Assembly (NCBI RefSeq): GCF_008691045.1
Contig: NZ_VMSO01000003.1
Location: 1 to 64,000, forward strand
From: Mediterraneibacter catenae
GTDB lineage: Bacteria; Bacillota; Clostridia; Lachnospirales; Lachnospiraceae
Length of the DNA stretch: 64,000 nucleotides
Direction: 5' to 3'
Shown: piece by piece, positions 1 to 64,000 of the stretch
Position numbering within the stretch: position 1 is the first letter of the stretch
Layout of the letters: each line of letters begins with the position of its first letter
The notes under the pieces: generated by a model
What the model was told of the DNA's origin: nothing
The model's input: the letters and a program-made list of their open reading frames with translations, nothing else
Database searches by the model: none
Translations under genes and position numbers: made by a program

Positions 1-2
1 GA

Positions 3-143
3 AAGAAACTTCTTGAATTCCTTACGGTTTTATGCTACGATACCAAATGTATGGAAAGCAGATATATGGTACGTTCTCCATGCAAATATTTTACGCGGCG
101 CAAAGCTGCATTATTGATTGAGTTAGGAGCTCAAATTTTATAA
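3..143 (+). CDS. possible C-terminal end of an unrecognised gene, cut by the window edge
   Basis: One frame is open from the window edge to a TAA at 141-143, giving about 46 residues that end in ELGAQIL. The composition is mixed polar and basic with no recognisable motif. No start or ribosome site is visible because the upstream part lies outside the window. It could be a gene end or chance. The rest of the stretch up to 501 holds a hairpin (321-357), a dispersed repeat half (366-441) and the ribosome site of the decarboxylase (GGAGG at 491-495). Confidence 0.3.
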   Translation, partial: KKLLEFLTVLCYDTKCMESRYMVRSPCKYFTRRKAALLIELGAQIL

Positions 144-320
144 GTTGGTTACTTTATAACCGCGGTGTGCACAATACGCATACACAACTTGTGAAACGGT
201 CAATAAGAGTAGTAAAAGTAAAAATATTTGCTATATAGACTCTACGTCCAATATCTGTTATATCTGTAAATCAGACGGGTCCTTCCGCGCAGGGAGGGCG
301 CGAATATAACGCGATATCAC

Positions 321-357
321 ACAGGCTGGGTGCAAAGTGCATCCGGCCTGTTTTTGT
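321..357 (+). terminator. intrinsic terminator-like hairpin before the polyamine operon
   Basis: ACAGGCTGGGTGCA (321-334) pairs with TGCATCCGGCCTGT (338-351) through a 3-base loop, followed by TTTTT. This is a strong stem with a U tract, so it should end whatever is transcribed from upstream. Confidence 0.7.
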
Positions 358-365
358 CGTAACAC

Positions 366-441
366 TTCATGAGCAAAGAAGCTGCGCAGCCGTAGTAACC
401 ACGTTAGTGCGGCTTTGCGAATGGCGCGTGCTGAACTGTTA
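366..441 (-). repeat. half copy of the dispersed 162-bp intergenic repeat (TAACAGTTCAGCC family)
   Basis: The stretch matches the reverse complement of the left half of the full copy at 29324-29485. The shared core includes GAGCAAAGAAGC, TAGTGCGGCTTTGCGAATGG and the end CTGAACTGTTA. The other end of the element is missing here. It lies about 50 bases ahead of the ribosome site of the decarboxylase gene, so it sits in that operon's leader or promoter zone. Confidence 0.7.
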
Positions 442-501
442 CTTTTCGGTAACATGGCAGGCGGATGCATACGCCGCAATCTTACATAGCGGAGGTTTGA
501 G

Positions 502-1956
502 ATGGAGAGATCATTACAGAAGAGAGCGCCGATTTATGAGGCGCTGGAACGTTTCCGGCGGAACAGGGTCGTGCCTTTTGACGTGCCGGGGCATAAGCAC
601 GGAAGAGGAAATCCGGAACTGGTGGAACTATTGGGGGAGCGGTGTGTCAGTATCGACGTGAATTCCATGAAGCCCCTGGACAATCTGTGCCACCCGGTAT
701 CCGTGATCAAAGAGGCGGAGGAGCTGGCGGCTGACGCATTTGGTGCTGAACATGCATTCCTGATGGTGGGAGGAACGACGTCGGCAGTTCAGACTATGAT
801 CCTCTCGTGCTGCAAGAAAGGCGACAAGATCATACTGCCGAGAAATGTGCACCGCAGTGCGATCAACGCCATGGTGCTCTGCGGAGCAAAACCCATCTAT
901 GTAAATCCGGATGTGGACCAGAGGCTGGGAATATCGCTGGGGATGAAACGTGCTGATGTGGAACGGGCGATCGAAGAAAATCCGGACGCCGTGGCGGTAT
1001 TTGTCAATAATCCGACCTATTACGGTGTATGCTCTGATCTGCGGGCGATTGTTAAGATGGCGCATGAGAAGGGCATGAAAGTTTTGGCAGATGAGGCACA
1101 TGGGACACATTTTTATTTCGGAAATAATTTACCGGTTTCTGCAATGGCAGCGGGAGCAGACATTGCTTCGGTAAGTATGCATAAGTCCGGCGGAAGCCTG
1201 ACACAGAGTTCTTTCCTGCTGACCGGGAAGGGAATGCATCCGGGCTATATCCGCCAGATCATCAATCTGACGCAGACGACAAGCGGATCCTATCTGCTGC
1301 TGTCCAGTCTGGATATTTCAAGGAGAAATCTTGCCCTGCGCGGAGAAGAATCTTTTAAGATGGTGACGGAACTGGCGGAATACGCGAGAAAAGAGATCAA
1401 CCAGATTGGCGACTACTATGCGTTTGGGCGGGAGATGGTAAACGGCGACAGTATTTTTGATTTCGATCCGACGAAACTGTCAATCCACACGCTGGATATC
1501 GGCCTTGCCGGGATTGAGGTGTATGATATTCTTCGGGATGAGTATGACATCCAGATCGAGTTCGGGGATTTGGGCAATATCCTTGCCTATCTGTCCATCG
1601 GCGACAGGAAGCGGGAGGTAGAACGGCTTGTGACAGCGCTTGCAGATCTGAAACGCAGATACAAGAAAGATAAAACCGGCATGCTCACTCAGGAGTATAT
1701 CGCTCCGAAGGTGGTCATGACACCCCAGGATTCATTCTATGCGGAGAAAGAATCTCTGCCGCTTAAAGAGACCAAAGGGAGGATATGTTCCGAGTTCGTT
1801 ATGTGTTATCCGCCGGGAATACCGGTGCTGGCTCCGGGGGAGGAGATTACTGATGAGATCATCGATTATATCGTCTATGCGAAAGAAAAGGGATGCTCCA
1901 TGACCGGACCGGAGGATGAGCGGATCGAGCGGCTGAATGTGCTGACCGGAAGATAA
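502..1956 (+). CDS. speA: Orn/Lys/Arg decarboxylase family protein (PLP), probable arginine decarboxylase
   Basis: This 484-residue, fold-type I PLP enzyme would decarboxylate arginine to agmatine (or lysine to cadaverine) in the cytosol. The N-terminus VPFDVPGHKHGRG is typical of the short bacterial family. The PLP aspartate lies in ADEAHGTH and the Schiff-base lysine is K228 in SMHKSGGSLTQSS. The length fits the short SpeA/YaaO type rather than the large E. coli inducible decarboxylases, which have an extra wing domain. GGAGG lies 7 bases before the ATG. It heads a five-gene operon with speE, an agmatinase homologue and carboxynorspermidine-type enzymes, which favours arginine as substrate. 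Lysine cannot be excluded from sequence. Confidence 0.88.
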   Translation: MERSLQKRAPIYEALERFRRNRVVPFDVPGHKHGRGNPELVELLGERCVSIDVNSMKPLDNLCHPVSVIKEAEELAADAFGAEHAFLMVGGTTSAVQTMILSCCKKGDKIILPRNVHRSAINAMVLCGAKPIYVNPDVDQRLGISLGMKRADVERAIEENPDAVAVFVNNPTYYGVCSDLRAIVKMAHEKGMKVLADEAHGTHFYFGNNLPVSAMAAGADIASVSMHKSGGSLTQSSFLLTGKGMHPGYIRQIINLTQTTSGSYLLLSSLDISRRNLALRGEESFKMVTELAEYARKEINQIGDYYAFGREMVNGDSIFDFDPTKLSIHTLDIGLAGIEVYDILRDEYDIQIEFGDLGNILAYLSIGDRKREVERLVTALADLKRRYKKDKTGMLTQEYIAPKVVMTPQDSFYAEKESLPLKETKGRICSEFVMCYPPGIPVLAPGEEITDEIIDYIVYAKEKGCSMTGPEDERIERLNVLTGR

Positions 1957-2011
1957 ACTATGATACGACGGCGAGCAGACAGATATTGTGGAGGGAGAGT
2001 GAGAAGAAGAT

Positions 2012-2866
2012 ATGGAAATGTGGTTTTCTGATATACATACGGACGGCGTGAAGCTGTCCATCCGCATTGAAGAGCAGCTCTTCAGTGCACAGAGTGAGGT
2101 GCAGAGGATCGATGTTCTTGAATCAAAGGATTTCGGGAAGATACTCGTTGTGGACGGAGACCTGATGCTGACGGAGCGGGATGAATTTATCTATCATGAG
2201 ATGATCACACATGTACCGATGGCAGTGCACCCGGATGTAAGGCAGGTGCTTGTCGTGGGCGGAGGAGACGGCGGCGTCGTGCGGGAACTGATCAAGTATG
2301 ATACGATCGAGACGATCGATGTAGTGGAGCCGGATCCGCTGCTTGTGGAGGCATGCCGGAAATATATCCCGGAGATAGCCAACAGCCTGACAGATGAGAG
2401 AGTCAGTATCTTTAATGAGGACGGTCTGAGGTTTATCCGGTCGAAGAGCGATGCCTATGATCTGATCATCATTGATTCCCCGAATCCATTCGGAGCGGGA
2501 GAGGGACTGTTTACGAAGGAGTTTTACGGCAACTGCTACAATGCCCTCCGCGAGGACGGTGTTATGATCAATCAGAATGAGAGCCCGTTCTATACGGAGG
2601 AAGCTTTTCAGTGCCAGCGGATGCACAAGAGGATACTTGAGACATTTCCGATCTGCCGTGTGTATCAGGCGCATATTCCGTCTTACCCGTCGGGGCACTG
2701 GCTGTTCGGTTTCGCCTCGAAGAAATATCATCCGCTGGATGATCTGGACAAAGTAGGGTGGAAACTGAAAGGAATACATACGAAATATTACGAACCGAGG
2801 CTGCATGCCGGAGTATTTGCACTTCCGGCCTATGTGGAAGCCCTGCTGGAGGATGTAGAGAGATGA
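2012..2866 (+). CDS. speE: spermidine synthase-family aminopropyltransferase
   Basis: This 284-residue protein has the SpeE fold: an N-terminal beta domain followed by a Rossmann methyltransferase-like domain with GGGDGG at about residues 83-88 and an acidic VVEPD for the aminopropyl donor. Family members transfer the aminopropyl group of decarboxylated AdoMet to putrescine or agmatine. The usual DS(T/S)(D/E)P catalytic loop reads DSPNP here, so one acidic residue is Asn. No AdoMet decarboxylase (speD) gene is present in the window. The stop overlaps the start of the agmatinase gene (ATGA at 2863-2866), so the two are translationally coupled. The fold is certain; the exact acceptor substrate is not. 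Confidence 0.85.
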   Translation: MEMWFSDIHTDGVKLSIRIEEQLFSAQSEVQRIDVLESKDFGKILVVDGDLMLTERDEFIYHEMITHVPMAVHPDVRQVLVVGGGDGGVVRELIKYDTIETIDVVEPDPLLVEACRKYIPEIANSLTDERVSIFNEDGLRFIRSKSDAYDLIIIDSPNPFGAGEGLFTKEFYGNCYNALREDGVMINQNESPFYTEEAFQCQRMHKRILETFPICRVYQAHIPSYPSGHWLFGFASKKYHPLDDLDKVGWKLKGIHTKYYEPRLHAGVFALPAYVEALLEDVER

Positions 2867-3750
2867 TATGGAAAAATACAGTGAATTTTATCGGCTGTGA
2901 TGCTGAATATGCGGAGGCGGAGGTCGTGATCTTCGGTGCGCCCTTTGACTCTACGACGTCATTTAGGCCAGGTACCCGGTTCGCAGGTCAGTCAGTGCGG
3001 AATGATTCTTACGGACTGGAGATCTACAGCCCGTATCAGGATAAAGAACTGCCGGAAAATGTCGTATACGACTGCGGCGACCTTGAGCTGGCGATCGGAA
3101 GTTCTGAGAAAGTGCTCGAGCAGATCAGAGAATGTACGGAAAGTATTCTGAAAAACGGAAAACTGCCGTTTATGATCGGTGGAGAACATCTGGTCACATT
3201 GGGGAGTGTGCGCGCGGCGGCGGAGAGATATCCGGATATGCACATTATCCATTTTGATGCGCACACGGATCTGAGAGAGGATTATCTGGGAGTGAAACTC
3301 TCCCATGCGTGTGTGATCCGCAGATGCTGGGAAGTGCTGGGAATGCAGGACAAAAGCAAGAGTGCGGACGGACGGATCCACCAGTTCGGCATCCGTTCCG
3401 GTGAGAAAGTGGAGTTCGACTGGGCGAGAGAGGGACATACGGATTTTCACCCGTTTACGCTGGACGGGCTGGATAAAGTGCTGGAACAGATCGGGGATGC
3501 GCCGGTGTATTTCACGGTCGATCTGGACGTGATGGACCCGTCGGTATTTCCGGGGACCGGGACGCCGGAGCCGGGAGGTATTGACTTTCTCACAGCTATG
3601 CGCGGTGTGACGAAAGTATGTGAGCGTGTGAATCTGATCGGGTGCGACGTAAACGAACTGTGTCCGCCCTGTGATCCCACAGGCGCGTCTACAGCTGTGG
3701 CGTGCAAGATCATCCGTGAGATGCTCATAGCGGTGACAAACCGGAAATGA
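2863..3750 (+). CDS. speB: agmatinase / ureohydrolase family protein
   Basis: This 295-residue binuclear manganese ureohydrolase would hydrolyse agmatine to putrescine and urea, or aminopropylagmatine to spermidine and urea. The metal-ligand motifs are intact: GGEHLVTLG, HFDAHTDLRED and the C-terminal DLDVMDPS followed by PGTGTPEPGG. An in-frame ATG exists 105 bases upstream inside speE, but the ATG at 2863 overlaps the speE stop and gives a protein starting MIWKNTVNFIG, the usual length for the family. A downstream ureohydrolase fits an arginine-derived route in which the guanidino group is removed at the diamine or at the triamine stage. The context does not decide which. Confidence 0.88.
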   Translation: MIWKNTVNFIGCDAEYAEAEVVIFGAPFDSTTSFRPGTRFAGQSVRNDSYGLEIYSPYQDKELPENVVYDCGDLELAIGSSEKVLEQIRECTESILKNGKLPFMIGGEHLVTLGSVRAAAERYPDMHIIHFDAHTDLREDYLGVKLSHACVIRRCWEVLGMQDKSKSADGRIHQFGIRSGEKVEFDWAREGHTDFHPFTLDGLDKVLEQIGDAPVYFTVDLDVMDPSVFPGTGTPEPGGIDFLTAMRGVTKVCERVNLIGCDVNELCPPCDPTGASTAVACKIIREMLIAVTNRK

Positions 3751-3826
3751 TGATAAGTAAAGATATAAAAAAGATATGGGCTCGGAAAGAGCAGAGAGTC
3801 ATAGGAGAAAAGAAAGGAGATTTATC

Positions 3827-5029
3827 ATGGGAAAAGTAATGGTGATCGGCTGCGGAGGAGTAGCCAGTGTAGCAATTCATAAGATCTGTCAGAACAGCGA
3901 GGTGTTCTCTGAGCTGTGTATTGCCAGCAGGACCGTGTCAAAATGTGACGCCCTGAAAGAGAAACTGCAGGGGACCACGAAGACAAAGATCACAACTGCA
4001 CAGGTGGATGCGGATAATGTGGAAGAACTGACAGAGCTGATCAAAAGAGAGCAGCCGGAGGTGGTGCTGAATCTGGCGCTGCCGTATCAGGATCTGACGA
4101 TCATGGATGCATGTCTGGCAGCAGGTGTGCACTATATCGATACGGCAAACTACGAGCCGGAAGACACGGCGAAATTCGAGTATAAATGGCAGTGGGCTTA
4201 CCGGGAGAAATTTGAGAAGGCCGGACTTACCGCTCTTCTCGGCAGCGGATTTGATCCCGGTGTCACAAGCGTATTTTCAGCTTATGCACTGAAACATTAT
4301 TTTGACGAAATAAACTATATTGACATCTTAGACTGCAATGCGGGTGACCACGGATATCCGTTTGCCACGAATTTTAATCCGGAGATCAACATCCGTGAGG
4401 TGTCTGCAAAAGGCTCCTACTGGGAGGACGGCCACTGGGTAGAGACAGAGCCCATGGAAATCAAGCGCGTGTACAATTTTCCGGAAATCGGAGAAAAAGA
4501 TATGTATCTGCTCCATCACGAGGAGATCGAGTCTCTGGCACTCAATATTCCGGGGATCAAGAGGATCCGTTTCTTCATGACGTTCGGGGAGAGTTATCTG
4601 ACACATCTGCGCTGTCTGGAAGATGTGGGCATGACATCCATCGAGCCGATCATGTACGAGGGGAAAGAAATCGTGCCGCTCCAGTTCCTGAAGGCAGTAC
4701 TGCCGGATCCGTCATCTCTGGGTCCGAGGACAAAAGGGAAGACGAATATCGGATGTATCTTTATCGGAAAGAAAGACGGACAGGAGAAGAAGCTCTATAT
4801 CTATAATACATGTGACCATCAGGAGTGTTATAAGGAAGTAGGATCCCAGGCGGTCGCCTATACGACAGGTGTGCCGGCGATGATCGGAGCGATGATGGTA
4901 ATGACCGGCACATGGAAGAAACCTGGCGTCTACAACATGGAAGAGTTCGATCCGGATCCGTTTATGGACGCCCTGAATAAATGGGGACTGCCATGGAAGA
5001 TCAGTGAAGATCCGGAACTGGTGGATTAA
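3827..5029 (+). CDS. carboxynorspermidine/carboxyspermidine dehydrogenase-type protein (saccharopine dehydrogenase family)
   Basis: This 400-residue NAD(P)-dependent enzyme has an N-terminal Rossmann motif, VIGCGGVAS, and the saccharopine-dehydrogenase-like C-terminal domain. Relatives condense aspartate semialdehyde with a diamine, or with agmatine, and reduce the Schiff base to a carboxylated triamine. The start at 3827 is chosen because AAAGGAG lies just upstream; an earlier ATG at 3776 would put that ribosome site inside the gene. It sits directly before the NspC-type decarboxylase that would remove the carboxyl group. Without biochemistry the choice between putrescine, diaminopropane and agmatine as amine stays open. 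Confidence 0.85.
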   Translation: MGKVMVIGCGGVASVAIHKICQNSEVFSELCIASRTVSKCDALKEKLQGTTKTKITTAQVDADNVEELTELIKREQPEVVLNLALPYQDLTIMDACLAAGVHYIDTANYEPEDTAKFEYKWQWAYREKFEKAGLTALLGSGFDPGVTSVFSAYALKHYFDEINYIDILDCNAGDHGYPFATNFNPEINIREVSAKGSYWEDGHWVETEPMEIKRVYNFPEIGEKDMYLLHHEEIESLALNIPGIKRIRFFMTFGESYLTHLRCLEDVGMTSIEPIMYEGKEIVPLQFLKAVLPDPSSLGPRTKGKTNIGCIFIGKKDGQEKKLYIYNTCDHQECYKEVGSQAVAYTTGVPAMIGAMMVMTGTWKKPGVYNMEEFDPDPFMDALNKWGLPWKISEDPELVD

Positions 5030-5053
5030 ATTGCTCTGGAGCGAACGGAAATT

Positions 5054-6331
5054 ATGAGAAAAGATGAACTGAGGACTCCCTGCTATGTAGTACAGGAGAG
5101 CAAACTGAGGAAGAATCTGGAGATATTAAAGTCGGTACGCCAGGAGACAGGATGCCATATCCTGCTGGCGCAGAAGGCGTTTTCCATGTATCATTTATAT
5201 CCTCTGATCGGAGAATACCTGGATGGTGCGACGGCGAGCGGACTGCACGAGGCACGGCTCGGATATGAGGAGATGGGGAAGGAGAACCACATCTTCTCCC
5301 CGGCGTATAAAGAGGAGGAGATGCCGGAGATCCTGAAGATGTGCGATCATATCGTGTTTAATTCTCCGGCCCAGTTCCGGAAGTATAAGGATCAGGTCAG
5401 GGCATATGGACGCCGGACTGACGGTCAGGACGGATCTGCGGATGCCGGAAGCATGTATGGTGGATGCGCGGGGGGCAGGAGCATGGGGCTTCGTATCAAT
5501 CCGGAATGCTCCACCCAGGAAGGGCATGCGATCTATGATCCGTGCGCTCCGTTTTCAAGACTGGGCACTACTCTGGAACAGATGCAGGCAGAGCTGACGG
5601 AGGAAGAAATCAGTGAGTTGGACGGACTTCATTTTCATACACTGTGTGAGCAGAATTCGGATGATCTGGCGACAACATTGAGAGCTGTAGAGGAGAAGTT
5701 CGGGAAATATCTCCATCAGATGAAATGGGTGAACTTCGGTGGAGGACACCATATCACGAGGGAGGACTACGACCTTGAGCTGCTGAAGAAATGTATCCGT
5801 CATGTGAAGGAGACTTATGATGTGGAAGTCTATCTGGAGCCGGGGGAGGCTGTGGCGCTCAATGCCGGGGAGATGATAACAGAAGTGCTTGAGATCGTGG
5901 ACAACGGTATGAAGATCGCGATACTGGATGCATCTGCGGCGTGCCATATGCCGGATGTATTGGAAATGCCTTACCGGCCGCCGTTGAAAGACGCGTGGGA
6001 ACCAAATGCAGAGGAAAGTGTGGTATGCCGGGAGGGAAGTGAAACTGCGGAAGACGGAAGCCTGCATGGCGAATGCGCGGGCGGCCGGCAGTATATTTAC
6101 CGGCTCGCAGGACCGACATGCCTTGCAGGCGATGTGATCGGCGACTATGCGTTCGATCATCCGCTGCAGTGCGGCGAGAGACTTGAGTTTCAGGATATGG
6201 CGATCTACACGATGGTGAAGACAAATACATTTAACGGCATGAACCTGCCGGATATCGTACTCGAGAGAGAGAACGGAGAGTGTGAGATCGTGCGGACATT
6301 CGGATATGAAGATTTTAAGTCGAGGCTGTGA
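5054..6331 (+). CDS. nspC: carboxynorspermidine decarboxylase-type protein with two unusual insertions
   Basis: This 425-residue fold-type III (alanine racemase-like) PLP decarboxylase has its PLP lysine near residue 41 in LLAQKAFS, a His-containing LHFHTLCEQ, the glycine loop WVNFGGGHH and the C-terminal GPTCLAGD carrying the active-site Cys and Asp. It would decarboxylate carboxyspermidine or a related carboxytriamine. It is roughly 45 residues longer than the NspC family I know (about 380). The excess is accounted for by two glycine/cysteine-rich insertions at about residues 120-143 and 322-346 that are homologous to each other. The ribosome site is weak (GGAG, 15 bases upstream). Last gene of the polyamine operon. 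Confidence 0.87.
   Translation: MRKDELRTPCYVVQESKLRKNLEILKSVRQETGCHILLAQKAFSMYHLYPLIGEYLDGATASGLHEARLGYEEMGKENHIFSPAYKEEEMPEILKMCDHIVFNSPAQFRKYKDQVRAYGRRTDGQDGSADAGSMYGGCAGGRSMGLRINPECSTQEGHAIYDPCAPFSRLGTTLEQMQAELTEEEISELDGLHFHTLCEQNSDDLATTLRAVEEKFGKYLHQMKWVNFGGGHHITREDYDLELLKKCIRHVKETYDVEVYLEPGEAVALNAGEMITEVLEIVDNGMKIAILDASAACHMPDVLEMPYRPPLKDAWEPNAEESVVCREGSETAEDGSLHGECAGGRQYIYRLAGPTCLAGDVIGDYAFDHPLQCGERLEFQDMAIYTMVKTNTFNGMNLPDIVLERENGECEIVRTFGYEDFKSRL
5436..5479 (+). repeat. in-frame coding repeat, copy A, inside nspC
   Basis: A 44-base segment that matches 6045-6088 at 36 of 44 positions, in the same reading frame. It encodes ADAGSMYGGCAGGR. It lies between helices of the barrel domain, just before the conserved GLRINPE strand. 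Confidence 0.75.
6045..6088 (+). repeat. in-frame coding repeat, copy B, inside nspC
   Basis: The partner of the segment at 5436-5479, encoding AEDGSLHGECAGGR. It lies just before the conserved YRLAGPTCLAGD motif. Both copies begin CTGCGGA and share GGAAGC and ATGCGCGGG. Confidence 0.75.
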
Positions 6332-6335
6332 CACA

Positions 6336-6368
6336 GCAGTTCAGCTTTGTAAATAGCGCGGGCTGAAC
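6336..6368. repeat. short degenerate copy of the dispersed TAACAGTTCAGCC repeat
   Basis: GCAGTTCAGC and GGGCTGAAC face each other around a short centre containing TAGCGCG, as in the short copy at 60780-60819. It lies 4 bases after the nspC stop and can form a hairpin, but lacks a T tract. Confidence 0.5.
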
Positions 6369-6402
6369 CATTTTCCGAACAGCGATAAAGTATGGTCTTT
6401 AC

Positions 6403-6431
6403 TTGACAATCATTTCCCTGTGTGCTAACCT
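6403..6431 (+). promoter_or_regulatory. sigma-A promoter of the metG T-box leader
   Basis: TTGACA (6403-6408), a 17-base spacer and TAACCT (6426-6431), about 15-20 bases ahead of the leader. The -10 is weak but the spacing is ideal. Confidence 0.55.
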
Positions 6432-6439
6432 TTTTTACA

Positions 6440-6779
6440 GGTCAAAGAATATATGATGATCGACAAAAGCGATGATGAAGAGAGTAATCTGGCGGAAGTC
6501 TTACAGAGAATTCCCGGAGGATGCGGACACTAGTTCATGCATCTGTGCTGAGAGGGATAGATGGAAAGCAGATGAACATGGCTTCTGAGCAGCGCACCGA
6601 ACTATGGAGGATTTATTCATCCATAGCGAGACTGCGATGGGGACCGCCCATTACAGCGGAGAAGTGCTGACAGGCACTTGCTGAGGTCTTATCCCGTGAG
6701 GGAGAGATGAAGAGAAGTGGTAACACGGTTTGATATCCGTCTTCTTGCTCTTATTAAGAGAGCAGGAAGGCGGTTTTTG
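6440..6779 (+). promoter_or_regulatory. T-box riboswitch leader, methionyl type
   Basis: The stem I base with the conserved GATGAAGAGAGTA-like segment is at 6473-6486, and an AGAGA element follows near 6505. An ATG triplet in the likely specifier region (GAACATGGC, ATG at 6578-6580) fits methionine. A stem III-like hairpin is at 6601-6627. The T-box core AAGTGGTAACACGG (6714-6727) contains TGGT, which would pair with the ACCA end of uncharged tRNA. A terminator stem follows at once. The downstream gene is metG, as expected. The specifier was judged by eye and an alternative ATG lies at 6572-6574. Confidence 0.88.
6737..6778 (+). terminator. T-box attenuator terminator
   Basis: CCGTCTTCTTGCTCTT (6737-6752) pairs with AAGAGAGCAGGAAGGCGG (6756-6773), followed by TTTTT. 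It should form when tRNA-Met is charged and stop transcription before metG. Confidence 0.85.
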
Positions 6780-6906
6780 TTTAATAGGAAACTTTCGTTT
6801 CCTATTAAACAAAAACGCTCCGCGGGATGCACACTCGCGCGAAGTGGGAACTTGTCGCTAAAGCGACCGCGCTCGGCGCGAGAGTTCCGCTTGCGGAACT
6901 CTTTGT
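6773..6906. repeat. perfect 20-bp inverted repeat followed by a GC-rich multi-hairpin repeat in the metG leader
   Basis: Arms 6773-6792 and 6797-6816 are perfect complements around TTTC and reuse the T tract of the attenuator. Next comes a GC-rich block with nested stems: CTCGCGC with GCGCGAG, GTCGCTAAAGCGAC, and GAGTTCCGCTTGCGGAACTC near 6882-6901. None of it encodes a plausible protein. It separates the attenuator from metG by about 250 bases together with the next element. Confidence 0.7.
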
Positions 6907-6932
6907 TCTGTTACAAAAATAGTTGGTGAAAA

Positions 6933-7012
6933 GGGGACAGGGTAAAATTCAGTTTGGGACACCCTGAAGTTTGATTCGGGACGTAGTAAAACCCGAAATG
7001 AGTACGTCCCCA
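6933..7012 (+). repeat. diverged copy of the GGGACAGGG...GGGGACGTAG palindromic element
   Basis: It shares GGGGACAGGGTAAA, TTTGATT, GGGACGTAGTAAAA and TACGTCCCC with the palindrome at 8991-9067 but has lost much of its dyad symmetry. Its right end abuts the metG ribosome site AAAGGAGG (7013-7020). Confidence 0.7.
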
Positions 7013-7024
7013 AAGGAGGTTAAT

Positions 7025-8959
7025 ATGTCAGAGAATCAGAAACCAAAGTATTACATTACCACGGCGATCGCCTATACATCAGGCAAGCCGCACATCGGAA
7101 ACACGTATGAGATTGTCCTTGCGGACGCTATTGCGCGTTACAAGAGAAGCCAGGGATATGACGTGTTCTTCCAGACAGGTACAGATGAGCACGGTCAGAA
7201 GATTGAACTGAAAGCGAATGAGGCGGGAATCACTCCGAAGGAATTCGTGGACAACGTATCTACTGAGATTAAAAGGATCTGGGACCTGATGGATACATCT
7301 TATGATAAATTCATTCGTACGACGGACGCTGATCACGAGAAACAGGTTCAGAAGATATTCAAGAAGCTGTACGATCAGGGAGATATTTACAAAGGATATT
7401 ATGAAGGAATGTACTGTACTCCGTGCGAGTCGTTCTTTACGGAGTCACAGCTTGTCGATGGCAAATGTCCGGACTGCGGACGCGAGGTACAGCCGGCGAA
7501 AGAGGAAGCATATTTCTTCAAGATGAGCAAATATGCAGACCGTCTGATCGAGCATATCAACACACATCCGGAGTTCATTCAGCCGGTGTCCAGAAAGAAC
7601 GAGATGATGAATAACTTCCTGCTCCCGGGCCTGCAGGACCTGTGCGTATCCAGAACCTCCTTTAAATGGGGAATCCCGGTTGATTTTGATCCGAAGCATG
7701 TTACTTACGTATGGCTTGATGCGCTGACAAACTATATCACCGGTATAGGATACGATGCTGACGGCAACAGCACGGAGCAGTTTGGGAAACTGTGGCCGGC
7801 GGACCTGCATCTGATCGGAAAGGATATTATCCGTTTCCATACGATCTACTGGCCGATCTTCCTGATGGCATTGGGGCTGCCGCTTCCGAAGCAGGTGTTC
7901 GGACATCCGTGGCTTCTTCAGGGGGACGGTAAGATGAGCAAGTCCAAGGGAAATGTGCTCTATGCTGATGAACTGGTTGATTTCTTCGGTGTGGACGCGG
8001 TGCGTTATTTCGTGCTCCATGAGATGCCGTTTGAGAACGACGGTGTGATCACATGGGAGCTGATGGTAGAGCGTCTGAATTCCGACCTTGCAAATACACT
8101 TGGTAATCTTGTAAACCGTACAGTTTCTATGACAAATAAATACTTTGGAGGAACAGTGACGGACAAGGGCGTTGCAGAGGAAGTGGATGCAGATCTTAAG
8201 TCTGTTATTGAGAAGACGCCGAAAGCAGTTGAGGAGAAGATGGACGGTTTAAGAGTTGCAGATGCAATCACGGAAATCTTTAACCTGTTCAAACGATGCA
8301 ATAAATATATCGATGAGACGATGCCGTGGGCTCTTGCAAAAGACGCTGCGAAGAAAGATCGACTGGAGACCGTGCTGTGGAATCTGATTCAGGGTATTTC
8401 CGCAGGTGCAGAGCTCCTGGAATCATTCATGCCATCAACAAGCAGGAAGATTCTGGAGCAGCTCGGCGGCGGACACGTGACGGATAAGCCGGAGATCCTC
8501 TTCCAGAGACTGGATCTCGAGGAAGTCATGAAGAAAGTTGAGGAACTCCACCCGCATGTGGAAGAGGCTGAGACTTCTGACAATGCCGATGGCGGGGCAG
8601 AGGAGAAAGCTGTGATTGATATCGAGCCGAAAGACGAGATCACATTTGACCAGTTCGGGGCAATGCAGTTCCAGGTGGGTGAGATCATCGCGTGTGAGGA
8701 AGTGAAGAAGTCAAAGAAACTTCTCTGCTCTCAGGTGAAGATCGGAAGTCAGGTAAAACAGATCGTGTCAGGCATCAAGGCTCACTACACACCGGAAGAG
8801 ATGGTGGGCAAGAAGGTCATGGTACTTGTAAACTTAAAGCCTGCAAAACTGGCAGGAGTGCTTTCAGAAGGAATGCTTCTGTGCGCGGAAGATGCGGATG
8901 GAAATCTGTCGCTGATGGTGCCGGAGAAAGATATGCCGGCAGGGGCAGAGATCTGCTAA
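7025..8959 (+). CDS. metG: methionyl-tRNA synthetase
   Basis: This 644-residue class I synthetase charges tRNA-Met. The HIGH motif reads PHIGNTYE, the KMSKS motif is GKMSKSKGN, and the zinc knuckle has CTPC and CPDC pairs. An anticodon-binding helical domain follows, then a linker with acidic runs, then a C-terminal EMAP/Trbp111-type tRNA-binding domain (about residues 540-644) of the kind used for dimerisation. The start at 7025 has AGGAGG just upstream; an upstream in-frame ATG at 6971 lies inside the repeat and is unlikely. It is controlled by the T-box leader ahead of it and is flanked on both sides by copies of the same palindromic element. Confidence 0.97.
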   Translation: MSENQKPKYYITTAIAYTSGKPHIGNTYEIVLADAIARYKRSQGYDVFFQTGTDEHGQKIELKANEAGITPKEFVDNVSTEIKRIWDLMDTSYDKFIRTTDADHEKQVQKIFKKLYDQGDIYKGYYEGMYCTPCESFFTESQLVDGKCPDCGREVQPAKEEAYFFKMSKYADRLIEHINTHPEFIQPVSRKNEMMNNFLLPGLQDLCVSRTSFKWGIPVDFDPKHVTYVWLDALTNYITGIGYDADGNSTEQFGKLWPADLHLIGKDIIRFHTIYWPIFLMALGLPLPKQVFGHPWLLQGDGKMSKSKGNVLYADELVDFFGVDAVRYFVLHEMPFENDGVITWELMVERLNSDLANTLGNLVNRTVSMTNKYFGGTVTDKGVAEEVDADLKSVIEKTPKAVEEKMDGLRVADAITEIFNLFKRCNKYIDETMPWALAKDAAKKDRLETVLWNLIQGISAGAELLESFMPSTSRKILEQLGGGHVTDKPEILFQRLDLEEVMKKVEELHPHVEEAETSDNADGGAEEKAVIDIEPKDEITFDQFGAMQFQVGEIIACEEVKKSKKLLCSQVKIGSQVKQIVSGIKAHYTPEEMVGKKVMVLVNLKPAKLAGVLSEGMLLCAEDADGNLSLMVPEKDMPAGAEIC

Positions 8960-8990
8960 TATAGGCTGGAATATTAAAACGGTAAGAAAA

Positions 8991-9067
8991 GGGACAGGGC
9001 TAATCTTGATTGGGGACGTAGTAAAATCCGATTTTACTACGTCCCCAATCAAAGTTTACCCTGTCCC
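8991..9067. repeat. near-perfect 77-bp palindromic (REP-like) element between metG and the cobD-like gene
   Basis: The left arm 8991-9028 and the right arm 9029-9067 are complementary apart from a few bases: GGGACAGGG ... TTGATTGGGGACGTAG ... TAAAATC and its mirror. It probably ends metG transcription as a hairpin. The right end is translated: it supplies the last residues and the TAA (9056-9058) of the minus-strand aminotransferase. Confidence 0.85.
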
Positions 9068-10144
9068 TAATTCATGCAGCAGCCGGCTGTTCGCTTCCGG
9101 CATCATGACGCAGAACCGTATAAATTCTCCGTCGAGACACTGGAACGACGAGCAGTCCCTGATCATGAGTCCTGCCTTAATGCACCGTTCAAACACATCA
9201 AAGGATGTGATCCCGTCTTTTATGATCTTTACGAGCAGGAAATTGGCGTATGGCTCGTAAGTTTTATACCCTGGCATCTGAGACACTGCCTGATACATCC
9301 GATCCCGCTCTGAGAGGATCAATTCTCTTGTCTGCCTGATATATTCCTGATCTTTAAACATCTCTTCTCCGGCGAAGGCGCCGATGCTGTTTAATGACCA
9401 CGGGATCTGTTTTTCTTTCATCTTCTCTAGAAATTCTCTGTTGCCTGTGATTCCGTATCCGAACCGCATGCCCGGAGCGGCAAAGAACTTGGAAACGCCG
9501 CGCAGCACCATCAGATTCTCATGATCGCAGGTAAGCGGGACTGCGGTAACCGCGGATATGTCCGGCGCGAATTCTACGTATGTTTCGTCGATCATGACGA
9601 AAATATTGCGGGAGGCGCAGAAGGTGAGCAGCCGCTCCATATCTCCGCGAAGGATTGCAGAGGAAGTCGGATTGTTCGGGTTACAGAGGATGAGAAAATC
9701 ATAGCCATTCTCAAGTGTACGGCAGAGATCATCCACATCCAGATGAAAATCTTCATCTTCTTTCAGATGATAATAACCCTGTGTACTTCCGGAAAAGGAT
9801 AGCTCCCGCGAATACTCGGAATAGGTGGGGCCCAGTATGAGTGTGTGCCGGGGTGCGAGTGTCTCGATCAGCAGTGAGATCAGCTCGCTGGAACCGTTGC
9901 CCGGCAGAATGAATTCCGCCGGGATATGGCAGTATTCGGAGATTGTCTGCCGGAGCGATGAGTACTCCCTGTCCGGATAGGATGAGAGCAGATCCAGATG
10001 TCCGGCAATCGCACGCTTCACCTTTTCGGACAGTCCGAGCGGGTTGACGTTTGCTCCGAAGTTGGTAATATCTTCTTTATTTAAATGATAGTACTCACAT
10101 ATTTTTTCGATATCGCTTCCGTGGAAGGCAGGTCTTGCAGTCAT
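9056..10144 (-). CDS. CobD/HisC-like PLP aminotransferase (possible L-threonine-O-3-phosphate decarboxylase)
   Basis: This 362-residue fold-type I PLP protein begins with HGSDIEKI and NFGANVNPLG, which resembles CobD more than classic HisC. The PLP aspartate is in VMIDETYVEF, Asn in NPNNPTS, and the Schiff-base lysine in VSKFFAAPGMRFGYG. CobD makes aminopropanol phosphate for the cobalamin nucleotide loop. No other cobalamin gene lies in the window, so histidinol-phosphate or another amino-acid aminotransferase remains possible. The final residues ELGTG and the stop lie within the palindromic element at 8991-9067, so the C-terminus appears to have been rewritten by that repeat. Confidence 0.78.
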   Translation of the reverse strand: MTARPAFHGSDIEKICEYYHLNKEDITNFGANVNPLGLSEKVKRAIAGHLDLLSSYPDREYSSLRQTISEYCHIPAEFILPGNGSSELISLLIETLAPRHTLILGPTYSEYSRELSFSGSTQGYYHLKEDEDFHLDVDDLCRTLENGYDFLILCNPNNPTSSAILRGDMERLLTFCASRNIFVMIDETYVEFAPDISAVTAVPLTCDHENLMVLRGVSKFFAAPGMRFGYGITGNREFLEKMKEKQIPWSLNSIGAFAGEEMFKDQEYIRQTRELILSERDRMYQAVSQMPGYKTYEPYANFLLVKIIKDGITSFDVFERCIKAGLMIRDCSSFQCLDGEFIRFCVMMPEANSRLLHELGTG

Positions 10145-10201
10145 AGTTGATACTCCTTATGCAGCATTTACTGACATCAGATAACTAAACCGTTACAAAC
10201 A

Positions 10202-11062
10202 TTACTTTGTTTCGAACAATATCCCCAGCGTATTCGGCCCGCAGTGGCAGGAGATCGTGCAGCTTGCTTTTGTTACATGGATTTCTTTGAAAGCCATTGT
10301 GTCTTCTACAGTTTTTCTTACTAAATCGATGTATTCCTGCGGGATGCCGGAGTGCGTGATGAACAGAAGATCCGTATTGATGTCCGGATGCCTTGCAAGT
10401 TCATCCTTTACATATTTTACGAGCACTTTGTCCAGTGCACCGCGGTATTTCTTTCCGACGCTCATGCTTCCGTCATGGTTATCCACCTGGATGCTCGGTT
10501 TGAGCTTCAGGATATTTGCGCCGAGAGCTGCGACGGCCGAGCATCGCCCGCCCGCGTGGAGAAATGTGAGGGTGTCAAGTACAAAACTGGCGTGACGTTT
10601 GGATGTACTGGCGCGGAGCTTCCCAGCGATCGTTTCGGCATCCATTCCTTCTTCGATCATTTTCCCGGCGGCGACGACAGTCAGACCTGTTCCAGTAGAA
10701 AGGTTGCAGCTGTCTACGACATGGACGTGTCCGAGCTCCTGAGCTGCAAGGCAGCAGTTCTGATATGAGCTGGAGAGTGCGTGACCGAGATTGACATGGA
10801 TAACTTCGTATCCATCCTCGACCCAGGGGCGGAAATGATCTATGTATTCCTGGACATTTACTGCAGAAGTTTTCGGAAGTACTTTATGGTCATAGTATTC
10901 CTGGTAGACCTGCTCCGGCGTGATATCGACATTGTCCAGATAATCTCTGCCATTCAGGTTGATATGTAACGGAAAATAGTTGACGTGATATCGTTCTTTC
11001 AATTCTTCGTCTAGATCGCAGGTGCTGTCTGCGCTTAATATGATCTTTTTCTTTTCTGACAT
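10202..11062 (-). CDS. DegV family fatty-acid-binding protein
   Basis: This 286-residue protein begins KIILSADSTCDLDEEL, the family's N-terminal signature. It continues through a TSAVNVQEY segment (DegV proteins bind the acyl chain between two alpha/beta domains) and GRCSAVAALGAN in the middle. Firmicute homologues (FakB) hand exogenous fatty acids to the FakA kinase, which is not in this window. The start ATG at 11062 has AGGTTAT upstream on the minus strand. It stands alone on the minus strand, divergent from mcsA. Confidence 0.9.
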   Translation of the reverse strand: MSEKKKIILSADSTCDLDEELKERYHVNYFPLHINLNGRDYLDNVDITPEQVYQEYYDHKVLPKTSAVNVQEYIDHFRPWVEDGYEVIHVNLGHALSSSYQNCCLAAQELGHVHVVDSCNLSTGTGLTVVAAGKMIEEGMDAETIAGKLRASTSKRHASFVLDTLTFLHAGGRCSAVAALGANILKLKPSIQVDNHDGSMSVGKKYRGALDKVLVKYVKDELARHPDINTDLLFITHSGIPQEYIDLVRKTVEDTMAFKEIHVTKASCTISCHCGPNTLGILFETK

Positions 11063-11136
11063 ATAAAATAACCTCCATATATGAGATTAGTATATCACAG
11101 TTTTGGGAGGAAAAAAGCATAAGCCTGCAAAAACTA

Positions 11137-11165
11137 TTGACTTTTTAAAATTTATATACTATATT
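11137..11165 (+). promoter_or_regulatory. promoter of mcsA-clpC
   Basis: TTGACT (11137-11142), a 17-base spacer and TATATT (11160-11165). I found no tandem heptad resembling a CtsR box near it. A short GC hairpin, CGCCGG facing CCGGCG at about 11198-11217, lies in the leader before the ribosome site AGAGGTGAG. Confidence 0.6.
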
Positions 11166-11244
11166 ATTAAAAACTTAACTATTAAATCTTAAACAACGCC
11201 GGTTTTCCAGCCGGCGGTATTGTAGTATAAAGAGGTGAGCAGAA

Positions 11245-11613
11245 ATGAGATGCCAATTTTGTAACAAAGAAAGGGTAGACAGAGTTTTTTACATAAACTG
11301 GCTGGGAACAGTCTATCAGGTTCCGGTATGTGCGGACTGCCTGCGGAAGATGTGGAATCAGGCTTCAGCAGCAGGCCGGACAGAAGAATTTAAGAATTAT
11401 ACGGGCTGGTGGCCCGGAAAGCCTGACCCAAGGCACTTGGGAGACAGGGCATTCCCGGATGCTGCTGTTCCTGGGCTGGTTAAGAGACGTAAGCTTGCAG
11501 CACTGCGGGTGCGTCTGAGTGAGGCGGCCGAGACAGAGAATTATGAAGAGGCGGCAAAACTGCGGGATGATATTGCAGTGATTGAAAAGGAGGTGTGTAC
11601 ACATGGAAATTAA
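11245..11613 (+). CDS. McsA-like UVR-motif zinc protein
   Basis: This 122-residue protein has two N-terminal Cys pairs (CQFC, CADC) that could bind zinc. A C-terminal UvrB/UvrC-type coil (KLAALRVRLSEAAETENYEE, then AAKLRDDI) is of the kind that docks on Clp ATPases. In Bacillus, McsA activates the arginine kinase McsB and works with ClpC. Here the gene is shorter and has one zinc pair set instead of the usual two. It overlaps clpC by 11 bases and has no mcsB or ctsR beside it. A ClpC adaptor or partner role is therefore inferred from context. Confidence 0.78.
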   Translation: MRCQFCNKERVDRVFYINWLGTVYQVPVCADCLRKMWNQASAAGRTEEFKNYTGWWPGKPDPRHLGDRAFPDAAVPGLVKRRKLAALRVRLSEAAETENYEEAAKLRDDIAVIEKEVCTHGN

Positions 11614-14191
11614 TCTGGGGATATTCAGCCAGCGGACAATGAAAGTATTTCAGTCGGCGCTGCGGTTTGTGACGCACATGGAGCATGGCTTTATAGGAAG
11701 TGAACACTTCCTGTGGGCGCTGGCGGCAGATCGGGGCACAGCGGGAAGAGCCCTGAGGCGCAATGGACTGGATCAGAAGCTTATAGAGGAATATCTTCAT
11801 CAGTATGATTTTAATGCAAAAGCAGGCGGAAGTTTCCAGGCTGTACAGATTTCTGATGAAGCAGAACAGGTACTGCATATCGCGGAACGGCGCTCAAAGG
11901 CACAGGGACATCATCAGACAGAGCCGGAAGATTTGTTGAGAGCAATCCTGGATGCGGGAGACTGTGCTGCATCGCAGCTTATTTCCTCTCTGGAAATGGA
12001 TCCGGAGGAGATAAGAAGAGAACTGGGGCCCGGACAGCCTCCGATGCTTGTGAGAAATGCACCGCAGGGAGATGTGGTGTCGGGAGAAAGCGTAGCAGGA
12101 GATGTTGCGGCAGCAGAGCCAACGCAGGGCGAGACTGCATACAGTGGAAACCCGGCACAGGCTGGAAGGGCAGACAGAGCGAATGTAGAAGACGAGCAGC
12201 CGGAGGATGAAGATGTGCCGGTGCTGGAGAAATTCGGCACGGATATGACAGAAAAAGCATCGGAAGATGCATATGATCCGATGATCGGCCGGGAGGATGT
12301 ACTGGAGCGTGTGATTCAGGTGCTGTCCAGGAGAACTAAAAATAATCCGGTGCTCACAGGAGAGCCTGGAGTCGGTAAGACCGCAGTTGTTGAAGGCCTG
12401 GCAGAGCGTATTGCAGATGGAGTTATTCCTGCAAATCTGAGAAACAAGCGTATCATTGCCATGGATTTGGTGGGGATGCTTTCAGGTGCAAGATTCCGCG
12501 GTGACTTTGAAGAGCGGATGAAGAATTTTCTCGAAGAGGCGGAAGCTGACGGCAATGTGATTCTCTTTATTGATGAATTACACATGATCATGGGAGCGGG
12601 GGCAGGTGCCAGTGAAACGATGGATGCGGCGAATATTCTGAAGCCGATCCTTGCAAGAGGCAGACTGCAGGTGATCGGTGCGACAACTCTAAAAGAGTAC
12701 CGCCGTCATATCGAGAAGGATGCAGCTTTTGAGAGAAGGTTCCAGCCTGTTGCCGTAGAGGAGCCGGATCAGGAAGATGCTGTAAAGATTCTTCTGGGCC
12801 TGAAAGGAAAATATGAATCGTACCACGGACTTATCATTACAGATGAAGCTGTCCGGGCAGCAGTCACTCTGTCAGCGAGGTACATACAGGACAGATTCCT
12901 GCCGGACAAAGCGGTGGACCTGATGGATGAAGCTGCTTCCCGTATTAAGACGAGAGGTCTGACGACCCCGCCGTATCTTGCGGAACTTGAGCAGGAGATC
13001 AAACGGATAGAGCGTCAGAAGAAGCAGGCGGCTGACGCGCAGGAATACGAGAGAGCCGCAATCCTGCGGGACAGTCAGAATGCACTGGTCAAAGAGCTGA
13101 CCCAGAAACAGACCGAATGGCAGAAGAAGCAGTGCAGCCGCGTTGACGCAGAAGATATTGCTGAAGTTGTTGCCGCGTGGACGAAGATACCGGTGACTAT
13201 GCTGACGGAGAATGAGGCCGTGCAGCTTCGCTCCCTGGAAGCATCGCTCCACAGCCGTGTCATCGGTCAGGAGGATGCGGTGAGTGCCGTAGCGAAAGCA
13301 ATCCGCCGGGGAAGGACGGGAGTGGCGGATCCGGAGAGGCCGGTCGGATCATTTCTGTTCTTGGGACCGACGGGAGTTGGAAAGACTGAGCTGTGCAGAG
13401 CTATGGCGGAGGTTATGTTCCATGACGAAAATGCGATGATCCGGCTTGACATGTCAGAGTATATGGAGCAGTATACTGTGTCCAAACTGATCGGTTCGCC
13501 GCCGGGATATGTAGGCTATGACGAGGGCGGGCAGCTTACGGAACTTGTACGCAGGAAACCATACAGCATTATACTTCTGGATGAGATAGAGAAAGCCCAT
13601 CCCGATGTGTGGAATACTCTGCTCCAGATTCTGGATGACGGGCGGCTGACAGATGCCCAGGGACGTACGGTCAGCTTTAAGAACACGATCATCGTTATGA
13701 CGTCCAATATCGGAGCGCGGGAGATTACGGGAAAAAGTTCCCTTGGATTTGCCAGAAATGAGGAGAACGAAGAGATCCGCCGTGAGGCAAACATCAGAAG
13801 CCGTGTTATGGAAGCTGTAAAGGCAACATTTCGTCCGGAGTTCATTAACCGTCTTGATGAAGTGATCGTATTCCATCCGCTTACAAAGGCGGATGTGAGA
13901 AGAATTGCAGATCTGCAGATTGCGAAATTTGCGGAGAGAATGCAGAAGCAGGGCGTTGCACTGCGAGTGGAGGAAAGTGCTCTGGAATTGCTCGCGGAGA
14001 AAGGATATGATCCGGCGTTTGGCGCACGGCCGTTGAAGCGGACAATCCAGTCAATGCTGCAGAATGCCGTGGCGGACTGTATTCTGGATGCTAAACCGGG
14101 AGAGGGAGAAACTCTTGCGGCGACTTCTGACGGAGAGAAGATTAAAGTGGAGCGGAAGGCTCTGATAAAAGAAGAATATGCACTGACGTAA
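11603..14191 (+). CDS. clpC: ClpC-type ATP-dependent protease ATPase subunit
   Basis: This 862-residue Hsp100 unfoldase feeds substrates to ClpP. An N-terminal Clp_N double repeat (about 1-145) precedes an acidic Ala/Glu/Gly-rich linker (about 150-210). AAA-1 has Walker A GEPGVGKT at 253-260 and ILFIDELH. The middle domain contains a UVR-like coil (about 470-515), which marks ClpC rather than ClpA or ClpB. AAA-2 has GPTGVGKT at 588-595 and LLDEIEKAHPDV. An LGF tripeptide in KSSLGFAR fits the ClpP-binding loop. The start at 11603 follows AAAGGAGG; the earlier ATG at 11582 would contain that site. Confidence 0.93.
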   Translation: MEINLGIFSQRTMKVFQSALRFVTHMEHGFIGSEHFLWALAADRGTAGRALRRNGLDQKLIEEYLHQYDFNAKAGGSFQAVQISDEAEQVLHIAERRSKAQGHHQTEPEDLLRAILDAGDCAASQLISSLEMDPEEIRRELGPGQPPMLVRNAPQGDVVSGESVAGDVAAAEPTQGETAYSGNPAQAGRADRANVEDEQPEDEDVPVLEKFGTDMTEKASEDAYDPMIGREDVLERVIQVLSRRTKNNPVLTGEPGVGKTAVVEGLAERIADGVIPANLRNKRIIAMDLVGMLSGARFRGDFEERMKNFLEEAEADGNVILFIDELHMIMGAGAGASETMDAANILKPILARGRLQVIGATTLKEYRRHIEKDAAFERRFQPVAVEEPDQEDAVKILLGLKGKYESYHGLIITDEAVRAAVTLSARYIQDRFLPDKAVDLMDEAASRIKTRGLTTPPYLAELEQEIKRIERQKKQAADAQEYERAAILRDSQNALVKELTQKQTEWQKKQCSRVDAEDIAEVVAAWTKIPVTMLTENEAVQLRSLEASLHSRVIGQEDAVSAVAKAIRRGRTGVADPERPVGSFLFLGPTGVGKTELCRAMAEVMFHDENAMIRLDMSEYMEQYTVSKLIGSPPGYVGYDEGGQLTELVRRKPYSIILLDEIEKAHPDVWNTLLQILDDGRLTDAQGRTVSFKNTIIVMTSNIGAREITGKSSLGFARNEENEEIRREANIRSRVMEAVKATFRPEFINRLDEVIVFHPLTKADVRRIADLQIAKFAERMQKQGVALRVEESALELLAEKGYDPAFGARPLKRTIQSMLQNAVADCILDAKPGEGETLAATSDGEKIKVERKALIKEEYALT

Positions 14192-14204
14192 GATAAAGAG
14201 AAAA

Positions 14205-14235
14205 GAACCCCCAAAGAGTATTTCCTTGGGGGTTC
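14205..14235. terminator. terminator between clpC and marR
   Basis: GAACCCCCAAAG faces CTTGGGGGTTC. Read on the minus strand it is followed by TTCTTTTCTC, a good U tract for marR; on the plus strand the tail is weaker. It probably serves both converging genes. Confidence 0.75.
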
Positions 14236-14255
14236 AAGTTGTAATATATCAATTA

Positions 14256-14708
14256 TTATTTCTCATCGCAGAGCGTCATATACAACTCATCAAGATCACC
14301 CATCAGCCTCAGAAGCTGCCGCATATTTTCTTCTCCGAACCGGGTGAGAATCTCGTCCCACAGCTCGTCGAACTTCTTCTGCGACTGTTCGGCCGCGGCC
14401 TTTCCTTCCGGCGTAGCGCTGATAGATACTTTGCGTCGGTCTTTGGCATCAATCTCACGGGTGATGTATTTTTTCTTTTCCAATGTATTCAATATGTAAG
14501 AGATGGCAGGCTTTGAGATGTTGAGTTTTTTCTGTATCTTCGGCACGTCGAGATTCATGCACGGACACTCCTGACAGCATGTGCCTGCAATGCTCTGCAG
14601 GATGACCATTTCGTTCATCTGCATCTCACATTCTGAGGAGAAAGTCGACTCTAATTTTTTGAAATGAACGATAGATGTAAAAAACTGTTCTCTCAATTCA
14701 CTGCTCAT
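14256..14708 (-). CDS. MarR family transcriptional regulator with a cysteine cluster
   Basis: This 150-residue winged-helix protein has helix-turn-helix MNLDVPKIQKKLNISKPAIS, a wing with DAKDRRKVSIS and a C-terminal dimerisation helix pair. A CCQECPC cluster at about residues 43-49, just before the recognition domain, could sense thiols, oxidants or metals; this is inference. It is divergent from the ybaN-ygbA-ABC operon. A 22-bp dyad in that operon's promoter is matched at 17 of 22 positions by a site in this gene's own leader, so it probably represses both. Confidence 0.88.
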   Translation of the reverse strand: MSSELREQFFTSIVHFKKLESTFSSECEMQMNEMVILQSIAGTCCQECPCMNLDVPKIQKKLNISKPAISYILNTLEKKKYITREIDAKDRRKVSISATPEGKAAAEQSQKKFDELWDEILTRFGEENMRQLLRLMGDLDELYMTLCDEK

Positions 14709-14718
14709 GATTAACTCC

Positions 14719-14740
14719 TTAAATAGTAAATCCTTAATAA
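14719..14740. promoter_or_regulatory. second MarR operator, in the marR leader
   Basis: This 22-base site matches the perfect dyad at 14967-14988 at 17 of 22 positions, keeping TAGTAAAT in the centre. It lies between the marR -10 box and its ribosome site, where bound repressor would block transcription. Confidence 0.6.
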
Positions 14741-14769
14741 ATTATACATCAGCAGGTTTGGGATTTCAA
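14741..14769 (-). promoter_or_regulatory. promoter of marR
   Basis: On the minus strand: TTGAAA (14769-14764), a 17-base spacer and TATAAT (14746-14741). A near-consensus sigma-A promoter with the operator directly downstream. Confidence 0.75.
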
Positions 14770-14803
14770 GGAAAACAGGCTATCAGTCATTGAGATATAA
14801 AAG

Positions 14804-14876
14804 CTCAGCCTGCTCCATTAGAAAATCAGCACTAACGTGCTCTCTGTGGCTGTCTGACCCCTTTGCTCATATCTGA
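14804..14876 (+). repeat. half copy of the dispersed TAACAGTTCAGCC repeat
   Basis: It shares with 29333-29400 a series of blocks in the same order: CAGCC, CCATT, CACTA, CGTGCT, CTG, GG and TTTGCTCAT. Its outer end has degenerated. This and the two promoters with operators account for most of the 342-base gap between marR and ybaN; I see nothing else in it. Confidence 0.6.
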
Positions 14877-14924
14877 TGAAAAATGAAAAAAATTATCAAT
14901 TACACACCTTTTTGAGAATTATTA

Positions 14925-14954
14925 TTGACAACAGGTCATGAGTCGTGATATATC
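14925..14954 (+). promoter_or_regulatory. promoter of the ybaN-ygbA-ABC operon
   Basis: TTGACA (14925-14930), an 18-base spacer and TATATC (14949-14954). The predicted start falls about 6 bases before the operator dyad. Confidence 0.65.
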
Positions 14955-14966
14955 AAAATGTGCCGA

Positions 14967-14988
14967 TTAGTTAGTAAATACTAACTAA
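14967..14988. promoter_or_regulatory. primary MarR operator, perfect 10-bp dyad
   Basis: TTAGTTAGTA (14967-14976) and TACTAACTAA (14979-14988) are perfect inverted arms around AA. The position just downstream of the promoter is that of a repressor site. The divergent MarR protein is the obvious ligand. Confidence 0.8.
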
Positions 14989-15050
14989 GTGCGCTGGAGC
15001 AAAATGGCTCAAGGAACAGAAATTATGACTTTAAGAAAGGAATATACTGT

Positions 15051-15467
15051 ATGAAGAATCAGAAAAAGAATCCTGTGCGGATCGTGTGGCTGCTTATTGG
15101 TTTCCTGTCAATGGGGATCGGCGCAGTGGGAGTTGTGCTGCCGGTACTCCCGACTACGCCTTTTCTGCTTCTGGCATCCTTCTGTCTGGCAAAAGGGTCT
15201 GCGAGGTTCCACAGGTGGTTTACTGGTACAAACCTGTACAAAAAACATCTGGAGAGTTTCGTGGAGAACCGGACTATGACCCTGAAGACGAAATTCAGCC
15301 TGCTGATCCCGGCTTCATGTATGCTGATCCTGGCATTTCTTGCAATGCAGAATGTGTACGGAAGAGTATTTATCATTTTTCTGATCCTGTTTAAATATGT
15401 GTATTTCTTTACACGAATACGAACTGTTCCGGCAGGGCAGAACCGTATACCTGAGGTGGAGGGATGA
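15051..15467 (+). CDS. YbaN-family (DUF454) inner membrane protein
   Basis: This 138-residue protein has two N-terminal hydrophobic segments (about 10-50, with GAVGVVLPVLPTTPFLLLA, the DUF454 signature) and two more near residues 85-120. The family is widespread and small, has no known enzyme activity, and is often found near heme, thiol or nitrosative-stress genes. It is the first gene of the MarR-controlled operon, with AGAAAGGAA before the ATG, and is 6 bases from ygbA. Confidence 0.85.
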   Translation: MKNQKKNPVRIVWLLIGFLSMGIGAVGVVLPVLPTTPFLLLASFCLAKGSARFHRWFTGTNLYKKHLESFVENRTMTLKTKFSLLIPASCMLILAFLAMQNVYGRVFIIFLILFKYVYFFTRIRTVPAGQNRIPEVEG

Positions 15468-15473
15468 TGTGCT

Positions 15474-15818
15474 GTGAAAGCGGCTGACAAGAAACGGGAA
15501 AAAGAGCAGCGTGTAGTGGAAGAAATGATCCGCCTCTACTGCCGGAAGAATCATGCGGAATATGACAGCAAATCAGGACAGATGTGCCCCTCCTGTCAGG
15601 AATTGTCGGATTATGCGAAGCTTCGCAGCGAAAAATGCCCGTTTATGGAGAAAAAAACTTTCTGCAGTAACTGCAAGGTCCACTGTTACAAGCCGGAAAT
15701 GCGGGAGAAGATCCGTCAGGTAATGCGGTTTTCCGGACCGCGGATGCTCTTATATCATCCTGCCCTTGCCGTCTGGCATGTGGTATGCAGTGTAAGAGAG
15801 AAGAAAAAGCAGAAGTAA
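15474..15818 (+). CDS. YgbA-like 'nitrous oxide-stimulated promoter' family protein
   Basis: This 114-residue soluble protein has ordered cysteines: CRKNH, CPSCQEL, KCPFMEKKTFCSNCKVHCY. This is the pattern of the YgbA_NO family (Pfam PF11756), which in enterobacteria is under nitric-oxide-responsive control. It could bind a metal or Fe-S cluster. The start is GTG at 15474, since the nearby ATGs at 15464 and 15467 are in another frame; GAGGTGGAGG lies upstream. It sits between the DUF454 and ABC genes. Confidence 0.82.
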   Translation: MKAADKKREKEQRVVEEMIRLYCRKNHAEYDSKSGQMCPSCQELSDYAKLRSEKCPFMEKKTFCSNCKVHCYKPEMREKIRQVMRFSGPRMLLYHPALAVWHVVCSVREKKKQK

Positions 15819-15829
15819 GAGAGGAACCT

Positions 15830-17566
15830 ATGATCAAGAAAAGACTCGTGGGGCTTTTATCCCATGCAAAGAAATATATCATTTATCAAGTGGTCTGGCA
15901 GTGGCTTGCACTGATCTGCCAGATCGTGATGATCTACAGTGCGGCCATGCTCCTGGAGACTGCGCTTTTCTGGGAGGTGACACCGCTGATGGCGGCTTGC
16001 TATGGCGGACTCGTGCTTGTGGCACTGATCCTGCGGTTTGTCTGTGATAGGCAGGCATCCCATGCGTCCTATCGGGCCAGTGTGGATGTAAAGAGGATCT
16101 TGAGGGACAAGATCTACAGCAAGCTGCTCCGTCTGGGGGCTGCCTACAGAGAAAAGGTGACGACTTCCGAGGTAGTTCAGATGGCGGCGGAGGGAGTGGA
16201 ACAGCTGGAAACGTATTTCGGGAAATATCTTTCCCAGCTGTTCTACAGCCTGCTTGCACCGGTGACATTGTTTGTCATCCTGTCCTTTGTAAACTGGCAG
16301 GCAATCCTTGTCCTGCTGATCTGTGTGCCGCTGATACCGGTTTCCATTATTGCGGTCCAGAAGATCGCGAAGAAACTCCTGAATAAATACTGGGGAATCT
16401 ACACGGAGCTGGGAGACAGTTTCCTAGAGAACCTGCAGGGGCTGACGACATTGAAGATCTACCGCTCGGACGAGAAGAAAGCAGAGGAGATGGATGAGGA
16501 ATCCCAGAGGTTCCGTCAGATCACTATGAAGGTGCTGACTATGCAGCTCAACTCTACCAGCGTAATGGATATCATCGCATACGGCGGCGCAGCAGTGGGG
16601 ATGATCGTGACCCTCACCCAGTTCATGAAAGGAAATTTAAGCGTCCATGGGGCGCTGATGCTGATCCTGCTGGCATCGGAATTTTTCATTCCGCTGCGGC
16701 TTCTGGGATCGTTCTTCCATATCGCTATGAATGGGATGGCGGCAAGCGATAAGATCTTTGCGCTCCTTGACCTGCCGGAGCCGGAAGAAAAATCCGAATG
16801 GCTTGACGGCATGGCGATGGATATAGAGTTTACGGGCGTACATTTTTCCTACGAAGAAGACCGGGAGATCCTAAAAGGGATCGACATGGAATTCCCGGCG
16901 GGAAGCTTTACTTCACTGGTAGGCGCTTCGGGATGCGGCAAGAGTACGGCTGCAGCGATCCTTATGGGAAGGAATCATGGCTATAAAGGAAGTGTGACTA
17001 TCGAAGGCAAAGAGTTAGCAGACATACAGGAAACCAGTCTGATGGATCAGATCACCCTGGTCAGCCACAACAGCTATCTCTTTAAGGGCACCGTGGAGGA
17101 CAACCTGCGGATGGGAAAACCGGATGCTTCGGAGGAAGAGATGAGGGAAGCTCTTAAGAAGGTCAACCTGTGGGGATTCCTGCAGGCACAGCAGGGGATA
17201 GGCACACCGATCCAGGAGAGGGGGAGCAACTTCTCCGGCGGTCAGTGTCAGAGACTCGCTATCGCGCGGGCGCTTCTCCACGATACACCGGTCTATATCT
17301 TTGATGAGGCGACATCAAACATTGATGCGGAGAGCGAAGAGATGATCATGGATGTGATCCATAAGCTGGCAGAGACAAAGACCATTATCCTGATCTCCCA
17401 CCGGCTTGCAAATGTTGTGAAGTCAGACCGGATTTATATGATGAAGGAAGGATGTGTCACGGAGACAGGAACTCATGAAGAGCTGATGGAGCAGAACGGT
17501 GATTATGCGAATCTGTACCGGTCACAGATGGAATTAGAGCAATATGGAAAGGAGGCGGTATCATGA
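15830..17566 (+). CDS. ABC exporter half, CydD-like (permease plus ATPase)
   Basis: This 578-residue protein has an N-terminal six-helix type-1 exporter domain (about 1-310) followed by an ATPase. The ATPase has Walker A GASGCGKST, signature FSGGQCQRLAIARA, Walker B VYIFDEATSNID and the switch His in LISHRLANV. CydDC exports cysteine and glutathione and supports cytochrome bd assembly in proteobacteria. The start at 15830 follows AAGAGAGGAACCT; an upstream in-frame ATG at 15785 lies inside ygbA. The ATGA overlap with the next gene indicates a heterodimer. The true substrate here is unknown, since no cytochrome bd gene is in view. Confidence 0.85.
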   Translation: MIKKRLVGLLSHAKKYIIYQVVWQWLALICQIVMIYSAAMLLETALFWEVTPLMAACYGGLVLVALILRFVCDRQASHASYRASVDVKRILRDKIYSKLLRLGAAYREKVTTSEVVQMAAEGVEQLETYFGKYLSQLFYSLLAPVTLFVILSFVNWQAILVLLICVPLIPVSIIAVQKIAKKLLNKYWGIYTELGDSFLENLQGLTTLKIYRSDEKKAEEMDEESQRFRQITMKVLTMQLNSTSVMDIIAYGGAAVGMIVTLTQFMKGNLSVHGALMLILLASEFFIPLRLLGSFFHIAMNGMAASDKIFALLDLPEPEEKSEWLDGMAMDIEFTGVHFSYEEDREILKGIDMEFPAGSFTSLVGASGCGKSTAAAILMGRNHGYKGSVTIEGKELADIQETSLMDQITLVSHNSYLFKGTVEDNLRMGKPDASEEEMREALKKVNLWGFLQAQQGIGTPIQERGSNFSGGQCQRLAIARALLHDTPVYIFDEATSNIDAESEEMIMDVIHKLAETKTIILISHRLANVVKSDRIYMMKEGCVTETGTHEELMEQNGDYANLYRSQMELEQYGKEAVS

Positions 17567-19302
17567 GTGCAGGGAAGATCATGCAGGGCGGGAAATCCCG
17601 CCGCAGCGGTATCCGTATCATGGGTCAGCTCATTGGTCTGGTAAAACCGCTCCTTCCGGTGATGCTCCTTGCCATCGTGCTTGGGACTGTCGGATATCTG
17701 TGCGCCATCTTCCTTACGATCCTTGCGGGATACGGTCTGATGCATATCCTGCTGGAGCCGGTCATGGAGGCGCTTGGGTTAAGCCTTGCTTCTTTGGGCG
17801 CCGGGGCATTCCTGCAGATGGAAACGCAGACCCTGTTTATCGCGCTGATCGTGATGGCGGTGATGAGAGGAATCCTCCACTATGGAGAGCAATACTGCAA
17901 TCATTTTATTGCATTTAAGTTATTGGCGATCATCCGTCATAAAGTGTTCGCTGCGCTGCGAAAACTTTGTCCGGCGAAACTGGAGGGGCGGGATAAGGGT
18001 AACCTGATCTCTATTATCACCTCGGATATCGAGCTCCTTGAGGTCTTTTACGCACATACGATCTCCCCTATCGCTATCGCAGTGCTGACTTCTCTTGTGA
18101 TGATCCTGTTCATCGGACAAATCTCACCTGCTGCTGCGATCCTTGCATTAGCAGGATATCTGGCGGTCGGAGCAGTGATCCCGCTGTTCTTCGGAAAAAG
18201 GGGAGCGTATAAGGGGATGGAATTCAGGAATGGGTTCGGTGACTTGAACAGTTTTATCCTGGATTCTCTGCGGGGGTTGGACGAGACGATTCAGTATTGT
18301 CAGGGAGAGAAGAGAACGAAAGAAATGGCGGAGCGTTCGGACCGGCTCGGCGGAGTACAGAAAGGGCTGAACAGACTGGAGGCGTCCCAGAGATCCGTTA
18401 CCAATCTGGTGATCCTTCTGTTTTCCTTTGCCATGCTGTTCCTGATGATCACACTGAGGCAGACGGGGAGCGTGGATCTCACCGGCATGTTGGTGGGCAC
18501 CATTGCCATGATGGGATCCTTTGGGCCCGTGACCGCCCTTGCGAGCCTGTCTAATAACCTGAACCAGACTTTGGCAAGCGGAGAGCGTGTGCTGGCTATC
18601 CTTGAGGAAGAGCCGAAGGTTGAGGAAGTGTCAGGCGCGGAGAGTGTTTCTTTTGCCGATGCAGAGGCCGACAATATTGATTTTGCATATGAAGAGGAAC
18701 AGATCCTGAAGGATTACTCCGTCCGGATACCGAAAGGAAAGGTTATCGGCATCCACGGCGCCAGCGGATCCGGAAAATCCACGCTGCTGAAGCTTCTGAT
18801 GCGTTTTTGGGATGTGCAGGGAGGTCGGCTCCTGATCTCGGGACGGGATGTGCGGGGGATCAATACCTCGGATCTGCGGGAGATGGAATCCTATGTGACC
18901 CAGGAAACGGTCCTGTTCCATGATTCCATCGCCAACAATATCGCCATAGGAAAGCCTGGAGCGGCAAGAGAAGAAATCATGGAGGCCGCGAAGAAAGCAT
19001 CTATCCACGATTTTATCATGTCTTTGCCAAAAGGATATGATACAGAGGTCGGAGAGCTGGGTGATACGTTATCCGGCGGGGAGAAGCAGAGGATCGGGAT
19101 TTCCAGGGCATTCCTTCATGACGCCCCGTTTATCCTGCTGGATGAGCCCACCAGTAATCTGGATTCGCTGAACGAGGGAATCATCCTGAAATCGTTGAAG
19201 GAAGGAAAAGGCGATAAGACCGTGCTGCTCGTATCCCACAGGAAATCGACAATGAATCTGGCAGATGTTGTGTATGAGATGGATAACGGGAGGATTTCAT
19301 AG
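17563..19302 (+). CDS. ABC exporter half, CydC-like (permease plus ATPase)
   Basis: This 579-residue partner of the preceding protein is translationally coupled to it through ATGA at 17563-17566. It has a transmembrane domain of about 340 residues, then Walker A GASGSGKST, signature LSGGEKQRIGISRA, Walker B FILLDEPTSNLD and switch His in LVSHRKSTM. Both halves have complete catalytic motifs, so both sites could hydrolyse ATP. AAAGGAGG precedes the ATG. It is the last gene of the MarR-controlled operon. Confidence 0.85.
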   Translation: MSAGKIMQGGKSRRSGIRIMGQLIGLVKPLLPVMLLAIVLGTVGYLCAIFLTILAGYGLMHILLEPVMEALGLSLASLGAGAFLQMETQTLFIALIVMAVMRGILHYGEQYCNHFIAFKLLAIIRHKVFAALRKLCPAKLEGRDKGNLISIITSDIELLEVFYAHTISPIAIAVLTSLVMILFIGQISPAAAILALAGYLAVGAVIPLFFGKRGAYKGMEFRNGFGDLNSFILDSLRGLDETIQYCQGEKRTKEMAERSDRLGGVQKGLNRLEASQRSVTNLVILLFSFAMLFLMITLRQTGSVDLTGMLVGTIAMMGSFGPVTALASLSNNLNQTLASGERVLAILEEEPKVEEVSGAESVSFADAEADNIDFAYEEEQILKDYSVRIPKGKVIGIHGASGSGKSTLLKLLMRFWDVQGGRLLISGRDVRGINTSDLREMESYVTQETVLFHDSIANNIAIGKPGAAREEIMEAAKKASIHDFIMSLPKGYDTEVGELGDTLSGGEKQRIGISRAFLHDAPFILLDEPTSNLDSLNEGIILKSLKEGKGDKTVLLVSHRKSTMNLADVVYEMDNGRIS

Positions 19303-19381
19303 ATTATAATCTTCAGCTTTGCAGAGCGCTTCTGATACGGTATAATTTTTTCAAACACTATTTGATTCTGGAGTTTGTGAT

Positions 19382-20597
19382 ATGGAATATACTTTTGGAA
19401 GCGCTTTGCTGTTGAATATTCCACTTGTCTTAGCGGAATATAAATGCTGTATCTTACTTACATTTGCTCTGACGAAAAAGACACTGCAGGGAAAGCGGGT
19501 ATGTTTTATGTTTATCCCATATAGCCTGCTTATCATTATTCCGGCTTCGTTGTTTTTCGTACAGAGCTTATTTGAAAATGTGATTTTTGTGATAATTGTG
19601 AGTTATCTGGAAACCTCCGGATGGACGATTGCCCTGAAAGTTTCCGGAAGGGAAACATGGGAAAGATCGCTGGTCACCGGGGCGATGGCGGTATTCTTAT
19701 ATGGGGTGTTGGATGAACTGGGAGGGTTCTTCCTTCAGAACAACTTTAATCTGAAGATTCCCCGTGAACTGCTGCTGTATATGGTGAGCACCATGGCCGC
19801 GATACTGGTTTCTGCTTTTAGTAATTGGAGGCATGAACTATGCGTTTCGCTGCGACATACAGAGTAAACAGCTTCAGGAGCAGCAGGCTAGTCTGGAGCA
19901 GCAGAAATTGTATATACAGAATCTTGAAAGTGTACAGCGGGATGTGAGGGCTTTCCGCCATGACTTTAAGAACCGGATGGCAGGTATCAGGATACAGGCT
20001 GATGACGGAGACCTGAATGCGGTTCAGAATTTTATTGCTGAAGTAACAGGGGATTTCGAGAGAAAGGTGGGAGAGAAGATTTTCCAGATTTCTCAGCTCG
20101 GCAACATCAGGATAACCGAGCTAAAGGGGCTGGTTGCCGTTAAAGCATCTGAAATGCAGCAGCGGGGAATCCCGTTCCGTCTGGAGGCAGCGGCGCCTGT
20201 TACATATGTGAATATGCCGGCGGGAGATTTGTGCAGGGCAGCAGGTATATTGTTGGACAATGCAATGGAAGAAACAGAAAAGATTCTTCAGAGCGTTGGG
20301 GAAATTACAGAGGATCAGAAAGAATACAGAGTGACAGCGCTGTTCTGTGCAGAAGAATCAGGTGTGAGTATCGTGATCTGTAATCCGGTTAAAGAACCGG
20401 TGCCTATTTCAAAGATATGGGAGGACGGGTATTCCACGAAAGGATCGGGAAGAGGGATAGGACTGGCAAGCCTGCGCCGTATTGTTGAGATGTATGATAA
20501 TATTTCCTCACGTACATATCAGGAGGACGGACTTTTTATTCAGGAACTTAACATTAGAACGGGAAAAGAGGGATATATTTTCTCGATGTGGATTTAA
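19382..20597 (+). pseudogene. AgrC-like sensor histidine kinase, split by a frameshift
   Basis: The first frame (19382-19867) encodes about 160 hydrophobic residues with four to five membrane helices and ends in a short foreign tail. The second frame (from about 19833) encodes the linker coil, the H-box FRHDFKNRM, the N-box LLDNAMEE and the G-box GSGRGIGLASLRRIV of an AgrC-type GHKL kinase. In intact relatives these are one protein. No good ribosome site serves the second frame: GGAGG ends about one base before its ATG. The kinase C-terminus LFIQELN runs into response-regulator sequence, so the gene end is also rearranged. A soluble kinase from the second frame is conceivable but unlikely. 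Confidence 0.75.
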
Positions 20598-21148
20598 AGA
20601 ATGAACGATATACAGGGTTTACATTAGGTCAGGCTATTAGAAAAATTGATCCGAGAGGTTTCCTGATTTATGTCACGGCATACGGAGAACTGGCTTTTGA
20701 CACCTTTCGGTATAAGCTGGAAGCGCTGGATTATATTGTAAAAGAGGATCGGGAAAGCATGTTTCGCGGGATCAGGAAATGTCTGGGAGTGATCAGGGAT
20801 CGTCTGAAAGAAGAACGCGGTGAGGACAGGCAGTATTTTACAGTGAAATTCATGGACACGGTCCGCCATATACCGGTTGATGAAATCCTTTATTTTGAGA
20901 CCGGAGGAAAAAGCCATCGTATCATTCTGCATGGACTAAAAGAAAATATGGATTTTACGGGGAGCATTCAGGAGCTTCAGAAAAATCTGAGTGGAAAATT
21001 TGTCCGTGTGCACCGCTCTTATCTGGCAAATGTCCGTATGGTTAAATTATTGGACATAAAAGAGAAGAAAATAGTATTTATAAATGGAGAAATATGTCCG
21101 TTTTCCCAAAAAGTCAAGTATGAATTAATGCAGAGGATTAACGAGTAA
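20588..21148 (+). pseudogene. AgrA-like LytTR response regulator lacking the first half of its receiver
   Basis: From a GTG at 20588 the frame gives the end of a receiver domain (QAIRKIDPRGFLIYVTAYGE ... ALDYIVKED) and a complete LytTR DNA-binding domain (FTVKFMDTVRHIPVDEILYFE ... FVRVHRSYLANV). Reading the same frame a few codons upstream gives YFLDVDL, the phospho-aspartate strand of AgrA, but a TAG at 20555 closes it. About 50 N-terminal residues are gone. The kinase end and the receiver middle are fused out of frame, consistent with one deletion. The DNA-binding half could still be made but would lack normal phospho-control. Confidence 0.75.
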
Positions 21149-21257
21149 GATTTGCAGATCTATTCAGGTATGAAATAAGCATTTCAGGCAAAAATCCCCC
21201 TGTATTCAGAGTGATATGCGACAATATCATATCATCTGGATTATGGAGGTTTCATAT

Positions 21258-21716
21258 ATGGCTAAAGAGACAAAGGTATGGGAAATTATCAGAGAAGCGG
21301 GTTTTGAACCGATTGAGAACAAGAGCATCATTGTATCCTATGCTCCTGCTGACCTGAGCGATGCGATCGTAAAGTTTCTGGGTGTAAGCACAGAATTCCT
21401 TGTCCTGCAGATCTGCAGGGAGGAGCTGGTTCTGATTCCTTTTGGTAAACTGGATTGGGGGCTGAAAAAGGACGTAGCATTGTCAATCCCTTTTGCTGAA
21501 ATTATAGATGTGGAAATCAGGGAATCGGCGCTAAACTACCGTCTCACCATTAAAACGAAAAAAGATGTAATCACCCTGTCTGTACAGCAGAAAGGGCTGA
21601 GCACCCTGAGAAGTTCGGGGATACTGGGAGGAAGCCTGTCAGAAGGAAACTGGCACAGTGAGAATCTGGACGGCACACTTCAGGCGCTTCAGGAATTGCA
21701 GGCAGGTCAGGATTGA
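21258..21716 (+). CDS. conserved hypothetical protein, small beta-rich (possible PH-like domain)
   Basis: This 152-residue soluble protein is not securely recognised. The middle alternates hydrophobic beta strands (IIVSYAP, FLVLQICREELVLIPFG, YRLTIKTKKDVITLSVQ), suggestive of a bacterial PH-like or similar barrel. The end is glycine- and serine-rich, then QALQELQAGQD. No signal peptide or membrane helix. The start at 21258 follows GGAGG at 21244-21248; an earlier ATG at 21216 precedes that site. It is followed by a strong bidirectional hairpin and stands alone between two decayed loci, yet is itself intact. Confidence 0.65.
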   Translation: MAKETKVWEIIREAGFEPIENKSIIVSYAPADLSDAIVKFLGVSTEFLVLQICREELVLIPFGKLDWGLKKDVALSIPFAEIIDVEIRESALNYRLTIKTKKDVITLSVQQKGLSTLRSSGILGGSLSEGNWHSENLDGTLQALQELQAGQD

Positions 21717-21723
21717 GGTTATG

Positions 21724-21768
21724 AGAGGAAGATGCCGGCTTTATATAAGCCGGTACTTCCTCTTTCTG
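21724..21768. terminator. bidirectional terminator
   Basis: AGAGGAAG and GCCGGCTTAT face ATAAGCCGG and CTTCCTCT, giving a stem of about 18 pairs, with TTTCTG on the plus strand. It separates the small plus-strand gene from the minus-strand anti-sigma relic. Confidence 0.75.
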
Positions 21769-22374
21769 TTATTGAGCAGCACCCGAAAAGTAATTGGCTG
21801 TATTTATATCAATAATCTCTTTCGCAGTTTCGGTCAGATGGTCTGTGATTTGGCCTGCGTTACTCTCATCACAGGCAGGTCCGCTGAGTGAGAAGACAGC
21901 GCTGTTTTCCTCATCGACCCAGACTACGTGCGGAATAAAGCCGGAAATACTGTCATCATTTCTGTCGTTATAAACAACAGTTCCGATCTGTAAAGTGATT
22001 CCTTTGTATTCTTCAGTCCGGAGTCTGCCGGACTGAAGATGCTCGGGTGACCAGATATTTTCTGAATTCAAGTCAAAGCAGTATTGGTACAGCTCGTCTT
22101 TTGTACTTCCAAAAGAAAGTGACTCGGCCCCGTCACTGCCATAGTCCACGGAATACCATTGGTAAGCCGGTGTGATAAGAGCTTCCAGATAACTGGTTCC
22201 ATGCGGAACAACATATCCGGTGGTTATGTTACAGAAGACGTTTCAGTCCAGCGATTCCGGAATGGTGATTCCCAGCTCTTCGGATATACTCTCTGCTCTT
22301 TCTTTAACTGTGGTAAAGCTGACTGTTGGCACAGGCAGTTCCTGCACGGCTTCATATAATCTGTCTTCAATCAT
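21769..22374 (-). pseudogene. anti-sigma-type protein relic
   Basis: The ATG at 22374 opens a frame MIEDRLYEAVQELPVPTVSF that runs to an in-frame TGA at about 22240. The same frame then continues as a lumenal-type beta-rich domain to the TAA at 21769. The short cytoplasmic N-terminus next to a sigma gene fits an ECF anti-sigma factor, but the expected membrane helix is missing between the two parts, so a deletion plus a stop is likely. The gene starts at the last base of the sigma stop codon, the usual sigma/anti-sigma arrangement. Confidence 0.6.
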
Positions 22375-22780
22375 TATGATACCTCCATTTCTGCCCGGAG
22401 TTTTTTTATTGCACGTTCGTAACGTTTCTTAGCCGCTGCTACGGTCGTTCCGGTGATGTGTGCAATTTCTTTATGAGAAAACCACCGATGAATTTCAGTG
22501 AAATGATTTCCTGTTCTGATTTTGTCAGGGGAGAGATCATTTCTATAAATGTCCGGTTCCAGTCGGGGTCGGCAGGAACGTCCGGCGGCAGCTCATCATG
22601 TTTTCTGTTTTTCTTTAATAGGTCCAGACATCTGTTCCGTGCCACTTTATAGAGCCATGTCTGTTCTTTTCCGGGGGCAAGACGGACATTGCTTATGAGC
22701 AGTTGTACAAATGTATCCTGCAGTACGTCTTCCGCCAGATGAGGATCATGTGTCATTGACAGGATATATCTGGAAGTATA
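22374..22780 (-). pseudogene. ECF-type sigma factor, truncated and frameshifted
   Basis: Region 2 is visible as SMTHDPHLAEDVLQDTFVQL and KVARNRCLDLLKKN, and region 4 begins ISLKFIGGF. One base appears to be missing in the T run after that. The next frame restores SHKEIAHITGTTVAAAKKRY, a normal sigma-4 recognition helix, and ends KKLRAEMEVS at 22374-22376. At the 5' end the frame is closed by a TAG near 22783 after about 10 extra codons, so the first 25-35 residues are lost at a junction with AT-rich relic sequence. Confidence 0.75.
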
Positions 22781-22813
22781 CTATCGGTGGTCATTACTGT
22801 GTAGAATTATATG

Positions 22814-22868
22814 AAAATGACGATTTTGTAGGAAATACGCAAAATAAAAATGACGATTTTGTAGGAAA
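22814..22868 (+). repeat. two direct 22-bp repeats, 33-bp period
   Basis: AAAATGACGATTTTGTAGGA at 22814 and again at 22847, each continuing with AA. The 33-base period preserves a reading frame giving NDDFVG twice. They sit at the edge of the ATPase remnant and are probably the leftover of a longer array. Confidence 0.7.
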
Positions 22869-22869
22869 A

Positions 22870-23223
22870 ATGAATATGACAGCTATATCCTCAGTGATTT
22901 CTTAATTGCGTCTCAGACGGTAAAAGGCCTTTGTGTCAATTTGGGATTTGTATGAAAACATAGTGGCTCAGATGCTGACTGCGAACGGAAATGAAGTGTT
23001 CTACTACACATTTATGAATGAGAAAACAAGACATAATTACGAAATAGATTTTATACTGACAAGAAATAATAAGATATGCCCGATTGAAGTAAAATCATCA
23101 GGATATAAAACACATGCGTCTCTGGATAAGTTCTCCGAGAAATATTCCGGACGTATAGCAGAGAAATATCTTGTCGCAATTTTTACCGCATTGTTTTTTC
23201 GAAGCCGTCCGTCTGCCATGTAG
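22870..23223 (+). pseudogene. C-terminal remnant of a DUF4143-type AAA ATPase
   Basis: One frame gives YILSDFLIASQTVKGLCVNL and breaks at about 22945. A second frame continues YENIVAQMLTANGNEVFYYT, a segment ending DFIL, then ICPIEVKSSGYKTHASLDKF. The latter is the PD-(D/E)XK-like C-terminal domain found after the AAA module in this family. Everything N-terminal, including Walker A, is missing. The end (KYLVAIFTALFFRSRPSAM, stop) is not native: the final codons lie in the inverted-repeat element that begins at 23211. Confidence 0.78.
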
Positions 23224-23353
23224 CAGCTCGAATCCACTGCTGCGCAGTTACTTCTCGCTGTATGGCGTGCGCCATATAGCAGAATTACCGCTAGTTGTCA
23301 CTTGCAAGTAAACTTGCGTGACACCTATCGATAATTCTTACTGCATGGCAGAC
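23211..23353. mobile_element. MITE-like element with terminal inverted repeats and a long internal hairpin
   Basis: The ends are GTCTGCCATGTAGCAG (23211-23226) and the complement of GTCTGCCATGCAGTAA (23338-23353). Inside, an imperfect hairpin spans about 23280-23338 (GAATTACCGCTAG against CTATCGATAATTC) with GTCACTTGCAAG facing CTTGCGTGAC at its tip. A second small palindrome, TATGGCGTGCGCCATA, lies at about 23260-23275. It has no coding capacity. It truncates the ATPase remnant on one side and ends 2 bases before the hypE stop codon on the other. Confidence 0.65.
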
Positions 23354-23355
23354 TG

Positions 23356-24420
23356 TTAACATATCCTCGGCAGTTGTATGCCGCTTAGTTTTGCCAGAAT
23401 TCTCCTGCCTCCGATGGGAGTTTTCAGGAGGACTTTTCCGGGCATGTTTTCTGTCACGGTTCCGATCTGTGCGGCGTTTTCTCCACCGGGGATTTTTCGC
23501 ATGGCGTCGAGGATATCTCCGGCAGTCTCCGGATCGCAGACTGCCAGCATCCGCCCTTCGCAGGCGCAGTAAAGGGGATCGAGGCCGAGTATGTCGCAGG
23601 CTGTCTCTACTGCAGGATCGATGGGGAGGGCAGACTGGTCAAGCTCAATGGAGAAAGGCATCTGTTCTGTAAATTCATTGAGTGTAGTGGCGACTCCGCC
23701 TCTGGTCGGATCGCGCAGGATTCGGACAGGCGCAGAGCTGCCGGATGCCCGGGCAGTCATGCCTGCGGCTTCGAGAGCCGCCGCGCTGATCTGGTGCAGG
23801 GGCTGGCAGTCAGAGACGAGAGGACTGTCTTCTCGCAGCAGTCCGGAGCGGGCCATCATGACAGCGGCTCCGTGACAGCCGATACTTCCACTGATGAGAA
23901 CGGCGTCTCCGGGACGTATGGCGGACTTGCCGGGCAGTACAGCTCTCTGGAAACCGATTCCTGCGGTATTGATATAGATTCCGTCGCCTTTGCCGGAATC
24001 TACAACCTTTGTGTCGCCGGTCACGATGGATACGCCTGCTTCTTTCGCCTCATCGGCGATCGAGGAGACGATACTTTTAAAGTCAGAGAAAGGAAATCCC
24101 TCTTCTAATATAAAAGACAGGCTCAGATATTTTGGGATTCCTCCTGCCATACACAGATCATTTACTGTACCGCAGACAGAGAGCCTGCCGATATCCCCGC
24201 CGGGGAATTTCCACGGAGAGACGACGAAGCTGTCTGTTGAGAATACGAGCTTCTGACTGCCGTCGAGGACTGCGCCGTCTCCGAGTGAGGCGAGCGTGTC
24301 ATTGTCAAATGCGGGCAGCAGGATGGATTCAATCAGTTCTGAGGTCTTCAGGCCTCCGCTTCCGTAGTCAAGCGTGATCCTGTCGTCTGTTGTTCTTGAT
24401 TCAATTATTCTGTCTTCCAT
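23356..24420 (-). CDS. hypE: hydrogenase maturation protein HypE
   Basis: This 354-residue enzyme belongs to the PurM/AIR-synthetase-like fold. It dehydrates the carbamoyl group, delivered by HypF to its C-terminal cysteine, to a thiocyanate that supplies the cyanide ligands of the NiFe site. The family C-terminus is present and ends PRIC, with Cys354 as the last residue. An ATP-binding GDGAVLDGS segment lies near the N-terminus. It is the last gene of the minus-strand order hypA-B-F-C-D-E and needs HypF and HypCD, both encoded here. Confidence 0.95.
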   Translation of the reverse strand: MEDRIIESRTTDDRITLDYGSGGLKTSELIESILLPAFDNDTLASLGDGAVLDGSQKLVFSTDSFVVSPWKFPGGDIGRLSVCGTVNDLCMAGGIPKYLSLSFILEEGFPFSDFKSIVSSIADEAKEAGVSIVTGDTKVVDSGKGDGIYINTAGIGFQRAVLPGKSAIRPGDAVLISGSIGCHGAAVMMARSGLLREDSPLVSDCQPLHQISAAALEAAGMTARASGSSAPVRILRDPTRGGVATTLNEFTEQMPFSIELDQSALPIDPAVETACDILGLDPLYCACEGRMLAVCDPETAGDILDAMRKIPGGENAAQIGTVTENMPGKVLLKTPIGGRRILAKLSGIQLPRIC

Positions 24421-24431
24421 AGTCGTTACCT

Positions 24432-25523
24432 CTATTCATACTGGTATGCTGCGGCACAGGCACCCTCGCCGGACACCATGCACGGTCCTACCGGATTGTC
24501 CGGAGAGCATAACTTTTTAAACAGCGGACATTCTGCGGGACGCAGGACGCCGCGTATGACCTGCGCGCAGCGGCAGCCGGGTATCTCTTTTTCACCGGCA
24601 GGAGCAAGGGAGAATTTCTTCACAGCGTCCCAAGGCGCATACTGTTCCCGGATCGCATAACCGCTGTCTTCAATCAGTCCCAGCCCTCTCCAGTCGGATG
24701 GAGCAGGGCAGAATACCTGTTCCATGAGAGCGAGAGCTGCCGGATTGCCGCTTTGTCGTACGAGCCTGGTATACTCGTTCTTTAATTCCGGTATGCCGTG
24801 CGCGAGCATCTCTATCAGCTCCAGGATGGAATAGAGAAGATCGCCGGGCTCAAAACCGCTCACGACTCCCGGGAGCCTGTAATCATCCGGGAGAAAGGAA
24901 AAACCATCCGCACCGATGATGGCAGCCACATGCCCCGGGCACAGGAATCCGTTTACGGCGAAATCATCCGACTCGATGAGAGAACGGATGGCAGGTTCGG
25001 TCCTTTTTAACAGACAAAGCACAGAGAAATTATTCAGTTTCCGGGAGGCTGCCTCCAGGATACACGCGGCAGTTCCGGGCGCTGTAGTTTCGAAGCCGAC
25101 TCCGAGGAAAACTACTTCCGTTTCGGGATGCTCTTCTGCAATCTTAAGAGCGTCCATCGGTGAGTAGACGGATTCAACTTTCCCTCCGCCGGCACGGCGC
25201 GCCAGAAGGCAGTCGCCCTGTGCCGAGCCGGGAACTCTTAAAAGATCACCGTAGCTTGTGATCAGCACGCCCGGTCTCTGGGACAGATCCAGGATCATAT
25301 CGATCATATTTGCGGGGGTGACGCAGACCGGACAACCGGGACCGGAGAGGAGCTGTACATTGTCCGGCAGGATACTTCTGATCCCGCTCCGGGCAATCGC
25401 CATAGTGTGGGTTCCGCAGATCTCCATCAGTCGGACCGGTCCGGTCTGCTCCGTGTATTTCTCTATTTTTTCAAGAAGCAGGGGCACATCCTTCGGATTT
25501 TTAAAATAGCTGTTATAGAGCAT
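24432..25523 (-). CDS. hypD: hydrogenase maturation protein HypD
   Basis: This 363-residue Fe-S scaffold protein assembles Fe(CN)2CO with HypC. Conserved motifs are visible: EICGTHTMAIARSGIR, GPGCPVCVTP near the N-terminus, GFETTAPGTA in the middle, and a C-terminal cysteine set (CRCAQVIRGVLRPAECPLFKK, split by spacing, and the following CSPDNPVGPCMVSGEGAC region) for the [4Fe-4S] cluster. It begins 11 bases before the hypC stop, so the two are coupled, fitting the HypCD complex. Confidence 0.95.
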   Translation of the reverse strand: MLYNSYFKNPKDVPLLLEKIEKYTEQTGPVRLMEICGTHTMAIARSGIRSILPDNVQLLSGPGCPVCVTPANMIDMILDLSQRPGVLITSYGDLLRVPGSAQGDCLLARRAGGGKVESVYSPMDALKIAEEHPETEVVFLGVGFETTAPGTAACILEAASRKLNNFSVLCLLKRTEPAIRSLIESDDFAVNGFLCPGHVAAIIGADGFSFLPDDYRLPGVVSGFEPGDLLYSILELIEMLAHGIPELKNEYTRLVRQSGNPAALALMEQVFCPAPSDWRGLGLIEDSGYAIREQYAPWDAVKKFSLAPAGEKEIPGCRCAQVIRGVLRPAECPLFKKLCSPDNPVGPCMVSGEGACAAAYQYE

Positions 25524-25731
25524 TTTTTATCTCCTCCAGGAGTTCCATGTTCTCGAGCGCTTCCTTTTCTGACATTTTCTCGATGGCAAATCCCGCGTGC
25601 ACCATGACATAATCGCCGGGCTGCGGGTCAGTGATAAAGTCGATGCGGATATCCTGCGTGAGACCGCCGGCTTCACACTGAGCCAGAGAACCGTCTATTT
25701 TATTGATCTTCATAGGCATTGCTAAACACAT
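25513..25731 (-). CDS. hypC: hydrogenase assembly chaperone HypC
   Basis: This 72-residue HypC/HupF protein begins MCLAMPMKI. Cys2 is the essential residue that holds the iron fragment and contacts the large subunit. A GDYVMVHAGFAIEKM segment is typical of the OB-like core. The small size matches the family. It lies 3 bases after hypF and overlaps hypD. There is a single copy, presumably serving the Ech large subunit. Confidence 0.95.
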   Translation of the reverse strand: MCLAMPMKINKIDGSLAQCEAGGLTQDIRIDFITDPQPGDYVMVHAGFAIEKMSEKEALENMELLEEIKNAL

Positions 25732-25734
25732 AAG

Positions 25735-28308
25735 TTATGCTCCTTTTTTTCTTTTATAATGATCCGATGGCTGAACGGCGCTGCCCGCTCCGGATAACTT
25801 CTGTCTGTGCCGGGCTATGGCGAGTTGTCCTAAGGCTACGCCCTCATCGTTTGTCGATACCTGATGATGAGTATACACGGAAAATCCGCTGCTTTCCAGC
25901 AGGGTTGTGACGCCGTGCAGGAGAAAGCGGTTCTGGAAAACTCCTCCGGATAGGACGACAGGGAGCCTGTCGGGATTCAGCGCCATACACTGGTCTGCCG
26001 CCATACAGATGAGCGTCGCCATAAAGCGCAGTGCAAGAATGCCGTTACGCTCCTTTCCGTGCGGGCTGTACAGCTCTGAGGCTATACTGCGGATCACAGG
26101 GCGGGTGTCGAAGATGCGAAGTCTGTCTTCCTCATAAAATGTAACAGGCCAGGCGAGTTCCTGCAGAGACGCGGGTGGCTGACAGCGGGAGTTCTGTTCT
26201 CTCTCTGGAAGTATCCTGCTGTACAGCTCTTTACTGATCAGATCCGGTGTCTCGACCGGGGAGACCGCTTCCACAAGGGCTGCTCCTTCTCCTTCGTAGT
26301 CGATTTCGGAGCGCCCGAGGATCAGGGCGCATACCCCGTCAAACAGGCGGCCGATACTGCTTGCAGCCGGCAGGGACGACGGAGACATATCTATCAGGGC
26401 AGACAGCATCCGGCATTTCTCCTCCGGAAGGGGAACGCGCGAGAGATTGTCAAGCCCTGCATCTTTTGCGAGCGCGAGTGCGATTCTTCCGATTTCGCGG
26501 ACGGCACGGTCGCCGCCGGGCAGAAGCACCTGGCGGATGGAGCCGACCCGTTGAAAAGATTCCAGATCCCCTGTGAGAAATTCACCGCCCCATATGTTCC
26601 CGTCTGTCCCGAGTCCGGTGCCGTCCCAGATGATGCCGAAACAGGGGCCATCCAGACCGTTGTCGGCCATGCAGGACGCCATGTGAGCCCAATGGTGCTG
26701 CACCTGCATGAGGGGGACATGCTCTTGTTCAGAACGGCGCTTCGCCTCGCGGGTGGACAGATAATCCGGATGAAGATCGCATACAAATACGGACGGCATG
26801 AGATGAAACAGTTTTTCATATGTCGCCATTGCGCCTGTATAGTGCTTAAAAGTCTCGGCATTTTTCAGATCCCCTATATAAGGGCTTAGGAACGCATAGG
26901 AGCCGCGTCCGAGTGCAAAGGAGGCTTTCTGCTCGGCACCCAACGCAAAGATGCCGTCCGCGTCAGCCGGGGGACTGCCTGTGCAGGCAGGACCGGTGCC
27001 TGCGTCTGCCGGGATTCCGTCGGGAGGCGTCTGGACAGGTATGTTCAGCCTTATGGGCCGGGGAGCGTAGCCCCGGCTTCTGCGCAGGAAATACGGACGC
27101 CCCTGCCATTCGGCTATTAGAGAATCATCACACCGGTTTGCAATCCTGCGGTTATGCAGCAGGAAACCGTCTGCCACGTCTGCAAGTGCACTCAGCGCGG
27201 CTTCATTATCTGTGAGTACGGGACAGCCCGGTACATTCCCGCTTGTCATGACGAGGATGTCCGGTCCCCCGTAAGTTCCGTCCAGAAGCAGTGTGTGGAG
27301 CGGTGTGTAGGGCAGCATTACTCCGAGCCTCGGACTGAAACTGAGTATATCAAGAGCCCTGGCAGTCTGTGAGTCCGATACTGTTTTCTTCTTTGCAAGC
27401 AGGACGATGGGACGGGCGGGATCAGACAGGAGTCTTTCTTCCACAGGAGTGATCTCGCAGATCCGGCGTACTGCATCGAGAGAACGGCACATGAGAGCAA
27501 GAGGCTTCTCGGCTCTGTGCTTGCGCCGGCGCAGTCTGAGGACGGCATCGGGGTTCAAGGCGTCGCAGGCAAGATGGATGCCGCCAATCCCTTTTACCGC
27601 GAGAATGCCGCCGCCTGCCAGAAGTTCCTGAGACCGGAGAAAAGTATCGTCTCCGGATATGCTGCGGGCGTGTGTACCGGCAGTGGAATCCGTATAAAAG
27701 ACTTCAGGACCGCAGTCGGGACAGCAGTCCGGCTGAGCGTGATATCGCCGGTCGTGGATATCACTGTATTCGTCTGCGCAGTCCTGACACATGAGAAACT
27801 CCTTCATTACAGTACGTTCCCGGTCATAGGGGAGAGATTCTATGATCGTGTATCTGGGTCCGCAGTTCGTGCAGTTGATGAATGGATAACGGTATCTACG
27901 GTCAGACGGATCATAGAGCTCGGCTTCACATTCGGGGCACATTGTGATATCAGGGGATATGAGAGTGGATCCTGTACGGATACGGCTCTCGCGTATTGTA
28001 AAGCGGTCAAACGTCCCGGTGTGCTGCGCTGTATTCGAAGAAGTATCGATGTTTTCCTTCCGGATCGCTTCGATCTGTGCCATAGGAGGCGGTGAAGCCT
28101 TAAGTTCTGTCAGGAAGAGGCTGAGTTCCGCTGTCTCCCCTTCAAGGATGCCCTCGAGTCCTGCGGAAGTGTTGCGCACCCAGCCGCAGATACCATGCTC
28201 TTCGGCAAGGCGGTGGAGAAACGGGCGGAAGCCGACTCCCTGTACGATCCCCTCTATGTGAATATGGATACGCTGACGCAGATGTCCTTTTCTGATGCGG
28301 TCGCTCAT
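25735..28308 (-). CDS. hypF: carbamoyltransferase HypF
   Basis: This 857-residue protein converts carbamoyl phosphate to a carbamoyl adenylate and transfers it to HypE. Domains in order: an acylphosphatase domain (about 10-100, GIVQGVGFRPF), two zinc fingers (CPECE ... CTNCGPRY and CQDCADEY ... CPDCGPEV, about 120-190), a YrdC-like domain (about 210-400, with the KHRAEKPLALM segment) and a Kae1/TobZ-like domain with VVLSGGVFQN near the C-terminus. It overlaps the hypB stop (TCAT at 28305-28308 on the plus strand), so it is translationally coupled. Confidence 0.95.
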   Translation of the reverse strand: MSDRIRKGHLRQRIHIHIEGIVQGVGFRPFLHRLAEEHGICGWVRNTSAGLEGILEGETAELSLFLTELKASPPPMAQIEAIRKENIDTSSNTAQHTGTFDRFTIRESRIRTGSTLISPDITMCPECEAELYDPSDRRYRYPFINCTNCGPRYTIIESLPYDRERTVMKEFLMCQDCADEYSDIHDRRYHAQPDCCPDCGPEVFYTDSTAGTHARSISGDDTFLRSQELLAGGGILAVKGIGGIHLACDALNPDAVLRLRRRKHRAEKPLALMCRSLDAVRRICEITPVEERLLSDPARPIVLLAKKKTVSDSQTARALDILSFSPRLGVMLPYTPLHTLLLDGTYGGPDILVMTSGNVPGCPVLTDNEAALSALADVADGFLLHNRRIANRCDDSLIAEWQGRPYFLRRSRGYAPRPIRLNIPVQTPPDGIPADAGTGPACTGSPPADADGIFALGAEQKASFALGRGSYAFLSPYIGDLKNAETFKHYTGAMATYEKLFHLMPSVFVCDLHPDYLSTREAKRRSEQEHVPLMQVQHHWAHMASCMADNGLDGPCFGIIWDGTGLGTDGNIWGGEFLTGDLESFQRVGSIRQVLLPGGDRAVREIGRIALALAKDAGLDNLSRVPLPEEKCRMLSALIDMSPSSLPAASSIGRLFDGVCALILGRSEIDYEGEGAALVEAVSPVETPDLISKELYSRILPEREQNSRCQPPASLQELAWPVTFYEEDRLRIFDTRPVIRSIASELYSPHGKERNGILALRFMATLICMAADQCMALNPDRLPVVLSGGVFQNRFLLHGVTTLLESSGFSVYTHHQVSTNDEGVALGQLAIARHRQKLSGAGSAVQPSDHYKRKKGA

Positions 28309-28961
28309 GACTGTGCTTTCCTGATATGTTCTGAGATGAAGACGGACAGCTCCTGTATGCCGTCTTTTGTCCGGCTGCTGACCTTAAAGAGCGGGGCGCC
28401 GGGATTGACCGTTTCATAGTTGTCGCTCACCCGTTCTTCATCAAAATCAAAGTAAGGTATCATATCATATTTATTAAGTACAAGACAGTCTGTATCGGTG
28501 AACATGAGCGGGTATTTCTCTACCTTGTCGTCGCCTTCCGGTATGCTCAGGATCGTGATGCGAAGAGATTCGCCGATCCTAAACTCCGCGGGGCATACGA
28601 GGTTTCCGATATTTTCTACAAAGATGACGTCCAGGTCATCCAGAGGAAGTTCGGGCAGTATATGCTGAATGCTCATCGCTTCGATGTGGCATGCGCCGTC
28701 AGTGTTGAGCTGTACAGCGGGAATCCCGAGAGAAGCGATACGCTCCGCATCGACCTGACCTGCGATATCACCCTCGATAACGCCGACGCGAAAGTCTTCT
28801 TTTAAGCTGTCGATCAGAGAGGTGATAAGGCTCGTCTTCCCGGCGCCGGGGCTGCCCATCACATTGATCATACAGATATGATGAGCGGCGAGGGTGCCCT
28901 TTACCTCTTCACTTACATCTTCATTCCAGTCCATTACCTGATGCAGTACTTTGATCTCCAT
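28305..28961 (-). CDS. hypB: hydrogenase nickel incorporation GTPase HypB
   Basis: This 218-residue SIMIBI GTPase drives nickel insertion with HypA. The P-loop is NVMGSPGAGKTSL (about 33-45), with GDIAGQVDAERI and FVENIGNLVCPA downstream. LNKYDMIPY gives the NKxD guanine motif (NKYD). There is no His-rich nickel-storage stretch at the N-terminus and no CxxCGC motif, so it is the short regulatory form. GGAGG lies ahead of the ATG at 28961. Its start lies inside the end of hypA. Confidence 0.95.
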   Translation of the reverse strand: MEIKVLHQVMDWNEDVSEEVKGTLAAHHICMINVMGSPGAGKTSLITSLIDSLKEDFRVGVIEGDIAGQVDAERIASLGIPAVQLNTDGACHIEAMSIQHILPELPLDDLDVIFVENIGNLVCPAEFRIGESLRITILSIPEGDDKVEKYPLMFTDTDCLVLNKYDMIPYFDFDEERVSDNYETVNPGAPLFKVSSRTKDGIQELSVFISEHIRKAQS

Positions 28962-29304
28962 CGATGTCTACCTCCAAGCTTTTAATATAGAATTCTTTTC
29001 CTGACAGGAGTTTCAGCCGCATGCTCCCGCAGTGGGGGCATTTCAGCTGATGCGGGGTGATCTCTCCGTCTTCCTGGCAGTCCAGACAATGCACTTTGAC
29101 GGGAAGTGTTTCCGACTCGATACGGGCACCTTCTGCGATGGTCCCCTCCGACAGCATATCAAGATAAATCTGGATGCAGTCAGGGACAATACCCCGCAGC
29201 TGTCCGATGCACAGCCGTATGACACGGATCCGGACCGCATTCTGAGCCCTGGCTTCCCGGATGCAGTCTTCGAGAAGATGTTCTGTTATGCTCAGTTCGT
29301 GCAT
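28921..29304 (-). CDS. hypA: hydrogenase nickel metallochaperone HypA
   Basis: This 127-residue protein begins MHELSITEHLLE, the conserved nickel-binding start with His2. A zinc domain with CLDC and CPHC pairs follows. The ATG at 29304 is chosen because a GGAGG (29311-29315, plus-strand CCTCC) precedes it; longer readings run into the dispersed repeat. It overlaps hypB by 41 bases. It is the first gene of the minus-strand hyp operon, head-to-head with echA. No obvious regulator-binding site is visible in the shared 372-base gap. Confidence 0.94.
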   Translation of the reverse strand: MHELSITEHLLEDCIREARAQNAVRIRVIRLCIGQLRGIVPDCIQIYLDMLSEGTIAEGARIESETLPVKVHCLDCQEDGEITPHQLKCPHCGSMRLKLLSGKEFYIKSLEVDIDGDQSTASGNGLE

Positions 29305-29323
29305 GGTGTGTCCTCCTGTAACG

Positions 29324-29485
29324 TAACAGTTCAGCCCGCGCCATTCGCAAAGCCGCACTAGCGTGCTGACTGCGGTTACACCGCTTCTTTGCTCATTCAC
29401 TGGCGCTCAGCTCATCTGTGCATCATTCGCCGGATTTTTATGCAGGCATAAATCCGTCTCCTGATGACAGATGGCTGAACTGTTA
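29324..29485. repeat. full-length copy of the dispersed repeat, 162 bp with 13-bp inverted ends
   Basis: It is bounded by TAACAGTTCAGCC (29324-29336) and GGCTGAACTGTTA (29473-29485), perfect inverted ends. Partial copies occur at 366-441, 6336-6368, 14804-14876 and 60780-60819, and an end fragment at 59886-59896. It has no coding capacity worth calling. It occupies half of the gap between hypA and echA. The other half (29486-29652) is AT-rich, without a clear consensus promoter. Confidence 0.8.
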
Positions 29486-29676
29486 TCCTGTAAAATATTC
29501 ACTATTTGGACGGATTGGATATATATGGAATATGGCTATATGAACAATCGTCCATTGCTCATTTTAGCACATTTTTAGCAGAATTAAACATAAAAATCGC
29601 AAACAGCTATTGTAAAATCGGCGAATCGGGATTATAAATAAATAGGTAGAGAGTGAGTGAAAGGAGGATTACGATA

Positions 29677-31566
29677 ATGATACCATTACTGATCGGAATT
29701 CCGGCAGTGCTGGCGGTGCTTTTCCAGTTTATCAGAAATGAGAAAGCAAGAGGGTATGTCGTCTATGCAGGTGCCGGTATTATTATGCTTACCACGGTTA
29801 TTTTTATCGTCCGCTGGATTACCGGCGGGGCACAGATATGGATGTTTTATCCTGAGACAGAATTGATCGATCACCTGATGACGGCGGGGGATATTTTCCT
29901 GATGTGCCTGATCATCTATTTGAGTGTGAAGCATGGGAAAGTGCTGCCGATTATTCTGTCGATCGCACAGACAGCGATCGTATTGTACACGGAATTTACC
30001 GTGGATGTGAAAGAGGGAGCGCACATGATGGTGGACTGGCTGACGATCCTTATGTGCATCATCATCGCATTTATTGGAGGTTTCATTTGTATTTACACCG
30101 TGGGATATATGAAGGGCTATCATGCACATCACAAAGACGTGAAAGACAGACAGCCGTTCTTTTTCTCTATGCTGTTTTTATTCCTCGCAGCAATGTTCGG
30201 CCTGGTGCTCTCGCAGAATCTGATCTGGATCTATTTCTTCTGGGAGATCACAAGTGTGATCTCGTTCCTGATGATCGGATATACAAAAACGGACGAAGCT
30301 GTCAATAACAGTTTCTGCGCTTTGTGGATGAACCTGCTCGGGGGCCTGGGCTTCGCTGTGGCGATCGCCCTGATGGCGAATCTCCACGGAACGCTTCAGC
30401 TTCTTGAAGTAGTTAATATCGGGGCGCTGCTCCCGCTGATGTGCCTGTCACTGGCGGGTCTTACGAAATCCGCGCAGCTTCCGTTTTCCACATGGCTTCT
30501 TGGGGCCATGGTTGCACCTACGCCGTCCAGCGCGCTTCTTCACAGTGCAACGATGGTCAAGGCAGGTGTGTATCTGCTGATCCGTATCTCGCCGGCGCTT
30601 GAAGGGAACCTTGTGGGAATCATCGTCTCCAGTATCGGCGGACTGACATTTATCATGGCAAGTATGATGGCAATCGCGCAGAATGATGCCAAGAAAGTTC
30701 TGGCATTTTCCACCATATCCAATCTGGGACTTATTGTGGCCTGTTCCGGCATCGGGGTGGAGGAGACAGTGTGGGCAGCCATCTTCCTGATGATCTTCCA
30801 CGCGGTGAGCAAGTCCATGCTGTTCCAGTCTGTAGGAGCGACAGAGAATACACTGGGTTCAAGAGATATCGAAAATATGCACGGGCTGATAATAACGGTT
30901 CCTAAGCTTGCTTATATAATGGGTATCGGTATCGCCGGAATGTATCTGGCGCCGTTCGGAATGCTCATCTCCAAGTGGGTGGCGCTCAAATCTTTCGTGG
31001 ATTCAGGCAATGTTGTACTGGTGCTCTTTATCGCTTACGGCAGCGCCACGACTATGTTCTATTGGACGAAATGGCTGGCAAAGCTGCTCTGTTTCCACAT
31101 ACCGAGAGAGACAGTAAAGGATGTGACACACAGGGATGAGTACGTGTCCATGTTCTTCCATGCGGTGACAATGATCCTGCTCTGTCTGCTCCTGCCGCTG
31201 GTAGCGATCGGAGTGGTGAACCCGATCGTGAGGGAACTGTTCGGCAACTCGACAGACGTGCTTTCCATGAGCGTACTTACGACAATGGCTATCATGCTCG
31301 TCTCCATCTTTATCGTGCCGGTTGCGATGTTCTTCATCAGCAGAAGGTCGCACAGGGAGATCGTTCCTATTTACATGAACGGTATCAACGAGGGAGACAA
31401 CCGTTTCTTTATGAACAGTTACGGGAAGAAAGAGCATCTGTACTTAAGCAACTGGTATCTGCGCTTTGAGTTCGGACGCAGGCATCTGAGGATACCGTCG
31501 ATCATCATGGCGGCGGCAGTACTTGTTGTCGGATTCTGTCTCGTTATAGGAGGTGTGTCATGGTAA
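29677..31566 (+). CDS. echA: Ech-type hydrogenase membrane subunit A (NuoL/MrpA-like antiporter family)
   Basis: This 629-residue integral membrane protein has many hydrophobic helices across its length and the proton_antipo_M core (SLAGLTKSAQLPFSTWLLGA, with the conserved Lys in TKSAQ). It forms the proton- or sodium-translocating arm of the hydrogenase. The start at 29677 is preceded by AAAGGAGG; an upstream GTG at 29653 in the same frame would place that site inside the gene. It overlaps echB by 7 bases and heads the six-gene ech operon. Confidence 0.92.
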   Translation: MIPLLIGIPAVLAVLFQFIRNEKARGYVVYAGAGIIMLTTVIFIVRWITGGAQIWMFYPETELIDHLMTAGDIFLMCLIIYLSVKHGKVLPIILSIAQTAIVLYTEFTVDVKEGAHMMVDWLTILMCIIIAFIGGFICIYTVGYMKGYHAHHKDVKDRQPFFFSMLFLFLAAMFGLVLSQNLIWIYFFWEITSVISFLMIGYTKTDEAVNNSFCALWMNLLGGLGFAVAIALMANLHGTLQLLEVVNIGALLPLMCLSLAGLTKSAQLPFSTWLLGAMVAPTPSSALLHSATMVKAGVYLLIRISPALEGNLVGIIVSSIGGLTFIMASMMAIAQNDAKKVLAFSTISNLGLIVACSGIGVEETVWAAIFLMIFHAVSKSMLFQSVGATENTLGSRDIENMHGLIITVPKLAYIMGIGIAGMYLAPFGMLISKWVALKSFVDSGNVVLVLFIAYGSATTMFYWTKWLAKLLCFHIPRETVKDVTHRDEYVSMFFHAVTMILLCLLLPLVAIGVVNPIVRELFGNSTDVLSMSVLTTMAIMLVSIFIVPVAMFFISRRSHREIVPIYMNGINEGDNRFFMNSYGKKEHLYLSNWYLRFEFGRRHLRIPSIIMAAAVLVVGFCLVIGGVSW

Positions 31567-32423
31567 AAGTAGTATTTGTTCTGGCTTATCTGATCCTGGC
31601 ACCGTTCCTCGGAGCGCTCCTGGACGGAGTGGACCGTATTATCAGCGCAAGGATGCAGCGGAGAAAAGGACCGAGCCTCCTTCAGCCGTTTTATGACCTG
31701 GGAAAACTTTTTTCCAAAGAGATGATCGCGGTCAACAATGTACAGTTCCTTCTGAACCTGAGCTATCTTGTGATTCTTATGATCGCAGGCTGTATGCTCT
31801 TCGCGGGAGCCGACCTTCTGATGGTGCTCTTTATCCTAAGTACCGCTGACATGTTTCTTATCATGGCGGCTTCCAGTGACTCTTCGCCCTATGCAAATAT
31901 GGGAGCGAGCAGGGAAATGCTGCAGATGATGGCTTATGAGCCGCTGACGCTGCTGATCGCAGTCGGTTTCTATCTGACGACGGGATCTTTCCAGGTGTCA
32001 GACATCATCCGTGCCGATACGAGCGCGGTTCTGTGGATGCCGGGACTCCTGGTCGGATTCATGTTCACGGCGGCGATCAAATTCAGGAAATCACCCTTTG
32101 ACCTGTCGACAAGCCATCATGCCCATCAGGAGATGGTCAAAGGTCTGACGACAGAGATGTCCGGCACAACGCTTGCCATCATGAATATCGCCGAATATTA
32201 TGAGATGGTGCTGCTGTTCGGCATTTTCAGTCTCTTCTTTATAAACAGTACATGGTGGAGCTGGATCGTGGCGATACTGATCTGTGGCGTGATCTTCTTT
32301 ATGGAAACGCTGTGGGATAATATCAGCGCGCGTGTGAAATGGAAGACCCTTCTCTACAGCTGCTGGGTAGTGACACTGGTAGCCGGCGGAGTGAATATAC
32401 TGATCCTTATGTTGGACAAGTGA
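31560..32423 (+). CDS. echB: Ech-type hydrogenase membrane subunit B (NuoH-like)
   Basis: This 287-residue membrane protein has about eight helices. It shows the NuoH-like cytoplasmic loops LDGVDRIISARMQRRKGPSL and ASREMLQMMAYEP, and FRKSPFDLSTSHHAHQEM. The last is the acidic/His loop near the ferredoxin- and nickel-carrying modules. It links the hydrophilic hydrogenase module to the ion-translocating EchA. It is coupled to echA by an ATG inside the echA end. Confidence 0.93.
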   Translation: MVKVVFVLAYLILAPFLGALLDGVDRIISARMQRRKGPSLLQPFYDLGKLFSKEMIAVNNVQFLLNLSYLVILMIAGCMLFAGADLLMVLFILSTADMFLIMAASSDSSPYANMGASREMLQMMAYEPLTLLIAVGFYLTTGSFQVSDIIRADTSAVLWMPGLLVGFMFTAAIKFRKSPFDLSTSHHAHQEMVKGLTTEMSGTTLAIMNIAEYYEMVLLFGIFSLFFINSTWWSWIVAILICGVIFFMETLWDNISARVKWKTLLYSCWVVTLVAGGVNILILMLDK

Positions 32424-32441
32424 GCAGGAGGCAGATGAATT

Positions 32442-32879
32442 ATGAATAAAGTATCAAAATCACCGTGGCTGCTCCACTATGATGCCAGCAGCTGCAACGG
32501 ATGTGACATCGAAGTTCTCGACTGTCTTACACCGAAATACGACATCGAGCGTTTCGGTATCATCAATACAGGAGACCCGTTCCAGGCGGACATCCTGCTG
32601 ATCACAGGCGGTGTGAACAGCCAGACCGAGAGTGTAGTAAAACAGATCTACAGCCAGATGCCGGAACCGAAGGTCGTGGTGGCTGTCGGGATCTGTGCCT
32701 GCACGGGCGGTGTGTTTAAAGAATGTTACAATATCAAGGGCGGGATCGACACCGTGATCCCGGTTGATGTATATGTTCCGGGCTGTGCTGCACGTCCGGA
32801 GTCCATTATCGACGGAGTCGTCAAGGCTCTGGATATACTCGACGCAAAACAGGCAGCTATGGCTAAGGACGGGAGGTGA
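32442..32879 (+). CDS. echC: Ech-type hydrogenase small subunit (NuoB-like)
   Basis: This 145-residue protein carries the proximal [4Fe-4S] cluster next to the NiFe site. Ligand cysteines lie in SSCNGCDIEVLDC, GICACTGG and VPGCAARPE. GAGCAGGAGGC precedes the ATG. It overlaps echD by 4 bases. The short NuoB-like form without an N-terminal Tat signal shows that the active site faces the cytoplasm. Confidence 0.94.
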   Translation: MNKVSKSPWLLHYDASSCNGCDIEVLDCLTPKYDIERFGIINTGDPFQADILLITGGVNSQTESVVKQIYSQMPEPKVVVAVGICACTGGVFKECYNIKGGIDTVIPVDVYVPGCAARPESIIDGVVKALDILDAKQAAMAKDGR

Positions 32880-33232
32880 CAGAGATGGAATACAAGAATG
32901 AGATCAGAAAGATCACTGCAGCAGAATTCTTCCCGGCTGTTGTGCATATGAAGACAGAGAACTGGCGGCTGGTCCAGATCTGTGCATCCTGCATTGAGGG
33001 CGGATATGAGATGAGTTATTCCTTCTGCCTGAGATATGATATGGTGACGCTGCGTCTGGAAGTGGCGGAGGATGAAGAGGTTGCGAGTATCACGCAGATT
33101 TATCCCTGCGCATTTCTGCAGGAAAACGAAGCGGAGCAATTGTTTGGTGTGAAGATCAAGACGATCAAGCCGGACTATAAGGATAAACTATACCGGATCG
33201 ATGTAGAGACACCGTTTAAGAAGAAGGAGTAG
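32876..33232 (+). CDS. echD: Ech-type hydrogenase subunit D (NuoC-like)
   Basis: This 118-residue protein corresponds to the 30-kDa NuoC-like subunit, a structural piece without cofactors. It has FSFCLRYD-like strands (SYSFCLRYDMVTLRLEV) and the family end IYPCAFLQENEAEQLFGVKI. The ATG overlaps the echC stop (ATGACAG region at 32876). Six bases separate it from echE, consistent with the NuoC and NuoD partnership. Confidence 0.9.
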   Translation: MTEMEYKNEIRKITAAEFFPAVVHMKTENWRLVQICASCIEGGYEMSYSFCLRYDMVTLRLEVAEDEEVASITQIYPCAFLQENEAEQLFGVKIKTIKPDYKDKLYRIDVETPFKKKE

Positions 33233-33238
33233 AGAAAA

Positions 33239-34318
33239 ATGGCAAAGAGAAGTATAGTACCTTTTGGTCCTCAGCATCCTGTACTGCCGGAGCCGGTTCA
33301 TCTGGATCTGGTACTGGAGGATGAGACTGTGGTACAGGCGGTTCCCAGTATCGGATATATCCACAGAGGACTTGAGAAACTTGTAGAGAAGAGAGATTTT
33401 AAACAGTATTGTTATATAGCGGAGCGGATCTGCGGCATCTGCAGCTGCGGCCACGGGCTCGGATATTGTATGGCGGTCGAGGAAGTCATGGGTATCGAGG
33501 TGCCGGAGAGAGCAAATTATCTCCGTGCGATATGGGTGGAAATGAGCCGTATCCACAGCCATCTGCTCTGGCTCGGACTCCTGGCTGACGCCATGGGATT
33601 TGAAAGCCTGTTCATGGAAAGCTGGCGCCTGCGTGAGAAGATCCTCGATATGTTCGATGAGACGGCAGGCGGCAGGATCATCCATTCCGTCAATCAGGTG
33701 GGCGGCGTGCAGAAAGATATGGATCATATGATGCTGCATCATCTGCTGGAGGCTGTTAAAGACATTGAGAGTGATATAAAACCTGTGGTTGATACATTTC
33801 TCCAGGATTACACTGTGCAGAGCCGTCTGAAAGGAGCCGGCGTCCTGAAGAAAGAGGATGCAGTTGCTCTTGGTGCGGTAGGACCGATGCTGAGAGCCAG
33901 CGGAGTCGAGTATGACGTCCGTATGCTCGGCTACGGAGCATATAAAGATCTGACAGTAAAACCGATCACGTCGACTGACGGGGACTGCTACGGGCGCTGC
34001 GAGGTGAGACTCAGGGAACTCTTCCAGTCATTTGATCTGATCCGCGAGGCGATCGGGAAGATCCCGTCCGGCGATATCAGCGTGCCGGTAAAGGGCAATC
34101 CGGACGGCGAGTATTTCATGCGGATCGAGCAGCCCAGAGGCGAGGCGATCTATTATGTTAAAGGAAACGGAACGAAATATCTGGACCGCTTCCGTCTGCG
34201 TACACCTACGACGAGCAATATCCCGCCGCTGGTGGAGACACTCAAAGGATGTCAGCTTGCGGATGTGCCTATCCTGATCCTGACCATTGACCCGTGCGTG
34301 AGCTGTACGGAGCGTTAA
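33239..34318 (+). CDS. echE: Ech-type [NiFe]-hydrogenase large subunit (NuoD-like)
   Basis: This 359-residue protein carries the NiFe active site. The N-terminal ligand pair is RICGICSCGHG (Cys65, Cys68) and the C-terminal pair is DPCVSCTER (Cys353, Cys356). The protein ends right after that Arg, so there is no C-terminal extension to be cleaved. This matches the lack of any HycI/HyaD-type endopeptidase gene here. It belongs to group 4 hydrogenases. HypA-F, encoded divergently, would insert the metal centre. Confidence 0.96.
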   Translation: MAKRSIVPFGPQHPVLPEPVHLDLVLEDETVVQAVPSIGYIHRGLEKLVEKRDFKQYCYIAERICGICSCGHGLGYCMAVEEVMGIEVPERANYLRAIWVEMSRIHSHLLWLGLLADAMGFESLFMESWRLREKILDMFDETAGGRIIHSVNQVGGVQKDMDHMMLHHLLEAVKDIESDIKPVVDTFLQDYTVQSRLKGAGVLKKEDAVALGAVGPMLRASGVEYDVRMLGYGAYKDLTVKPITSTDGDCYGRCEVRLRELFQSFDLIREAIGKIPSGDISVPVKGNPDGEYFMRIEQPRGEAIYYVKGNGTKYLDRFRLRTPTTSNIPPLVETLKGCQLADVPILILTIDPCVSCTER

Positions 34319-34336
34319 GCGGAAAGGAGCAGTAGT

Positions 34337-34900
34337 ATGGAAAAGCCAAGAATGTTTACATTTGCCGGAAGGGTGATCAAGAACCTCTTCCAAAAACCGG
34401 CGACGACGCAGTATCCTTTTGAGCCTGTGGAATATCCGGAGAGGATGCGGGGGCATATCCGTATTGAGATCGAGAACTGCATTACCTGCGGGCTGTGCAT
34501 GAGATCATGTCCCTCCCAGGCGATCCGGGTAGATCGGAAAGCGGGCACATGGACAATCGAGCGGTTCGACTGTGTACAGTGCGGATTCTGCGTGGCAACA
34601 TGTCCGAAGAAATGCCTGTTTATGGAGAAAGGATATACAGAGCCGGATATCCTGAAGAAGAGTGAGACGTTTACTAAGCCGAAGGAAGAGAAGAAAGAAG
34701 CGCCTGTGACGGACAGCGGAAAACCCGTGATGGACGCAGAGAAGTGCGTATACTGTACACTCTGCGCGAAGAAATGTCCGCAGGAGGCGATCCATGTGGA
34801 GAGAAAAGAGAAGATCTGGAAACTGGACGAGGAGAAATGCGTGGAGTGTGGAATCTGCGCGGGAGCATGTCCGAAGAAGGCGATAGAGCTAAAAGGGTAG
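34337..34900 (+). CDS. echF: Ech-type hydrogenase ferredoxin subunit (NuoI-like) with four cluster motifs
   Basis: This 187-residue protein passes electrons from ferredoxin to the small subunit. Four CxxCxxCxxxCP motifs are visible: CITCGLCMRSCP (about 48), CVQCGFCVATCP (about 79), CVYCTLCAKKCP (about 137) and CVECGICAGACP (about 168). The classical EchF has two. The last two follow a Lys/Glu-rich linker (about 105-130), as if a second 2[4Fe-4S] ferredoxin had been fused on. GGAAAGGAG precedes the ATG. Last gene of the operon. Confidence 0.92.
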   Translation: MEKPRMFTFAGRVIKNLFQKPATTQYPFEPVEYPERMRGHIRIEIENCITCGLCMRSCPSQAIRVDRKAGTWTIERFDCVQCGFCVATCPKKCLFMEKGYTEPDILKKSETFTKPKEEKKEAPVTDSGKPVMDAEKCVYCTLCAKKCPQEAIHVERKEKIWKLDEEKCVECGICAGACPKKAIELKG

Positions 34901-34941
34901 GCAAAAGAACTGTCAAGTTCGGATCGAATTGAAGGCAATGA

Positions 34942-34974
34942 AATGCAGCGCAACAGGTTTGCGTTGCATTTTTT
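34942..34974 (+). terminator. terminator after the ech operon
   Basis: AATGCAGCGCAA (34942-34953) pairs with TTGCGTTGCATT (34959-34970) through CAGGT, followed by TTTTTT. Confidence 0.85.
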
Positions 34975-35062
34975 ATGAAACGAAAATATAATTTCAGTAT
35001 ATAAGTAGAAGACGAGGGCTATGGTGGATAAACTTTTTAGGAATAGAAACAGGAGGTCTGTC

Positions 35063-36615
35063 ATGATTAATAGTGAAGACGTTTTGGAACTGTTAAAGTA
35101 TGGCGAAAGAATTTGTTTGGAGTGTAAAGATTCAAGAAATGAAATTTCAAAATCTGTATGGGAAACATATTCGGCATTTGCCAATACGTGCGGTGGCGTT
35201 ATTTTGCTTGGCGTAGAGGAACATATGTCTGAAACAGATATTGAAAAGCGTTTTACCTTTACAGATATAAAAAATCCAGAAGCCCGGTTAAAAGAATTTT
35301 GGAATACTATCAATAGCAATAAAGTAAGTGCCAATATTTTGTTGGATGACAATGTTGGATACTGTCAAGTCAATGGTCGTACTGTGTTGTGGATTGAGGT
35401 GCCTCAGGCTGATTACAGATATAAGCCGGTGTATATAAATGAGAATCCGATGAAAGGGAGCTATAAACGTAATCATGAAGGAGATTATCATTGTACTGGA
35501 GAAGAAGTGAAGGCAATGTTGCGAGATGCTTCTGATTATGGGATGGATGGCGGAATTTTAGATGGTTTTACAATGGACGATATTGATTTAAATACCCTTA
35601 GGTCTTATCGGATTGAATATGAACGCCATAATCCAGATCATGTCTGGAATGGAAAAGATGACAAAGAGTTTTTACGCAACTTGGGAGCATATGCATTGGA
35701 TAGGTCGACAAAAAGAGAAGGTCTGACGACTGCCGGGCTGTTAATGTTCGGTAAGGGGCTGGCCATTAGAGAAAGATTTGATAATATACGAATGGATTAT
35801 CTTGATCAGACAAATCTTTCGGATGGCATTAGAAGGGATGATACGAGTTGATGATACGGCTGTCCATAAAGCTATAAGAGAGGCTGTCGTTAACATGATT
35901 ATTCATGCGGATTATCATAGCTATATACGAAGGCGGGCACTCCGTGGCAAGAAATCCTAAGATTCAGAAAATGTTTCGTATGATCGGTCTGGGAGATAAT
36001 ATTGGGTCTGGATTTCCAACTATTTTAAAGGCATGGGGCGATGAAAAATGGCGGCAGCCTGATTTGTATGATGATCAGGAACTGCATCAGGTTGAACTGA
36101 GACTCTGGATGGTTTCTTTGATGCCAACGGAATGTACGGAGTATCTGAATAATAAATTTGGAACCGCATATTGTCATTTGCATTCAGAAGAACAAATAAT
36201 TCTTGCTACGGCATATTTGGAAGAAAAAGTGTCTAATGCAAGGTTACAGTCAGTTTTGGGCTTGCACTCTACTGAAATAGGAAAACTGCTCTTTAATCTT
36301 GTGGAAAAAAATATGCTTATAGCAGAAAGGCGAGGCCGGTGGACAACGTATCATATCAATAGGGAATATGTAATTCAACCAGAACAATTGGAGTTGACGG
36401 ATATATCAATTCCAGAACTTGATTTAAATAGAACTGATCAATTGATTTATCAATTTGTTCAAGTAAATAAGATAATAACAACACAGCAGATTGTAGATAT
36501 AATAGATTCTATTTCCACGAAACAAGGAGCTTCTGTCGCGATAAACCGGCTTATAAATAAAGGACTATTAATAAAAGTGCGTCAGGGACGGCATGTGTTT
36601 TACACTCTAAAATGA
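35063..36615 (+). pseudogene. AlbA_2/AAA_4 (Schlafen-like) DNA-binding regulator, broken in three frames
   Basis: Frame one (35063-35851, GGAGG upstream) has the AlbA_2 start: EDVLELLKYGERICLECKDS, then CGGVILLGVEEH. At about 35815 it loses some 40 residues and shifts. Another frame continues LEGMIRVDDTAVHKAIREAV and VNMIIHADY. At about 35930 a further block of about 45 residues is missing, and a third frame continues YEGGHSVARNPKIQKMFRMI and a C-terminal winged-helix region to 36615. Base use is clearly richer in A and T than the neighbouring ech and yaaA genes, suggesting acquisition followed by decay. Confidence 0.8.
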
Positions 36616-36651
36616 TATATCAACTAGGTTTGAATTTTTTAGTTGATATAT
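36615..36651. repeat. 12-bp inverted repeat after the AlbA_2 relic
   Basis: ATATATCAACTA (36615-36626) faces TAGTTGATATAT (36640-36651). A T-rich loop makes it a weak terminator at best. TAGTTGA recurs at about 36670, so it could also be a binding site of the winged-helix regulator; this is speculative. Confidence 0.5.
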
Positions 36652-36749
36652 TGAAAAAAGTTGATGTATTTAGTTGAACAATCAATTTTGTTTTGTGAAT
36701 AACGATATAAAACGATATTTTTATAGAATTTAAACAGGAGGCAGCCATC

Positions 36750-37315
36750 ATGAAAAAACTCGCAGTCATTTTCCCGGGAGTCGGCTATCACACGGACAAG
36801 CCGCTCCTCTACTACAGTAAAAAGCTCGCGTCCCGGAACGGATATGAGATTGTCGAAGTGCCTTACGGCAAGTTCCCGAAAGGAGTAAAGGGCTCAAGAG
36901 AAAAGATGGAGAAAGCTTTTTTAGTGCCGTGGAGCAGGCGGAAGAGATCTTAAAGACCGTTGATTTCTCCGGGTATGACGACATTCTGTTTATCTCAAAG
37001 AGCGTGGGGACTGCCGTTTCGTCCGCCTACGCAGGAAAATACCATCTGAAGACGAGAAATATCTATTACACGCCGGTAGAGGCGTCTTTCCAGTTCATGA
37101 CACAGCTGGGAATCGCATTCACCGGAACAAAAGATTCGTGGGTAGATCATGTGGCCATAAAAGAAGGCTGTGAGAAAGGCGGATTCCCGCTGCATATCAC
37201 TGAGGATGCAGATCACTCGCTGGAGACGGGAAACGTGCTGAAAGATCTTGAGAATCTCCGGGAGATCATGCGGGTTACAGAAGAGTATATCGTGGGTAAC
37301 AGCGATGAGTTTTGA
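36750..37315 (+). pseudogene. alpha/beta-hydrolase-like protein, frameshifted at a T run
   Basis: Two frames together give one protein of about 188 residues. The first starts MKKLAVIFPGVGYHTDKPLL (AGGAGG upstream) and runs to GSREKMEKAF at a run of six T near 36918. The second continues AVEQAEEILKTVDFSGYDD and ISKSVGTAVSSAYAGKY to 37315. A single extra T would rejoin them. The Ser in SKSVGT, Asp in GTKDSWVD and His in ADHSLE fit a hydrolase triad. It could be a genuine mutation, a slippery phase-variable tract or a sequencing error. No precise substrate can be named. Confidence 0.65.
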
Positions 37316-37676
37316 TTTCTACAAGCGTGCCGCCATCGTCTGCCGTGCCATCCCTTACGGGAAAGCCGCCACTTACGGACAGATCGCGCTCCTCTGCGGC
37401 AGACCGAAGAATGCGCGTCAGGTCGGATATGCGCTGAACCGGAACCGGCTGGGAGATGCCATCCCGGCCCACCGGGTGGTCAATGCAAGAGGGATCCTAA
37501 GCGGAGCCGCGGCTTTTGAGACGGCGGACATGCAGAAGATACTTCTCGAGAATGAAGGCGTAAAGGTCCGGTTTACGCCGGACGGATGGCAGGTGGATCT
37601 TAAGAAAGACGGCTGGCACAATACGATGGAGGACGCCCTGAGATTTCTGGAAATATTTCAGGCACAGGACATATAA
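37305..37676 (+). CDS. alkyltransferase-like (ATL) protein, MGMT family without the active-site Cys
   Basis: This 123-residue protein has the MGMT DNA-binding fold: GKAATYGQIALLCGRPKNAR and QVGYALNRN. The acceptor motif reads IPAHRVVNARG instead of PCHRV. The alkyl-accepting Cys is therefore replaced by Ala, as in ATL proteins, which bind O6-alkylguanine and recruit nucleotide excision repair rather than reverse the damage. The start at 37305 overlaps the preceding hydrolase frame by 11 bases, so they may be co-translated. A C-terminal tail of about 20 residues is of unknown role. Confidence 0.88.
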   Translation: MSFDFYKRAAIVCRAIPYGKAATYGQIALLCGRPKNARQVGYALNRNRLGDAIPAHRVVNARGILSGAAAFETADMQKILLENEGVKVRFTPDGWQVDLKKDGWHNTMEDALRFLEIFQAQDI

Positions 37677-37694
37677 AAACAGAGGTATGGGAAA

Positions 37695-38543
37695 ATGCAG
37701 ATAAAGTGTATCGCTCTTGATCTGGACAGGACGACGCTGAACAGTCAGGGGCATCTGAGTGAAGCAAACAGAGCAGCGATCGAGAGAGCTGTTGACGCCG
37801 GCATCCAGGTCGTAGTGGCGAGCGGAAGGGCGCTCGACTCTCTTCCGGCGGAGGTCACGGACATTAAAGGTATACGATATGCCATTACATCTAACGGAGC
37901 AGCCGTGTATGATCTGTATACAGGAAAATGTCTGAGGCAGTATAAGATGACGCGGGAGTCTGTAAATGAGATCCTTAAGTATACTGTTCCGGAAAGAGTG
38001 TACGGATATTTTGCCGGCATGGAGATATCATACGAGGCGTTTATCGACGGCAGGGCATACGCTGAGAAGCGGTATGTGGATGATCCGGTGAGATTCGGGG
38101 CGATGCCTCACGCTGTTGCATACATACAGGGAACCAGGACTCCTGTGGAGGATATGAGGGCTTTTATAAGGGAACATATTGAAGAACTGGACTGCATCGA
38201 TCTTGTGGTAAAAAGTGAAGAACTGAAAGCACGATTGTGGAAAACTCTGCAGGAAAATGTAGAAGATGTGTATATCACTTCATCGGTGCGTCAGCTCCTT
38301 GAGATTTCCCACAGAGATGCCGGAAAGGACTCGGGCGCGGCGTTCCTGATGAAATATCTTGGACTGGAGAGGGAAGAGCTCGCGGCCTTCGGGGACGGGG
38401 ACAATGACACCGGACTTCTTAAATATGCCGGGATCGGATTTGCCGTGGCGAATGCATCTGCTGCATGTCTGGCGGCCGCCGATGAGATCGTGGTGTCAAA
38501 CGATGAGAACGGAGTAGCACAGGGGATAGAGAGGATATTATGA
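37695..38543 (+). CDS. Cof-type HAD-superfamily phosphatase
   Basis: This 282-residue protein has the HAD motif I ALDLDRTTL (DxDxT), motif II near VVVASGRALDSL and motifs III/IV in FGDGDNDTGLLKYAG, with a C2B-type cap between. Members dephosphorylate sugar phosphates or cofactors such as FMN and PLP; the substrate cannot be assigned. AGGTATGGG precedes the ATG. The stop overlaps yaaA by 4 bases. Confidence 0.9.
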   Translation: MQIKCIALDLDRTTLNSQGHLSEANRAAIERAVDAGIQVVVASGRALDSLPAEVTDIKGIRYAITSNGAAVYDLYTGKCLRQYKMTRESVNEILKYTVPERVYGYFAGMEISYEAFIDGRAYAEKRYVDDPVRFGAMPHAVAYIQGTRTPVEDMRAFIREHIEELDCIDLVVKSEELKARLWKTLQENVEDVYITSSVRQLLEISHRDAGKDSGAAFLMKYLGLEREELAAFGDGDNDTGLLKYAGIGFAVANASAACLAAADEIVVSNDENGVAQGIERIL

Positions 38544-39292
38544 AGATTATTATTTCACCAGCAAAGAAAATGAATATTGACACCGATACGTTAGCCTTCA
38601 GGAGTATGCCGTCCTTTCTCAGTGAGACAGAAGAACTTCTCGCGTGGATGCGGCGCCTGACATTTGCAGAGGCAAAGGCGATCTGGAAGTGTAACGATAA
38701 GATTGCCGAGCAGAATTACCGAAGATTCCAGGAGATGGATCTGGAAAGGAATCTTACCCCGGCGGTCATTGCATATGAGGGGATACAGTACCAGTATATG
38801 GCACCTGCTGTGTTCGGCGGTGCACAGACGGATTACATTCAGGAACATCTGCGTATCCTGTCGGGATTCTACGGAGTGCTTAAGCCTTTTGACGGTGTGA
38901 CACCCTACCGCCTGGAGATGCAGGCAAAGGCGTCCGAGGCGGGAGATCTGTATAAGTTCTGGGGCGATAAGCTGTACCGGGAAGTGGCAGGGGAAGAGAA
39001 AGATGGCGGGCTCATCCTGAATCTGGCGTCAAAAGAGTATTCAAAGTGTGTGGAGAAATATCTAACACCGGAAGATACATACGTGACAGTGGTGTTCGGT
39101 GAACTGGCAGACGGGAAGGTAAAGCAGAAAGGGACACTCGCCAAGATGGCGCGGGGAGAGATGGTGCGCTATCTGGCGGAGAATAAAGTAGAAGATCCGG
39201 AGAGAATCAAAGGGTTCGACCGGCTCGGGTACTGTTTTGAGGAAACCCTGTCGAACGAAAAAGAATATGTGTTTCTGAAACACGGAGAATAA
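38540..39292 (+). CDS. yaaA: YaaA family peroxide-stress protein (DUF328)
   Basis: This 250-residue protein starts MKIIISPAKKMNID, the family hallmark, and contains TPAVIAYEGIQYQYM, KPFDGVTPYRLEM and LASKEYSKCVEKYL. In E. coli YaaA limits free iron and DNA damage under hydrogen peroxide. ATGA coupling links it to the HAD phosphatase gene, and an aldo/keto reductase follows 24 bases later. A redox or iron-stress role is inferred from the family. Confidence 0.93.
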   Translation: MKIIISPAKKMNIDTDTLAFRSMPSFLSETEELLAWMRRLTFAEAKAIWKCNDKIAEQNYRRFQEMDLERNLTPAVIAYEGIQYQYMAPAVFGGAQTDYIQEHLRILSGFYGVLKPFDGVTPYRLEMQAKASEAGDLYKFWGDKLYREVAGEEKDGGLILNLASKEYSKCVEKYLTPEDTYVTVVFGELADGKVKQKGTLAKMARGEMVRYLAENKVEDPERIKGFDRLGYCFEETLSNEKEYVFLKHGE

Positions 39293-39316
39293 TGTGAAAT
39301 ACAGGAGGGAAAGTTT

Positions 39317-40306
39317 ATGTACAATGCATCAGAAAAAAGATACGAGAACATGTTATACAACCGCTGCGGGAAGAGCGGGCTGAAGCTTCCGGCGGTATCG
39401 CTGGGACTATGGCATAATTTCGGAGACACTGCTCCGTTTGAGACGATGAGGCAGATCTGCTTTACGGCGTTTGACAATGGGATCACACATTTTGACCTTG
39501 CAAATAATTACGGGCCGGAGCCGGGAAGCGCGGAGAAAAATTTCGGAAGAATATTAAAGGAAGATCTCGGTCAGTACCGTGATGAGCTGATCATCAGCAC
39601 GAAAGCCGGATATGATATGTGGCCCGGGCCGTACGGAAACTGGGGAAGCAGGAAATATCTTCTGGCGAGCCTTGACCAGAGTCTGCAGAGGATGGGACTT
39701 GAGTATGTGGATATCTTCTATCATCACAGAATGGATCCGGAGACGCCGCTCGAGGAGACAATGGGAGCGCTCGCGCAGGCAGTCTCATCTGGGAAAGCCC
39801 TCTATGTGGGTCTTTCGAACTATGACGGCGAGACACTGAAGAAGGCTTCGGCAATCCTTGACGAACTGCGTTGCCCGTTCATCATCAACCAGAACCGTTA
39901 TTCTATTTTTGACCGTACCATCGAGAACAATGGACTCAAAGATACAGCGGCGGAACTGGGAAAAGGCATCATCGCGTTCAGCCCTCTTGCACAGGGACTG
40001 CTGACGAACCGGTATCTGAACGGGATTCCGGAGGACAGCCGGATTATGACGGACGGAAGATTCCTTACGAAGGATGCGCTCACGGAAGAACGTCTGCAGC
40101 AGATCAGGAATCTGAACGGGATAGCGGCAGGAAGAGGACAGACACTTGCAGAGATGGCGCTGAGCTGGGTGCTCCGTGACGGGATCGTGACGAGTGTACT
40201 CGTCGGTGTGTCCAGGCCGGAACAGGTGCTGGATGATATCAGGGCGATACAGAATCTGGAGTTCAGTAAAGAGGAGCTGGCCAAGATAGACAGCGTATCG
40301 CTGTAA
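39317..40306 (+). CDS. aldo/keto reductase (YghZ/GAP-reductase-like)
   Basis: This 329-residue TIM-barrel NADPH oxidoreductase has the catalytic Tyr in FDLANNYGPEPGSAEKNFG, Lys in IISTKAGYDMW, His in FYHHRMDPETPLEET and a C-terminal NADPH-binding LVGVSRPEQV. The GPEPGSAE motif is typical of the L-glyceraldehyde-3-phosphate reductase subgroup, which also handles methylglyoxal and other aldehydes. AGGAGGGAAAG precedes the ATG. It lies downstream of yaaA and probably belongs to the same transcript. Confidence 0.9.
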   Translation: MYNASEKRYENMLYNRCGKSGLKLPAVSLGLWHNFGDTAPFETMRQICFTAFDNGITHFDLANNYGPEPGSAEKNFGRILKEDLGQYRDELIISTKAGYDMWPGPYGNWGSRKYLLASLDQSLQRMGLEYVDIFYHHRMDPETPLEETMGALAQAVSSGKALYVGLSNYDGETLKKASAILDELRCPFIINQNRYSIFDRTIENNGLKDTAAELGKGIIAFSPLAQGLLTNRYLNGIPEDSRIMTDGRFLTKDALTEERLQQIRNLNGIAAGRGQTLAEMALSWVLRDGIVTSVLVGVSRPEQVLDDIRAIQNLEFSKEELAKIDSVSL

Positions 40307-40398
40307 AAGATCGGGAAGAGCAGCGAAAAAAGATGTAATATCTCCCGATTCCTGGTACGGTATTTGACCGGGGATAAAAACACAGCTTATTCAGCTCG

Positions 40399-40430
40399 CT
40401 GCCCCGCCGGGCAGGGGTCTCTTTATTTTG
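40399..40430 (+). terminator. terminator after the aldo/keto reductase gene
   Basis: CTGCCC (40399-40404) faces GGGCAG (40409-40414), with alternative CCCC/GGGG pairing. TCTCTTTATTTT follows. Confidence 0.6.
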
Positions 40431-40433
40431 TAC

Positions 40434-40464
40434 TTGACCTTGACGTTACGCCAACATTTATCAT
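40434..40464 (+). promoter_or_regulatory. orphan MerR-type promoter
   Basis: TTGACC (40434-40439), a 19-base spacer and TATCAT (40459-40464). The long spacer holds the imperfect dyad TTGACGTTACGCCAA (40440-40454). A 19-base spacer with a dyad is the hallmark of MerR-regulated promoters. No MerR gene and no plus-strand gene follow. A GC hairpin with a T-rich tail lies 45 bases on. Confidence 0.6.
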
Positions 40465-40510
40465 TAATGACAGAACGAAACCTGCCTCTGCATAATTTTA
40501 TGGATTTTCG

Positions 40511-40539
40511 GCGGGCGGAAAGGGCGCCCGCTCTTATCT
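40511..40539 (+). terminator. GC hairpin between the orphan promoter and sod
   Basis: GCGGGCG (40511-40517) faces CGCCCGC (40525-40531). TCTTATCTTT follows on the plus strand, so it fits a stop for a plus-strand transcript better than for sod, whose side lacks a U tract. Confidence 0.5.
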
Positions 40540-41217
40540 TTATCTGCCAAATCTTTCCCCGGCCTTCTCCCAGTTTACTACCCGGAACCAGTCGTCGATA
40601 TATACAGCACGCAGGTTATAGTGCTTCAGATAATACGCGTGTTCCCAGACATCGATGTTCAGGAGGAGTGTGCGTGAATGCAGCATCGGCGTGTTCTGGT
40701 TGGATGAGGTTACGATTTTAAGCCTGCCGCTGTCGGAGACGAGCCATGCATAGCCGGAACCGAAGACCGACAGAGCGGCCTCTTTGAACTGGGTTCTGAA
40801 ATTTTCGGGACTTCCGAACTGGCGTGCCATCTCGCGGAAGAGCCTGGCTGAAGGGTCGGATCTTACTTTTGGTTCGCAGTCGTCAGTTATCCGGCGGGAA
40901 TCGTTTGATTGAAAGAAATTTTCACGCCGGTGAGGTCTCATACTGTCAAAATAAAAGCGATGGTTGTATACTCCGCCTGCATTGTTGCGAAGCGGCGCCT
41001 GCAGATGGCAGGGAAGCCTGCACCATGAGGCGAGCAGTTCTTCCAGAGAGTATTTCTGCAGTGCAGGATTTTCTTCGAGAAAATGGTTAAGATTGTCGAT
41101 GTATGTCTGAAGATGCCGGTCGTGGTGAAGGTGCATTGTCTTCTCATCAATATAAGGCTCGAGAGCGTTGTAAGCATATGGAAGAGGCGTGTTGATAAAC
41201 GGGTAATAATTGTTCAT
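40540..41217 (-). CDS. superoxide dismutase, Mn/Fe family, divergent
   Basis: This 225-residue protein has the metal ligands His in LHHDRHLQTY, His in NNAGGVYNHRFYF and Asp/His in IDVWEHAYYLKHYN. The GG before the second His and the Gln in SNQNTP suggest the manganese type; this is an inference from family rules. Compared with E. coli SodA there is an insertion of roughly 20 residues rich in Arg and Asp (RRENFFQSNDSRRITDDCEP) after the second ligand, and the usual second His of the HH pair is Leu. The start at 41217 (CGGAG upstream) gives the normal N-terminus PLPYAYNALEPYID; the longer upstream reading is discarded. Confidence 0.85.
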   Translation of the reverse strand: MNNYYPFINTPLPYAYNALEPYIDEKTMHLHHDRHLQTYIDNLNHFLEENPALQKYSLEELLASWCRLPCHLQAPLRNNAGGVYNHRFYFDSMRPHRRENFFQSNDSRRITDDCEPKVRSDPSARLFREMARQFGSPENFRTQFKEAALSVFGSGYAWLVSDSGRLKIVTSSNQNTPMLHSRTLLLNIDVWEHAYYLKHYNLRAVYIDDWFRVVNWEKAGERFGR

Positions 41218-41381
41218 GCTGAACTCCGAATACTCTTTCTGATACTTTATGAAAGAAATCCATACATGTTTCATAGTGTGCCAAAGAAATTTGCACAGAT
41301 TCCAAACAGATTTGCTGGCAATCCAAGAGTCTTTCTGATATTCTGTGTAAGACAAAAAGACAGAAGAGAGGAGCGGGGAGT

Positions 41382-41867
41382 ATGCTGGGAGAGAAGCTTG
41401 TAACACTCAGGAAGAAGTACGGTTACAGTCAGCAGGAAATCGCGGATATGCTGTCTGTTACGAGACAGACTATATCAAACTGGGAGTGTGGTCAGGGGGC
41501 GCCGTCTCTGGACAAAGCATCTGAACTTGCCAGGATCTATAAAGTGAGCCTGGATGATCTGGTGAAAAATGATGTGGAAATCACAGTGGGAGAAAAGAAA
41601 GAAAAAGATTTACATGTCCTGAAAAAACTTATCGGGAAAAGATGCTGCCTGGACTGCAGGGACTGGGATCTGATGCTGGTTGATGAAGCTGCAAGTGATC
41701 TTTCGGGCGCTTTGGAAGTGCGGATTCTCGATGTAAATGAGGAATGGATCAAGATCGAGTATGAGCGAAGGAAAGAGGGAACTATTTTCCAAAAAGAGAC
41801 AGTGGTAAAGTTGGTTGATCTCTCTCTGATCACCGGACTGAGGACGGAGGTGACGGCAGTATGGTGA
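41382..41867 (+). CDS. XRE-family helix-turn-helix regulator with an extra C-terminal domain
   Basis: This 161-residue protein has an HTH_3 domain at 1-62: LGEKLVTLRKKYGYSQQEIA and SVTRQTISNWECGQGAPSLD. A linker follows, then a C-terminal beta-rich domain (about 78-155) beginning LIGKRCCLDC and containing ILDVNEEWIKIEYE. The same pattern recurs in the next protein. It overlaps that gene by 7 bases, so both are made together. ATG at 41382 follows GAGAGGAGCGG. Function unknown; possibly a membrane-linked one-component regulator pair. Confidence 0.82.
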   Translation: MLGEKLVTLRKKYGYSQQEIADMLSVTRQTISNWECGQGAPSLDKASELARIYKVSLDDLVKNDVEITVGEKKEKDLHVLKKLIGKRCCLDCRDWDLMLVDEAASDLSGALEVRILDVNEEWIKIEYERRKEGTIFQKETVVKLVDLSLITGLRTEVTAVW

Positions 41868-42166
41868 TATTTCTACTGATTGTTATTATAGGAATGCTGA
41901 TCTATATCATCTGCGAATATAAGAAAGAGAAAAAAACAGACAAAAAACAGATGCCGTGGGGAAAACTTCTCCCGGAATACGTGGGGAAAAACTGCGAGAT
42001 CGTGGTGAAAGATCCACTGGTAAATATCGATATCATGTATAGCGTGAAAGGAATCCTGACAGATGTGGATGATGAGTGGCTGGAGATGGAATGTACGATC
42101 AAGAAGAAAAAAGTGTTGAAGATTTTCAGAATTGATAATATCAGCGGTGTAAAGGAAATCGTGTAG
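41861..42166 (+). CDS. small single-pass membrane protein sharing a domain with the XRE partner
   Basis: This 101-residue protein has an N-terminal membrane helix (VIFLLIVIIGMLIYIICEY, residues 2-20), a Lys-rich stretch, then a soluble domain YVGKNCEIVVKD and GILTDVDDEWLEMEC ending NISGVKEIV. This aligns by eye with the C-terminal domain of the preceding XRE protein: GKxC, DV(D/N)(D/E)EW(L/I), and I(S/T)G near the end. I do not recognise a named family. Confidence 0.75.
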   Translation: MVIFLLIVIIGMLIYIICEYKKEKKTDKKQMPWGKLLPEYVGKNCEIVVKDPLVNIDIMYSVKGILTDVDDEWLEMECTIKKKKVLKIFRIDNISGVKEIV

Positions 42167-42222
42167 CATTGCAGTGAGAGACAGATAGTACAGAATAGTA
42201 TTATTGTGCAGGAGATCATAAC

Positions 42223-42264
42223 AAAAGGAGGCATATTTTCAATGAGAAAGTATGTCTCCTTTTT
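42223..42264 (+). terminator. terminator after the XRE/membrane-protein pair
   Basis: AAAAGGAGGCATA (42223-42235) faces TATGTCTCCTTTTT (42251-42264) around a 15-base loop. The T run forms part of the stem. Confidence 0.65.
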
Positions 42265-42422
42265 AAAATACAATAGTCCGGCTGTTATCAGAATTTGTTT
42301 CATTATAACTTTGTCGTGTCAATTCTTCAAGGTTGCTTCTGGATTTTCGCAGGTGTATGATTGAAGTAAATGTTCTGATGTGTCGAACAGTTGATTTACA
42401 GTTAAGCGAAAGAGGTATCATT

Positions 42423-45400
42423 ATGTACATAGGAGATTTGCATATTCATTCCAGATATTCCCGGGCGACGAGCAAAGAGTGCACACCTGAGCACCTGGAT
42501 CTGTGGGCGAGGAAGAAAGGAATACATATTGTAGGAACCGGTGATTTCACTCATCCGGCATGGCGGGAAGAGCTGGAGGAGAAGCTGGAGCCGGCGGAGG
42601 ACGGGCTTTATGTACTGAAAGACGAATACCGGATCAAGGATGAGAGTGTTCCGGGAGAAGTTATTCCCCGCTTTGTCATAACAGGTGAGATCAGTTCTAT
42701 CTATAAAAAGAACGGAAAAGTTCGTAAAGTACACAGCCTGATCCTTCTGCCTGGTCTCGAGGATGCGCAGAGGATTTCGGCGAAGCTGGAACAGATCGGA
42801 AATATCCATTCTGATGGCCGGCCGATCCTCGGTCTGGACTGTCATGATCTTCTAGAGATCATTTTGGAGCTCTGTCCGCAGGCAGTCTATGTACCTGCGC
42901 ATATCTGGACGCCGCATTTTTCTCTGTTCGGGGCATTCTCTGGATTTGATACAGTGGAAGAGTGTTTTGAGGATTTGACACCGTACATTCATGCCATGGA
43001 GACGGGGCTCTCATCTGACCCGCCGATGAACTGGCGTGTCTCGGCACTGGACCGGTATCAGCTGATCTCTAATTCAGACGCCCACTCTCCGGCTAAACTT
43101 GGCAGAGAGGCTAATCTGTTTGATATTCCACTGTCCTATGAGGGGCTTTCCCGTGCTATTCAGACGGGAGAGGGATTAAGCGGCACGATCGAGTTCTTTC
43201 CGGAGGAAGGAAAATATCACATGGACGGGCACCGTAAATGCAATCTCTGTCTGACGCCTTCTGACACACTGAAATATAACGGTATCTGCCCGGTGTGCGG
43301 CAGGAAGATCACAATCGGAGTGTCCCATCGTGTAGAGGAGCTTTCAGACCGGGCAGAAGGATATATCAGGGAAAACGCAAAGCCGTTTGAGAGCCTGGTT
43401 CCGCTGCCGGAAGTCATCGGGGCTTCTGCAGGACATTCGGCGGCCAGTGTGAAGGTGCAGAGAGAATATCAGAAAATGCTCTTGGAGCTGGGATCGGAAT
43501 TTGAGATCCTGAGGAATCTGCCGCTGGAATATATCCGCAGGGTGTCCGGCACCCGCGTAGCGGAGGGAATTGAGCGCCTGCGCCGCGGGCAGGTAGAGCG
43601 GCTCCCGGGCTTTGACGGGGAGTATGGTGTGATCAAATTATTCAGCTCAGAAGAGCTGAATAATACAGAGGGCCAAATGAGTTTCTTCGAGCTTCTCAGA
43701 ACGCAGGAAAGCAAAAAAGAAAAGGCAGAGAAAGCAGGCAAAGAGACAAGGAAAGCGGAAAAGAAGCATGTGGAATCAGCGGCGGAGCAGAAAGAAGATC
43801 AGAAGAAACGACAGGAGAAACAGCAAGATCAACACCGGAATAAGGCAACTGCTCTGAACCCGGAGCAGGAGTATGCCGTTCGCTGTACTTCGCCTCATAT
43901 TGCGGTAAAAGCAGGCCCGGGAACCGGAAAGACGAAGACGCTTGTATCCCGTCTTCGTTATCTTCTGGAATACCGTAAAGTGCGGCCCGCAGAAATTACA
44001 GCGGTCACATTTACCAATCAGGCGGCTGCCGAGATGCGAACCAGAATTGAGCGGGAGACCGGAAAAAAACAGGCGGGCCGTACGATGCAGATCGGCACGT
44101 TCCACAGCATATGTCTGAACTTCCTGAAAGAGCAGGGAGAAGAATTCACCCTGATGGGCGAGGCACAGCAGCGGCTTATGGCAGAAGAGGTCATCTTGCA
44201 GGAGGGGCTGAATGTCAGACCAGCTAAATTCCTGGAGCAGGTATCACGCAGAAAATCCGGTATGGACAGAGCGCTTGCAGGCGATGCTTTCGGCGCGGAT
44301 ATTTCTGGAGACCCGGTATGGCAGCAGGCGTACCAGCTTTATGAAGAACGGAAGCAGGAACTGCATCTGCTGGACTTCGATGATCTTCTGGTGCGTGTGA
44401 CGGAGCGGATAGAGAACGGACAGGTAAATGACGGATGGGAGAAGAAGTTCCGGTATCTTCTTGTCGATGAATTCCAGGATATTAATCCTGTGCAGCTTAT
44501 GCTGGTGAAGCTGTGGAGTCAGGCGGGAAGAGAGCTGTTTGTGATCGGCGATCCGGATCAGTCAATCTACGGCTTCCGCGGAGCGGACAGCGCCTGTTTC
44601 GAGCGCCTCGGAAGAGAATACGAAGATCTTGAGGTCGTAAACCTGAAAGAAAATTATCGTTCCGCGCCTCAGATCCTGAAGGCAGCATCGGCAGTCATCA
44701 GAGAGGCAGAATCAGTGGAAAAGGAAGAAAGAGAAATGCTTCATCCAAACTGTCCTGACAGCGTGCCTGTCAGGATCGTCCGTGCCGGAAGCCCCATGGG
44801 CGAGGCAATATTTATCGCAAAGGAGATCAACCGGATGGCGGGCGGTATGGGGATGATCGAGGCGCATCAGACTGCATGGGAACATCCGGATAAGAAAGCA
44901 CGCAGTTTTGATGAAATGGCGGTCCTCTGTCGTACACACCATCAGGCCGAACTGGTGGAAAAATGTCTTCGCACAGAGAGCATCCCGTACGTGATCGCCG
45001 GCAGGGAGGATTATCTGAATGAAGAATCTGTACAGAACAGTATCTGTTTCTTTCGCCTCATAGAGCAGACAGAGAAATCAGAGCCTCTGCCGGATTCGCC
45101 GCATGAAGAATCAGAAAACACACAGCAGCGCGAAGTTTCGGATATGACCGGCGATATTTCCGGGATGGAGATATGTGCCAGATATTTCTGGAAACTGGAG
45201 TGGAGCGATATGGCTGAGGAAGTGATCAGAAATACTCTGATCAGGTACCGCCCGCTCTATAAAAAGAAAAAACCTCAGAAATTCCTTGAACAGTGGATGG
45301 AGGAGATGGAGCTGACAGGTGATCCTGCGATGCAGAAACTTCTGCAGGCGTCAGTCTTCTACAAGACAATGACGGAATTTCTGTATGCACTTGAGCTGGG

Positions 45401-45749
45401 AGTGGAGAGTGACCTGAAACGATGCGGCAGTAAGAAATACGCTTCCGACGCGGTTACTGTCATGACTCTGCACGGCTCGAAAGGACTTGAATTCCCCGTG
45501 GCATTTATCTACGGAGTGGAGAAAGGTTCGATCCCGCTGGAGAATGAGAAACATCCGTCAGATAAAGAGGAAGAGCGCCGTTTGTTCTATGTAGGGATGA
45601 CAAGAGCGGAGGAAGAGCTGATCCTGACAACTTCCGGGGAGGAGTCTGAATTTACCGGTGTCATCCCCGAGGATGTATCTGTTCGCGAAAATGAAGAGAA
45701 AAAGAAGAAAGAACAGGAATGGCAGCAGATGAGCTTGTTCGACATGTGA
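42423..45749 (+). CDS. EndoQ-like PHP endonuclease fused to a UvrD/Rep-type helicase
   Basis: This 1108-residue protein has an N-terminal PHP/EndoQ domain (1-about 420): DLHIHSRYSRATSKECTPEH, GTGDFTHPAW, YVPAHIWTPHFSLFG, SNSDAHSP, and a four-Cys zinc site (C273, C276, C289, C292). A charged linker (about 425-475) follows, then a superfamily 1A helicase: Walker A GPGTGKT 498-504, VDEFQD at 681-686, GDPDQSIYGFRGAD, MTLHGSKGLEF and LFYVGMTRAEEE. EndoQ nicks DNA 5' of deaminated bases. The fusion suggests nick-and-unwind repair in one protein. QMSFF at 418-422 and QMSLFDM at the C-terminus resemble beta-clamp-binding motifs. The start at 42423 (AAAGAGGT upstream) is preferred over 42333. Confidence 0.88.
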   Translation: MYIGDLHIHSRYSRATSKECTPEHLDLWARKKGIHIVGTGDFTHPAWREELEEKLEPAEDGLYVLKDEYRIKDESVPGEVIPRFVITGEISSIYKKNGKVRKVHSLILLPGLEDAQRISAKLEQIGNIHSDGRPILGLDCHDLLEIILELCPQAVYVPAHIWTPHFSLFGAFSGFDTVEECFEDLTPYIHAMETGLSSDPPMNWRVSALDRYQLISNSDAHSPAKLGREANLFDIPLSYEGLSRAIQTGEGLSGTIEFFPEEGKYHMDGHRKCNLCLTPSDTLKYNGICPVCGRKITIGVSHRVEELSDRAEGYIRENAKPFESLVPLPEVIGASAGHSAASVKVQREYQKMLLELGSEFEILRNLPLEYIRRVSGTRVAEGIERLRRGQVERLPGFDGEYGVIKLFSSEELNNTEGQMSFFELLRTQESKKEKAEKAGKETRKAEKKHVESAAEQKEDQKKRQEKQQDQHRNKATALNPEQEYAVRCTSPHIAVKAGPGTGKTKTLVSRLRYLLEYRKVRPAEITAVTFTNQAAAEMRTRIERETGKKQAGRTMQIGTFHSICLNFLKEQGEEFTLMGEAQQRLMAEEVILQEGLNVRPAKFLEQVSRRKSGMDRALAGDAFGADISGDPVWQQAYQLYEERKQELHLLDFDDLLVRVTERIENGQVNDGWEKKFRYLLVDEFQDINPVQLMLVKLWSQAGRELFVIGDPDQSIYGFRGADSACFERLGREYEDLEVVNLKENYRSAPQILKAASAVIREAESVEKEEREMLHPNCPDSVPVRIVRAGSPMGEAIFIAKEINRMAGGMGMIEAHQTAWEHPDKKARSFDEMAVLCRTHHQAELVEKCLRTESIPYVIAGREDYLNEESVQNSICFFRLIEQTEKSEPLPDSPHEESENTQQREVSDMTGDISGMEICARYFWKLEWSDMAEEVIRNTLIRYRPLYKKKKPQKFLEQWMEEMELTGDPAMQKLLQASVFYKTMTEFLYALELGVESDLKRCGSKKYASDAVTVMTLHGSKGLEFPVAFIYGVEKGSIPLENEKHPSDKEEERRLFYVGMTRAEEELILTTSGEESEFTGVIPEDVSVRENEEKKKKEQEWQQMSLFDM

Positions 45750-45954
45750 TGAAGAGAATCTTCCGGAAGACTGTGATGATCGTTTGAAACATCTGCATCG
45801 AAAACTGGAAAAAAATAAGGATATCAAGGAGATAGCTGAGGAGCTGGAATTAGAAAATAATTACGTGGAAAAGGTTACTGCCCTGCTTCGGGAAGATCCG
45901 GACAGAACGGATGAACAGGCGGCAGAGCTGCTTCTGCGTGGAAAGGAAATCTAG
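45733..45954 (+). other. coding-like segment without a start codon
   Basis: A frame open for about 73 codons runs from inside the helicase gene end to a TAG at 45952-45954. It gives an amphipathic, charged sequence: LKHLHRKLEKNKDIKEIAEE, LELENNYVEKVTALL, and RTDEQAAELLLRGKEI. Composition and periodicity look like real helices, but there is no ATG and no ribosome site. It could be a detached tail of a larger gene. I do not recognise a family with confidence. Confidence 0.35.
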
Positions 45955-45958
45955 AGAG

Positions 45959-46795
45959 ATGGAAATAAATATTAAAATTGACTATAAGGCAGTCGAAGAG
46001 ATTGTGCGCCGCGCGGGCAGGATGATAAAGGAGGCGTATCTTTCGTCAGATTCTGTACAGCACAAGGAAGGGGATGCGAATTTTGTTACTTCTTATGATG
46101 TGGCGATCCAGAAGTTCCTGATAGATGAGCTGCATGGCATAGTTCCGGAGGCGGCATTTTTCGGCGAGGAGGAGACAGAAGGAAATACCCGGGAGAAAGA
46201 ACTCGATGGTCTGTGCTTCCTGATCGATCCGATCGACGGTACGACGAATTTTATGTTCCGGTATAATTACAGCTGTGTTTCCGTCGGGCTTGCATATGCA
46301 AGGAAAATGATCGCGGGATTTGTATATAATCCGTATGTGGACGAGATGTTTACAGCGGTCAGGGGAGAAGGGGCGTATCTGAACGGGAACAGGATCCATA
46401 TGCCGGACAGCACTCTTGAAGACGGAATCGCGTCTTTCGGATGCGCAAGGTATAATGATCCCAATACTGATCTTTTGTTCCGTGTGGTACAGGAGATGTT
46501 TAACCGCAGTCTTGCAGTGAGGTGCGGAGGTTCGGCGGCGCTTGACCTGTGCCGTGTGGCAGCCGGAGCAAGTGTTGTATATCTGGAGATGAAGCTGAAT
46601 CCTTATGATTATGCAGCGGCGTCCATTATTATAGAAGAAGCGGGAGGAGTGATCACGCAGATTGACGGGAGTAAGATCACGCTGGATCAGCCGTGTTCGA
46701 TATTGGGGGCAGCGCCGAAGGCGGCAGGTGAAGTGCGGGATATGATAGAGTGTATATACAGCAGCACTGACGATGAGGAAAAACTGCGCAGATAA
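45959..46795 (+). CDS. inositol monophosphatase family protein
   Basis: This 278-residue phosphatase has metal-binding motifs GEEE (in FFGEEETEGN), DPIDGTTNF (in FLIDPIDGTTNFMF) and a C-terminal LNPYDYAAASIIIEEAGG, which replaces the usual WDxAAG with YDYAA. Substrates in the family include inositol phosphate, PAP and fructose bisphosphate. AAAGGAAATC lies upstream of the ATG at 45959; an earlier in-frame ATG at 45911 would overlap the orphan segment before it. It faces the GH31 gene across a shared terminator. Confidence 0.85.
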   Translation: MEINIKIDYKAVEEIVRRAGRMIKEAYLSSDSVQHKEGDANFVTSYDVAIQKFLIDELHGIVPEAAFFGEEETEGNTREKELDGLCFLIDPIDGTTNFMFRYNYSCVSVGLAYARKMIAGFVYNPYVDEMFTAVRGEGAYLNGNRIHMPDSTLEDGIASFGCARYNDPNTDLLFRVVQEMFNRSLAVRCGGSAALDLCRVAAGASVVYLEMKLNPYDYAAASIIIEEAGGVITQIDGSKITLDQPCSILGAAPKAAGEVRDMIECIYSSTDDEEKLRR

Positions 46796-46814
46796 TAAGA
46801 AGAAACAACAGCGA

Positions 46815-46890
46815 TAAAATAACAGGGCGGCACGGATTATTTTCCTGATCTGAAAAGATCACGGAAATATCCCTGTCGCCCTGTTATTTT
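46815..46890. terminator. bidirectional terminator between the phosphatase and GH31 genes
   Basis: AAAATAACAGGGCG (from 46817) faces CGCCCTGTTATTTT (ending 46890), with further pairing inward around TGATCTGAAAAGATCA. A-rich and T-rich flanks suit both directions. It overlaps the last codon of the GH31 gene. Confidence 0.85.
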
Positions 46891-49282
46891 ATGCACTGAT
46901 GATCTCAGTCAGGACGCCGAGAAGATCTGCATCCAGATCCATGGTCTGGAGCTGGGAGAGCAGGATCGTTCTGTCGTCTGATCTTTGGATCATGCTATAG
47001 AGCGTATCTTTGAGGACGAATGAAATTTCTGCCTGATTCAGGAAGTCAAAACATTCTTTTACAATATCATTCTCCGCTGTTTCTGCGTGTTCTGCGAGGA
47101 GGCGGATCTGCGTGCAGACGGGAACGTCCTTCAGTGTGCAGGTGAGGACGCATGTCTTTTCATCATAAGTGATACTGCAGCCGGATGCTTCCGACAGACA
47201 GGAACCGCCGGCATATACGGAGGTATGATCCGTGCAGTCCTTTACACCGTGCAGCTGAACGATATATGTACGTTTCTCGGGAATTAGTTCTGTTTCTCCG
47301 CGAGCTCCTTCTATGATAAATTCGGCATTGTCATCCCAGTGGAATTTCATGTCTGTTGTAACACATTTGCCGGATTTATAGTCTTCTGAAATATTGTCGT
47401 CTTCATAGAGGGTAAAGCTGCCGTCAGCGCCTGCGTAAACATGGATGCGCAGTTCCTGCGGATTGCTTCCTGCATCCTTTATTTCATCGGTCATAGGTAT
47501 GACAGCTCCGGCTTTTGCGAGAACAGGAATGGAATTGATATCCCGGTACATGGCCAGGATACGTCCTCCTCTGTATTTCCTTCCGGTGAATATGTCGTAA
47601 CAGATTCCGTCCGGAAGCCATACTTTCACTTTTGCCATATTCAGTTTCGGAATACACGGCGAGGTGACTGGCGCCGCGACCAGTTCGCTTCCAAAGAGAT
47701 ACTCGTTGGGGAACTGATAAGCGTTTTCTTCTTCCGGCCAGTTGTAATACATCGGCAGCATCAGCGGTATATCCTCTTCGTATGCGCGGTGGTTCATTGT
47801 ATACAGATAAGGGAGAAGACGATGACGGAGTCTCAAGAACTCTTCCATCATTGAGCAGATCTCCGGTCTGTAGCGCCACGGTTCTTTTCCGTTGAATTCG
47901 CTGTTGCTGGAGTGCAGGCGCATGATTGGCGAGAATACACCGAACTGCAGCCATCTGCCGGCCATTTCATCATCTTTGAACCCCCTCATATGACCGCCGA
48001 TGTCATGACTCCACATTCCGTAGCCGATATTTGACGCAGTGGATGTAAAATATGGCTGGAACGCAAGCGAATCCCAGGTGATAATAGTATCGCCCGAAAA
48101 TCCTACGGGATAGCGGTGGCTCCCGGGGCCTGCATATCTGGAGAATGTCATAGGACGCTTCCCGTCTCTTGCGTTGTCCAGATAGTGATAGTGGTTCAGC
48201 ATCCACAGAGGATCGAGCCCTTCAATCTTGCTGACGCCTCCGGACTGCCAGTCGATCCACCAGAAGTCTACGCCTTTTTCTTCGGCAGGGTGGAAGATGT
48301 GGCGGAAGCACGCATCGAGAAAATCCGGATTTGAAATGTCAAATACAACGGGCTGCTCCGTGTCCGGATCGATCCCCATAGCCTGAGCCATCTCAGGGTA
48401 CATCTCTTCAAAAGCCCGGATGCCGTCGGCAGGATGGATGTTCAATGTGATATGCAGGTTCCGGTCGTGAAGCCATCTCATAAAACCTTCCGGATCGGGG
48501 AAGAATTCCCTGTTCCATGTATAGCCTGTCCAGCCGCTTCCGTATTTGGGGTCGATGTCTACCAGATGCCAGTCCATATCGATAACAGCTACAGAGAAAG
48601 GAAGGCTCTCATTTTCAAAGCGTTCCATCAGTTCCTTATAAGTTTTTTCTGTATATTTATAGTAACGGCTCCACCAGTTTCCGAGTGCGTAGCGCGGAAC
48701 CATGGGACTCTTTCCGCACAGGCGGGCAAAGTCTCTGAGCGCCTGCAGATAGTCATGCCCGTAAGCCCAGAAATAGATGTCGATGCATCCTTTGCGCCGG
48801 GGCTCAACCCATCCGTCTTCCCGGATAGCCAGAGAGCGGCTGTCGTCCATTACAGAGAAGCCGTCACGGCTCACGATTCCGTGATCCAGAGAAATAGCGC
48901 CGTCCGCTTCATCCAGGGTACGGGCGGTTCCCCCCAGATCTTTGAAATCTTCGCCGTAATGCCAGATGCTGTGATAAGCGCTGTAGTTGCCGATGGCCTG
49001 TATGGAGAGCCCGTTGGCGGAGAACGGCTTCCGGTCATAGATCAGATGCGCCTTTGGCGTGATGATCTCAAGAGAATCATCCCCATCGATCACGCGGAAG
49101 GTGCTTTTGGGGAAATTGCGGTTCCACACGGACTGGGTTGCCCTGTCTTCAAAAATCCCGTCCGGGTCATATTCAAGACGGAGAAGCCCTTCTGTAAGGA
49201 CAGATATCCGCCAGCAGTCTCCTTTAATGATATTTTCAAGTGCAGTCTCAGGATGAGTTTCTGCGATCAGTTCTGGTCTCAT
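46889..49282 (-). CDS. glycoside hydrolase family 31 protein
   Basis: This 797-residue alpha-glycosidase has an N-terminal beta-sandwich (1-about 210), a TIM barrel with GVDFWWIDWQSGG carrying the likely nucleophile Asp, then FSGDTIITWDSLAFQPYF and GMWSHDIGGHMRG downstream, and C-terminal beta domains. The nucleophile motif differs from classic alpha-glucosidase (WNDMNE) and alpha-xylosidase (DFGE) types, so specificity is not assignable. No signal peptide: it works on imported sugar. The start at 49282 follows AAAGGAGATT. It lies downstream of a sugar ABC importer, in the same LacI-controlled operon. Confidence 0.9.
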   Translation of the reverse strand: MRPELIAETHPETALENIIKGDCWRISVLTEGLLRLEYDPDGIFEDRATQSVWNRNFPKSTFRVIDGDDSLEIITPKAHLIYDRKPFSANGLSIQAIGNYSAYHSIWHYGEDFKDLGGTARTLDEADGAISLDHGIVSRDGFSVMDDSRSLAIREDGWVEPRRKGCIDIYFWAYGHDYLQALRDFARLCGKSPMVPRYALGNWWSRYYKYTEKTYKELMERFENESLPFSVAVIDMDWHLVDIDPKYGSGWTGYTWNREFFPDPEGFMRWLHDRNLHITLNIHPADGIRAFEEMYPEMAQAMGIDPDTEQPVVFDISNPDFLDACFRHIFHPAEEKGVDFWWIDWQSGGVSKIEGLDPLWMLNHYHYLDNARDGKRPMTFSRYAGPGSHRYPVGFSGDTIITWDSLAFQPYFTSTASNIGYGMWSHDIGGHMRGFKDDEMAGRWLQFGVFSPIMRLHSSNSEFNGKEPWRYRPEICSMMEEFLRLRHRLLPYLYTMNHRAYEEDIPLMLPMYYNWPEEENAYQFPNEYLFGSELVAAPVTSPCIPKLNMAKVKVWLPDGICYDIFTGRKYRGGRILAMYRDINSIPVLAKAGAVIPMTDEIKDAGSNPQELRIHVYAGADGSFTLYEDDNISEDYKSGKCVTTDMKFHWDDNAEFIIEGARGETELIPEKRTYIVQLHGVKDCTDHTSVYAGGSCLSEASGCSITYDEKTCVLTCTLKDVPVCTQIRLLAEHAETAENDIVKECFDFLNQAEISFVLKDTLYSMIQRSDDRTILLSQLQTMDLDADLLGVLTEIISA

Positions 49283-49305
49283 ATTCGAATCTCCTTTCAA
49301 CTGGT

Positions 49306-49339
49306 CTGCCGCGCGCTGACAGGAGCCAGTGCGCGGCAG
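49306..49339 (-). promoter_or_regulatory. intercistronic hairpin between the permease and GH31 genes
   Basis: CTGCCGCGCGCTG faces CAGTGCGCGGCAG around a short loop. Very stable, with no T tract on the minus strand. It may stabilise or attenuate the polycistronic message. Confidence 0.55.
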
Positions 49340-49365
49340 GCGGCAGAAAAACTGCCATATCTATA

Positions 49366-50187
49366 TTAACCCTTGACCGCTCCGGCGGCAACGCCTGCCA
49401 CGAAGCGTTTCTGGAATATCACGTATACGATGATGACCGGGAGGATCGAGATCGTAGTTGCTGCGAACAGTCCGCCGTAATCTGTGGAATACCTTCCGTT
49501 AAAGAGGGTAAGACCTACGGCAAGGAGCTGTTTCCCTTCGCTGTCGATCATCAAATATGGCCAGAGGTAATCTTCCCATACCCAGAGGAACTGGAAGATC
49601 GCGATAGCGGATATCCCGTTTTTACACAGGGGGAGCACCAGCTTGTGAAATGTCTGGAACTCATTGGAGCCGTCCATGCGGGCAGCTTCGATCAGTTCGT
49701 CGGGAATGCTCTCCATGTTCTGTTTCATCATGAAGATACCGAATCCGCTGACCATCACAGGCAGGATCAGGGATATGTAAGTATCCTGAAGACCGGCCTC
49801 CATGAACATTGTGTATCTCGGGATGATCGTAACTGACCATGGCACCATCATCGTCATCATGACGAAACCAAAGATGATGTTCTTGCCCTTAAACTGATAT
49901 TTGCCGAGTACGTAGCCGCACAGGCAGCTCGTATAGATCACGAGCACGGTGACTGCAACGGCGATGAAAATACTGTTCATAAAGTAACGCAGAAAATCAA
50001 AAGTCTGCTGAAGGTTCATATAGTTGTCGACGGTCGGCTCCTGCGGGAGCAGCGTCTGAACGATGGACTGGATCTCGCCGTTTGTCTTAAAGGAGGAGAG
50101 CACCATCCATACGAACGGGAAGACCGTGATGACTCCGACCAGGGCGAGCACGACGTATAAAGCTGTTTTCAATACCTTGTGTTTCAT
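49366..50187 (-). CDS. carbohydrate ABC transporter permease (MalG-like)
   Basis: This 273-residue membrane protein has six helices and the EAA loop EAARMDGSNEFQTFHKLVLP, where the ATPase docks. It ends in a hydrophilic stretch after a final helix, as in MalG/MsmG proteins. It lies 12 bases after the MalF-like gene and carries GGAGG before its start. No ATPase gene is in the operon, so a shared MsmK-type ATPase elsewhere is likely. Confidence 0.92.
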   Translation of the reverse strand: MKHKVLKTALYVVLALVGVITVFPFVWMVLSSFKTNGEIQSIVQTLLPQEPTVDNYMNLQQTFDFLRYFMNSIFIAVAVTVLVIYTSCLCGYVLGKYQFKGKNIIFGFVMMTMMVPWSVTIIPRYTMFMEAGLQDTYISLILPVMVSGFGIFMMKQNMESIPDELIEAARMDGSNEFQTFHKLVLPLCKNGISAIAIFQFLWVWEDYLWPYLMIDSEGKQLLAVGLTLFNGRYSTDYGGLFAATTISILPVIIVYVIFQKRFVAGVAAGAVKG

Positions 50188-50199
50188 ATCCTGACCTCC

Positions 50200-51078
50200 T
50201 TAACTTTCATTTGCTCCGGTGACCTTGAACGAGATCACGGTGAATAATGCGGTCAGCACCAGGATAAACAGAGAAATGGCTGATGCGAACCCGAAGTTAT
50301 ACTGCTTGAACGCCTGATCGTAGACGAGGTATGAGCTTAAGTAGGTCGAAGTTCCCGGTCCTCCTGTAGTCATGACCAGTACCGGTACATATGCCTGCAG
50401 GTAGGAGATGATCGAGGTGACTACGACGAACAGCATGGTCGGTTTGAGCAGAGGCAGTGTGATATAGCGGAAAGTCTGCCATGCATTTGCCCCGTCGATG
50501 CTCGCTGACTCATAGCAGTCGGACGGCAGGGAAAGCAGACCGGACAGGAAGAGGATCACTGCGTATCCGAAGTCCTTCCAGATCGTCATCACCATCAGGG
50601 CGGGCAGAGCGAAACTGCTGTCAAACAGCCAGTTGATATCCAGCCCGAAGATATTGTCGATGAGTCCGAACTGCGGATTGTACATGATCTTCCACACATA
50701 TGCAACGGCAACAAGCGGAGTTACGGTCGGCATGTAAAAGATTGTCCGGAACAGTGTCTTGTGCTTCATCAGTTTTGAGTTCAGCGCGTAGGCGATCGCC
50801 AGTCCGAGAAGAACACGGAAGAAGACGACGACCACGCAGAAGATCACGGTATTTGCCATGGACTGCCAGAATGTCGGATAGGAGAACATACGGATATAGT
50901 TGTCCAGCCCGATCCAGTTATAAGTCTGGTTCAGGGGATTCCACTGATGGAAGCTTCCCGCGATGACGATGACCACAGGAATGATCAGGAAGATCGTCAT
51001 GTAGATAATGAGGAATCCCATCGCGATATTCCGCATCCAGATTTCGCTTTTACTTTGAAGCGGTCTTCTTTTAAACAT
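50200..51078 (-). CDS. carbohydrate ABC transporter permease (MalF-like)
   Basis: This 292-residue membrane protein has six predicted helices and an EAA-type loop YESASIDGANAWQTFRYITL, which contacts the ATPase. A cytoplasmic N-terminus (FKRRPLQSKSEIW) precedes the first helix. It lies 14 bases after the binding-protein gene. With the MalG-like protein it would form the membrane channel of a CUT1 importer. Confidence 0.92.
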   Translation of the reverse strand: MFKRRPLQSKSEIWMRNIAMGFLIIYMTIFLIIPVVIVIAGSFHQWNPLNQTYNWIGLDNYIRMFSYPTFWQSMANTVIFCVVVVFFRVLLGLAIAYALNSKLMKHKTLFRTIFYMPTVTPLVAVAYVWKIMYNPQFGLIDNIFGLDINWLFDSSFALPALMVMTIWKDFGYAVILFLSGLLSLPSDCYESASIDGANAWQTFRYITLPLLKPTMLFVVVTSIISYLQAYVPVLVMTTGGPGTSTYLSSYLVYDQAFKQYNFGFASAISLFILVLTALFTVISFKVTGANES

Positions 51079-51092
51079 AAATTTCCCCTCCC

Positions 51093-52475
51093 TTATTCTT
51101 CATAATAGGCGTAGAGACTCTCACTCGAAGTGAAGTCCGCGTTTGCAAGGTCGATGTCGATCGTATCCGCGGCGGTCTTAAGAGCGTCGTCCGCGTCTTT
51201 GCCGTTATAGAGGATATCTTCCCCGGCGATCTTCAGGTTGTTTTCAACTGTGGAAGGCATTGCTCCCGGCCAGATGTAGCGGTCGATATGCGGACCGACA
51301 GTCTTGACGATCGGGGTGTCTTTGAGTTCAGGCGCCTCCATGAGTGAGGACTTGGCAGGAATCAGGCCGCCGTCCTGGCTGAGCTTGATCTGTACGTCAT
51401 CGCTGGCGAGGAAGAAGCGGATGAAATCCTGCGCGACTTCCTTCTGCGCATCGGTCGCGTTCTTGTTGATGCCCGGAGTGGACTCGCCATTATAACGGTA
51501 GTAAGCGTAAGGCGTCTTTCCGTCCTGAGTCGGGATCTCGAAGGTGCCGTAGTTGATGTCAGGAGCGTTTGTGGCGAGGTTCCCTACGAAGAAGCCCCAG
51601 GCAAATACCATTGCACTCTGGCCCTGGTAGAAGCTCTGGTCGTAGTTGGTACCGAAATCCTTGTCTCCTACGTGGTATTTCTCATAGAGATCGATCAGGA
51701 AGGAGGCTGCATCCTTCATGCCGTCGCCGTCTACAAGAGACTCTTTTCCGTCTGCGGAGAACAGGTTGTCTCCGAACTGGTAGTTCAGGCCGATAACAGT
51801 AGAGTTGAAGTAATTATTATAGTTATATCCTGCCTGGATCATATTTCCATTTTCATCGAATTTTGTAAGCTTCTGGGCCACTTCGATAAATTCGTCCCAG
51901 GTCTTCGGGATATCGTCGTCCGTCAGTCCGGCTTCCGCCCAGAGGTCTTTGTTATAGTAAAACATTCCGGTAGACAGGCCGTAATCCATATAGTAGATGT
52001 TCCCGTCCATGAGATGGGTCGAAGCGGAAGGATAATCTGCGATGAGATCATCTGTGCTGATATCATAAGGCTCTATATAGTTGAGGAGCAGATGCTCATA
52101 GCTGTTATGTATATTGAAGAGTGTCGGTCCTTCCTCGTCCCTCTGAAGGGCAAGGGGAAGTTTGGTAAAGAATCCGTCCCACGGGTTGTTGATGACGTTG
52201 ATAGTCACATTGGGATGAATCTCCTGATAAGCTTCAGCGATACTGCGGAACATATCCTCTGTCGCCCAGACCCACCAGTCGATAGTGATGGGGGCGCCGT
52301 CGTTGACTAGATGGTTTGGGTCGTAAGTGACATTGTCTCCCATGATCTCCAGACCTTTGTCCGCCTGTGTGTCCTGTACGCCCTGTGAAGTCCCACTTCC
52401 GTTTCCGCCGCCGCTGCATCCGGCGAGGGATAAGACGAGTACGAGGGCAAGACAGAATGAAAAAAATCGTTTCAT
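51093..52475 (-). CDS. sugar-binding lipoprotein of the ABC importer
   Basis: This 460-residue extracellular solute-binding protein (family 1) has a lipoprotein signal peptide: MKRFFSFCLALVLVLSLAGC, with the lipobox LAGC at 17-20. A Gly/Ser-rich linker follows. Conserved segments include ITIDWWVWATEDM, NVTINVINNPWDGF and LWAEAGLTDDDIPKTWDEF. It would capture an oligosaccharide at the cell surface for the two permeases. AGGAGGTGCG precedes the start. It is the first gene of the operon, behind a LacI-type operator. Confidence 0.93.
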   Translation of the reverse strand: MKRFFSFCLALVLVLSLAGCSGGGNGSGTSQGVQDTQADKGLEIMGDNVTYDPNHLVNDGAPITIDWWVWATEDMFRSIAEAYQEIHPNVTINVINNPWDGFFTKLPLALQRDEEGPTLFNIHNSYEHLLLNYIEPYDISTDDLIADYPSASTHLMDGNIYYMDYGLSTGMFYYNKDLWAEAGLTDDDIPKTWDEFIEVAQKLTKFDENGNMIQAGYNYNNYFNSTVIGLNYQFGDNLFSADGKESLVDGDGMKDAASFLIDLYEKYHVGDKDFGTNYDQSFYQGQSAMVFAWGFFVGNLATNAPDINYGTFEIPTQDGKTPYAYYRYNGESTPGINKNATDAQKEVAQDFIRFFLASDDVQIKLSQDGGLIPAKSSLMEAPELKDTPIVKTVGPHIDRYIWPGAMPSTVENNLKIAGEDILYNGKDADDALKTAADTIDIDLANADFTSSESLYAYYEE

Positions 52476-52506
52476 ATCGCACCTCCTGATAAAGTTTTAT
52501 TGTTAC

Positions 52507-52518
52507 GTTAGCGCTAAC
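52507..52518. promoter_or_regulatory. LacI-type operator of the sugar operon
   Basis: GTTAGCGCTAAC, a perfect 12-bp palindrome with the CG centre typical of LacI/GalR regulators, located about 10 bases downstream of the -10 box of the minus-strand promoter. Confidence 0.85.
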
Positions 52519-52528
52519 TTTTGATAAA

Positions 52529-52557
52529 ATTATAGAATTGTCAAGCAAAAATGTCAA
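52529..52557 (-). promoter_or_regulatory. promoter of the sugar ABC/GH31 operon
   Basis: On the minus strand: TTGACA (52557-52552), a 17-base spacer and TATAAT (52534-52529), an exact sigma-A consensus. Such a strong promoter is expected to need tight repression. Confidence 0.88.
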
Positions 52558-52575
52558 TATTAATTTTGAAAAATA

Positions 52576-52604
52576 TTGAATATGTGCAAAAATTGCATTA
52601 TAAT
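52576..52604 (+). promoter_or_regulatory. promoter of the lacI-family gene
   Basis: TTGAAT (52576-52581), a 17-base spacer and TATAAT (52599-52604). The second operator starts 4 bases later and would cover the transcription start. Confidence 0.75.
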
Positions 52605-52607
52605 TTA

Positions 52608-52619
52608 GTTAGCGGTAAC
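52608..52619. promoter_or_regulatory. LacI-type operator of the regulator gene
   Basis: GTTAGCGGTAAC differs from the 52507 palindrome by one base. Its position at the start of transcription of the regulator gene indicates autoregulation. The two operators are 101 bases apart, allowing looping. Confidence 0.78.
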
Positions 52620-52683
52620 TATAAGAGGGGATTCTTTTATAGTAAGTACGAGACAAAGAAAAGGGAAAGGAAACGATGGCGAT

Positions 52684-53688
52684 ATGGTTACATTAAAAGA
52701 TATTGCGGAAAAAGCCGGAGTCAGCAGCATGACTGTGTCCCGTGTGATGAACGGAAAGACGGGAACTGTTTCTCAGCAGACTTCCGAGCGGATAAAGAAA
52801 ATCGCGCAGGAGATGGGCTATGTTCCCAATTCATCGGCGAGGGCACTTGCGTCCCGTTCCTCCCGGCTGATCGCCGCACTGCTGCAGGAGTATGATGAGG
52901 AGAGAAATCCTCTGGAAGACAGTTATACAAGCTGTTTCCTCGGGGAACTCGCCCTCCAGATCAAGAAGGAAGGATATGACCTGATGCTCCACTATGTAAA
53001 AGATTACTCGGAGATCACTTACAGCCTGAAGTCGTGGAACGTTGCGGGTGCCGTGTTTATAGGGATGTTCGATGAAAGCATACGGAAGCTTCAGGAGGAC
53101 AATCACATTCCGCTCATTTTTACAGACAGTTACAGTTCCGTCCGCAGCATCACGAACGTAGGAATCGACGATTACAGAGGAGGAGAACTGGCAGCAGAGT
53201 ATTTTCTGAAAAACGGCCACAGAAATGTAGCCTTCTACGGACCGGAGGCGCTGGATAACGGCGTAGTGATGCACAGGCTCAGAGGATTTGTCTCTGTGCT
53301 GCGGAAAGCGGGGATCTCCCTGCCGCAGGAGAACTTTATCAATCTGGGGGTGAAAGATCTCGGGGGAGAACTGGTGAGGCTGTGCAGCGGGGAAAATCCC
53401 GTGACCGGAATCTTCACTACAGCGGACAACTGCGCGTACCAGGTCTATTCGGAGGCATACAGGAAAGGGCTTCGCATTCCGGGCGATCTGTCCGTCATAG
53501 GATTTGACGATCTGTCCATGAGTGAGCTGGTCACGCCTCCGCTTACAACGGTCCGCCAGGACATTAAGAAGAAGGCGCTGGTGACATGTGAGCTTCTTAT
53601 GAAGAATATTAATACGGCGGACAGACCGGCTGAAAATATAGTGCTTAATGTGTCGCTTTCCGAGAGAAAATCTGTACAGAAGCTGTGA
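52684..53688 (+). CDS. LacI family transcriptional regulator
   Basis: This 334-residue repressor has the LacI HTH at 1-50: VTLKDIAEKAGVSSMTVSRV, then a hinge VPNSSARALASRSS, then a periplasmic-binding-protein-like effector domain with VGIDDYRGGELAAEYF and VIGFDDLSMSELVTPPLTTV. It is divergent from the sugar importer and GH31 operon and flanked by two near-identical operators. It would release DNA when the imported sugar or a breakdown product binds. Confidence 0.93.
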   Translation: MVTLKDIAEKAGVSSMTVSRVMNGKTGTVSQQTSERIKKIAQEMGYVPNSSARALASRSSRLIAALLQEYDEERNPLEDSYTSCFLGELALQIKKEGYDLMLHYVKDYSEITYSLKSWNVAGAVFIGMFDESIRKLQEDNHIPLIFTDSYSSVRSITNVGIDDYRGGELAAEYFLKNGHRNVAFYGPEALDNGVVMHRLRGFVSVLRKAGISLPQENFINLGVKDLGGELVRLCSGENPVTGIFTTADNCAYQVYSEAYRKGLRIPGDLSVIGFDDLSMSELVTPPLTTVRQDIKKKALVTCELLMKNINTADRPAENIVLNVSLSERKSVQKL

Positions 53689-53769
53689 AATACTGTTGGG
53701 CCTTGCGAACGGCGCTGACTGTACAGTTATAAGTCCGGAAGCGGCCGCCGATCAGATGCAGACGATATA

Positions 53770-53799
53770 TTGACAATCTGGCAGTCACTGGACTATAAT
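53770..53799 (+). promoter_or_regulatory. promoter of cvfB
   Basis: TTGACA (53770-53775), an 18-base spacer and TATAAT (53794-53799), about 80 bases ahead of the start codon. Confidence 0.7.
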
Positions 53800-53877
53800 A
53801 GCGGCGTTTGGTTGAAGCAAACCGGCATAAGATATGAATAGACAGAGCTTTGCAAATATAAAGGAGAATATACCATC

Positions 53878-54720
53878 ATGAGATTAGGGGAAAAGCAGGT
53901 GCTGACCGTCGTAAAAAAGGTAGATTTCGGAGTGTATTTAGGCAGCGATGAGGAACGTGTCCTGCTTCCGAAGAAGCAGGTGCCCGAAGGAATCGAAGCA
54001 GGAGATCCTATTGAAGTATTTCTGTATAAGGATTCATCTGACCGTATGATCGCTACTACAAAAGAGCCGAAGATCACACTCGGACAACTGGCGGTACTTG
54101 AGGTTGTAGATGTAGGACGTATTGGGGCGTTTCTCGACTGGGGATTAGAGAAGGATCTGCTCCTTCCATTTAAAGAGCAGACGTCGAAAGTGGAGAAAGG
54201 CGACCGATGTCTTGTCAGTCTTTATATTGATAAGAGCGGAAGGCTCTGCGCCACCATGAAAGTCTACCCGCTCCTGCGGACAGATTCATCTTATAAAAAG
54301 GACGATACGGTGAATGGAACCGTCTATGAGATCAGCCGTGACTTCGGTGTATTTGTTGCGGTAGATAATAAGTTTTCCGCACTGATCCCGAAAAGAGAAG
54401 TGTACGGAAGAATGTATATCGGGCAGCAGATCGAGGCGCGGGTAGCGGCGGTCAAAGCAGACGGTAAGCTGGATCTGAGTGTCAGAAGCAGGATACCGGA
54501 GCAGATGGACGCGGATGCGCAAAAGATTATGGAGAGACTGGAGAAAAGCGGCGGAGTGCTTCCTTTTACGGACAAGGCTGATCCGGAGCGTATCAGAGAC
54601 GAATTCGGGATGAGTAAAGCTGCGTTCAAGAGAGCGGTTGGGAGGCTGATGAAACAGGGAAAGATCAGGATAGACGAAAAGCAGGAAAAAATCTTGCAAT
54701 CCGTTCCGAATCGGTTATAA
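53878..54720 (+). CDS. cvfB: CvfB-like S1-domain RNA-binding protein
   Basis: This 280-residue cytosolic protein is built of tandem S1-type barrels, with repeat-like segments VKKVDFGVYLGSDEERVLLP, VVDVGRIGAFLDWGLEKDLL and YEISRDFGVFVAVDNKFSAL. It ends in a C-terminal winged helix (MSKAAFKRAVGRLMKQGKIR). This matches CvfB/YitL, which affects virulence and RNA turnover in other Firmicutes. AAAGGAGAAT precedes the ATG. It is monocistronic with its own promoter. Confidence 0.9.
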   Translation: MRLGEKQVLTVVKKVDFGVYLGSDEERVLLPKKQVPEGIEAGDPIEVFLYKDSSDRMIATTKEPKITLGQLAVLEVVDVGRIGAFLDWGLEKDLLLPFKEQTSKVEKGDRCLVSLYIDKSGRLCATMKVYPLLRTDSSYKKDDTVNGTVYEISRDFGVFVAVDNKFSALIPKREVYGRMYIGQQIEARVAAVKADGKLDLSVRSRIPEQMDADAQKIMERLEKSGGVLPFTDKADPERIRDEFGMSKAAFKRAVGRLMKQGKIRIDEKQEKILQSVPNRL

Positions 54721-54820
54721 TAATCAATAGGGGTGCGCACGGCATAAGATGCCGGCGGCTCTTAGATATGACAACACAAAATGTTGTAAGACATGATGTA
54801 GAGAGAAAGGAGAACATATC

Positions 54821-55063
54821 ATGAAAGTTCAGAACATCACAGATATAGAAGGATTTTTTAAGGTCGTTGACGAGTGTAAAGGAAAGGTTGAGCTTGTGAC
54901 AGGCGAGGGAGACAGACTGAATCTGAAATCAAAACTTTCCCAGTATGTATCTATGGCAAATATTTTCTCAAACGGCGAGATTCCGGAGCTGGAAGTTATC
55001 GCATATGAGAAAGAAGATACAGACAGACTGATCAAGTTTATGCTTGACGGAGGCAACAATTAA
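54821..55063 (+). CDS. conserved hypothetical protein, 80 residues
   Basis: A small acidic soluble protein, MKVQNITDIEGFFKVVDECK through ALDGGNN-like end (LDGGNN). AGAAAGGAG precedes the ATG, and a strong terminator follows, so it is expressed alone. The pattern of beta strands (KVELVTGEGDRLNL, LEVIAYEKEDTDRLIKF) suggests a compact alpha/beta fold. I do not recognise a functional family. It is common beside cvfB-like genes only by my impression, which I cannot verify. Confidence 0.7.
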   Translation: MKVQNITDIEGFFKVVDECKGKVELVTGEGDRLNLKSKLSQYVSMANIFSNGEIPELEVIAYEKEDTDRLIKFMLDGGNN

Positions 55064-55098
55064 GATATTCCGGTATCAGGAGTAAAAAAGACAGGAGA

Positions 55099-55133
55099 GG
55101 GCGGTTCCAGCAGGAAAGGAGCCGCCCTTTTTT
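55099..55133 (+). terminator. terminator after the 80-residue protein gene
   Basis: GGGCGGTTCC (55099-55108) pairs with GGAGCCGCCC (55118-55127), followed by TTTTTT. Confidence 0.88.
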
Positions 55134-55294
55134 CCAGTACACTGTTTCGCAAATAACTATAGAGTCAATGCACAAAGAGCGTATTGCCCACTTGTACATT
55201 GACGTTGTCAAATCGCCTGCCTGTTTTTCCGGCTGCGCGGATGGTCCGGTTATTTGACGAATGGTGTGCCAGATGATGATATCAGAGGTGGACC

Positions 55295-58200
55295 ATGAGT
55301 TTTGTGCATTTGCATGTCCATACAGAGTACAGTCTGCTGGACGGATCAAATAAGATAAAAGAATATGTCGCGCGGGTGAAGGAACTTGGCATGAACAGCG
55401 CCGCGATCACAGATCACGGAGTTATGTACGGTGTCATTGACTTCTACAGAGCTGCCCGCGCACAGGGCATCAAGCCTATCCTCGGGTGTGAAGTGTATGT
55501 GGCGCCGAATTCCAGATTTGACAGAGAAGTTACAGGCGGCGATGACAGATACTATCATCTTGTGCTGCTCGCGGAGAACAATGAAGGATACGCAAATCTT
55601 ATGAAGATTGTATCAAAAGGATTTGTGGAGGGATACTATTACCGTCCGCGTGTGGATAAAGAAGTCCTGCGCCAGTATCATGGAGGGATTATTGCGCTGA
55701 GCGCCTGCCTTGCGGGGGAAGTCCAGCGCTATATTGTAAAAGGACTGTATGACGAGGCAAAGAAGACAGCTCTGGAGTACAGAGATATTTTCGGTGAGGA
55801 TAATTATTTTCTCGAACTGCAGGACCACGGGCTGCCGGACCAGGCACTGGTAAACCAGCAGCTTTTAAAGATGTCCGAGGAGACGGGAATCGAGCTTGTT
55901 GCTACAAATGACGTACACTATACGTATGCCGAAGATGCGGTCCCCCATGATATCCTGCTGTGCATTCAGACCGGAAAAAAACTAAGTGATGAGAACCGGA
56001 TGCGGTATGAGGGCGGGCAGTATTATGTGAAATCGCCCGAGGAGATGGAGAAACTCTTTCCCTATGCGCTGCAGGCGCTTGACAATACACAGAGAATTGC
56101 GGACCGGTGCTCGGTAGAGATTGAATTCGGAGTAACAAAACTTCCGAAATATGATGTGCCGGACGGGTACACTTCATGGGAATATCTCCAGAAGCTCTGC
56201 CGGGAAGGACTGGAGAAGAGGTACGGTGTGCCGTCGCAGGAGCTGAAAAACCGGCTGGACTACGAGTTGAATACCATCAAAAATATGGGGTATGTGGATT
56301 ATTTTCTTATTGTATGGGACTTCATTAAATACGCCAAAGATCATGGAATTGCCGTGGGGCCCGGACGGGGATCGGCTGCCGGCAGTATTGTGTCCTACTG
56401 CCTGGGGATCACGACTATAGATCCTATCCGATATCAGCTGCTGTTCGAGCGTTTCCTTAATCCGGAACGTGTGTCCATGCCCGATATTGACGTCGATTTC
56501 TGCTTTGAAAGGCGTCAGGAAGTGATCGACTATGTAGTGCGAAAGTATGGGAAGGACAGAGTGGTACAGATTGTGACTTTCGGTACTCTTGCTGCCAGAG
56601 GTGTCATCCGGGATGTAGGGCGCGTGATGGATCTGCCGTATGCATTCGTGGATTCTATTGCAAAGATGATCCCCCAGGAGCTCAATATCACCATTGATAA
56701 GGCTCTGAAAGAGAATCCGGAACTGCGCCGAACTTATGAGACAGACGAGCAGGTGAAGACGCTGATCGATATGGGCAAGCGTCTGGAAGGACTGCCGCGC
56801 CACAGTTCCATGCATGCGGCCGGAGTTGTGATCAGCCAGAAATCTGTGGATGAGTATGTTCCGCTCTCCAGAGCTGCTGACGGGACGATTACTACACAGT
56901 TCACGATGACGACACTTGAGGAACTGGGGCTTCTGAAGATGGATTTCCTCGGGCTGCGCACATTGACCGTGATCCAGAATGCAGTAAATATGGCGCGCCG
57001 CAAGCAGCCGGATCTGGATGTGGAGAAGATTGATTATGACGATCAGAAGGTGATGGACTATATCGGAACAGGAAAGACAGACGGTATATTTCAGCTTGAG
57101 AGTGCAGGGATGAAGAGCTTTATGAAAGAGCTTAAGCCTCACAGTCTGGAGGATATTATCGCGGGTATTTCGCTGTACCGTCCGGGACCGATGGATTTTA
57201 TCCCGCAGTATATTAAAGGGAAGAATGACGCTTCGTCCATCACTTATGACTGCCCGCAGCTGAAGCCGATACTTGAGCCGACGTATGGATGCATCGTATA
57301 TCAGGAACAGGTTATGCAGATTGTGAGGGATCTTGCCGGATATACTCTGGGACGGAGTGATCTTCTGCGCCGCGCCATGTCAAAGAAAAAGGGCGATGTG
57401 ATGCAGAAAGAACGACAGATCTTCGTGTACGGAGATCCGGATACAAATGTGCCCGGATGTATTAAAAACGGTATTGACGAGAAAACGGCGAACAAGATAT
57501 ATGATGAGATGATTGATTTTGCGAAATATGCCTTCAATAAATCTCATGCAGCCGCGTATGCGGTCGTGGCATATCAGACTGCATGGCTAAAATATTATTA
57601 TCCGGTGGAATTTATGGCAGCGCTTATGACATCCGTCATTGAAAATCCTTCCAAAGTAGCGGAGTATATTTATGCATGCCGTCAGATGAATATACAGATC
57701 CTGCCTCCGGACATTAATAACGGCGAGGCAAATTTCTCAGTTGACGGAGGAGATATCCGCTACGGGCTGGCGGCGATCAAGAACATCGGCCGTCCGGTCG
57801 TGCAGGCAGTGCTGGAAGAACGCAAAGCGTTCGGACCGTTTAAGACGCTGGAAGACTTTATTACCCGGATGTCTGCCAGAGAAGTGCTCAACAAAAGAGC
57901 AATCGAGAATCTGATCAAAGCCGGAGCACTGGATACACTGGGGGGCACACGCAAACAGTTCATGAGCATCTATGTACAGATCGTAGACCACGTAAATCAG
58001 GAGAAGAAATACTCTATGTCGGGGCAGATGAGCCTGTTTGACCTTGTGGGAGAAGAACAGAAGAGTGAATTCCAGATCCGTATGCCCGATGTGGGGGAAT
58101 ATGCAAAGGAGAATCTGCTGGCATTTGAGAAAGAGGTGCTCGGCATCTACGTCAGCGGCCATCCTCTGGAGGAGTATGAGGAGAAGTGGAGAAAAGTTAT

Positions 58201-58768
58201 ATCTGCTACAACACTTGATTTTCAGCCGGACGAGGAGAACGGACGCTCTAAAGTCCGCGACGGTGCGCGAGAGATTATTGGCGGCATGATCACGGATAAG
58301 ACAGTCAAGCATACAAAGACAAATCAGATGATGGCGTTTGTCACTGTTGAAGATCTGCTGGGGACTGTGGAGGTAGTTGTATTTCCGAGGGATTACGAGA
58401 AAAACAGAGAGTACCTTGAAGTAGACAATAAAGTGTTTGTCAGAGGCAGGGTGTCCGAGGAAGATGAAAAAGCAAGCAAGCTGATCTGTGAGAAAGTGAT
58501 CCCCTTTGAGAAGACCAAAAGAGAGTTGTGGATACAGTTCCCGGATAAAGCGGATTTTCTGGAGAACGAGCAGATTGTCTATGGTTATCTGGCTGATTCC
58601 GAAGGCGATGATGAGGTCGTGATCTACTGTGCGAAGGAGAGGGCGATCAAGCGTCTGCCGAGGAACAGGAATATAAGGATCAACCAGCAGGTTTTGAGCA
58701 GACTGATGAATCATTTCGGAGAAAAGCGCGTAAAAGTGGTTGAAAAAGCTATTGAAAACCACTTCTAA
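55295..58768 (+). CDS. dnaE: DNA polymerase III subunit alpha
   Basis: This 1157-residue family C polymerase has an N-terminal PHP domain (HLHVHTEYSLLDG, 4-16, and AAITDHGVMYG). The polymerase palm has catalytic aspartates in PDIDVDF (D397, D399, D401). Fingers and tandem HhH domains follow, then GQMSLFDL at 910-917, a beta-clamp-binding motif, and an OB fold (MMAFVTVEDLLGTVEVVVFP). The length matches the DnaE1-like type. AGAGGTGGACC precedes the ATG. It is followed by pfkA, as in many Firmicutes. Confidence 0.95.
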   Translation: MSFVHLHVHTEYSLLDGSNKIKEYVARVKELGMNSAAITDHGVMYGVIDFYRAARAQGIKPILGCEVYVAPNSRFDREVTGGDDRYYHLVLLAENNEGYANLMKIVSKGFVEGYYYRPRVDKEVLRQYHGGIIALSACLAGEVQRYIVKGLYDEAKKTALEYRDIFGEDNYFLELQDHGLPDQALVNQQLLKMSEETGIELVATNDVHYTYAEDAVPHDILLCIQTGKKLSDENRMRYEGGQYYVKSPEEMEKLFPYALQALDNTQRIADRCSVEIEFGVTKLPKYDVPDGYTSWEYLQKLCREGLEKRYGVPSQELKNRLDYELNTIKNMGYVDYFLIVWDFIKYAKDHGIAVGPGRGSAAGSIVSYCLGITTIDPIRYQLLFERFLNPERVSMPDIDVDFCFERRQEVIDYVVRKYGKDRVVQIVTFGTLAARGVIRDVGRVMDLPYAFVDSIAKMIPQELNITIDKALKENPELRRTYETDEQVKTLIDMGKRLEGLPRHSSMHAAGVVISQKSVDEYVPLSRAADGTITTQFTMTTLEELGLLKMDFLGLRTLTVIQNAVNMARRKQPDLDVEKIDYDDQKVMDYIGTGKTDGIFQLESAGMKSFMKELKPHSLEDIIAGISLYRPGPMDFIPQYIKGKNDASSITYDCPQLKPILEPTYGCIVYQEQVMQIVRDLAGYTLGRSDLLRRAMSKKKGDVMQKERQIFVYGDPDTNVPGCIKNGIDEKTANKIYDEMIDFAKYAFNKSHAAAYAVVAYQTAWLKYYYPVEFMAALMTSVIENPSKVAEYIYACRQMNIQILPPDINNGEANFSVDGGDIRYGLAAIKNIGRPVVQAVLEERKAFGPFKTLEDFITRMSAREVLNKRAIENLIKAGALDTLGGTRKQFMSIYVQIVDHVNQEKKYSMSGQMSLFDLVGEEQKSEFQIRMPDVGEYAKENLLAFEKEVLGIYVSGHPLEEYEEKWRKVISATTLDFQPDEENGRSKVRDGAREIIGGMITDKTVKHTKTNQMMAFVTVEDLLGTVEVVVFPRDYEKNREYLEVDNKVFVRGRVSEEDEKASKLICEKVIPFEKTKRELWIQFPDKADFLENEQIVYGYLADSEGDDEVVIYCAKERAIKRLPRNRNIRINQQVLSRLMNHFGEKRVKVVEKAIENHF

Positions 58769-58856
58769 ATACGGTAAAATAACCTCGGAATTGTTAAAAT
58801 TTTTTCAATCAGAAAATTTTGCAGTTGTCTAAGTTTTTGGGAAAGGTGGAGAAAAC

Positions 58857-59876
58857 ATGGCAGAGTATAACGAAATGGATAATGAAAGATATGCGGAAGA
58901 TTTTGAAGACCGCATCCGGACGATCGGAGTCCTTACTAGCGGCGGCGATGCCCCGGGAATGAATGCAGCAATTCGTGCAGTTGTGCGTACAGCTCTCTCT
59001 AAAGGCCTGAAAGTACGCGGCATCCGCAGAGGATACCACGGACTTCTCAAGGAAGAGATCATCGATCTTTCTGCGCGCGATGTGTCCGATACAATCCAGC
59101 GCGGAGGTACAATCCTTCAGACAGCACGTTGTAAATCAATGCGTACAGAGGAAGGACAGCAGAAAGCGGCTGCAATCTGCAAGAAATACGGCATAGACGG
59201 ACTTGTAGTTATCGGTGGTGACGGTTCTTTTGCCGGAGCCCAGAAACTTGCTAATTTAGGAGTAAATACAATCGGCATTCCGGGAACGATCGATCTGGAT
59301 ATCGCATGTACAGATTACACGATCGGATTTGATACGGCTGTAAACACAGCTATGGAAGCAATCGATAAGGTGCGTGATACTTCCACATCACATGAGCGCT
59401 GCAGTATCATCGAGGTTATGGGACGTGATGCAGGATATCTCGCTCTGTGGTGCGGTATTGCCAACGGTGCTGAGCGTATTCTGATGCCTGAAGAGCATGA
59501 CTACGATGAGGCCGCTATTGTTGCGGATATCAAAGAATGTCAGAAGCGCGGCAAGAAGAATTATATCATTATCAATGCCGAGGGTATCGGAGATTCTATT
59601 AATATGGCAAAGAGAATTGAAGAGGCAACAGGCATGGAGACAAGAGCGACAATCCTGGGACACATGCAGCGCGGCGGAAGTCCGACATGTAAAGACAGGG
59701 TGTACGCTTCTGTTATGGGTTCAATGGCTGTAGATCTTCTTCTGCAGGGCAAAACAAACCGCGTAGTGGGATACAAAGACGGCAAATTCGTTGACTTTGA
59801 TATCGAAGAAGCTCTGGCTATGAAGAAGTCAGTTTCCCAGTATCAGTATGATGTAGCTAAGATACTGGCACTGTAA
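58857..59876 (+). CDS. pfkA: 6-phosphofructokinase
   Basis: This 339-residue glycolytic kinase phosphorylates fructose 6-phosphate. Motifs: VLTSGGDAPGMNAAIRA, GGDGSFAGA and MGRDAGYLA. The Gly in GGDGS, rather than Asp, predicts ATP rather than pyrophosphate as donor. The usual GTIDND reads GTIDLD here, keeping the catalytic Asp. An 18-residue acidic N-terminal extension precedes the conserved core. GGAAAGGTGG precedes the ATG. Confidence 0.93.
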   Translation: MAEYNEMDNERYAEDFEDRIRTIGVLTSGGDAPGMNAAIRAVVRTALSKGLKVRGIRRGYHGLLKEEIIDLSARDVSDTIQRGGTILQTARCKSMRTEEGQQKAAAICKKYGIDGLVVIGGDGSFAGAQKLANLGVNTIGIPGTIDLDIACTDYTIGFDTAVNTAMEAIDKVRDTSTSHERCSIIEVMGRDAGYLALWCGIANGAERILMPEEHDYDEAAIVADIKECQKRGKKNYIIINAEGIGDSINMAKRIEEATGMETRATILGHMQRGGSPTCKDRVYASVMGSMAVDLLLQGKTNRVVGYKDGKFVDFDIEEALAMKKSVSQYQYDVAKILAL

Positions 59877-59957
59877 TTTAAAAAGTAACAGTTCAGAAAT
59901 CTGATCGCACGGGCAGGTACGCCGTGTATAAGAGACGAACAGGGAGAGCAGGTCATT

Positions 59958-60779
59958 ATGGAAAACAGGAATACAGCACCGGTAGGTGTGTTTGATTCCG
60001 GCGTAGGCGGGCTGACGGTGGCAAGAGAGATCTCGCGTCAGCTCCCGAATGAAAATATCGTATATTTCGGGGATACGGCAAGAGTTCCTTACGGAAGTAA
60101 ATCGCAGAATACGATCATTCGTTTCTCGGAACAGATCATCCGTTTCTTAAAGACAAAAGAAGTCAAGGCTATCGTGATCGCCTGCAATACGGCGAGCGCG
60201 CTGGCGCTTGACGCCGTCAGAGGTGAGTTTGACGTTCCGGTCATGGGAGTCGTCATACCGGGAGCAAGAGCGGCAGTCGAAGCGACCAGGAACCGGAAGG
60301 TGGGCGTCGTGGGTACGGATGCTACGGTCAAGAGCGGAATGTACACGAAGATCATTCATTCGATGGCGCCGGATGTAACTGTGATCGAGAAGGCCTGCCC
60401 TCTTTTTGTGCCTCTGGTTGAAGAGGGGTTTAAAGATCACGTTGTCACACAGGAGATCATAGAGTATTATCTGGAATCTATGCGCAGCTCGGATATCGAT
60501 GCGATGATTCTCGGATGTACACATTATCCTCTTCTCAGATCAAAGATAAGGGAATATATGGGAGAAAAGATTCAGATTGTGAATCCTGCTTATGAAACTG
60601 CAATGGATCTGAAGAAACTTCTCCATGAACAGGGAATGGAAAACAGCGGGGATACGGAGCGGCACAGTATATATTCTTTCTATGTGAGCGATGCTGCGGA
60701 GAAATTCCGCAGGTTTGCGAATACGGTAATGCCGTTTGATGTACCTACGACAAATGTTGTAAATATAGAAGAATATTAG
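59958..60779 (+). CDS. murI: glutamate racemase
   Basis: This 273-residue cofactor-independent racemase makes D-glutamate for peptidoglycan. The two catalytic cysteines lie in ACNTASALAL and LGCTHYPLL. The N-terminus GVFDSGVGGLTVAREI and YFGDTARVPYG are family signatures. AGGGAGAGCAGG precedes the ATG. The stop codon abuts a 40-bp palindromic repeat copy. Confidence 0.94.
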   Translation: MENRNTAPVGVFDSGVGGLTVAREISRQLPNENIVYFGDTARVPYGSKSQNTIIRFSEQIIRFLKTKEVKAIVIACNTASALALDAVRGEFDVPVMGVVIPGARAAVEATRNRKVGVVGTDATVKSGMYTKIIHSMAPDVTVIEKACPLFVPLVEEGFKDHVVTQEIIEYYLESMRSSDIDAMILGCTHYPLLRSKIREYMGEKIQIVNPAYETAMDLKKLLHEQGMENSGDTERHSIYSFYVSDAAEKFRRFANTVMPFDVPTTNVVNIEEY

Positions 60780-60819
60780 TAACAGTTCAGCCATCAGGAA
60801 TGGCGCGGCTGAACTGTTA
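60780..60819. repeat. short palindromic copy of the dispersed TAACAGTTCAGCC repeat
   Basis: TAACAGTTCAGCC (60780-60792) and GGCTGAACTGTTA (60807-60819) are perfect 13-bp inverted ends around 14 bases. It looks like the full element with its middle removed, in the opposite orientation to 29324-29485. It starts at the base after the murI stop. Confidence 0.8.
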
Positions 60820-60841
60820 TGGGAGTTAAAAGAGCGGAAAG

Positions 60842-61321
60842 ATGACAAAGGAAGTATTGGTCAGTATATCAGGAAAACATATTGATATCATGAACGATCC
60901 GGCAGCAGGATATGAAACGGGGGACGACAACATTGAGGTTGTGACACCGGCAAACTACTACTGTAAAAACGGAAAACACTATATTATCTATGATGAAGTG
61001 CTCGAGGGAATGGCGGGAACGATCAGGAATAAGATCAAGATCACAGGAAATGACAGCGTTGAGATCATGAAGAGCGGAGCCTCAAGTTCCCATATGATTT
61101 TTGAAAAAAACCGGAAAAATCAGACATACTACCGTACACCTTACGGTCAGATGCTGATCGGTGTGAATACAAAGAATATGGAAGTAAACGTGAAAGACAA
61201 CAAGATTAACGTCAGTCTTGATTATGAATTGGATGTTAATCACGAACCCCTTGCCGACTGCAGGATCAAGATGAACATAATGGCAAAAAATGATCCCGAC
61301 TTTACAGTGCTCAGCAGTTAG
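60842..61321 (+). CDS. DUF1934 (YwiB-like) protein
   Basis: This 159-residue protein is predicted to form a lipocalin-like beta barrel: alternating strands such as VLVSISGKHIDIM, NYYCKNGKHYIIYDEVLEGM and NKINVSLDYELDVN. The conserved TPYG appears in YYRTPYGQMLIGV. The family is common in Firmicutes and has no established function. It lies shortly after murI, across a repeat palindrome, and probably shares its transcript. Confidence 0.85.
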   Translation: MTKEVLVSISGKHIDIMNDPAAGYETGDDNIEVVTPANYYCKNGKHYIIYDEVLEGMAGTIRNKIKITGNDSVEIMKSGASSSHMIFEKNRKNQTYYRTPYGQMLIGVNTKNMEVNVKDNKINVSLDYELDVNHEPLADCRIKMNIMAKNDPDFTVLSS

Positions 61322-61341
61322 CAGCAGTAAAAAAAGAGGGC

Positions 61342-61525
61342 GTTTTCGGAGTATATATCATAACACAAAACCGTTCCGCTCTACCTCAAAGATTGTGTAG
61401 ATGTAACAGTGGCAGGAGATGTTCGTCCAATGGGACTCCATCTCCTGCCACTTAACATCTAAGACCAATGCTTTTCGGAACGCTCTCACTTGATGTTTTG
61501 CTTATATGATATATACTCCGAAAAC
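61342..61525. mobile_element. 184-bp non-coding element with nested perfect inverted repeats
   Basis: Outer arms are 21-bp perfect repeats (61342-61362 and 61505-61525), starting GTTTTCGGAGTATATATC. CGTTCCG/CGGAACG pairs further in. The core has GTGGCAGGAGATG (61409-61421) facing CATCTCCTGCCAC (61439-61451), with AGATGT/ACATCT outside it. It has no ORF. This is the structure of a MITE or of a long hairpin RNA. It fills about half the 382-base gap between the DUF1934 and membrane-protein genes. Confidence 0.75.
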
Positions 61526-61561
61526 TCACTTTATTTAATGCTGTAGATAATATGTCGTTAT

Positions 61562-61616
61562 ACCGGAAGTGCCAGGTCGGCTGCCGAGAGCAGCAGGCAG
61601 GCGCTTCCCAGCCGGT
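61562..61616. other. compact structured hairpin region of unknown role
   Basis: ACCGG, AAGTGCC and GCTGC pair in order with GCAGC, GGCGCTT and CCGGT, leaving purine-rich internal loops AGGTCG and AGGCA. It could be a small structured RNA or a leftover repeat. No protein-coding potential. Confidence 0.45.
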
Positions 61617-61647
61617 AGCTCGAATCATACAGGTTTGAAAAGAAAAA

Positions 61648-61690
61648 GCTCCCTGGACTACGATATCCGGCTAGGGAGCGAAATTTTTAT
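61648..61690. terminator. bidirectional terminator
   Basis: GCTCCCT (61648-61654) faces AGGGAGC (61673-61679), with CCGG/GG pairing inside. TTTTT follows on the plus strand and TTTTTCTTTTC on the minus strand. Confidence 0.8.
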
Positions 61691-61703
61691 ACAAGCGGTA
61701 TGA

Positions 61704-62150
61704 TCACGATTTATTCCGGCGGAAGAATCCTTTCTTTTTTTTCTGCGGCTGCTCGATAGATCCGCCTCTTACGCTCTTGATCCCTGTTATGTAAAGTCCG
61801 CTGACTACGGCTTTTACTTCTTTTTTTACAGGGATGACTTCAAATACTTTATTATCACACATCAGAGTCATGATCCTCGGACCGATCTTTGCTTTGACGA
61901 CCGGTACTTTTGTACGTCTTAAGTATTTCGGCGTGTTTTCAAGAACAACGGCAGGAAGACCTGCCTCTTTTAGTTTCATCTTCTTTTTATCAATGACGAG
62001 CATGCTGACCGTCTGAGCTGCAGCGTCCATCTGTTCCTGCTGCTCAGCCTGTCTTTTTTCAGCTCTTTTCCCGAAAAAGTACAGTGCGATGCAGGCGGCG
62101 ATGAGGACAATCAGGATGACGATCATCACAATGGTGAATGTACTAGGCAT
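61704..62150 (-). CDS. membrane-anchored conserved hypothetical protein
   Basis: This 148-residue protein has one N-terminal membrane helix (TIVMIVILIVLIAACIALYF, 5-24). A charged coiled segment (KRAEKRQAEQQEQMDAAAQT) follows, then a beta-rich basic domain (VVKAKIGPRIMTLMCDNKVF) and a Lys-rich tail. Topology would place the soluble part in the cytoplasm. AGGAGGGTATC lies upstream on the minus strand. I recognise it only as a type seen in clostridia; no function is assigned. Confidence 0.75.
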   Translation of the reverse strand: MPSTFTIVMIVILIVLIAACIALYFFGKRAEKRQAEQQEQMDAAAQTVSMLVIDKKKMKLKEAGLPAVVLENTPKYLRRTKVPVVKAKIGPRIMTLMCDNKVFEVIPVKKEVKAVVSGLYITGIKSVRGGSIEQPQKKKKGFFRRNKS

Positions 62151-62360
62151 GTTGATACCCTCCTAAACCTTAGTTTTTCCGCTTTTGCGCACATAGTATT
62201 TTAACATTGTTTCTGGACGAGTGCAAGATAATAACCGCATTTTAAAGGTTTAGGGTTTACTTTTCACGGGGAAAACGAGTATACTGTTATAGTAGTGTCT
62301 CCGGGCAGGAACAGAGAGGCCATTGCGGCAGCCCCGGACGCACACAAAGGAGTTTGATTT

Positions 62361-63836
62361 ATGGCAGAAATGATTTGGAACGGAGCGGTGACGGTCTATG
62401 ATTTTATTATGGACAACATCGTCATCATTAATATCCTCTTCGCGTTGATTATCGTGTTCTTTCAGAGGAGATCTCCGCAGACGGTATGGACATGGCTTCT
62501 TCTGCTTTATTTTATACCGATACTCGGTTTTATCCTTTATCTGGTCATCGGACAGGACTTTCACAAGAGCCGTATGTTCAAAGCGAAGGAGATTGAGGGA
62601 GAACTGAAATATGCCGTGCGGCGGCAGGAAGAGACGATCTATCATAAACGTCTGCGGCTCGCAAATCCCGAGATGGCGCGTTTCAAGGATTTGATATTGT
62701 ATAATCTTGAAGCGGGTGAGGCCGTCCTTACAGACAATAATGACATCCGGGTATATACTGATGGTAAAGTAAAATTTCGCGCCCTTATCGAGGAGATGAG
62801 GCAGGCAAAAAAATATATCCATCTGCAGTATTACATCATCCGGAATGATGAACTGTGGCAGGAGATTGAGAAAGTCCTTATTGAGAAAGCGAGAGAGGGA
62901 GTGGCGGTCCGGGTACTTTTCGACAGTATGGGCTGCCGTACAATGAAGAATAAGGACTGGGAGCGTCTGGAAAATGAAGGAATTCAGGTGGCTGAGTTCT
63001 TCCCGGCACTTCTCGGAAAGCTTCAGCTGCGTGTAAATTACCGTAACCACAGGAAAATCGTGGTCATAGACGGACGTATCGGATTTGTGGGCGGTTTCAA
63101 TGTGGGAAGAGAATACCTCGGGCGTGACAAGAAGTTCGGATACTGGCGAGATACCCATCTGTGCATAGAAGGAGCTGCAGTAACATCTCTCGCGGTGCGT
63201 TTTGTGCTGGACTGGAACTACGCGGCAAAAGAAAATCTGTTCCTTGACGATACATTATTCGAGATTCCGCAGTATACACGACATGGGCGGGATCCGGTGC
63301 AGATCATATCGAGCGGACCGGACTCACAGATCAAGACGATACATGACAACTATCTGCGCCTGATCCACAGCGCAAAAGATCACGTATATATTCAGACCCC
63401 GTACTTTATACCGGATGACTCCATTTTAGATGCATTGAAAATTGCAAGCCGGTCAGGAATCGATGTGCGCATCATGGTGCCGTGCAAGCCGGATCACCCG
63501 TTTGTATATTGGGCGACGTATTCGTATGTCGGGGATATGGTGGCCGCCGGTGCGAAATGTTATGTGTATAACAACGGATTCCTGCATGCAAAGACAATGT
63601 GCGTGGACGGCATGGTGGCCTGCGTAGGGACGGCTAACATGGACATTCGAAGCTTCGGGCTGAACTTTGAGGTGAATGCGGTCATCTACAGCGAGCGTAC
63701 AGTACAGCGCCTGGAGCGTGCCTTTGAAAATGATATGACTCAGTGTACTCATGTCACCAGAAAAGTTTATGATGAGCGAAGTCTTATCATAAAAGGAAAA
63801 GAACAGTTCTCGAGACTTCTGTCTCCACTGTTATAG
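62361..63836 (+). CDS. cls: cardiolipin synthase
   Basis: This 491-residue phospholipase D-family enzyme joins two phosphatidylglycerols into cardiolipin at the membrane. Two N-terminal helices (about 12-65) precede two HKD motifs: NYRNHRKIVVIDGRIGFVGG and FLHAKTMCVDGMVACVGTAN. AAAGGAG precedes the ATG. A possible promoter is TTTACT (62256) with TATACT (62280). It ends with LLSPLL, the common C-terminus for this enzyme. Confidence 0.94.
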   Translation: MAEMIWNGAVTVYDFIMDNIVIINILFALIIVFFQRRSPQTVWTWLLLLYFIPILGFILYLVIGQDFHKSRMFKAKEIEGELKYAVRRQEETIYHKRLRLANPEMARFKDLILYNLEAGEAVLTDNNDIRVYTDGKVKFRALIEEMRQAKKYIHLQYYIIRNDELWQEIEKVLIEKAREGVAVRVLFDSMGCRTMKNKDWERLENEGIQVAEFFPALLGKLQLRVNYRNHRKIVVIDGRIGFVGGFNVGREYLGRDKKFGYWRDTHLCIEGAAVTSLAVRFVLDWNYAAKENLFLDDTLFEIPQYTRHGRDPVQIISSGPDSQIKTIHDNYLRLIHSAKDHVYIQTPYFIPDDSILDALKIASRSGIDVRIMVPCKPDHPFVYWATYSYVGDMVAAGAKCYVYNNGFLHAKTMCVDGMVACVGTANMDIRSFGLNFEVNAVIYSERTVQRLERAFENDMTQCTHVTRKVYDERSLIIKGKEQFSRLLSPLL

Positions 63837-63873
63837 AACGTCAAAAATTAATATGATAAAAAGGAGAAAGATT

Positions 63874-64000
63874 ATGAAAAAGAAGATTTTAGCTGTAATG
63901 CTGGCTGCAGCGCTGGCAGGAGCACTTGCCGGATGCAGCGGCGAACTGTCTAATGATTATGTGACAGTCACACAGTACAAAGGGCTGGAAGTCCCGCAGC
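63874..64000 (+). CDS. lipoprotein, possible trigger-factor/FKBP-like peptidyl-prolyl isomerase (cut by window end)
   Basis: The first 42 residues are visible. They form a lipoprotein signal, MKKKILAVMLAAALAGALAG, with lipidated Cys21, then CSGELSNDYVTVTQYKGLEV. The YVTVTQYKGLEV segment resembles the start of extracytoplasmic trigger-factor-like foldases of Lachnospiraceae, but too little is present to be sure. AAAAGGAGAAAG precedes the ATG. Confidence 0.7.
   Translation, partial: MKKKILAVMLAAALAGALAGCSGELSNDYVTVTQYKGLEVPQ

Follow-up and report, generated by a model that had tools for sequence, protein, structure and literature searches.

Are an EndoQ-type nuclease and a UvrD helicase truly joined in one protein, and if so, what would such a protein do? 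The question is raised by a coding sequence of Mediterraneibacter catenae (42423–45749, forward strand, as are all features below) in the window, i.e., the 64,000 nucleotides of contig NZ_VMSO01000003.1 analysed here, which the original prediction had read as a complete PHP/EndoQ-like module followed in frame by a complete SF1A helicase. The reading frame is open for 1108 codons, its start aligns with those of relatives, and a probable ribosome-binding site (AAGAGG, 42410–42415) lies 7 bases 5′ of the ATG. The predicted structure of the 1108-residue fusion (mean pLDDT 82) comprises two folds with a low-confidence linker between them, their relative placement being without confident prediction (pTM 0.58), and a Foldseek search with this structure recovered both UvrD (E = 2e-40) and the EndoQ of Pyrococcus furiosus (PfuEndoQ, E = 5e-31). 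Both modules were also matched by profile and PDB searches within this single intact frame, so that the predicted union of nuclease and helicase in one protein was borne out.

We assigned residues 1–406 (42423–43640), which adopt a PHP fold, to EndoQ based on profile, PDB, alignment, predicted-structure and Foldseek evidence. Residues 4–406 align with PfuEndoQ residues 5–382 (PDB sequences 5zb8 and 7k30, E = 8e-50), the TIGR00375 profile is matched over model positions 3–374 of 374 (E = 7e-54, 183.7 bits, below the NCBI curated cut-off of 326.6), each of the three PDB sequences matched at E ≤ 1 is an EndoQ, and Foldseek recovers the full-length EndoQ fold including its C-terminal domain (TM 0.83–0.86 by target length). 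PHP-fold ligands are common to the whole superfamily, and on that ground the module might be taken for a phosphoesterase with some other role, like that of histidinol-phosphatases or polymerases, attached to a helicase; this reading is extremely improbable, as a PHP phosphatase is ruled out by the full-length EndoQ match with its zinc ribbon and C-terminal helical part. The N-terminal module is accordingly a complete EndoQ and not a member of a PHP phosphatase clade, and no EndoQ metal ligand is lost in the alignment, the two points on which the original prediction had hinged. All eight ligands (H7, H9, E89, H104, H160, E193, D219 and H221, corresponding to Pfu H8, H10, E76, H84, H139, E167, D193 and H195) are unsubstituted across the 103 fused rows, one of which has no N-terminus.

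Likewise kept is the gate of the base pocket, whose residues H160, G195 and S197 (Pfu H139, G169 and S171) are found in 103/103 fused, 32/32 stand-alone and 53/53 canonical rows. This bears on a reading in which the EndoQ-like module mainly cuts abasic sites or oxidised pyrimidines, making the fusion a general AP endonuclease with strand displacement. PfuEndoQ does act on AP sites as well, and on oxidised pyrimidines, 5-hydroxyuracil among them (PMC8307549). In the Pfu enzyme, however, normal bases are kept out by these same three residues, none of which varies among the 103 fused or the 32 stand-alone rows, and we regard a general AP endonuclease as improbable.

Two features set the module apart from characterised EndoQs. 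The expected four-Cys zinc site is present insofar as all four cysteines are there (residues 270–292, 43230–43298, comprising H270, C273, C276, C289 and C292), but it is shifted relative to that of PfuEndoQ: the first Pfu ligand, C249, aligns with His270, which is invariant in the 103 fused rows, and C276 is extra. Sequence identity is 35.8% to PfuEndoQ (133/372) and a median of only 28.8% to 53 canonical EndoQs of the phylum. The TIGR00375 cut-off was reached in none of 392 genomes of the order and in only 2 of 398 genomes sampled across the phylum. Because the score of the window's module falls under this cut-off, we claim from sequence that it represents a distinct EndoQ lineage and not the TIGR00375 equivalog; the predicted EndoQ type therefore holds at the level of the family, but in a non-canonical, separate lineage. 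For the same reason, the nuclease is likely hidden by annotation pipelines.

Comparison with known EndoQs places these differences in context. The fusion shares with the enzymes of P. furiosus and Thermococcus (PDB 5zb8, 7k30–7k33) the whole fold, the tested metal ligands, the gate residues and a zinc-ribbon region, as well as a clamp-docking(-like) peptide C-terminal to the core, but differs from archaeal EndoQ (36% identity) in its shifted zinc site, in a bacterial clamp-like motif in place of the PIP box, and in the helicase fused behind. It belongs to one family with the canonical bacterial enzymes (TIGR00375; Bacillus type, stand-alone, about 390–440 aa) and has the same catalytic residues; those proteins carry no helicase, and most of them end in GGGGxYG, whereas the fusion has GFDGEYG.

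The second module, an SF1A helicase of the UvrD/PcrA type (residues 477–1085, 43851–45677; Pfam, PDB, predicted structure and Foldseek), proved to be complete and in frame with EndoQ, as predicted. Residues 478–1071 match Pfam UvrD-helicase (218.8 bits) and UvrD_C (134.7 bits) as well as PcrA/UvrD/Rep sequences of the PDB; the Walker A motif reads AGPGTGKT (residues 497–504, 43911–43934), and K503, D682/E683, Q713, R746 and R1061 (helicase motifs I–VI) are invariant in 47/47 aligned proteins, an alignment made up of 46 of the 69 fused named loci and the window. The module possesses the SF1A motor with all motifs at 25–30% identity to PcrA, UvrD and Rep (PDB 1pjr, 2is6 and 1uaa), but scores 322 bits against a PcrA profile cut-off of 911, which places it outside the PcrA/UvrD/Rep equivalog; elsewhere, the genome encodes another protein that we picked out by eye as a PcrA candidate. 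It is further distinguished from these helicases by the N-terminal EndoQ, a C-terminal clamp-like motif, a clade-specific insert (INRMxGGxDMLDA), and a short 2B region (about residues 880–995), with 104 residues between two aligned blocks where PcrA has 130. AddA and RecB are likewise single chains with both kinds of module, but in them ends are degraded by a restriction-like nuclease fold at the C-terminus, whereas the nuclease of the fusion is N-terminal and predicted to be a lesion-specific nickase.

The same fusion occurs in 69 of 80 named relatives, spanning several families of Clostridia, and because of this recurrence it is neither a chance fusion nor an assembly chimera. Blautia schinkii (L182) is one species with a fused copy. 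Within the genus, an EndoQ-module match is missing from 5 of 37 genomes. We built an EndoQ tree of 146 rows (omitting six identical-domain rows, rows with <330 aligned residues, and 42 of the 53 canonical EndoQs), in which helicase presence changes state about 14 times and support is weak for 58 of 143 inner branches. With the tree rooted on canonical EndoQ, fused rows come first, which rules out a recent fusion in one genus, and an AU test rejects a single helicase loss, i.e., one stand-alone clade (p = 7e-65; the group was trait-defined and the test used a quick tree of 76 thinned rows). These patterns suggest an old fusion from which the helicase was repeatedly lost while EndoQ survived. 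Both modules are under purifying selection within the genus: among 19 same-genus pairs, median dN/dS is 0.051 for EndoQ (18 scorable) and 0.113 for the helicase (13 scorable).

The asymmetry between the modules also speaks to which of them is primary. The helicase could be the main part, a PcrA/Rep-like accessory fork motor on which EndoQ rides to clear deaminated bases in single-stranded template, in keeping with the cutting of U and Hx in ssDNA by P. furiosus EndoQ (PMC11354406) and with a clamp-like motif at the tail of the helicase. Yet it is EndoQ that remains where the fusion is missing: tblastn at 35 stand-alone loci, some with short flanks, found helicase sequence at one (L194, a split copy), and a search of nine of the eleven genomes of stand-alone kin gave, as best helicase matches, paralogues of 32–35% identity. 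EndoQ is moreover the more tightly constrained module, and we consider this reading unlikely. Since the helicase is absent from many relatives that keep EndoQ, it is evidently not needed for the core EndoQ task.

Between the modules lies a variable linker of ~70 residues (407–476, 43641–43850; low confidence and probably disordered at 416–449) that carries a sliding-clamp-binding-like motif, QMSFF (residues 418–422, 43674–43688), with a second such motif, QMSLF, at the C-terminus (residues 1102–1106, 45726–45740). Both fall within low-pLDDT, probably disordered stretches. The original prediction had overlooked this pair.

Among fused proteins, a Gly-Gln at fixed offset behind the EndoQ core was found in all 98 that could be scored (of 106; the other eight lack the exact core pattern, but each has GQ with a comparable peptide in the corresponding position), and the sequence there fits Qxx[LFMI][FL] in 88 of the 98, the remaining 10 departing from it, vs. 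a shuffled mean of 9.0 and maximum of 19. Leaving out three identical fused rows gives 95/95 and 85/95, respectively. The tail motif was present in 61 of 65 fusions (shuffled mean 6.8 of 65, maximum 15) and missing from L041, L057, L235 and, where the contig ends, L048; G417-Q418 and Q1102 are invariant in 47/47 aligned fusions. Among 34 scorable stand-alone relatives (of 35, L099 not being scorable), the internal motif appeared only in one split fusion, no clamp-like motif was seen in the last 20 residues of 53 canonical EndoQ rows, and the tail motif is absent from three other UvrD-type helicases of the same genome.

The paired motifs resemble docking sites for the replication clamp, for which a consensus of QL[S/D]LF and a C-terminal QLSLF in PolC are described (PMC12309361), and we infer putative binding to DnaN from this similarity. 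Archaeal EndoQ is bound and stimulated by PCNA via a C-terminal PIP box, and clamp-type motifs are reported in the C-terminal region of other bacterial EndoQ homologues (PMC4858679); in P. abyssi, a COG1379 member with PHP and Zn-ribbon parts, probably the EndoQ of that species, is likewise a PCNA partner (PMC3820547).

Genomic surroundings allowed us to weigh a role in defence, in which the fusion would attack invading DNA containing uracil, hypoxanthine or other non-standard bases, with the helicase widening nicks to gaps and so destroying the phage genome. Defence systems often contain fusions of a helicase with a nuclease, and the repeated absence of the helicase would be compatible with an arms race. 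A review raises antiviral defence as a possible role of bacterial EndoQ and notes that Ugi fails to block the enzyme of B. subtilis (PMC8307549). Against this, no conserved neighbourhood was seen in 80 loci (ORFs of at least 100 aa within 5 kb), whose flanks lack a shared gene set (the largest family occurs in 10 loci) and show no defence gene by eye; the EndoQ module was matched by no phage record; its sequence is strongly conserved (dN/dS 0.05); and the clamp-like motifs point to replication-linked repair. A defence function thus appears quite unlikely. Of the 3107 plasmid records matched, none covered 80% of the query, and the 15 matches listed involved the helicase part only.

We surveyed two base-deamination repair enzymes, EndoV and UDG, in relatives. 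EndoV was found in 0 of 37 genus genomes, and UDG in 57 of 61 relatives, among them the genome of the window itself; uracil therefore has another route, and from this pairing the main target of the fusion is best read as hypoxanthine above all.

Given the observed architecture, intact catalytic residues, conservation, selection and motifs, the fusion is fairly likely to be a clamp-docked nick-and-peel enzyme that starts an alternative excision repair of deaminated bases. The EndoQ module would flip its target, a deaminated base such as hypoxanthine or uracil and perhaps also xanthine or an AP site, into the pocket and cut 5′ of it, yielding a 3′-OH; the fused SF1A helicase would load at the nick and, moving 3′–5′ on the intact strand, strip off the 5′-ended lesion-bearing strand; a polymerase would refill from the 3′-OH, with a 5′ nuclease and ligase finishing the repair. 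The two clamp-binding-like peptides, behind the EndoQ core and at the C-terminus, would anchor the fusion to the beta sliding clamp, much as archaeal EndoQ docks on PCNA. More tentatively, the internal and C-terminal motifs may fill two pockets of one beta-clamp ring, holding nickase and helicase on a fixed clamp face behind the fork for strand-directed, patch-type removal of deaminated (or misincorporated dI/dU) bases, and possibly standing in for the absent EndoV pathway across much of the Clostridia.

Earlier accounts place EndoQ chiefly in archaea, note some homologues in bacteria, and consider several routes downstream of it; one of those drawn in the discovery paper is "removal by helicase activity", following a second cut made by EndoV (PMC4357722). 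Full-text literature searches returned no description of an EndoQ-UvrD fusion among the matches listed, though subscription papers may hold one, and it goes unmentioned in the available text of PMC4357722, PMC8307549, PMC4858679, PMC3820547 and PMC11354406. The covalent attachment of a helicase to EndoQ and the spread of this lineage over Clostridia suggest that an undescribed all-in-one DNA repair starter is a design common to many of these bacteria. The attached helicase and paired clamp-like motifs give EndoQ-started repair a concrete, testable step order, and suggest how bacteria lacking EndoV could handle hypoxanthine, a lesion that presumably arises in habitats with frequent nitrosative stress such as the gut.

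The fusion coding sequence (42423-45749, + strand) runs uninterrupted through 1108 residues from an ATG with AAGAGG 7 bases ahead of it, in register with the aligned starts of its relatives. Among PDB sequences, residues 4-406 resemble Pyrococcus furiosus Endonuclease Q (PfuEndoQ; 5zb8, E 7.9e-50; 7k30, E 3.9e-49), and the fusion covers positions 3-374 of the 374 in the EndoQ family model TIGR00375 (NCBIfam), at 183.7 bits, below the cut-off of 326.6. Residues 478-1071 correspond to Pfam UvrD-helicase and UvrD_C, and this part also matches PcrA, UvrD and Rep in the PDB. An AlphaFold2 model that we built from 47 fused sequences (mean pLDDT 82, pTM 0.58) is mostly confident in both modules, confidence being low for residues 416-449 and for most of 1094-1108, and Foldseek recovers UvrD (2is6, E 1.9e-40) and PfuEndoQ (5zb8, E 4.6e-31) with it. 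The original prediction of an EndoQ module and a helicase in one frame is thus supported by reading frame, family profile and predicted structure, and the finding is larger than first stated: the module belongs to a deep and widespread lineage of EndoQ that has a helicase in cis and probably two clamp docking motifs as well, a variation on known enzymes and not a new kind of enzyme.

To compare individual residues, we aligned PfuEndoQ with 103 fused, 32 stand-alone (EndoQ without helicase) and 53 canonical (Bacillus-type) rows. Loss of the EndoQ metal ligands, which would speak against the assignment, is not what we find: all eight PfuEndoQ ligands (H8, H10, E76, H84, H139, E167, D193, H195) are matched in the window protein (H7, H9, E89, H104, H160, E193, D219, H221), with zero substitutions among the 103 fused rows, one of which lacks its N-terminus. 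The PfuEndoQ gate residues G169 and S171 align with G195 and S197 and are invariant. In PfuEndoQ, E76, H84 and H139 are essential, and H139, G169 and S171 stand in the way of normal T and A (PMC8307549). The proposed four-Cys zinc site does contain four cysteines, of which C273, C289 and C292 align with PfuEndoQ C252, C268 and C271, but it is altered relative to PfuEndoQ, with His270 in place of C249 and C276 as an additional Cys. In the helicase, G500, K503, D682, E683, Q713, R746, H1017, E1023 and R1061 are invariant in 47/47 aligned proteins; catalytic activity is predicted from sequence. The stretch between two aligned blocks is shorter in the fusion than in PcrA (query 412-516 vs. 404-534), and its 2B region is therefore likely to be smaller. 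We also observed a clade-specific conserved insert at residues 802-814 (44826-44864; consensus INRMxGGxDMLDA), which falls mostly within a gap of the PcrA alignment and perhaps contacts the EndoQ module. Both catalytic modules are kept and the linker is drifting: across 19 same-genus fused genes compared with the window (Nei-Gojobori; non-scorable pairs saturated), median dN/dS was 0.051 in the EndoQ module (18 scorable), 0.113 in the helicase (13 scorable) and 0.246 in the linker (4 scorable).

Within this drifting linker, Gly417-Gln418 is invariant (47/47) and the next four positions are mostly [MLTI]-S-[LF]-F. The internal motif could be scored in 98 of 106 fused proteins, in all of which GQ lies exactly 14 residues past the EndoQ core, and 88 of the 98 carry Qxx[LFMI][FL] there (shuffled mean 9.0, maximum 19). 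A tail motif past the last helicase motif, mostly QMSLF, QLSLF or QLSFF, is found in 61 of 65 fused proteins (shuffled mean 6.8, maximum 15 of 65). Such motifs are absent from the last 20 residues of all 53 canonical rows, occur past the core in only one of 34 scorable stand-alone rows (the split locus L194), and are absent from the last 60 residues of the own-genome UvrD-type helicases with full ends (L002, L003, L004; L003 and L005 are one gene, and L006 is truncated by the end of its locus). The commonest clamp-binding consensus is QL[S/D]LF, and QLSLF, the PolC C-terminal motif, binds B. subtilis DnaN with only micromolar strength (PMC12309361). Archaeal EndoQ is bound and stimulated by PCNA through a C-terminal PIP box, and beta-clamp consensus sequences are described in the C-terminal region of bacterial EndoQ homologues (PMC4858679); a COG1379 protein of P. 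abyssi is reported to be a PCNA partner (PMC3820547). The archaeal PIP box lies behind the core, as the internal motif does, although at a different distance. The fusion thus probably bears two sliding-clamp docking motifs, as candidate binding sites.

The window genome holds one fusion copy and at least three further UvrD-like helicases. Window-type EndoQ occurs in 32 of 37 genus genomes (own included), and in 33 of 61 with one other genus added; these 33 copies comprise 22 fused (the window, 20 genus loci and L068), including one ending early inside the helicase (L043, 883-2802, 639 aa), and 11 stand-alone, including one in two pieces (L062, 1047-2342). In wider draws, the numbers of genomes with a TIGR00375 match (E <= 0.001) were 30 of 392 for the order (16 of these 30 matches being of fused size as judged by open-frame length), 73 of 391 for the class (many of the matches weak, about 20 bits) and 207 of 398 for the phylum. 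Among 80 named loci kept from at least 581 confirmed candidates, 69 were fused, with organisms including Blautia schinkii, Eisenbergiella, Enterocloster, Neglectibacter, Anaerotruncus, Pseudoflavonifractor, Propionispora and Dethiobacter. Of the 11 unfused, L194 (5001-8174) has a 464-aa EndoQ and a 583-aa helicase as neighbouring ORFs in one frame, separated by an in-frame stop in the linker, either a real split or a sequencing error. Many lineages have EndoQ without a fused helicase, which bears on the helicase's benefit to the fusion. One fused gene (L206:4905-8210) lies on a MAG contig labelled Treponema and sits among clostridial rows in the tree, reflecting either transfer or mis-binning. 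Genome G942 has a canonical-size EndoQ frame (C52:49120-49971) and a long EndoQ frame of fused size (C55:23490-24698), which hints at separate tasks.

Judged by identity, the fused kind is an EndoQ lineage of its own, because the phylum's canonical EndoQs share only about 29% identity with the window module and PfuEndoQ is about 34-35% identical to both kinds alike. A quick ML tree of 146 EndoQ domains (103 fused, 32 alone including L194, 11 canonical) set the canonical rows apart with full support. The fused/alone label requires 14 changes on this tree, at least 9 of these forced by starred branches, counts that alone cannot separate gain from loss. A thinned 76-row set without L194 again gave 14 changes, and a single clade of stand-alone rows was rejected there (p = 7e-65). 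With canonical EndoQ as the root, the two earliest branches are fused (L094, L093; support 77 at one branching), the next two stand-alone (L090, on a long branch, and L099), and fused rows follow; all four belong to a single family of the order. At their ends, several stand-alone proteins show a remnant of the fused post-core segment (e.g., LFSAEEL in L064). Because of this rooting and these remnants, we read the pattern as a single old fusion event, after which the helicase was lost repeatedly. By tblastn, helicase sequence lies near only one of 35 stand-alone loci (L194), and in the nine stand-alone kin genomes searched, out of 11, the best helicase matches were paralogues (32-35% identity).

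UDG-family enzymes occur in 57 of 61 relatives (own genome included), whereas EndoV occurs in only one of the 61 and in no genome of the genus (0 of 37, a set that includes incomplete genomes); hypoxanthine would therefore be the lesion where fused EndoQ matters most, unless AlkA-type glycosylases serve. UvrD/PcrA helicases have an established 3'-5' polarity, so that once the EndoQ module had nicked 5' of the lesion, leaving a 3'-OH, the helicase, running along the intact strand, would head away from the 3'-OH end, displacing the lesion strand and travelling in the direction of polymerase filling. EndoQ is described as cutting 5' of the lesion to leave a 3'-OH, and removal "by helicase activity", combined with EndoV, is already drawn as one route in the discovery paper (PMC4357722).

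Among neighbouring genes, an endonuclease III (nth)-like gene, recognised by eye, stands directly behind fused EndoQ in L170 (8199-8861) and stand-alone EndoQ in L197 (6190-6909) and L200 (6272-6895). In the window, the ORF at 40540-41406 (- strand) contains a stretch resembling Fe/Mn superoxide dismutase by eye; this ORF is extended upstream and has an unusual middle part. In L160, a 216-aa relative is located upstream of the fusion.
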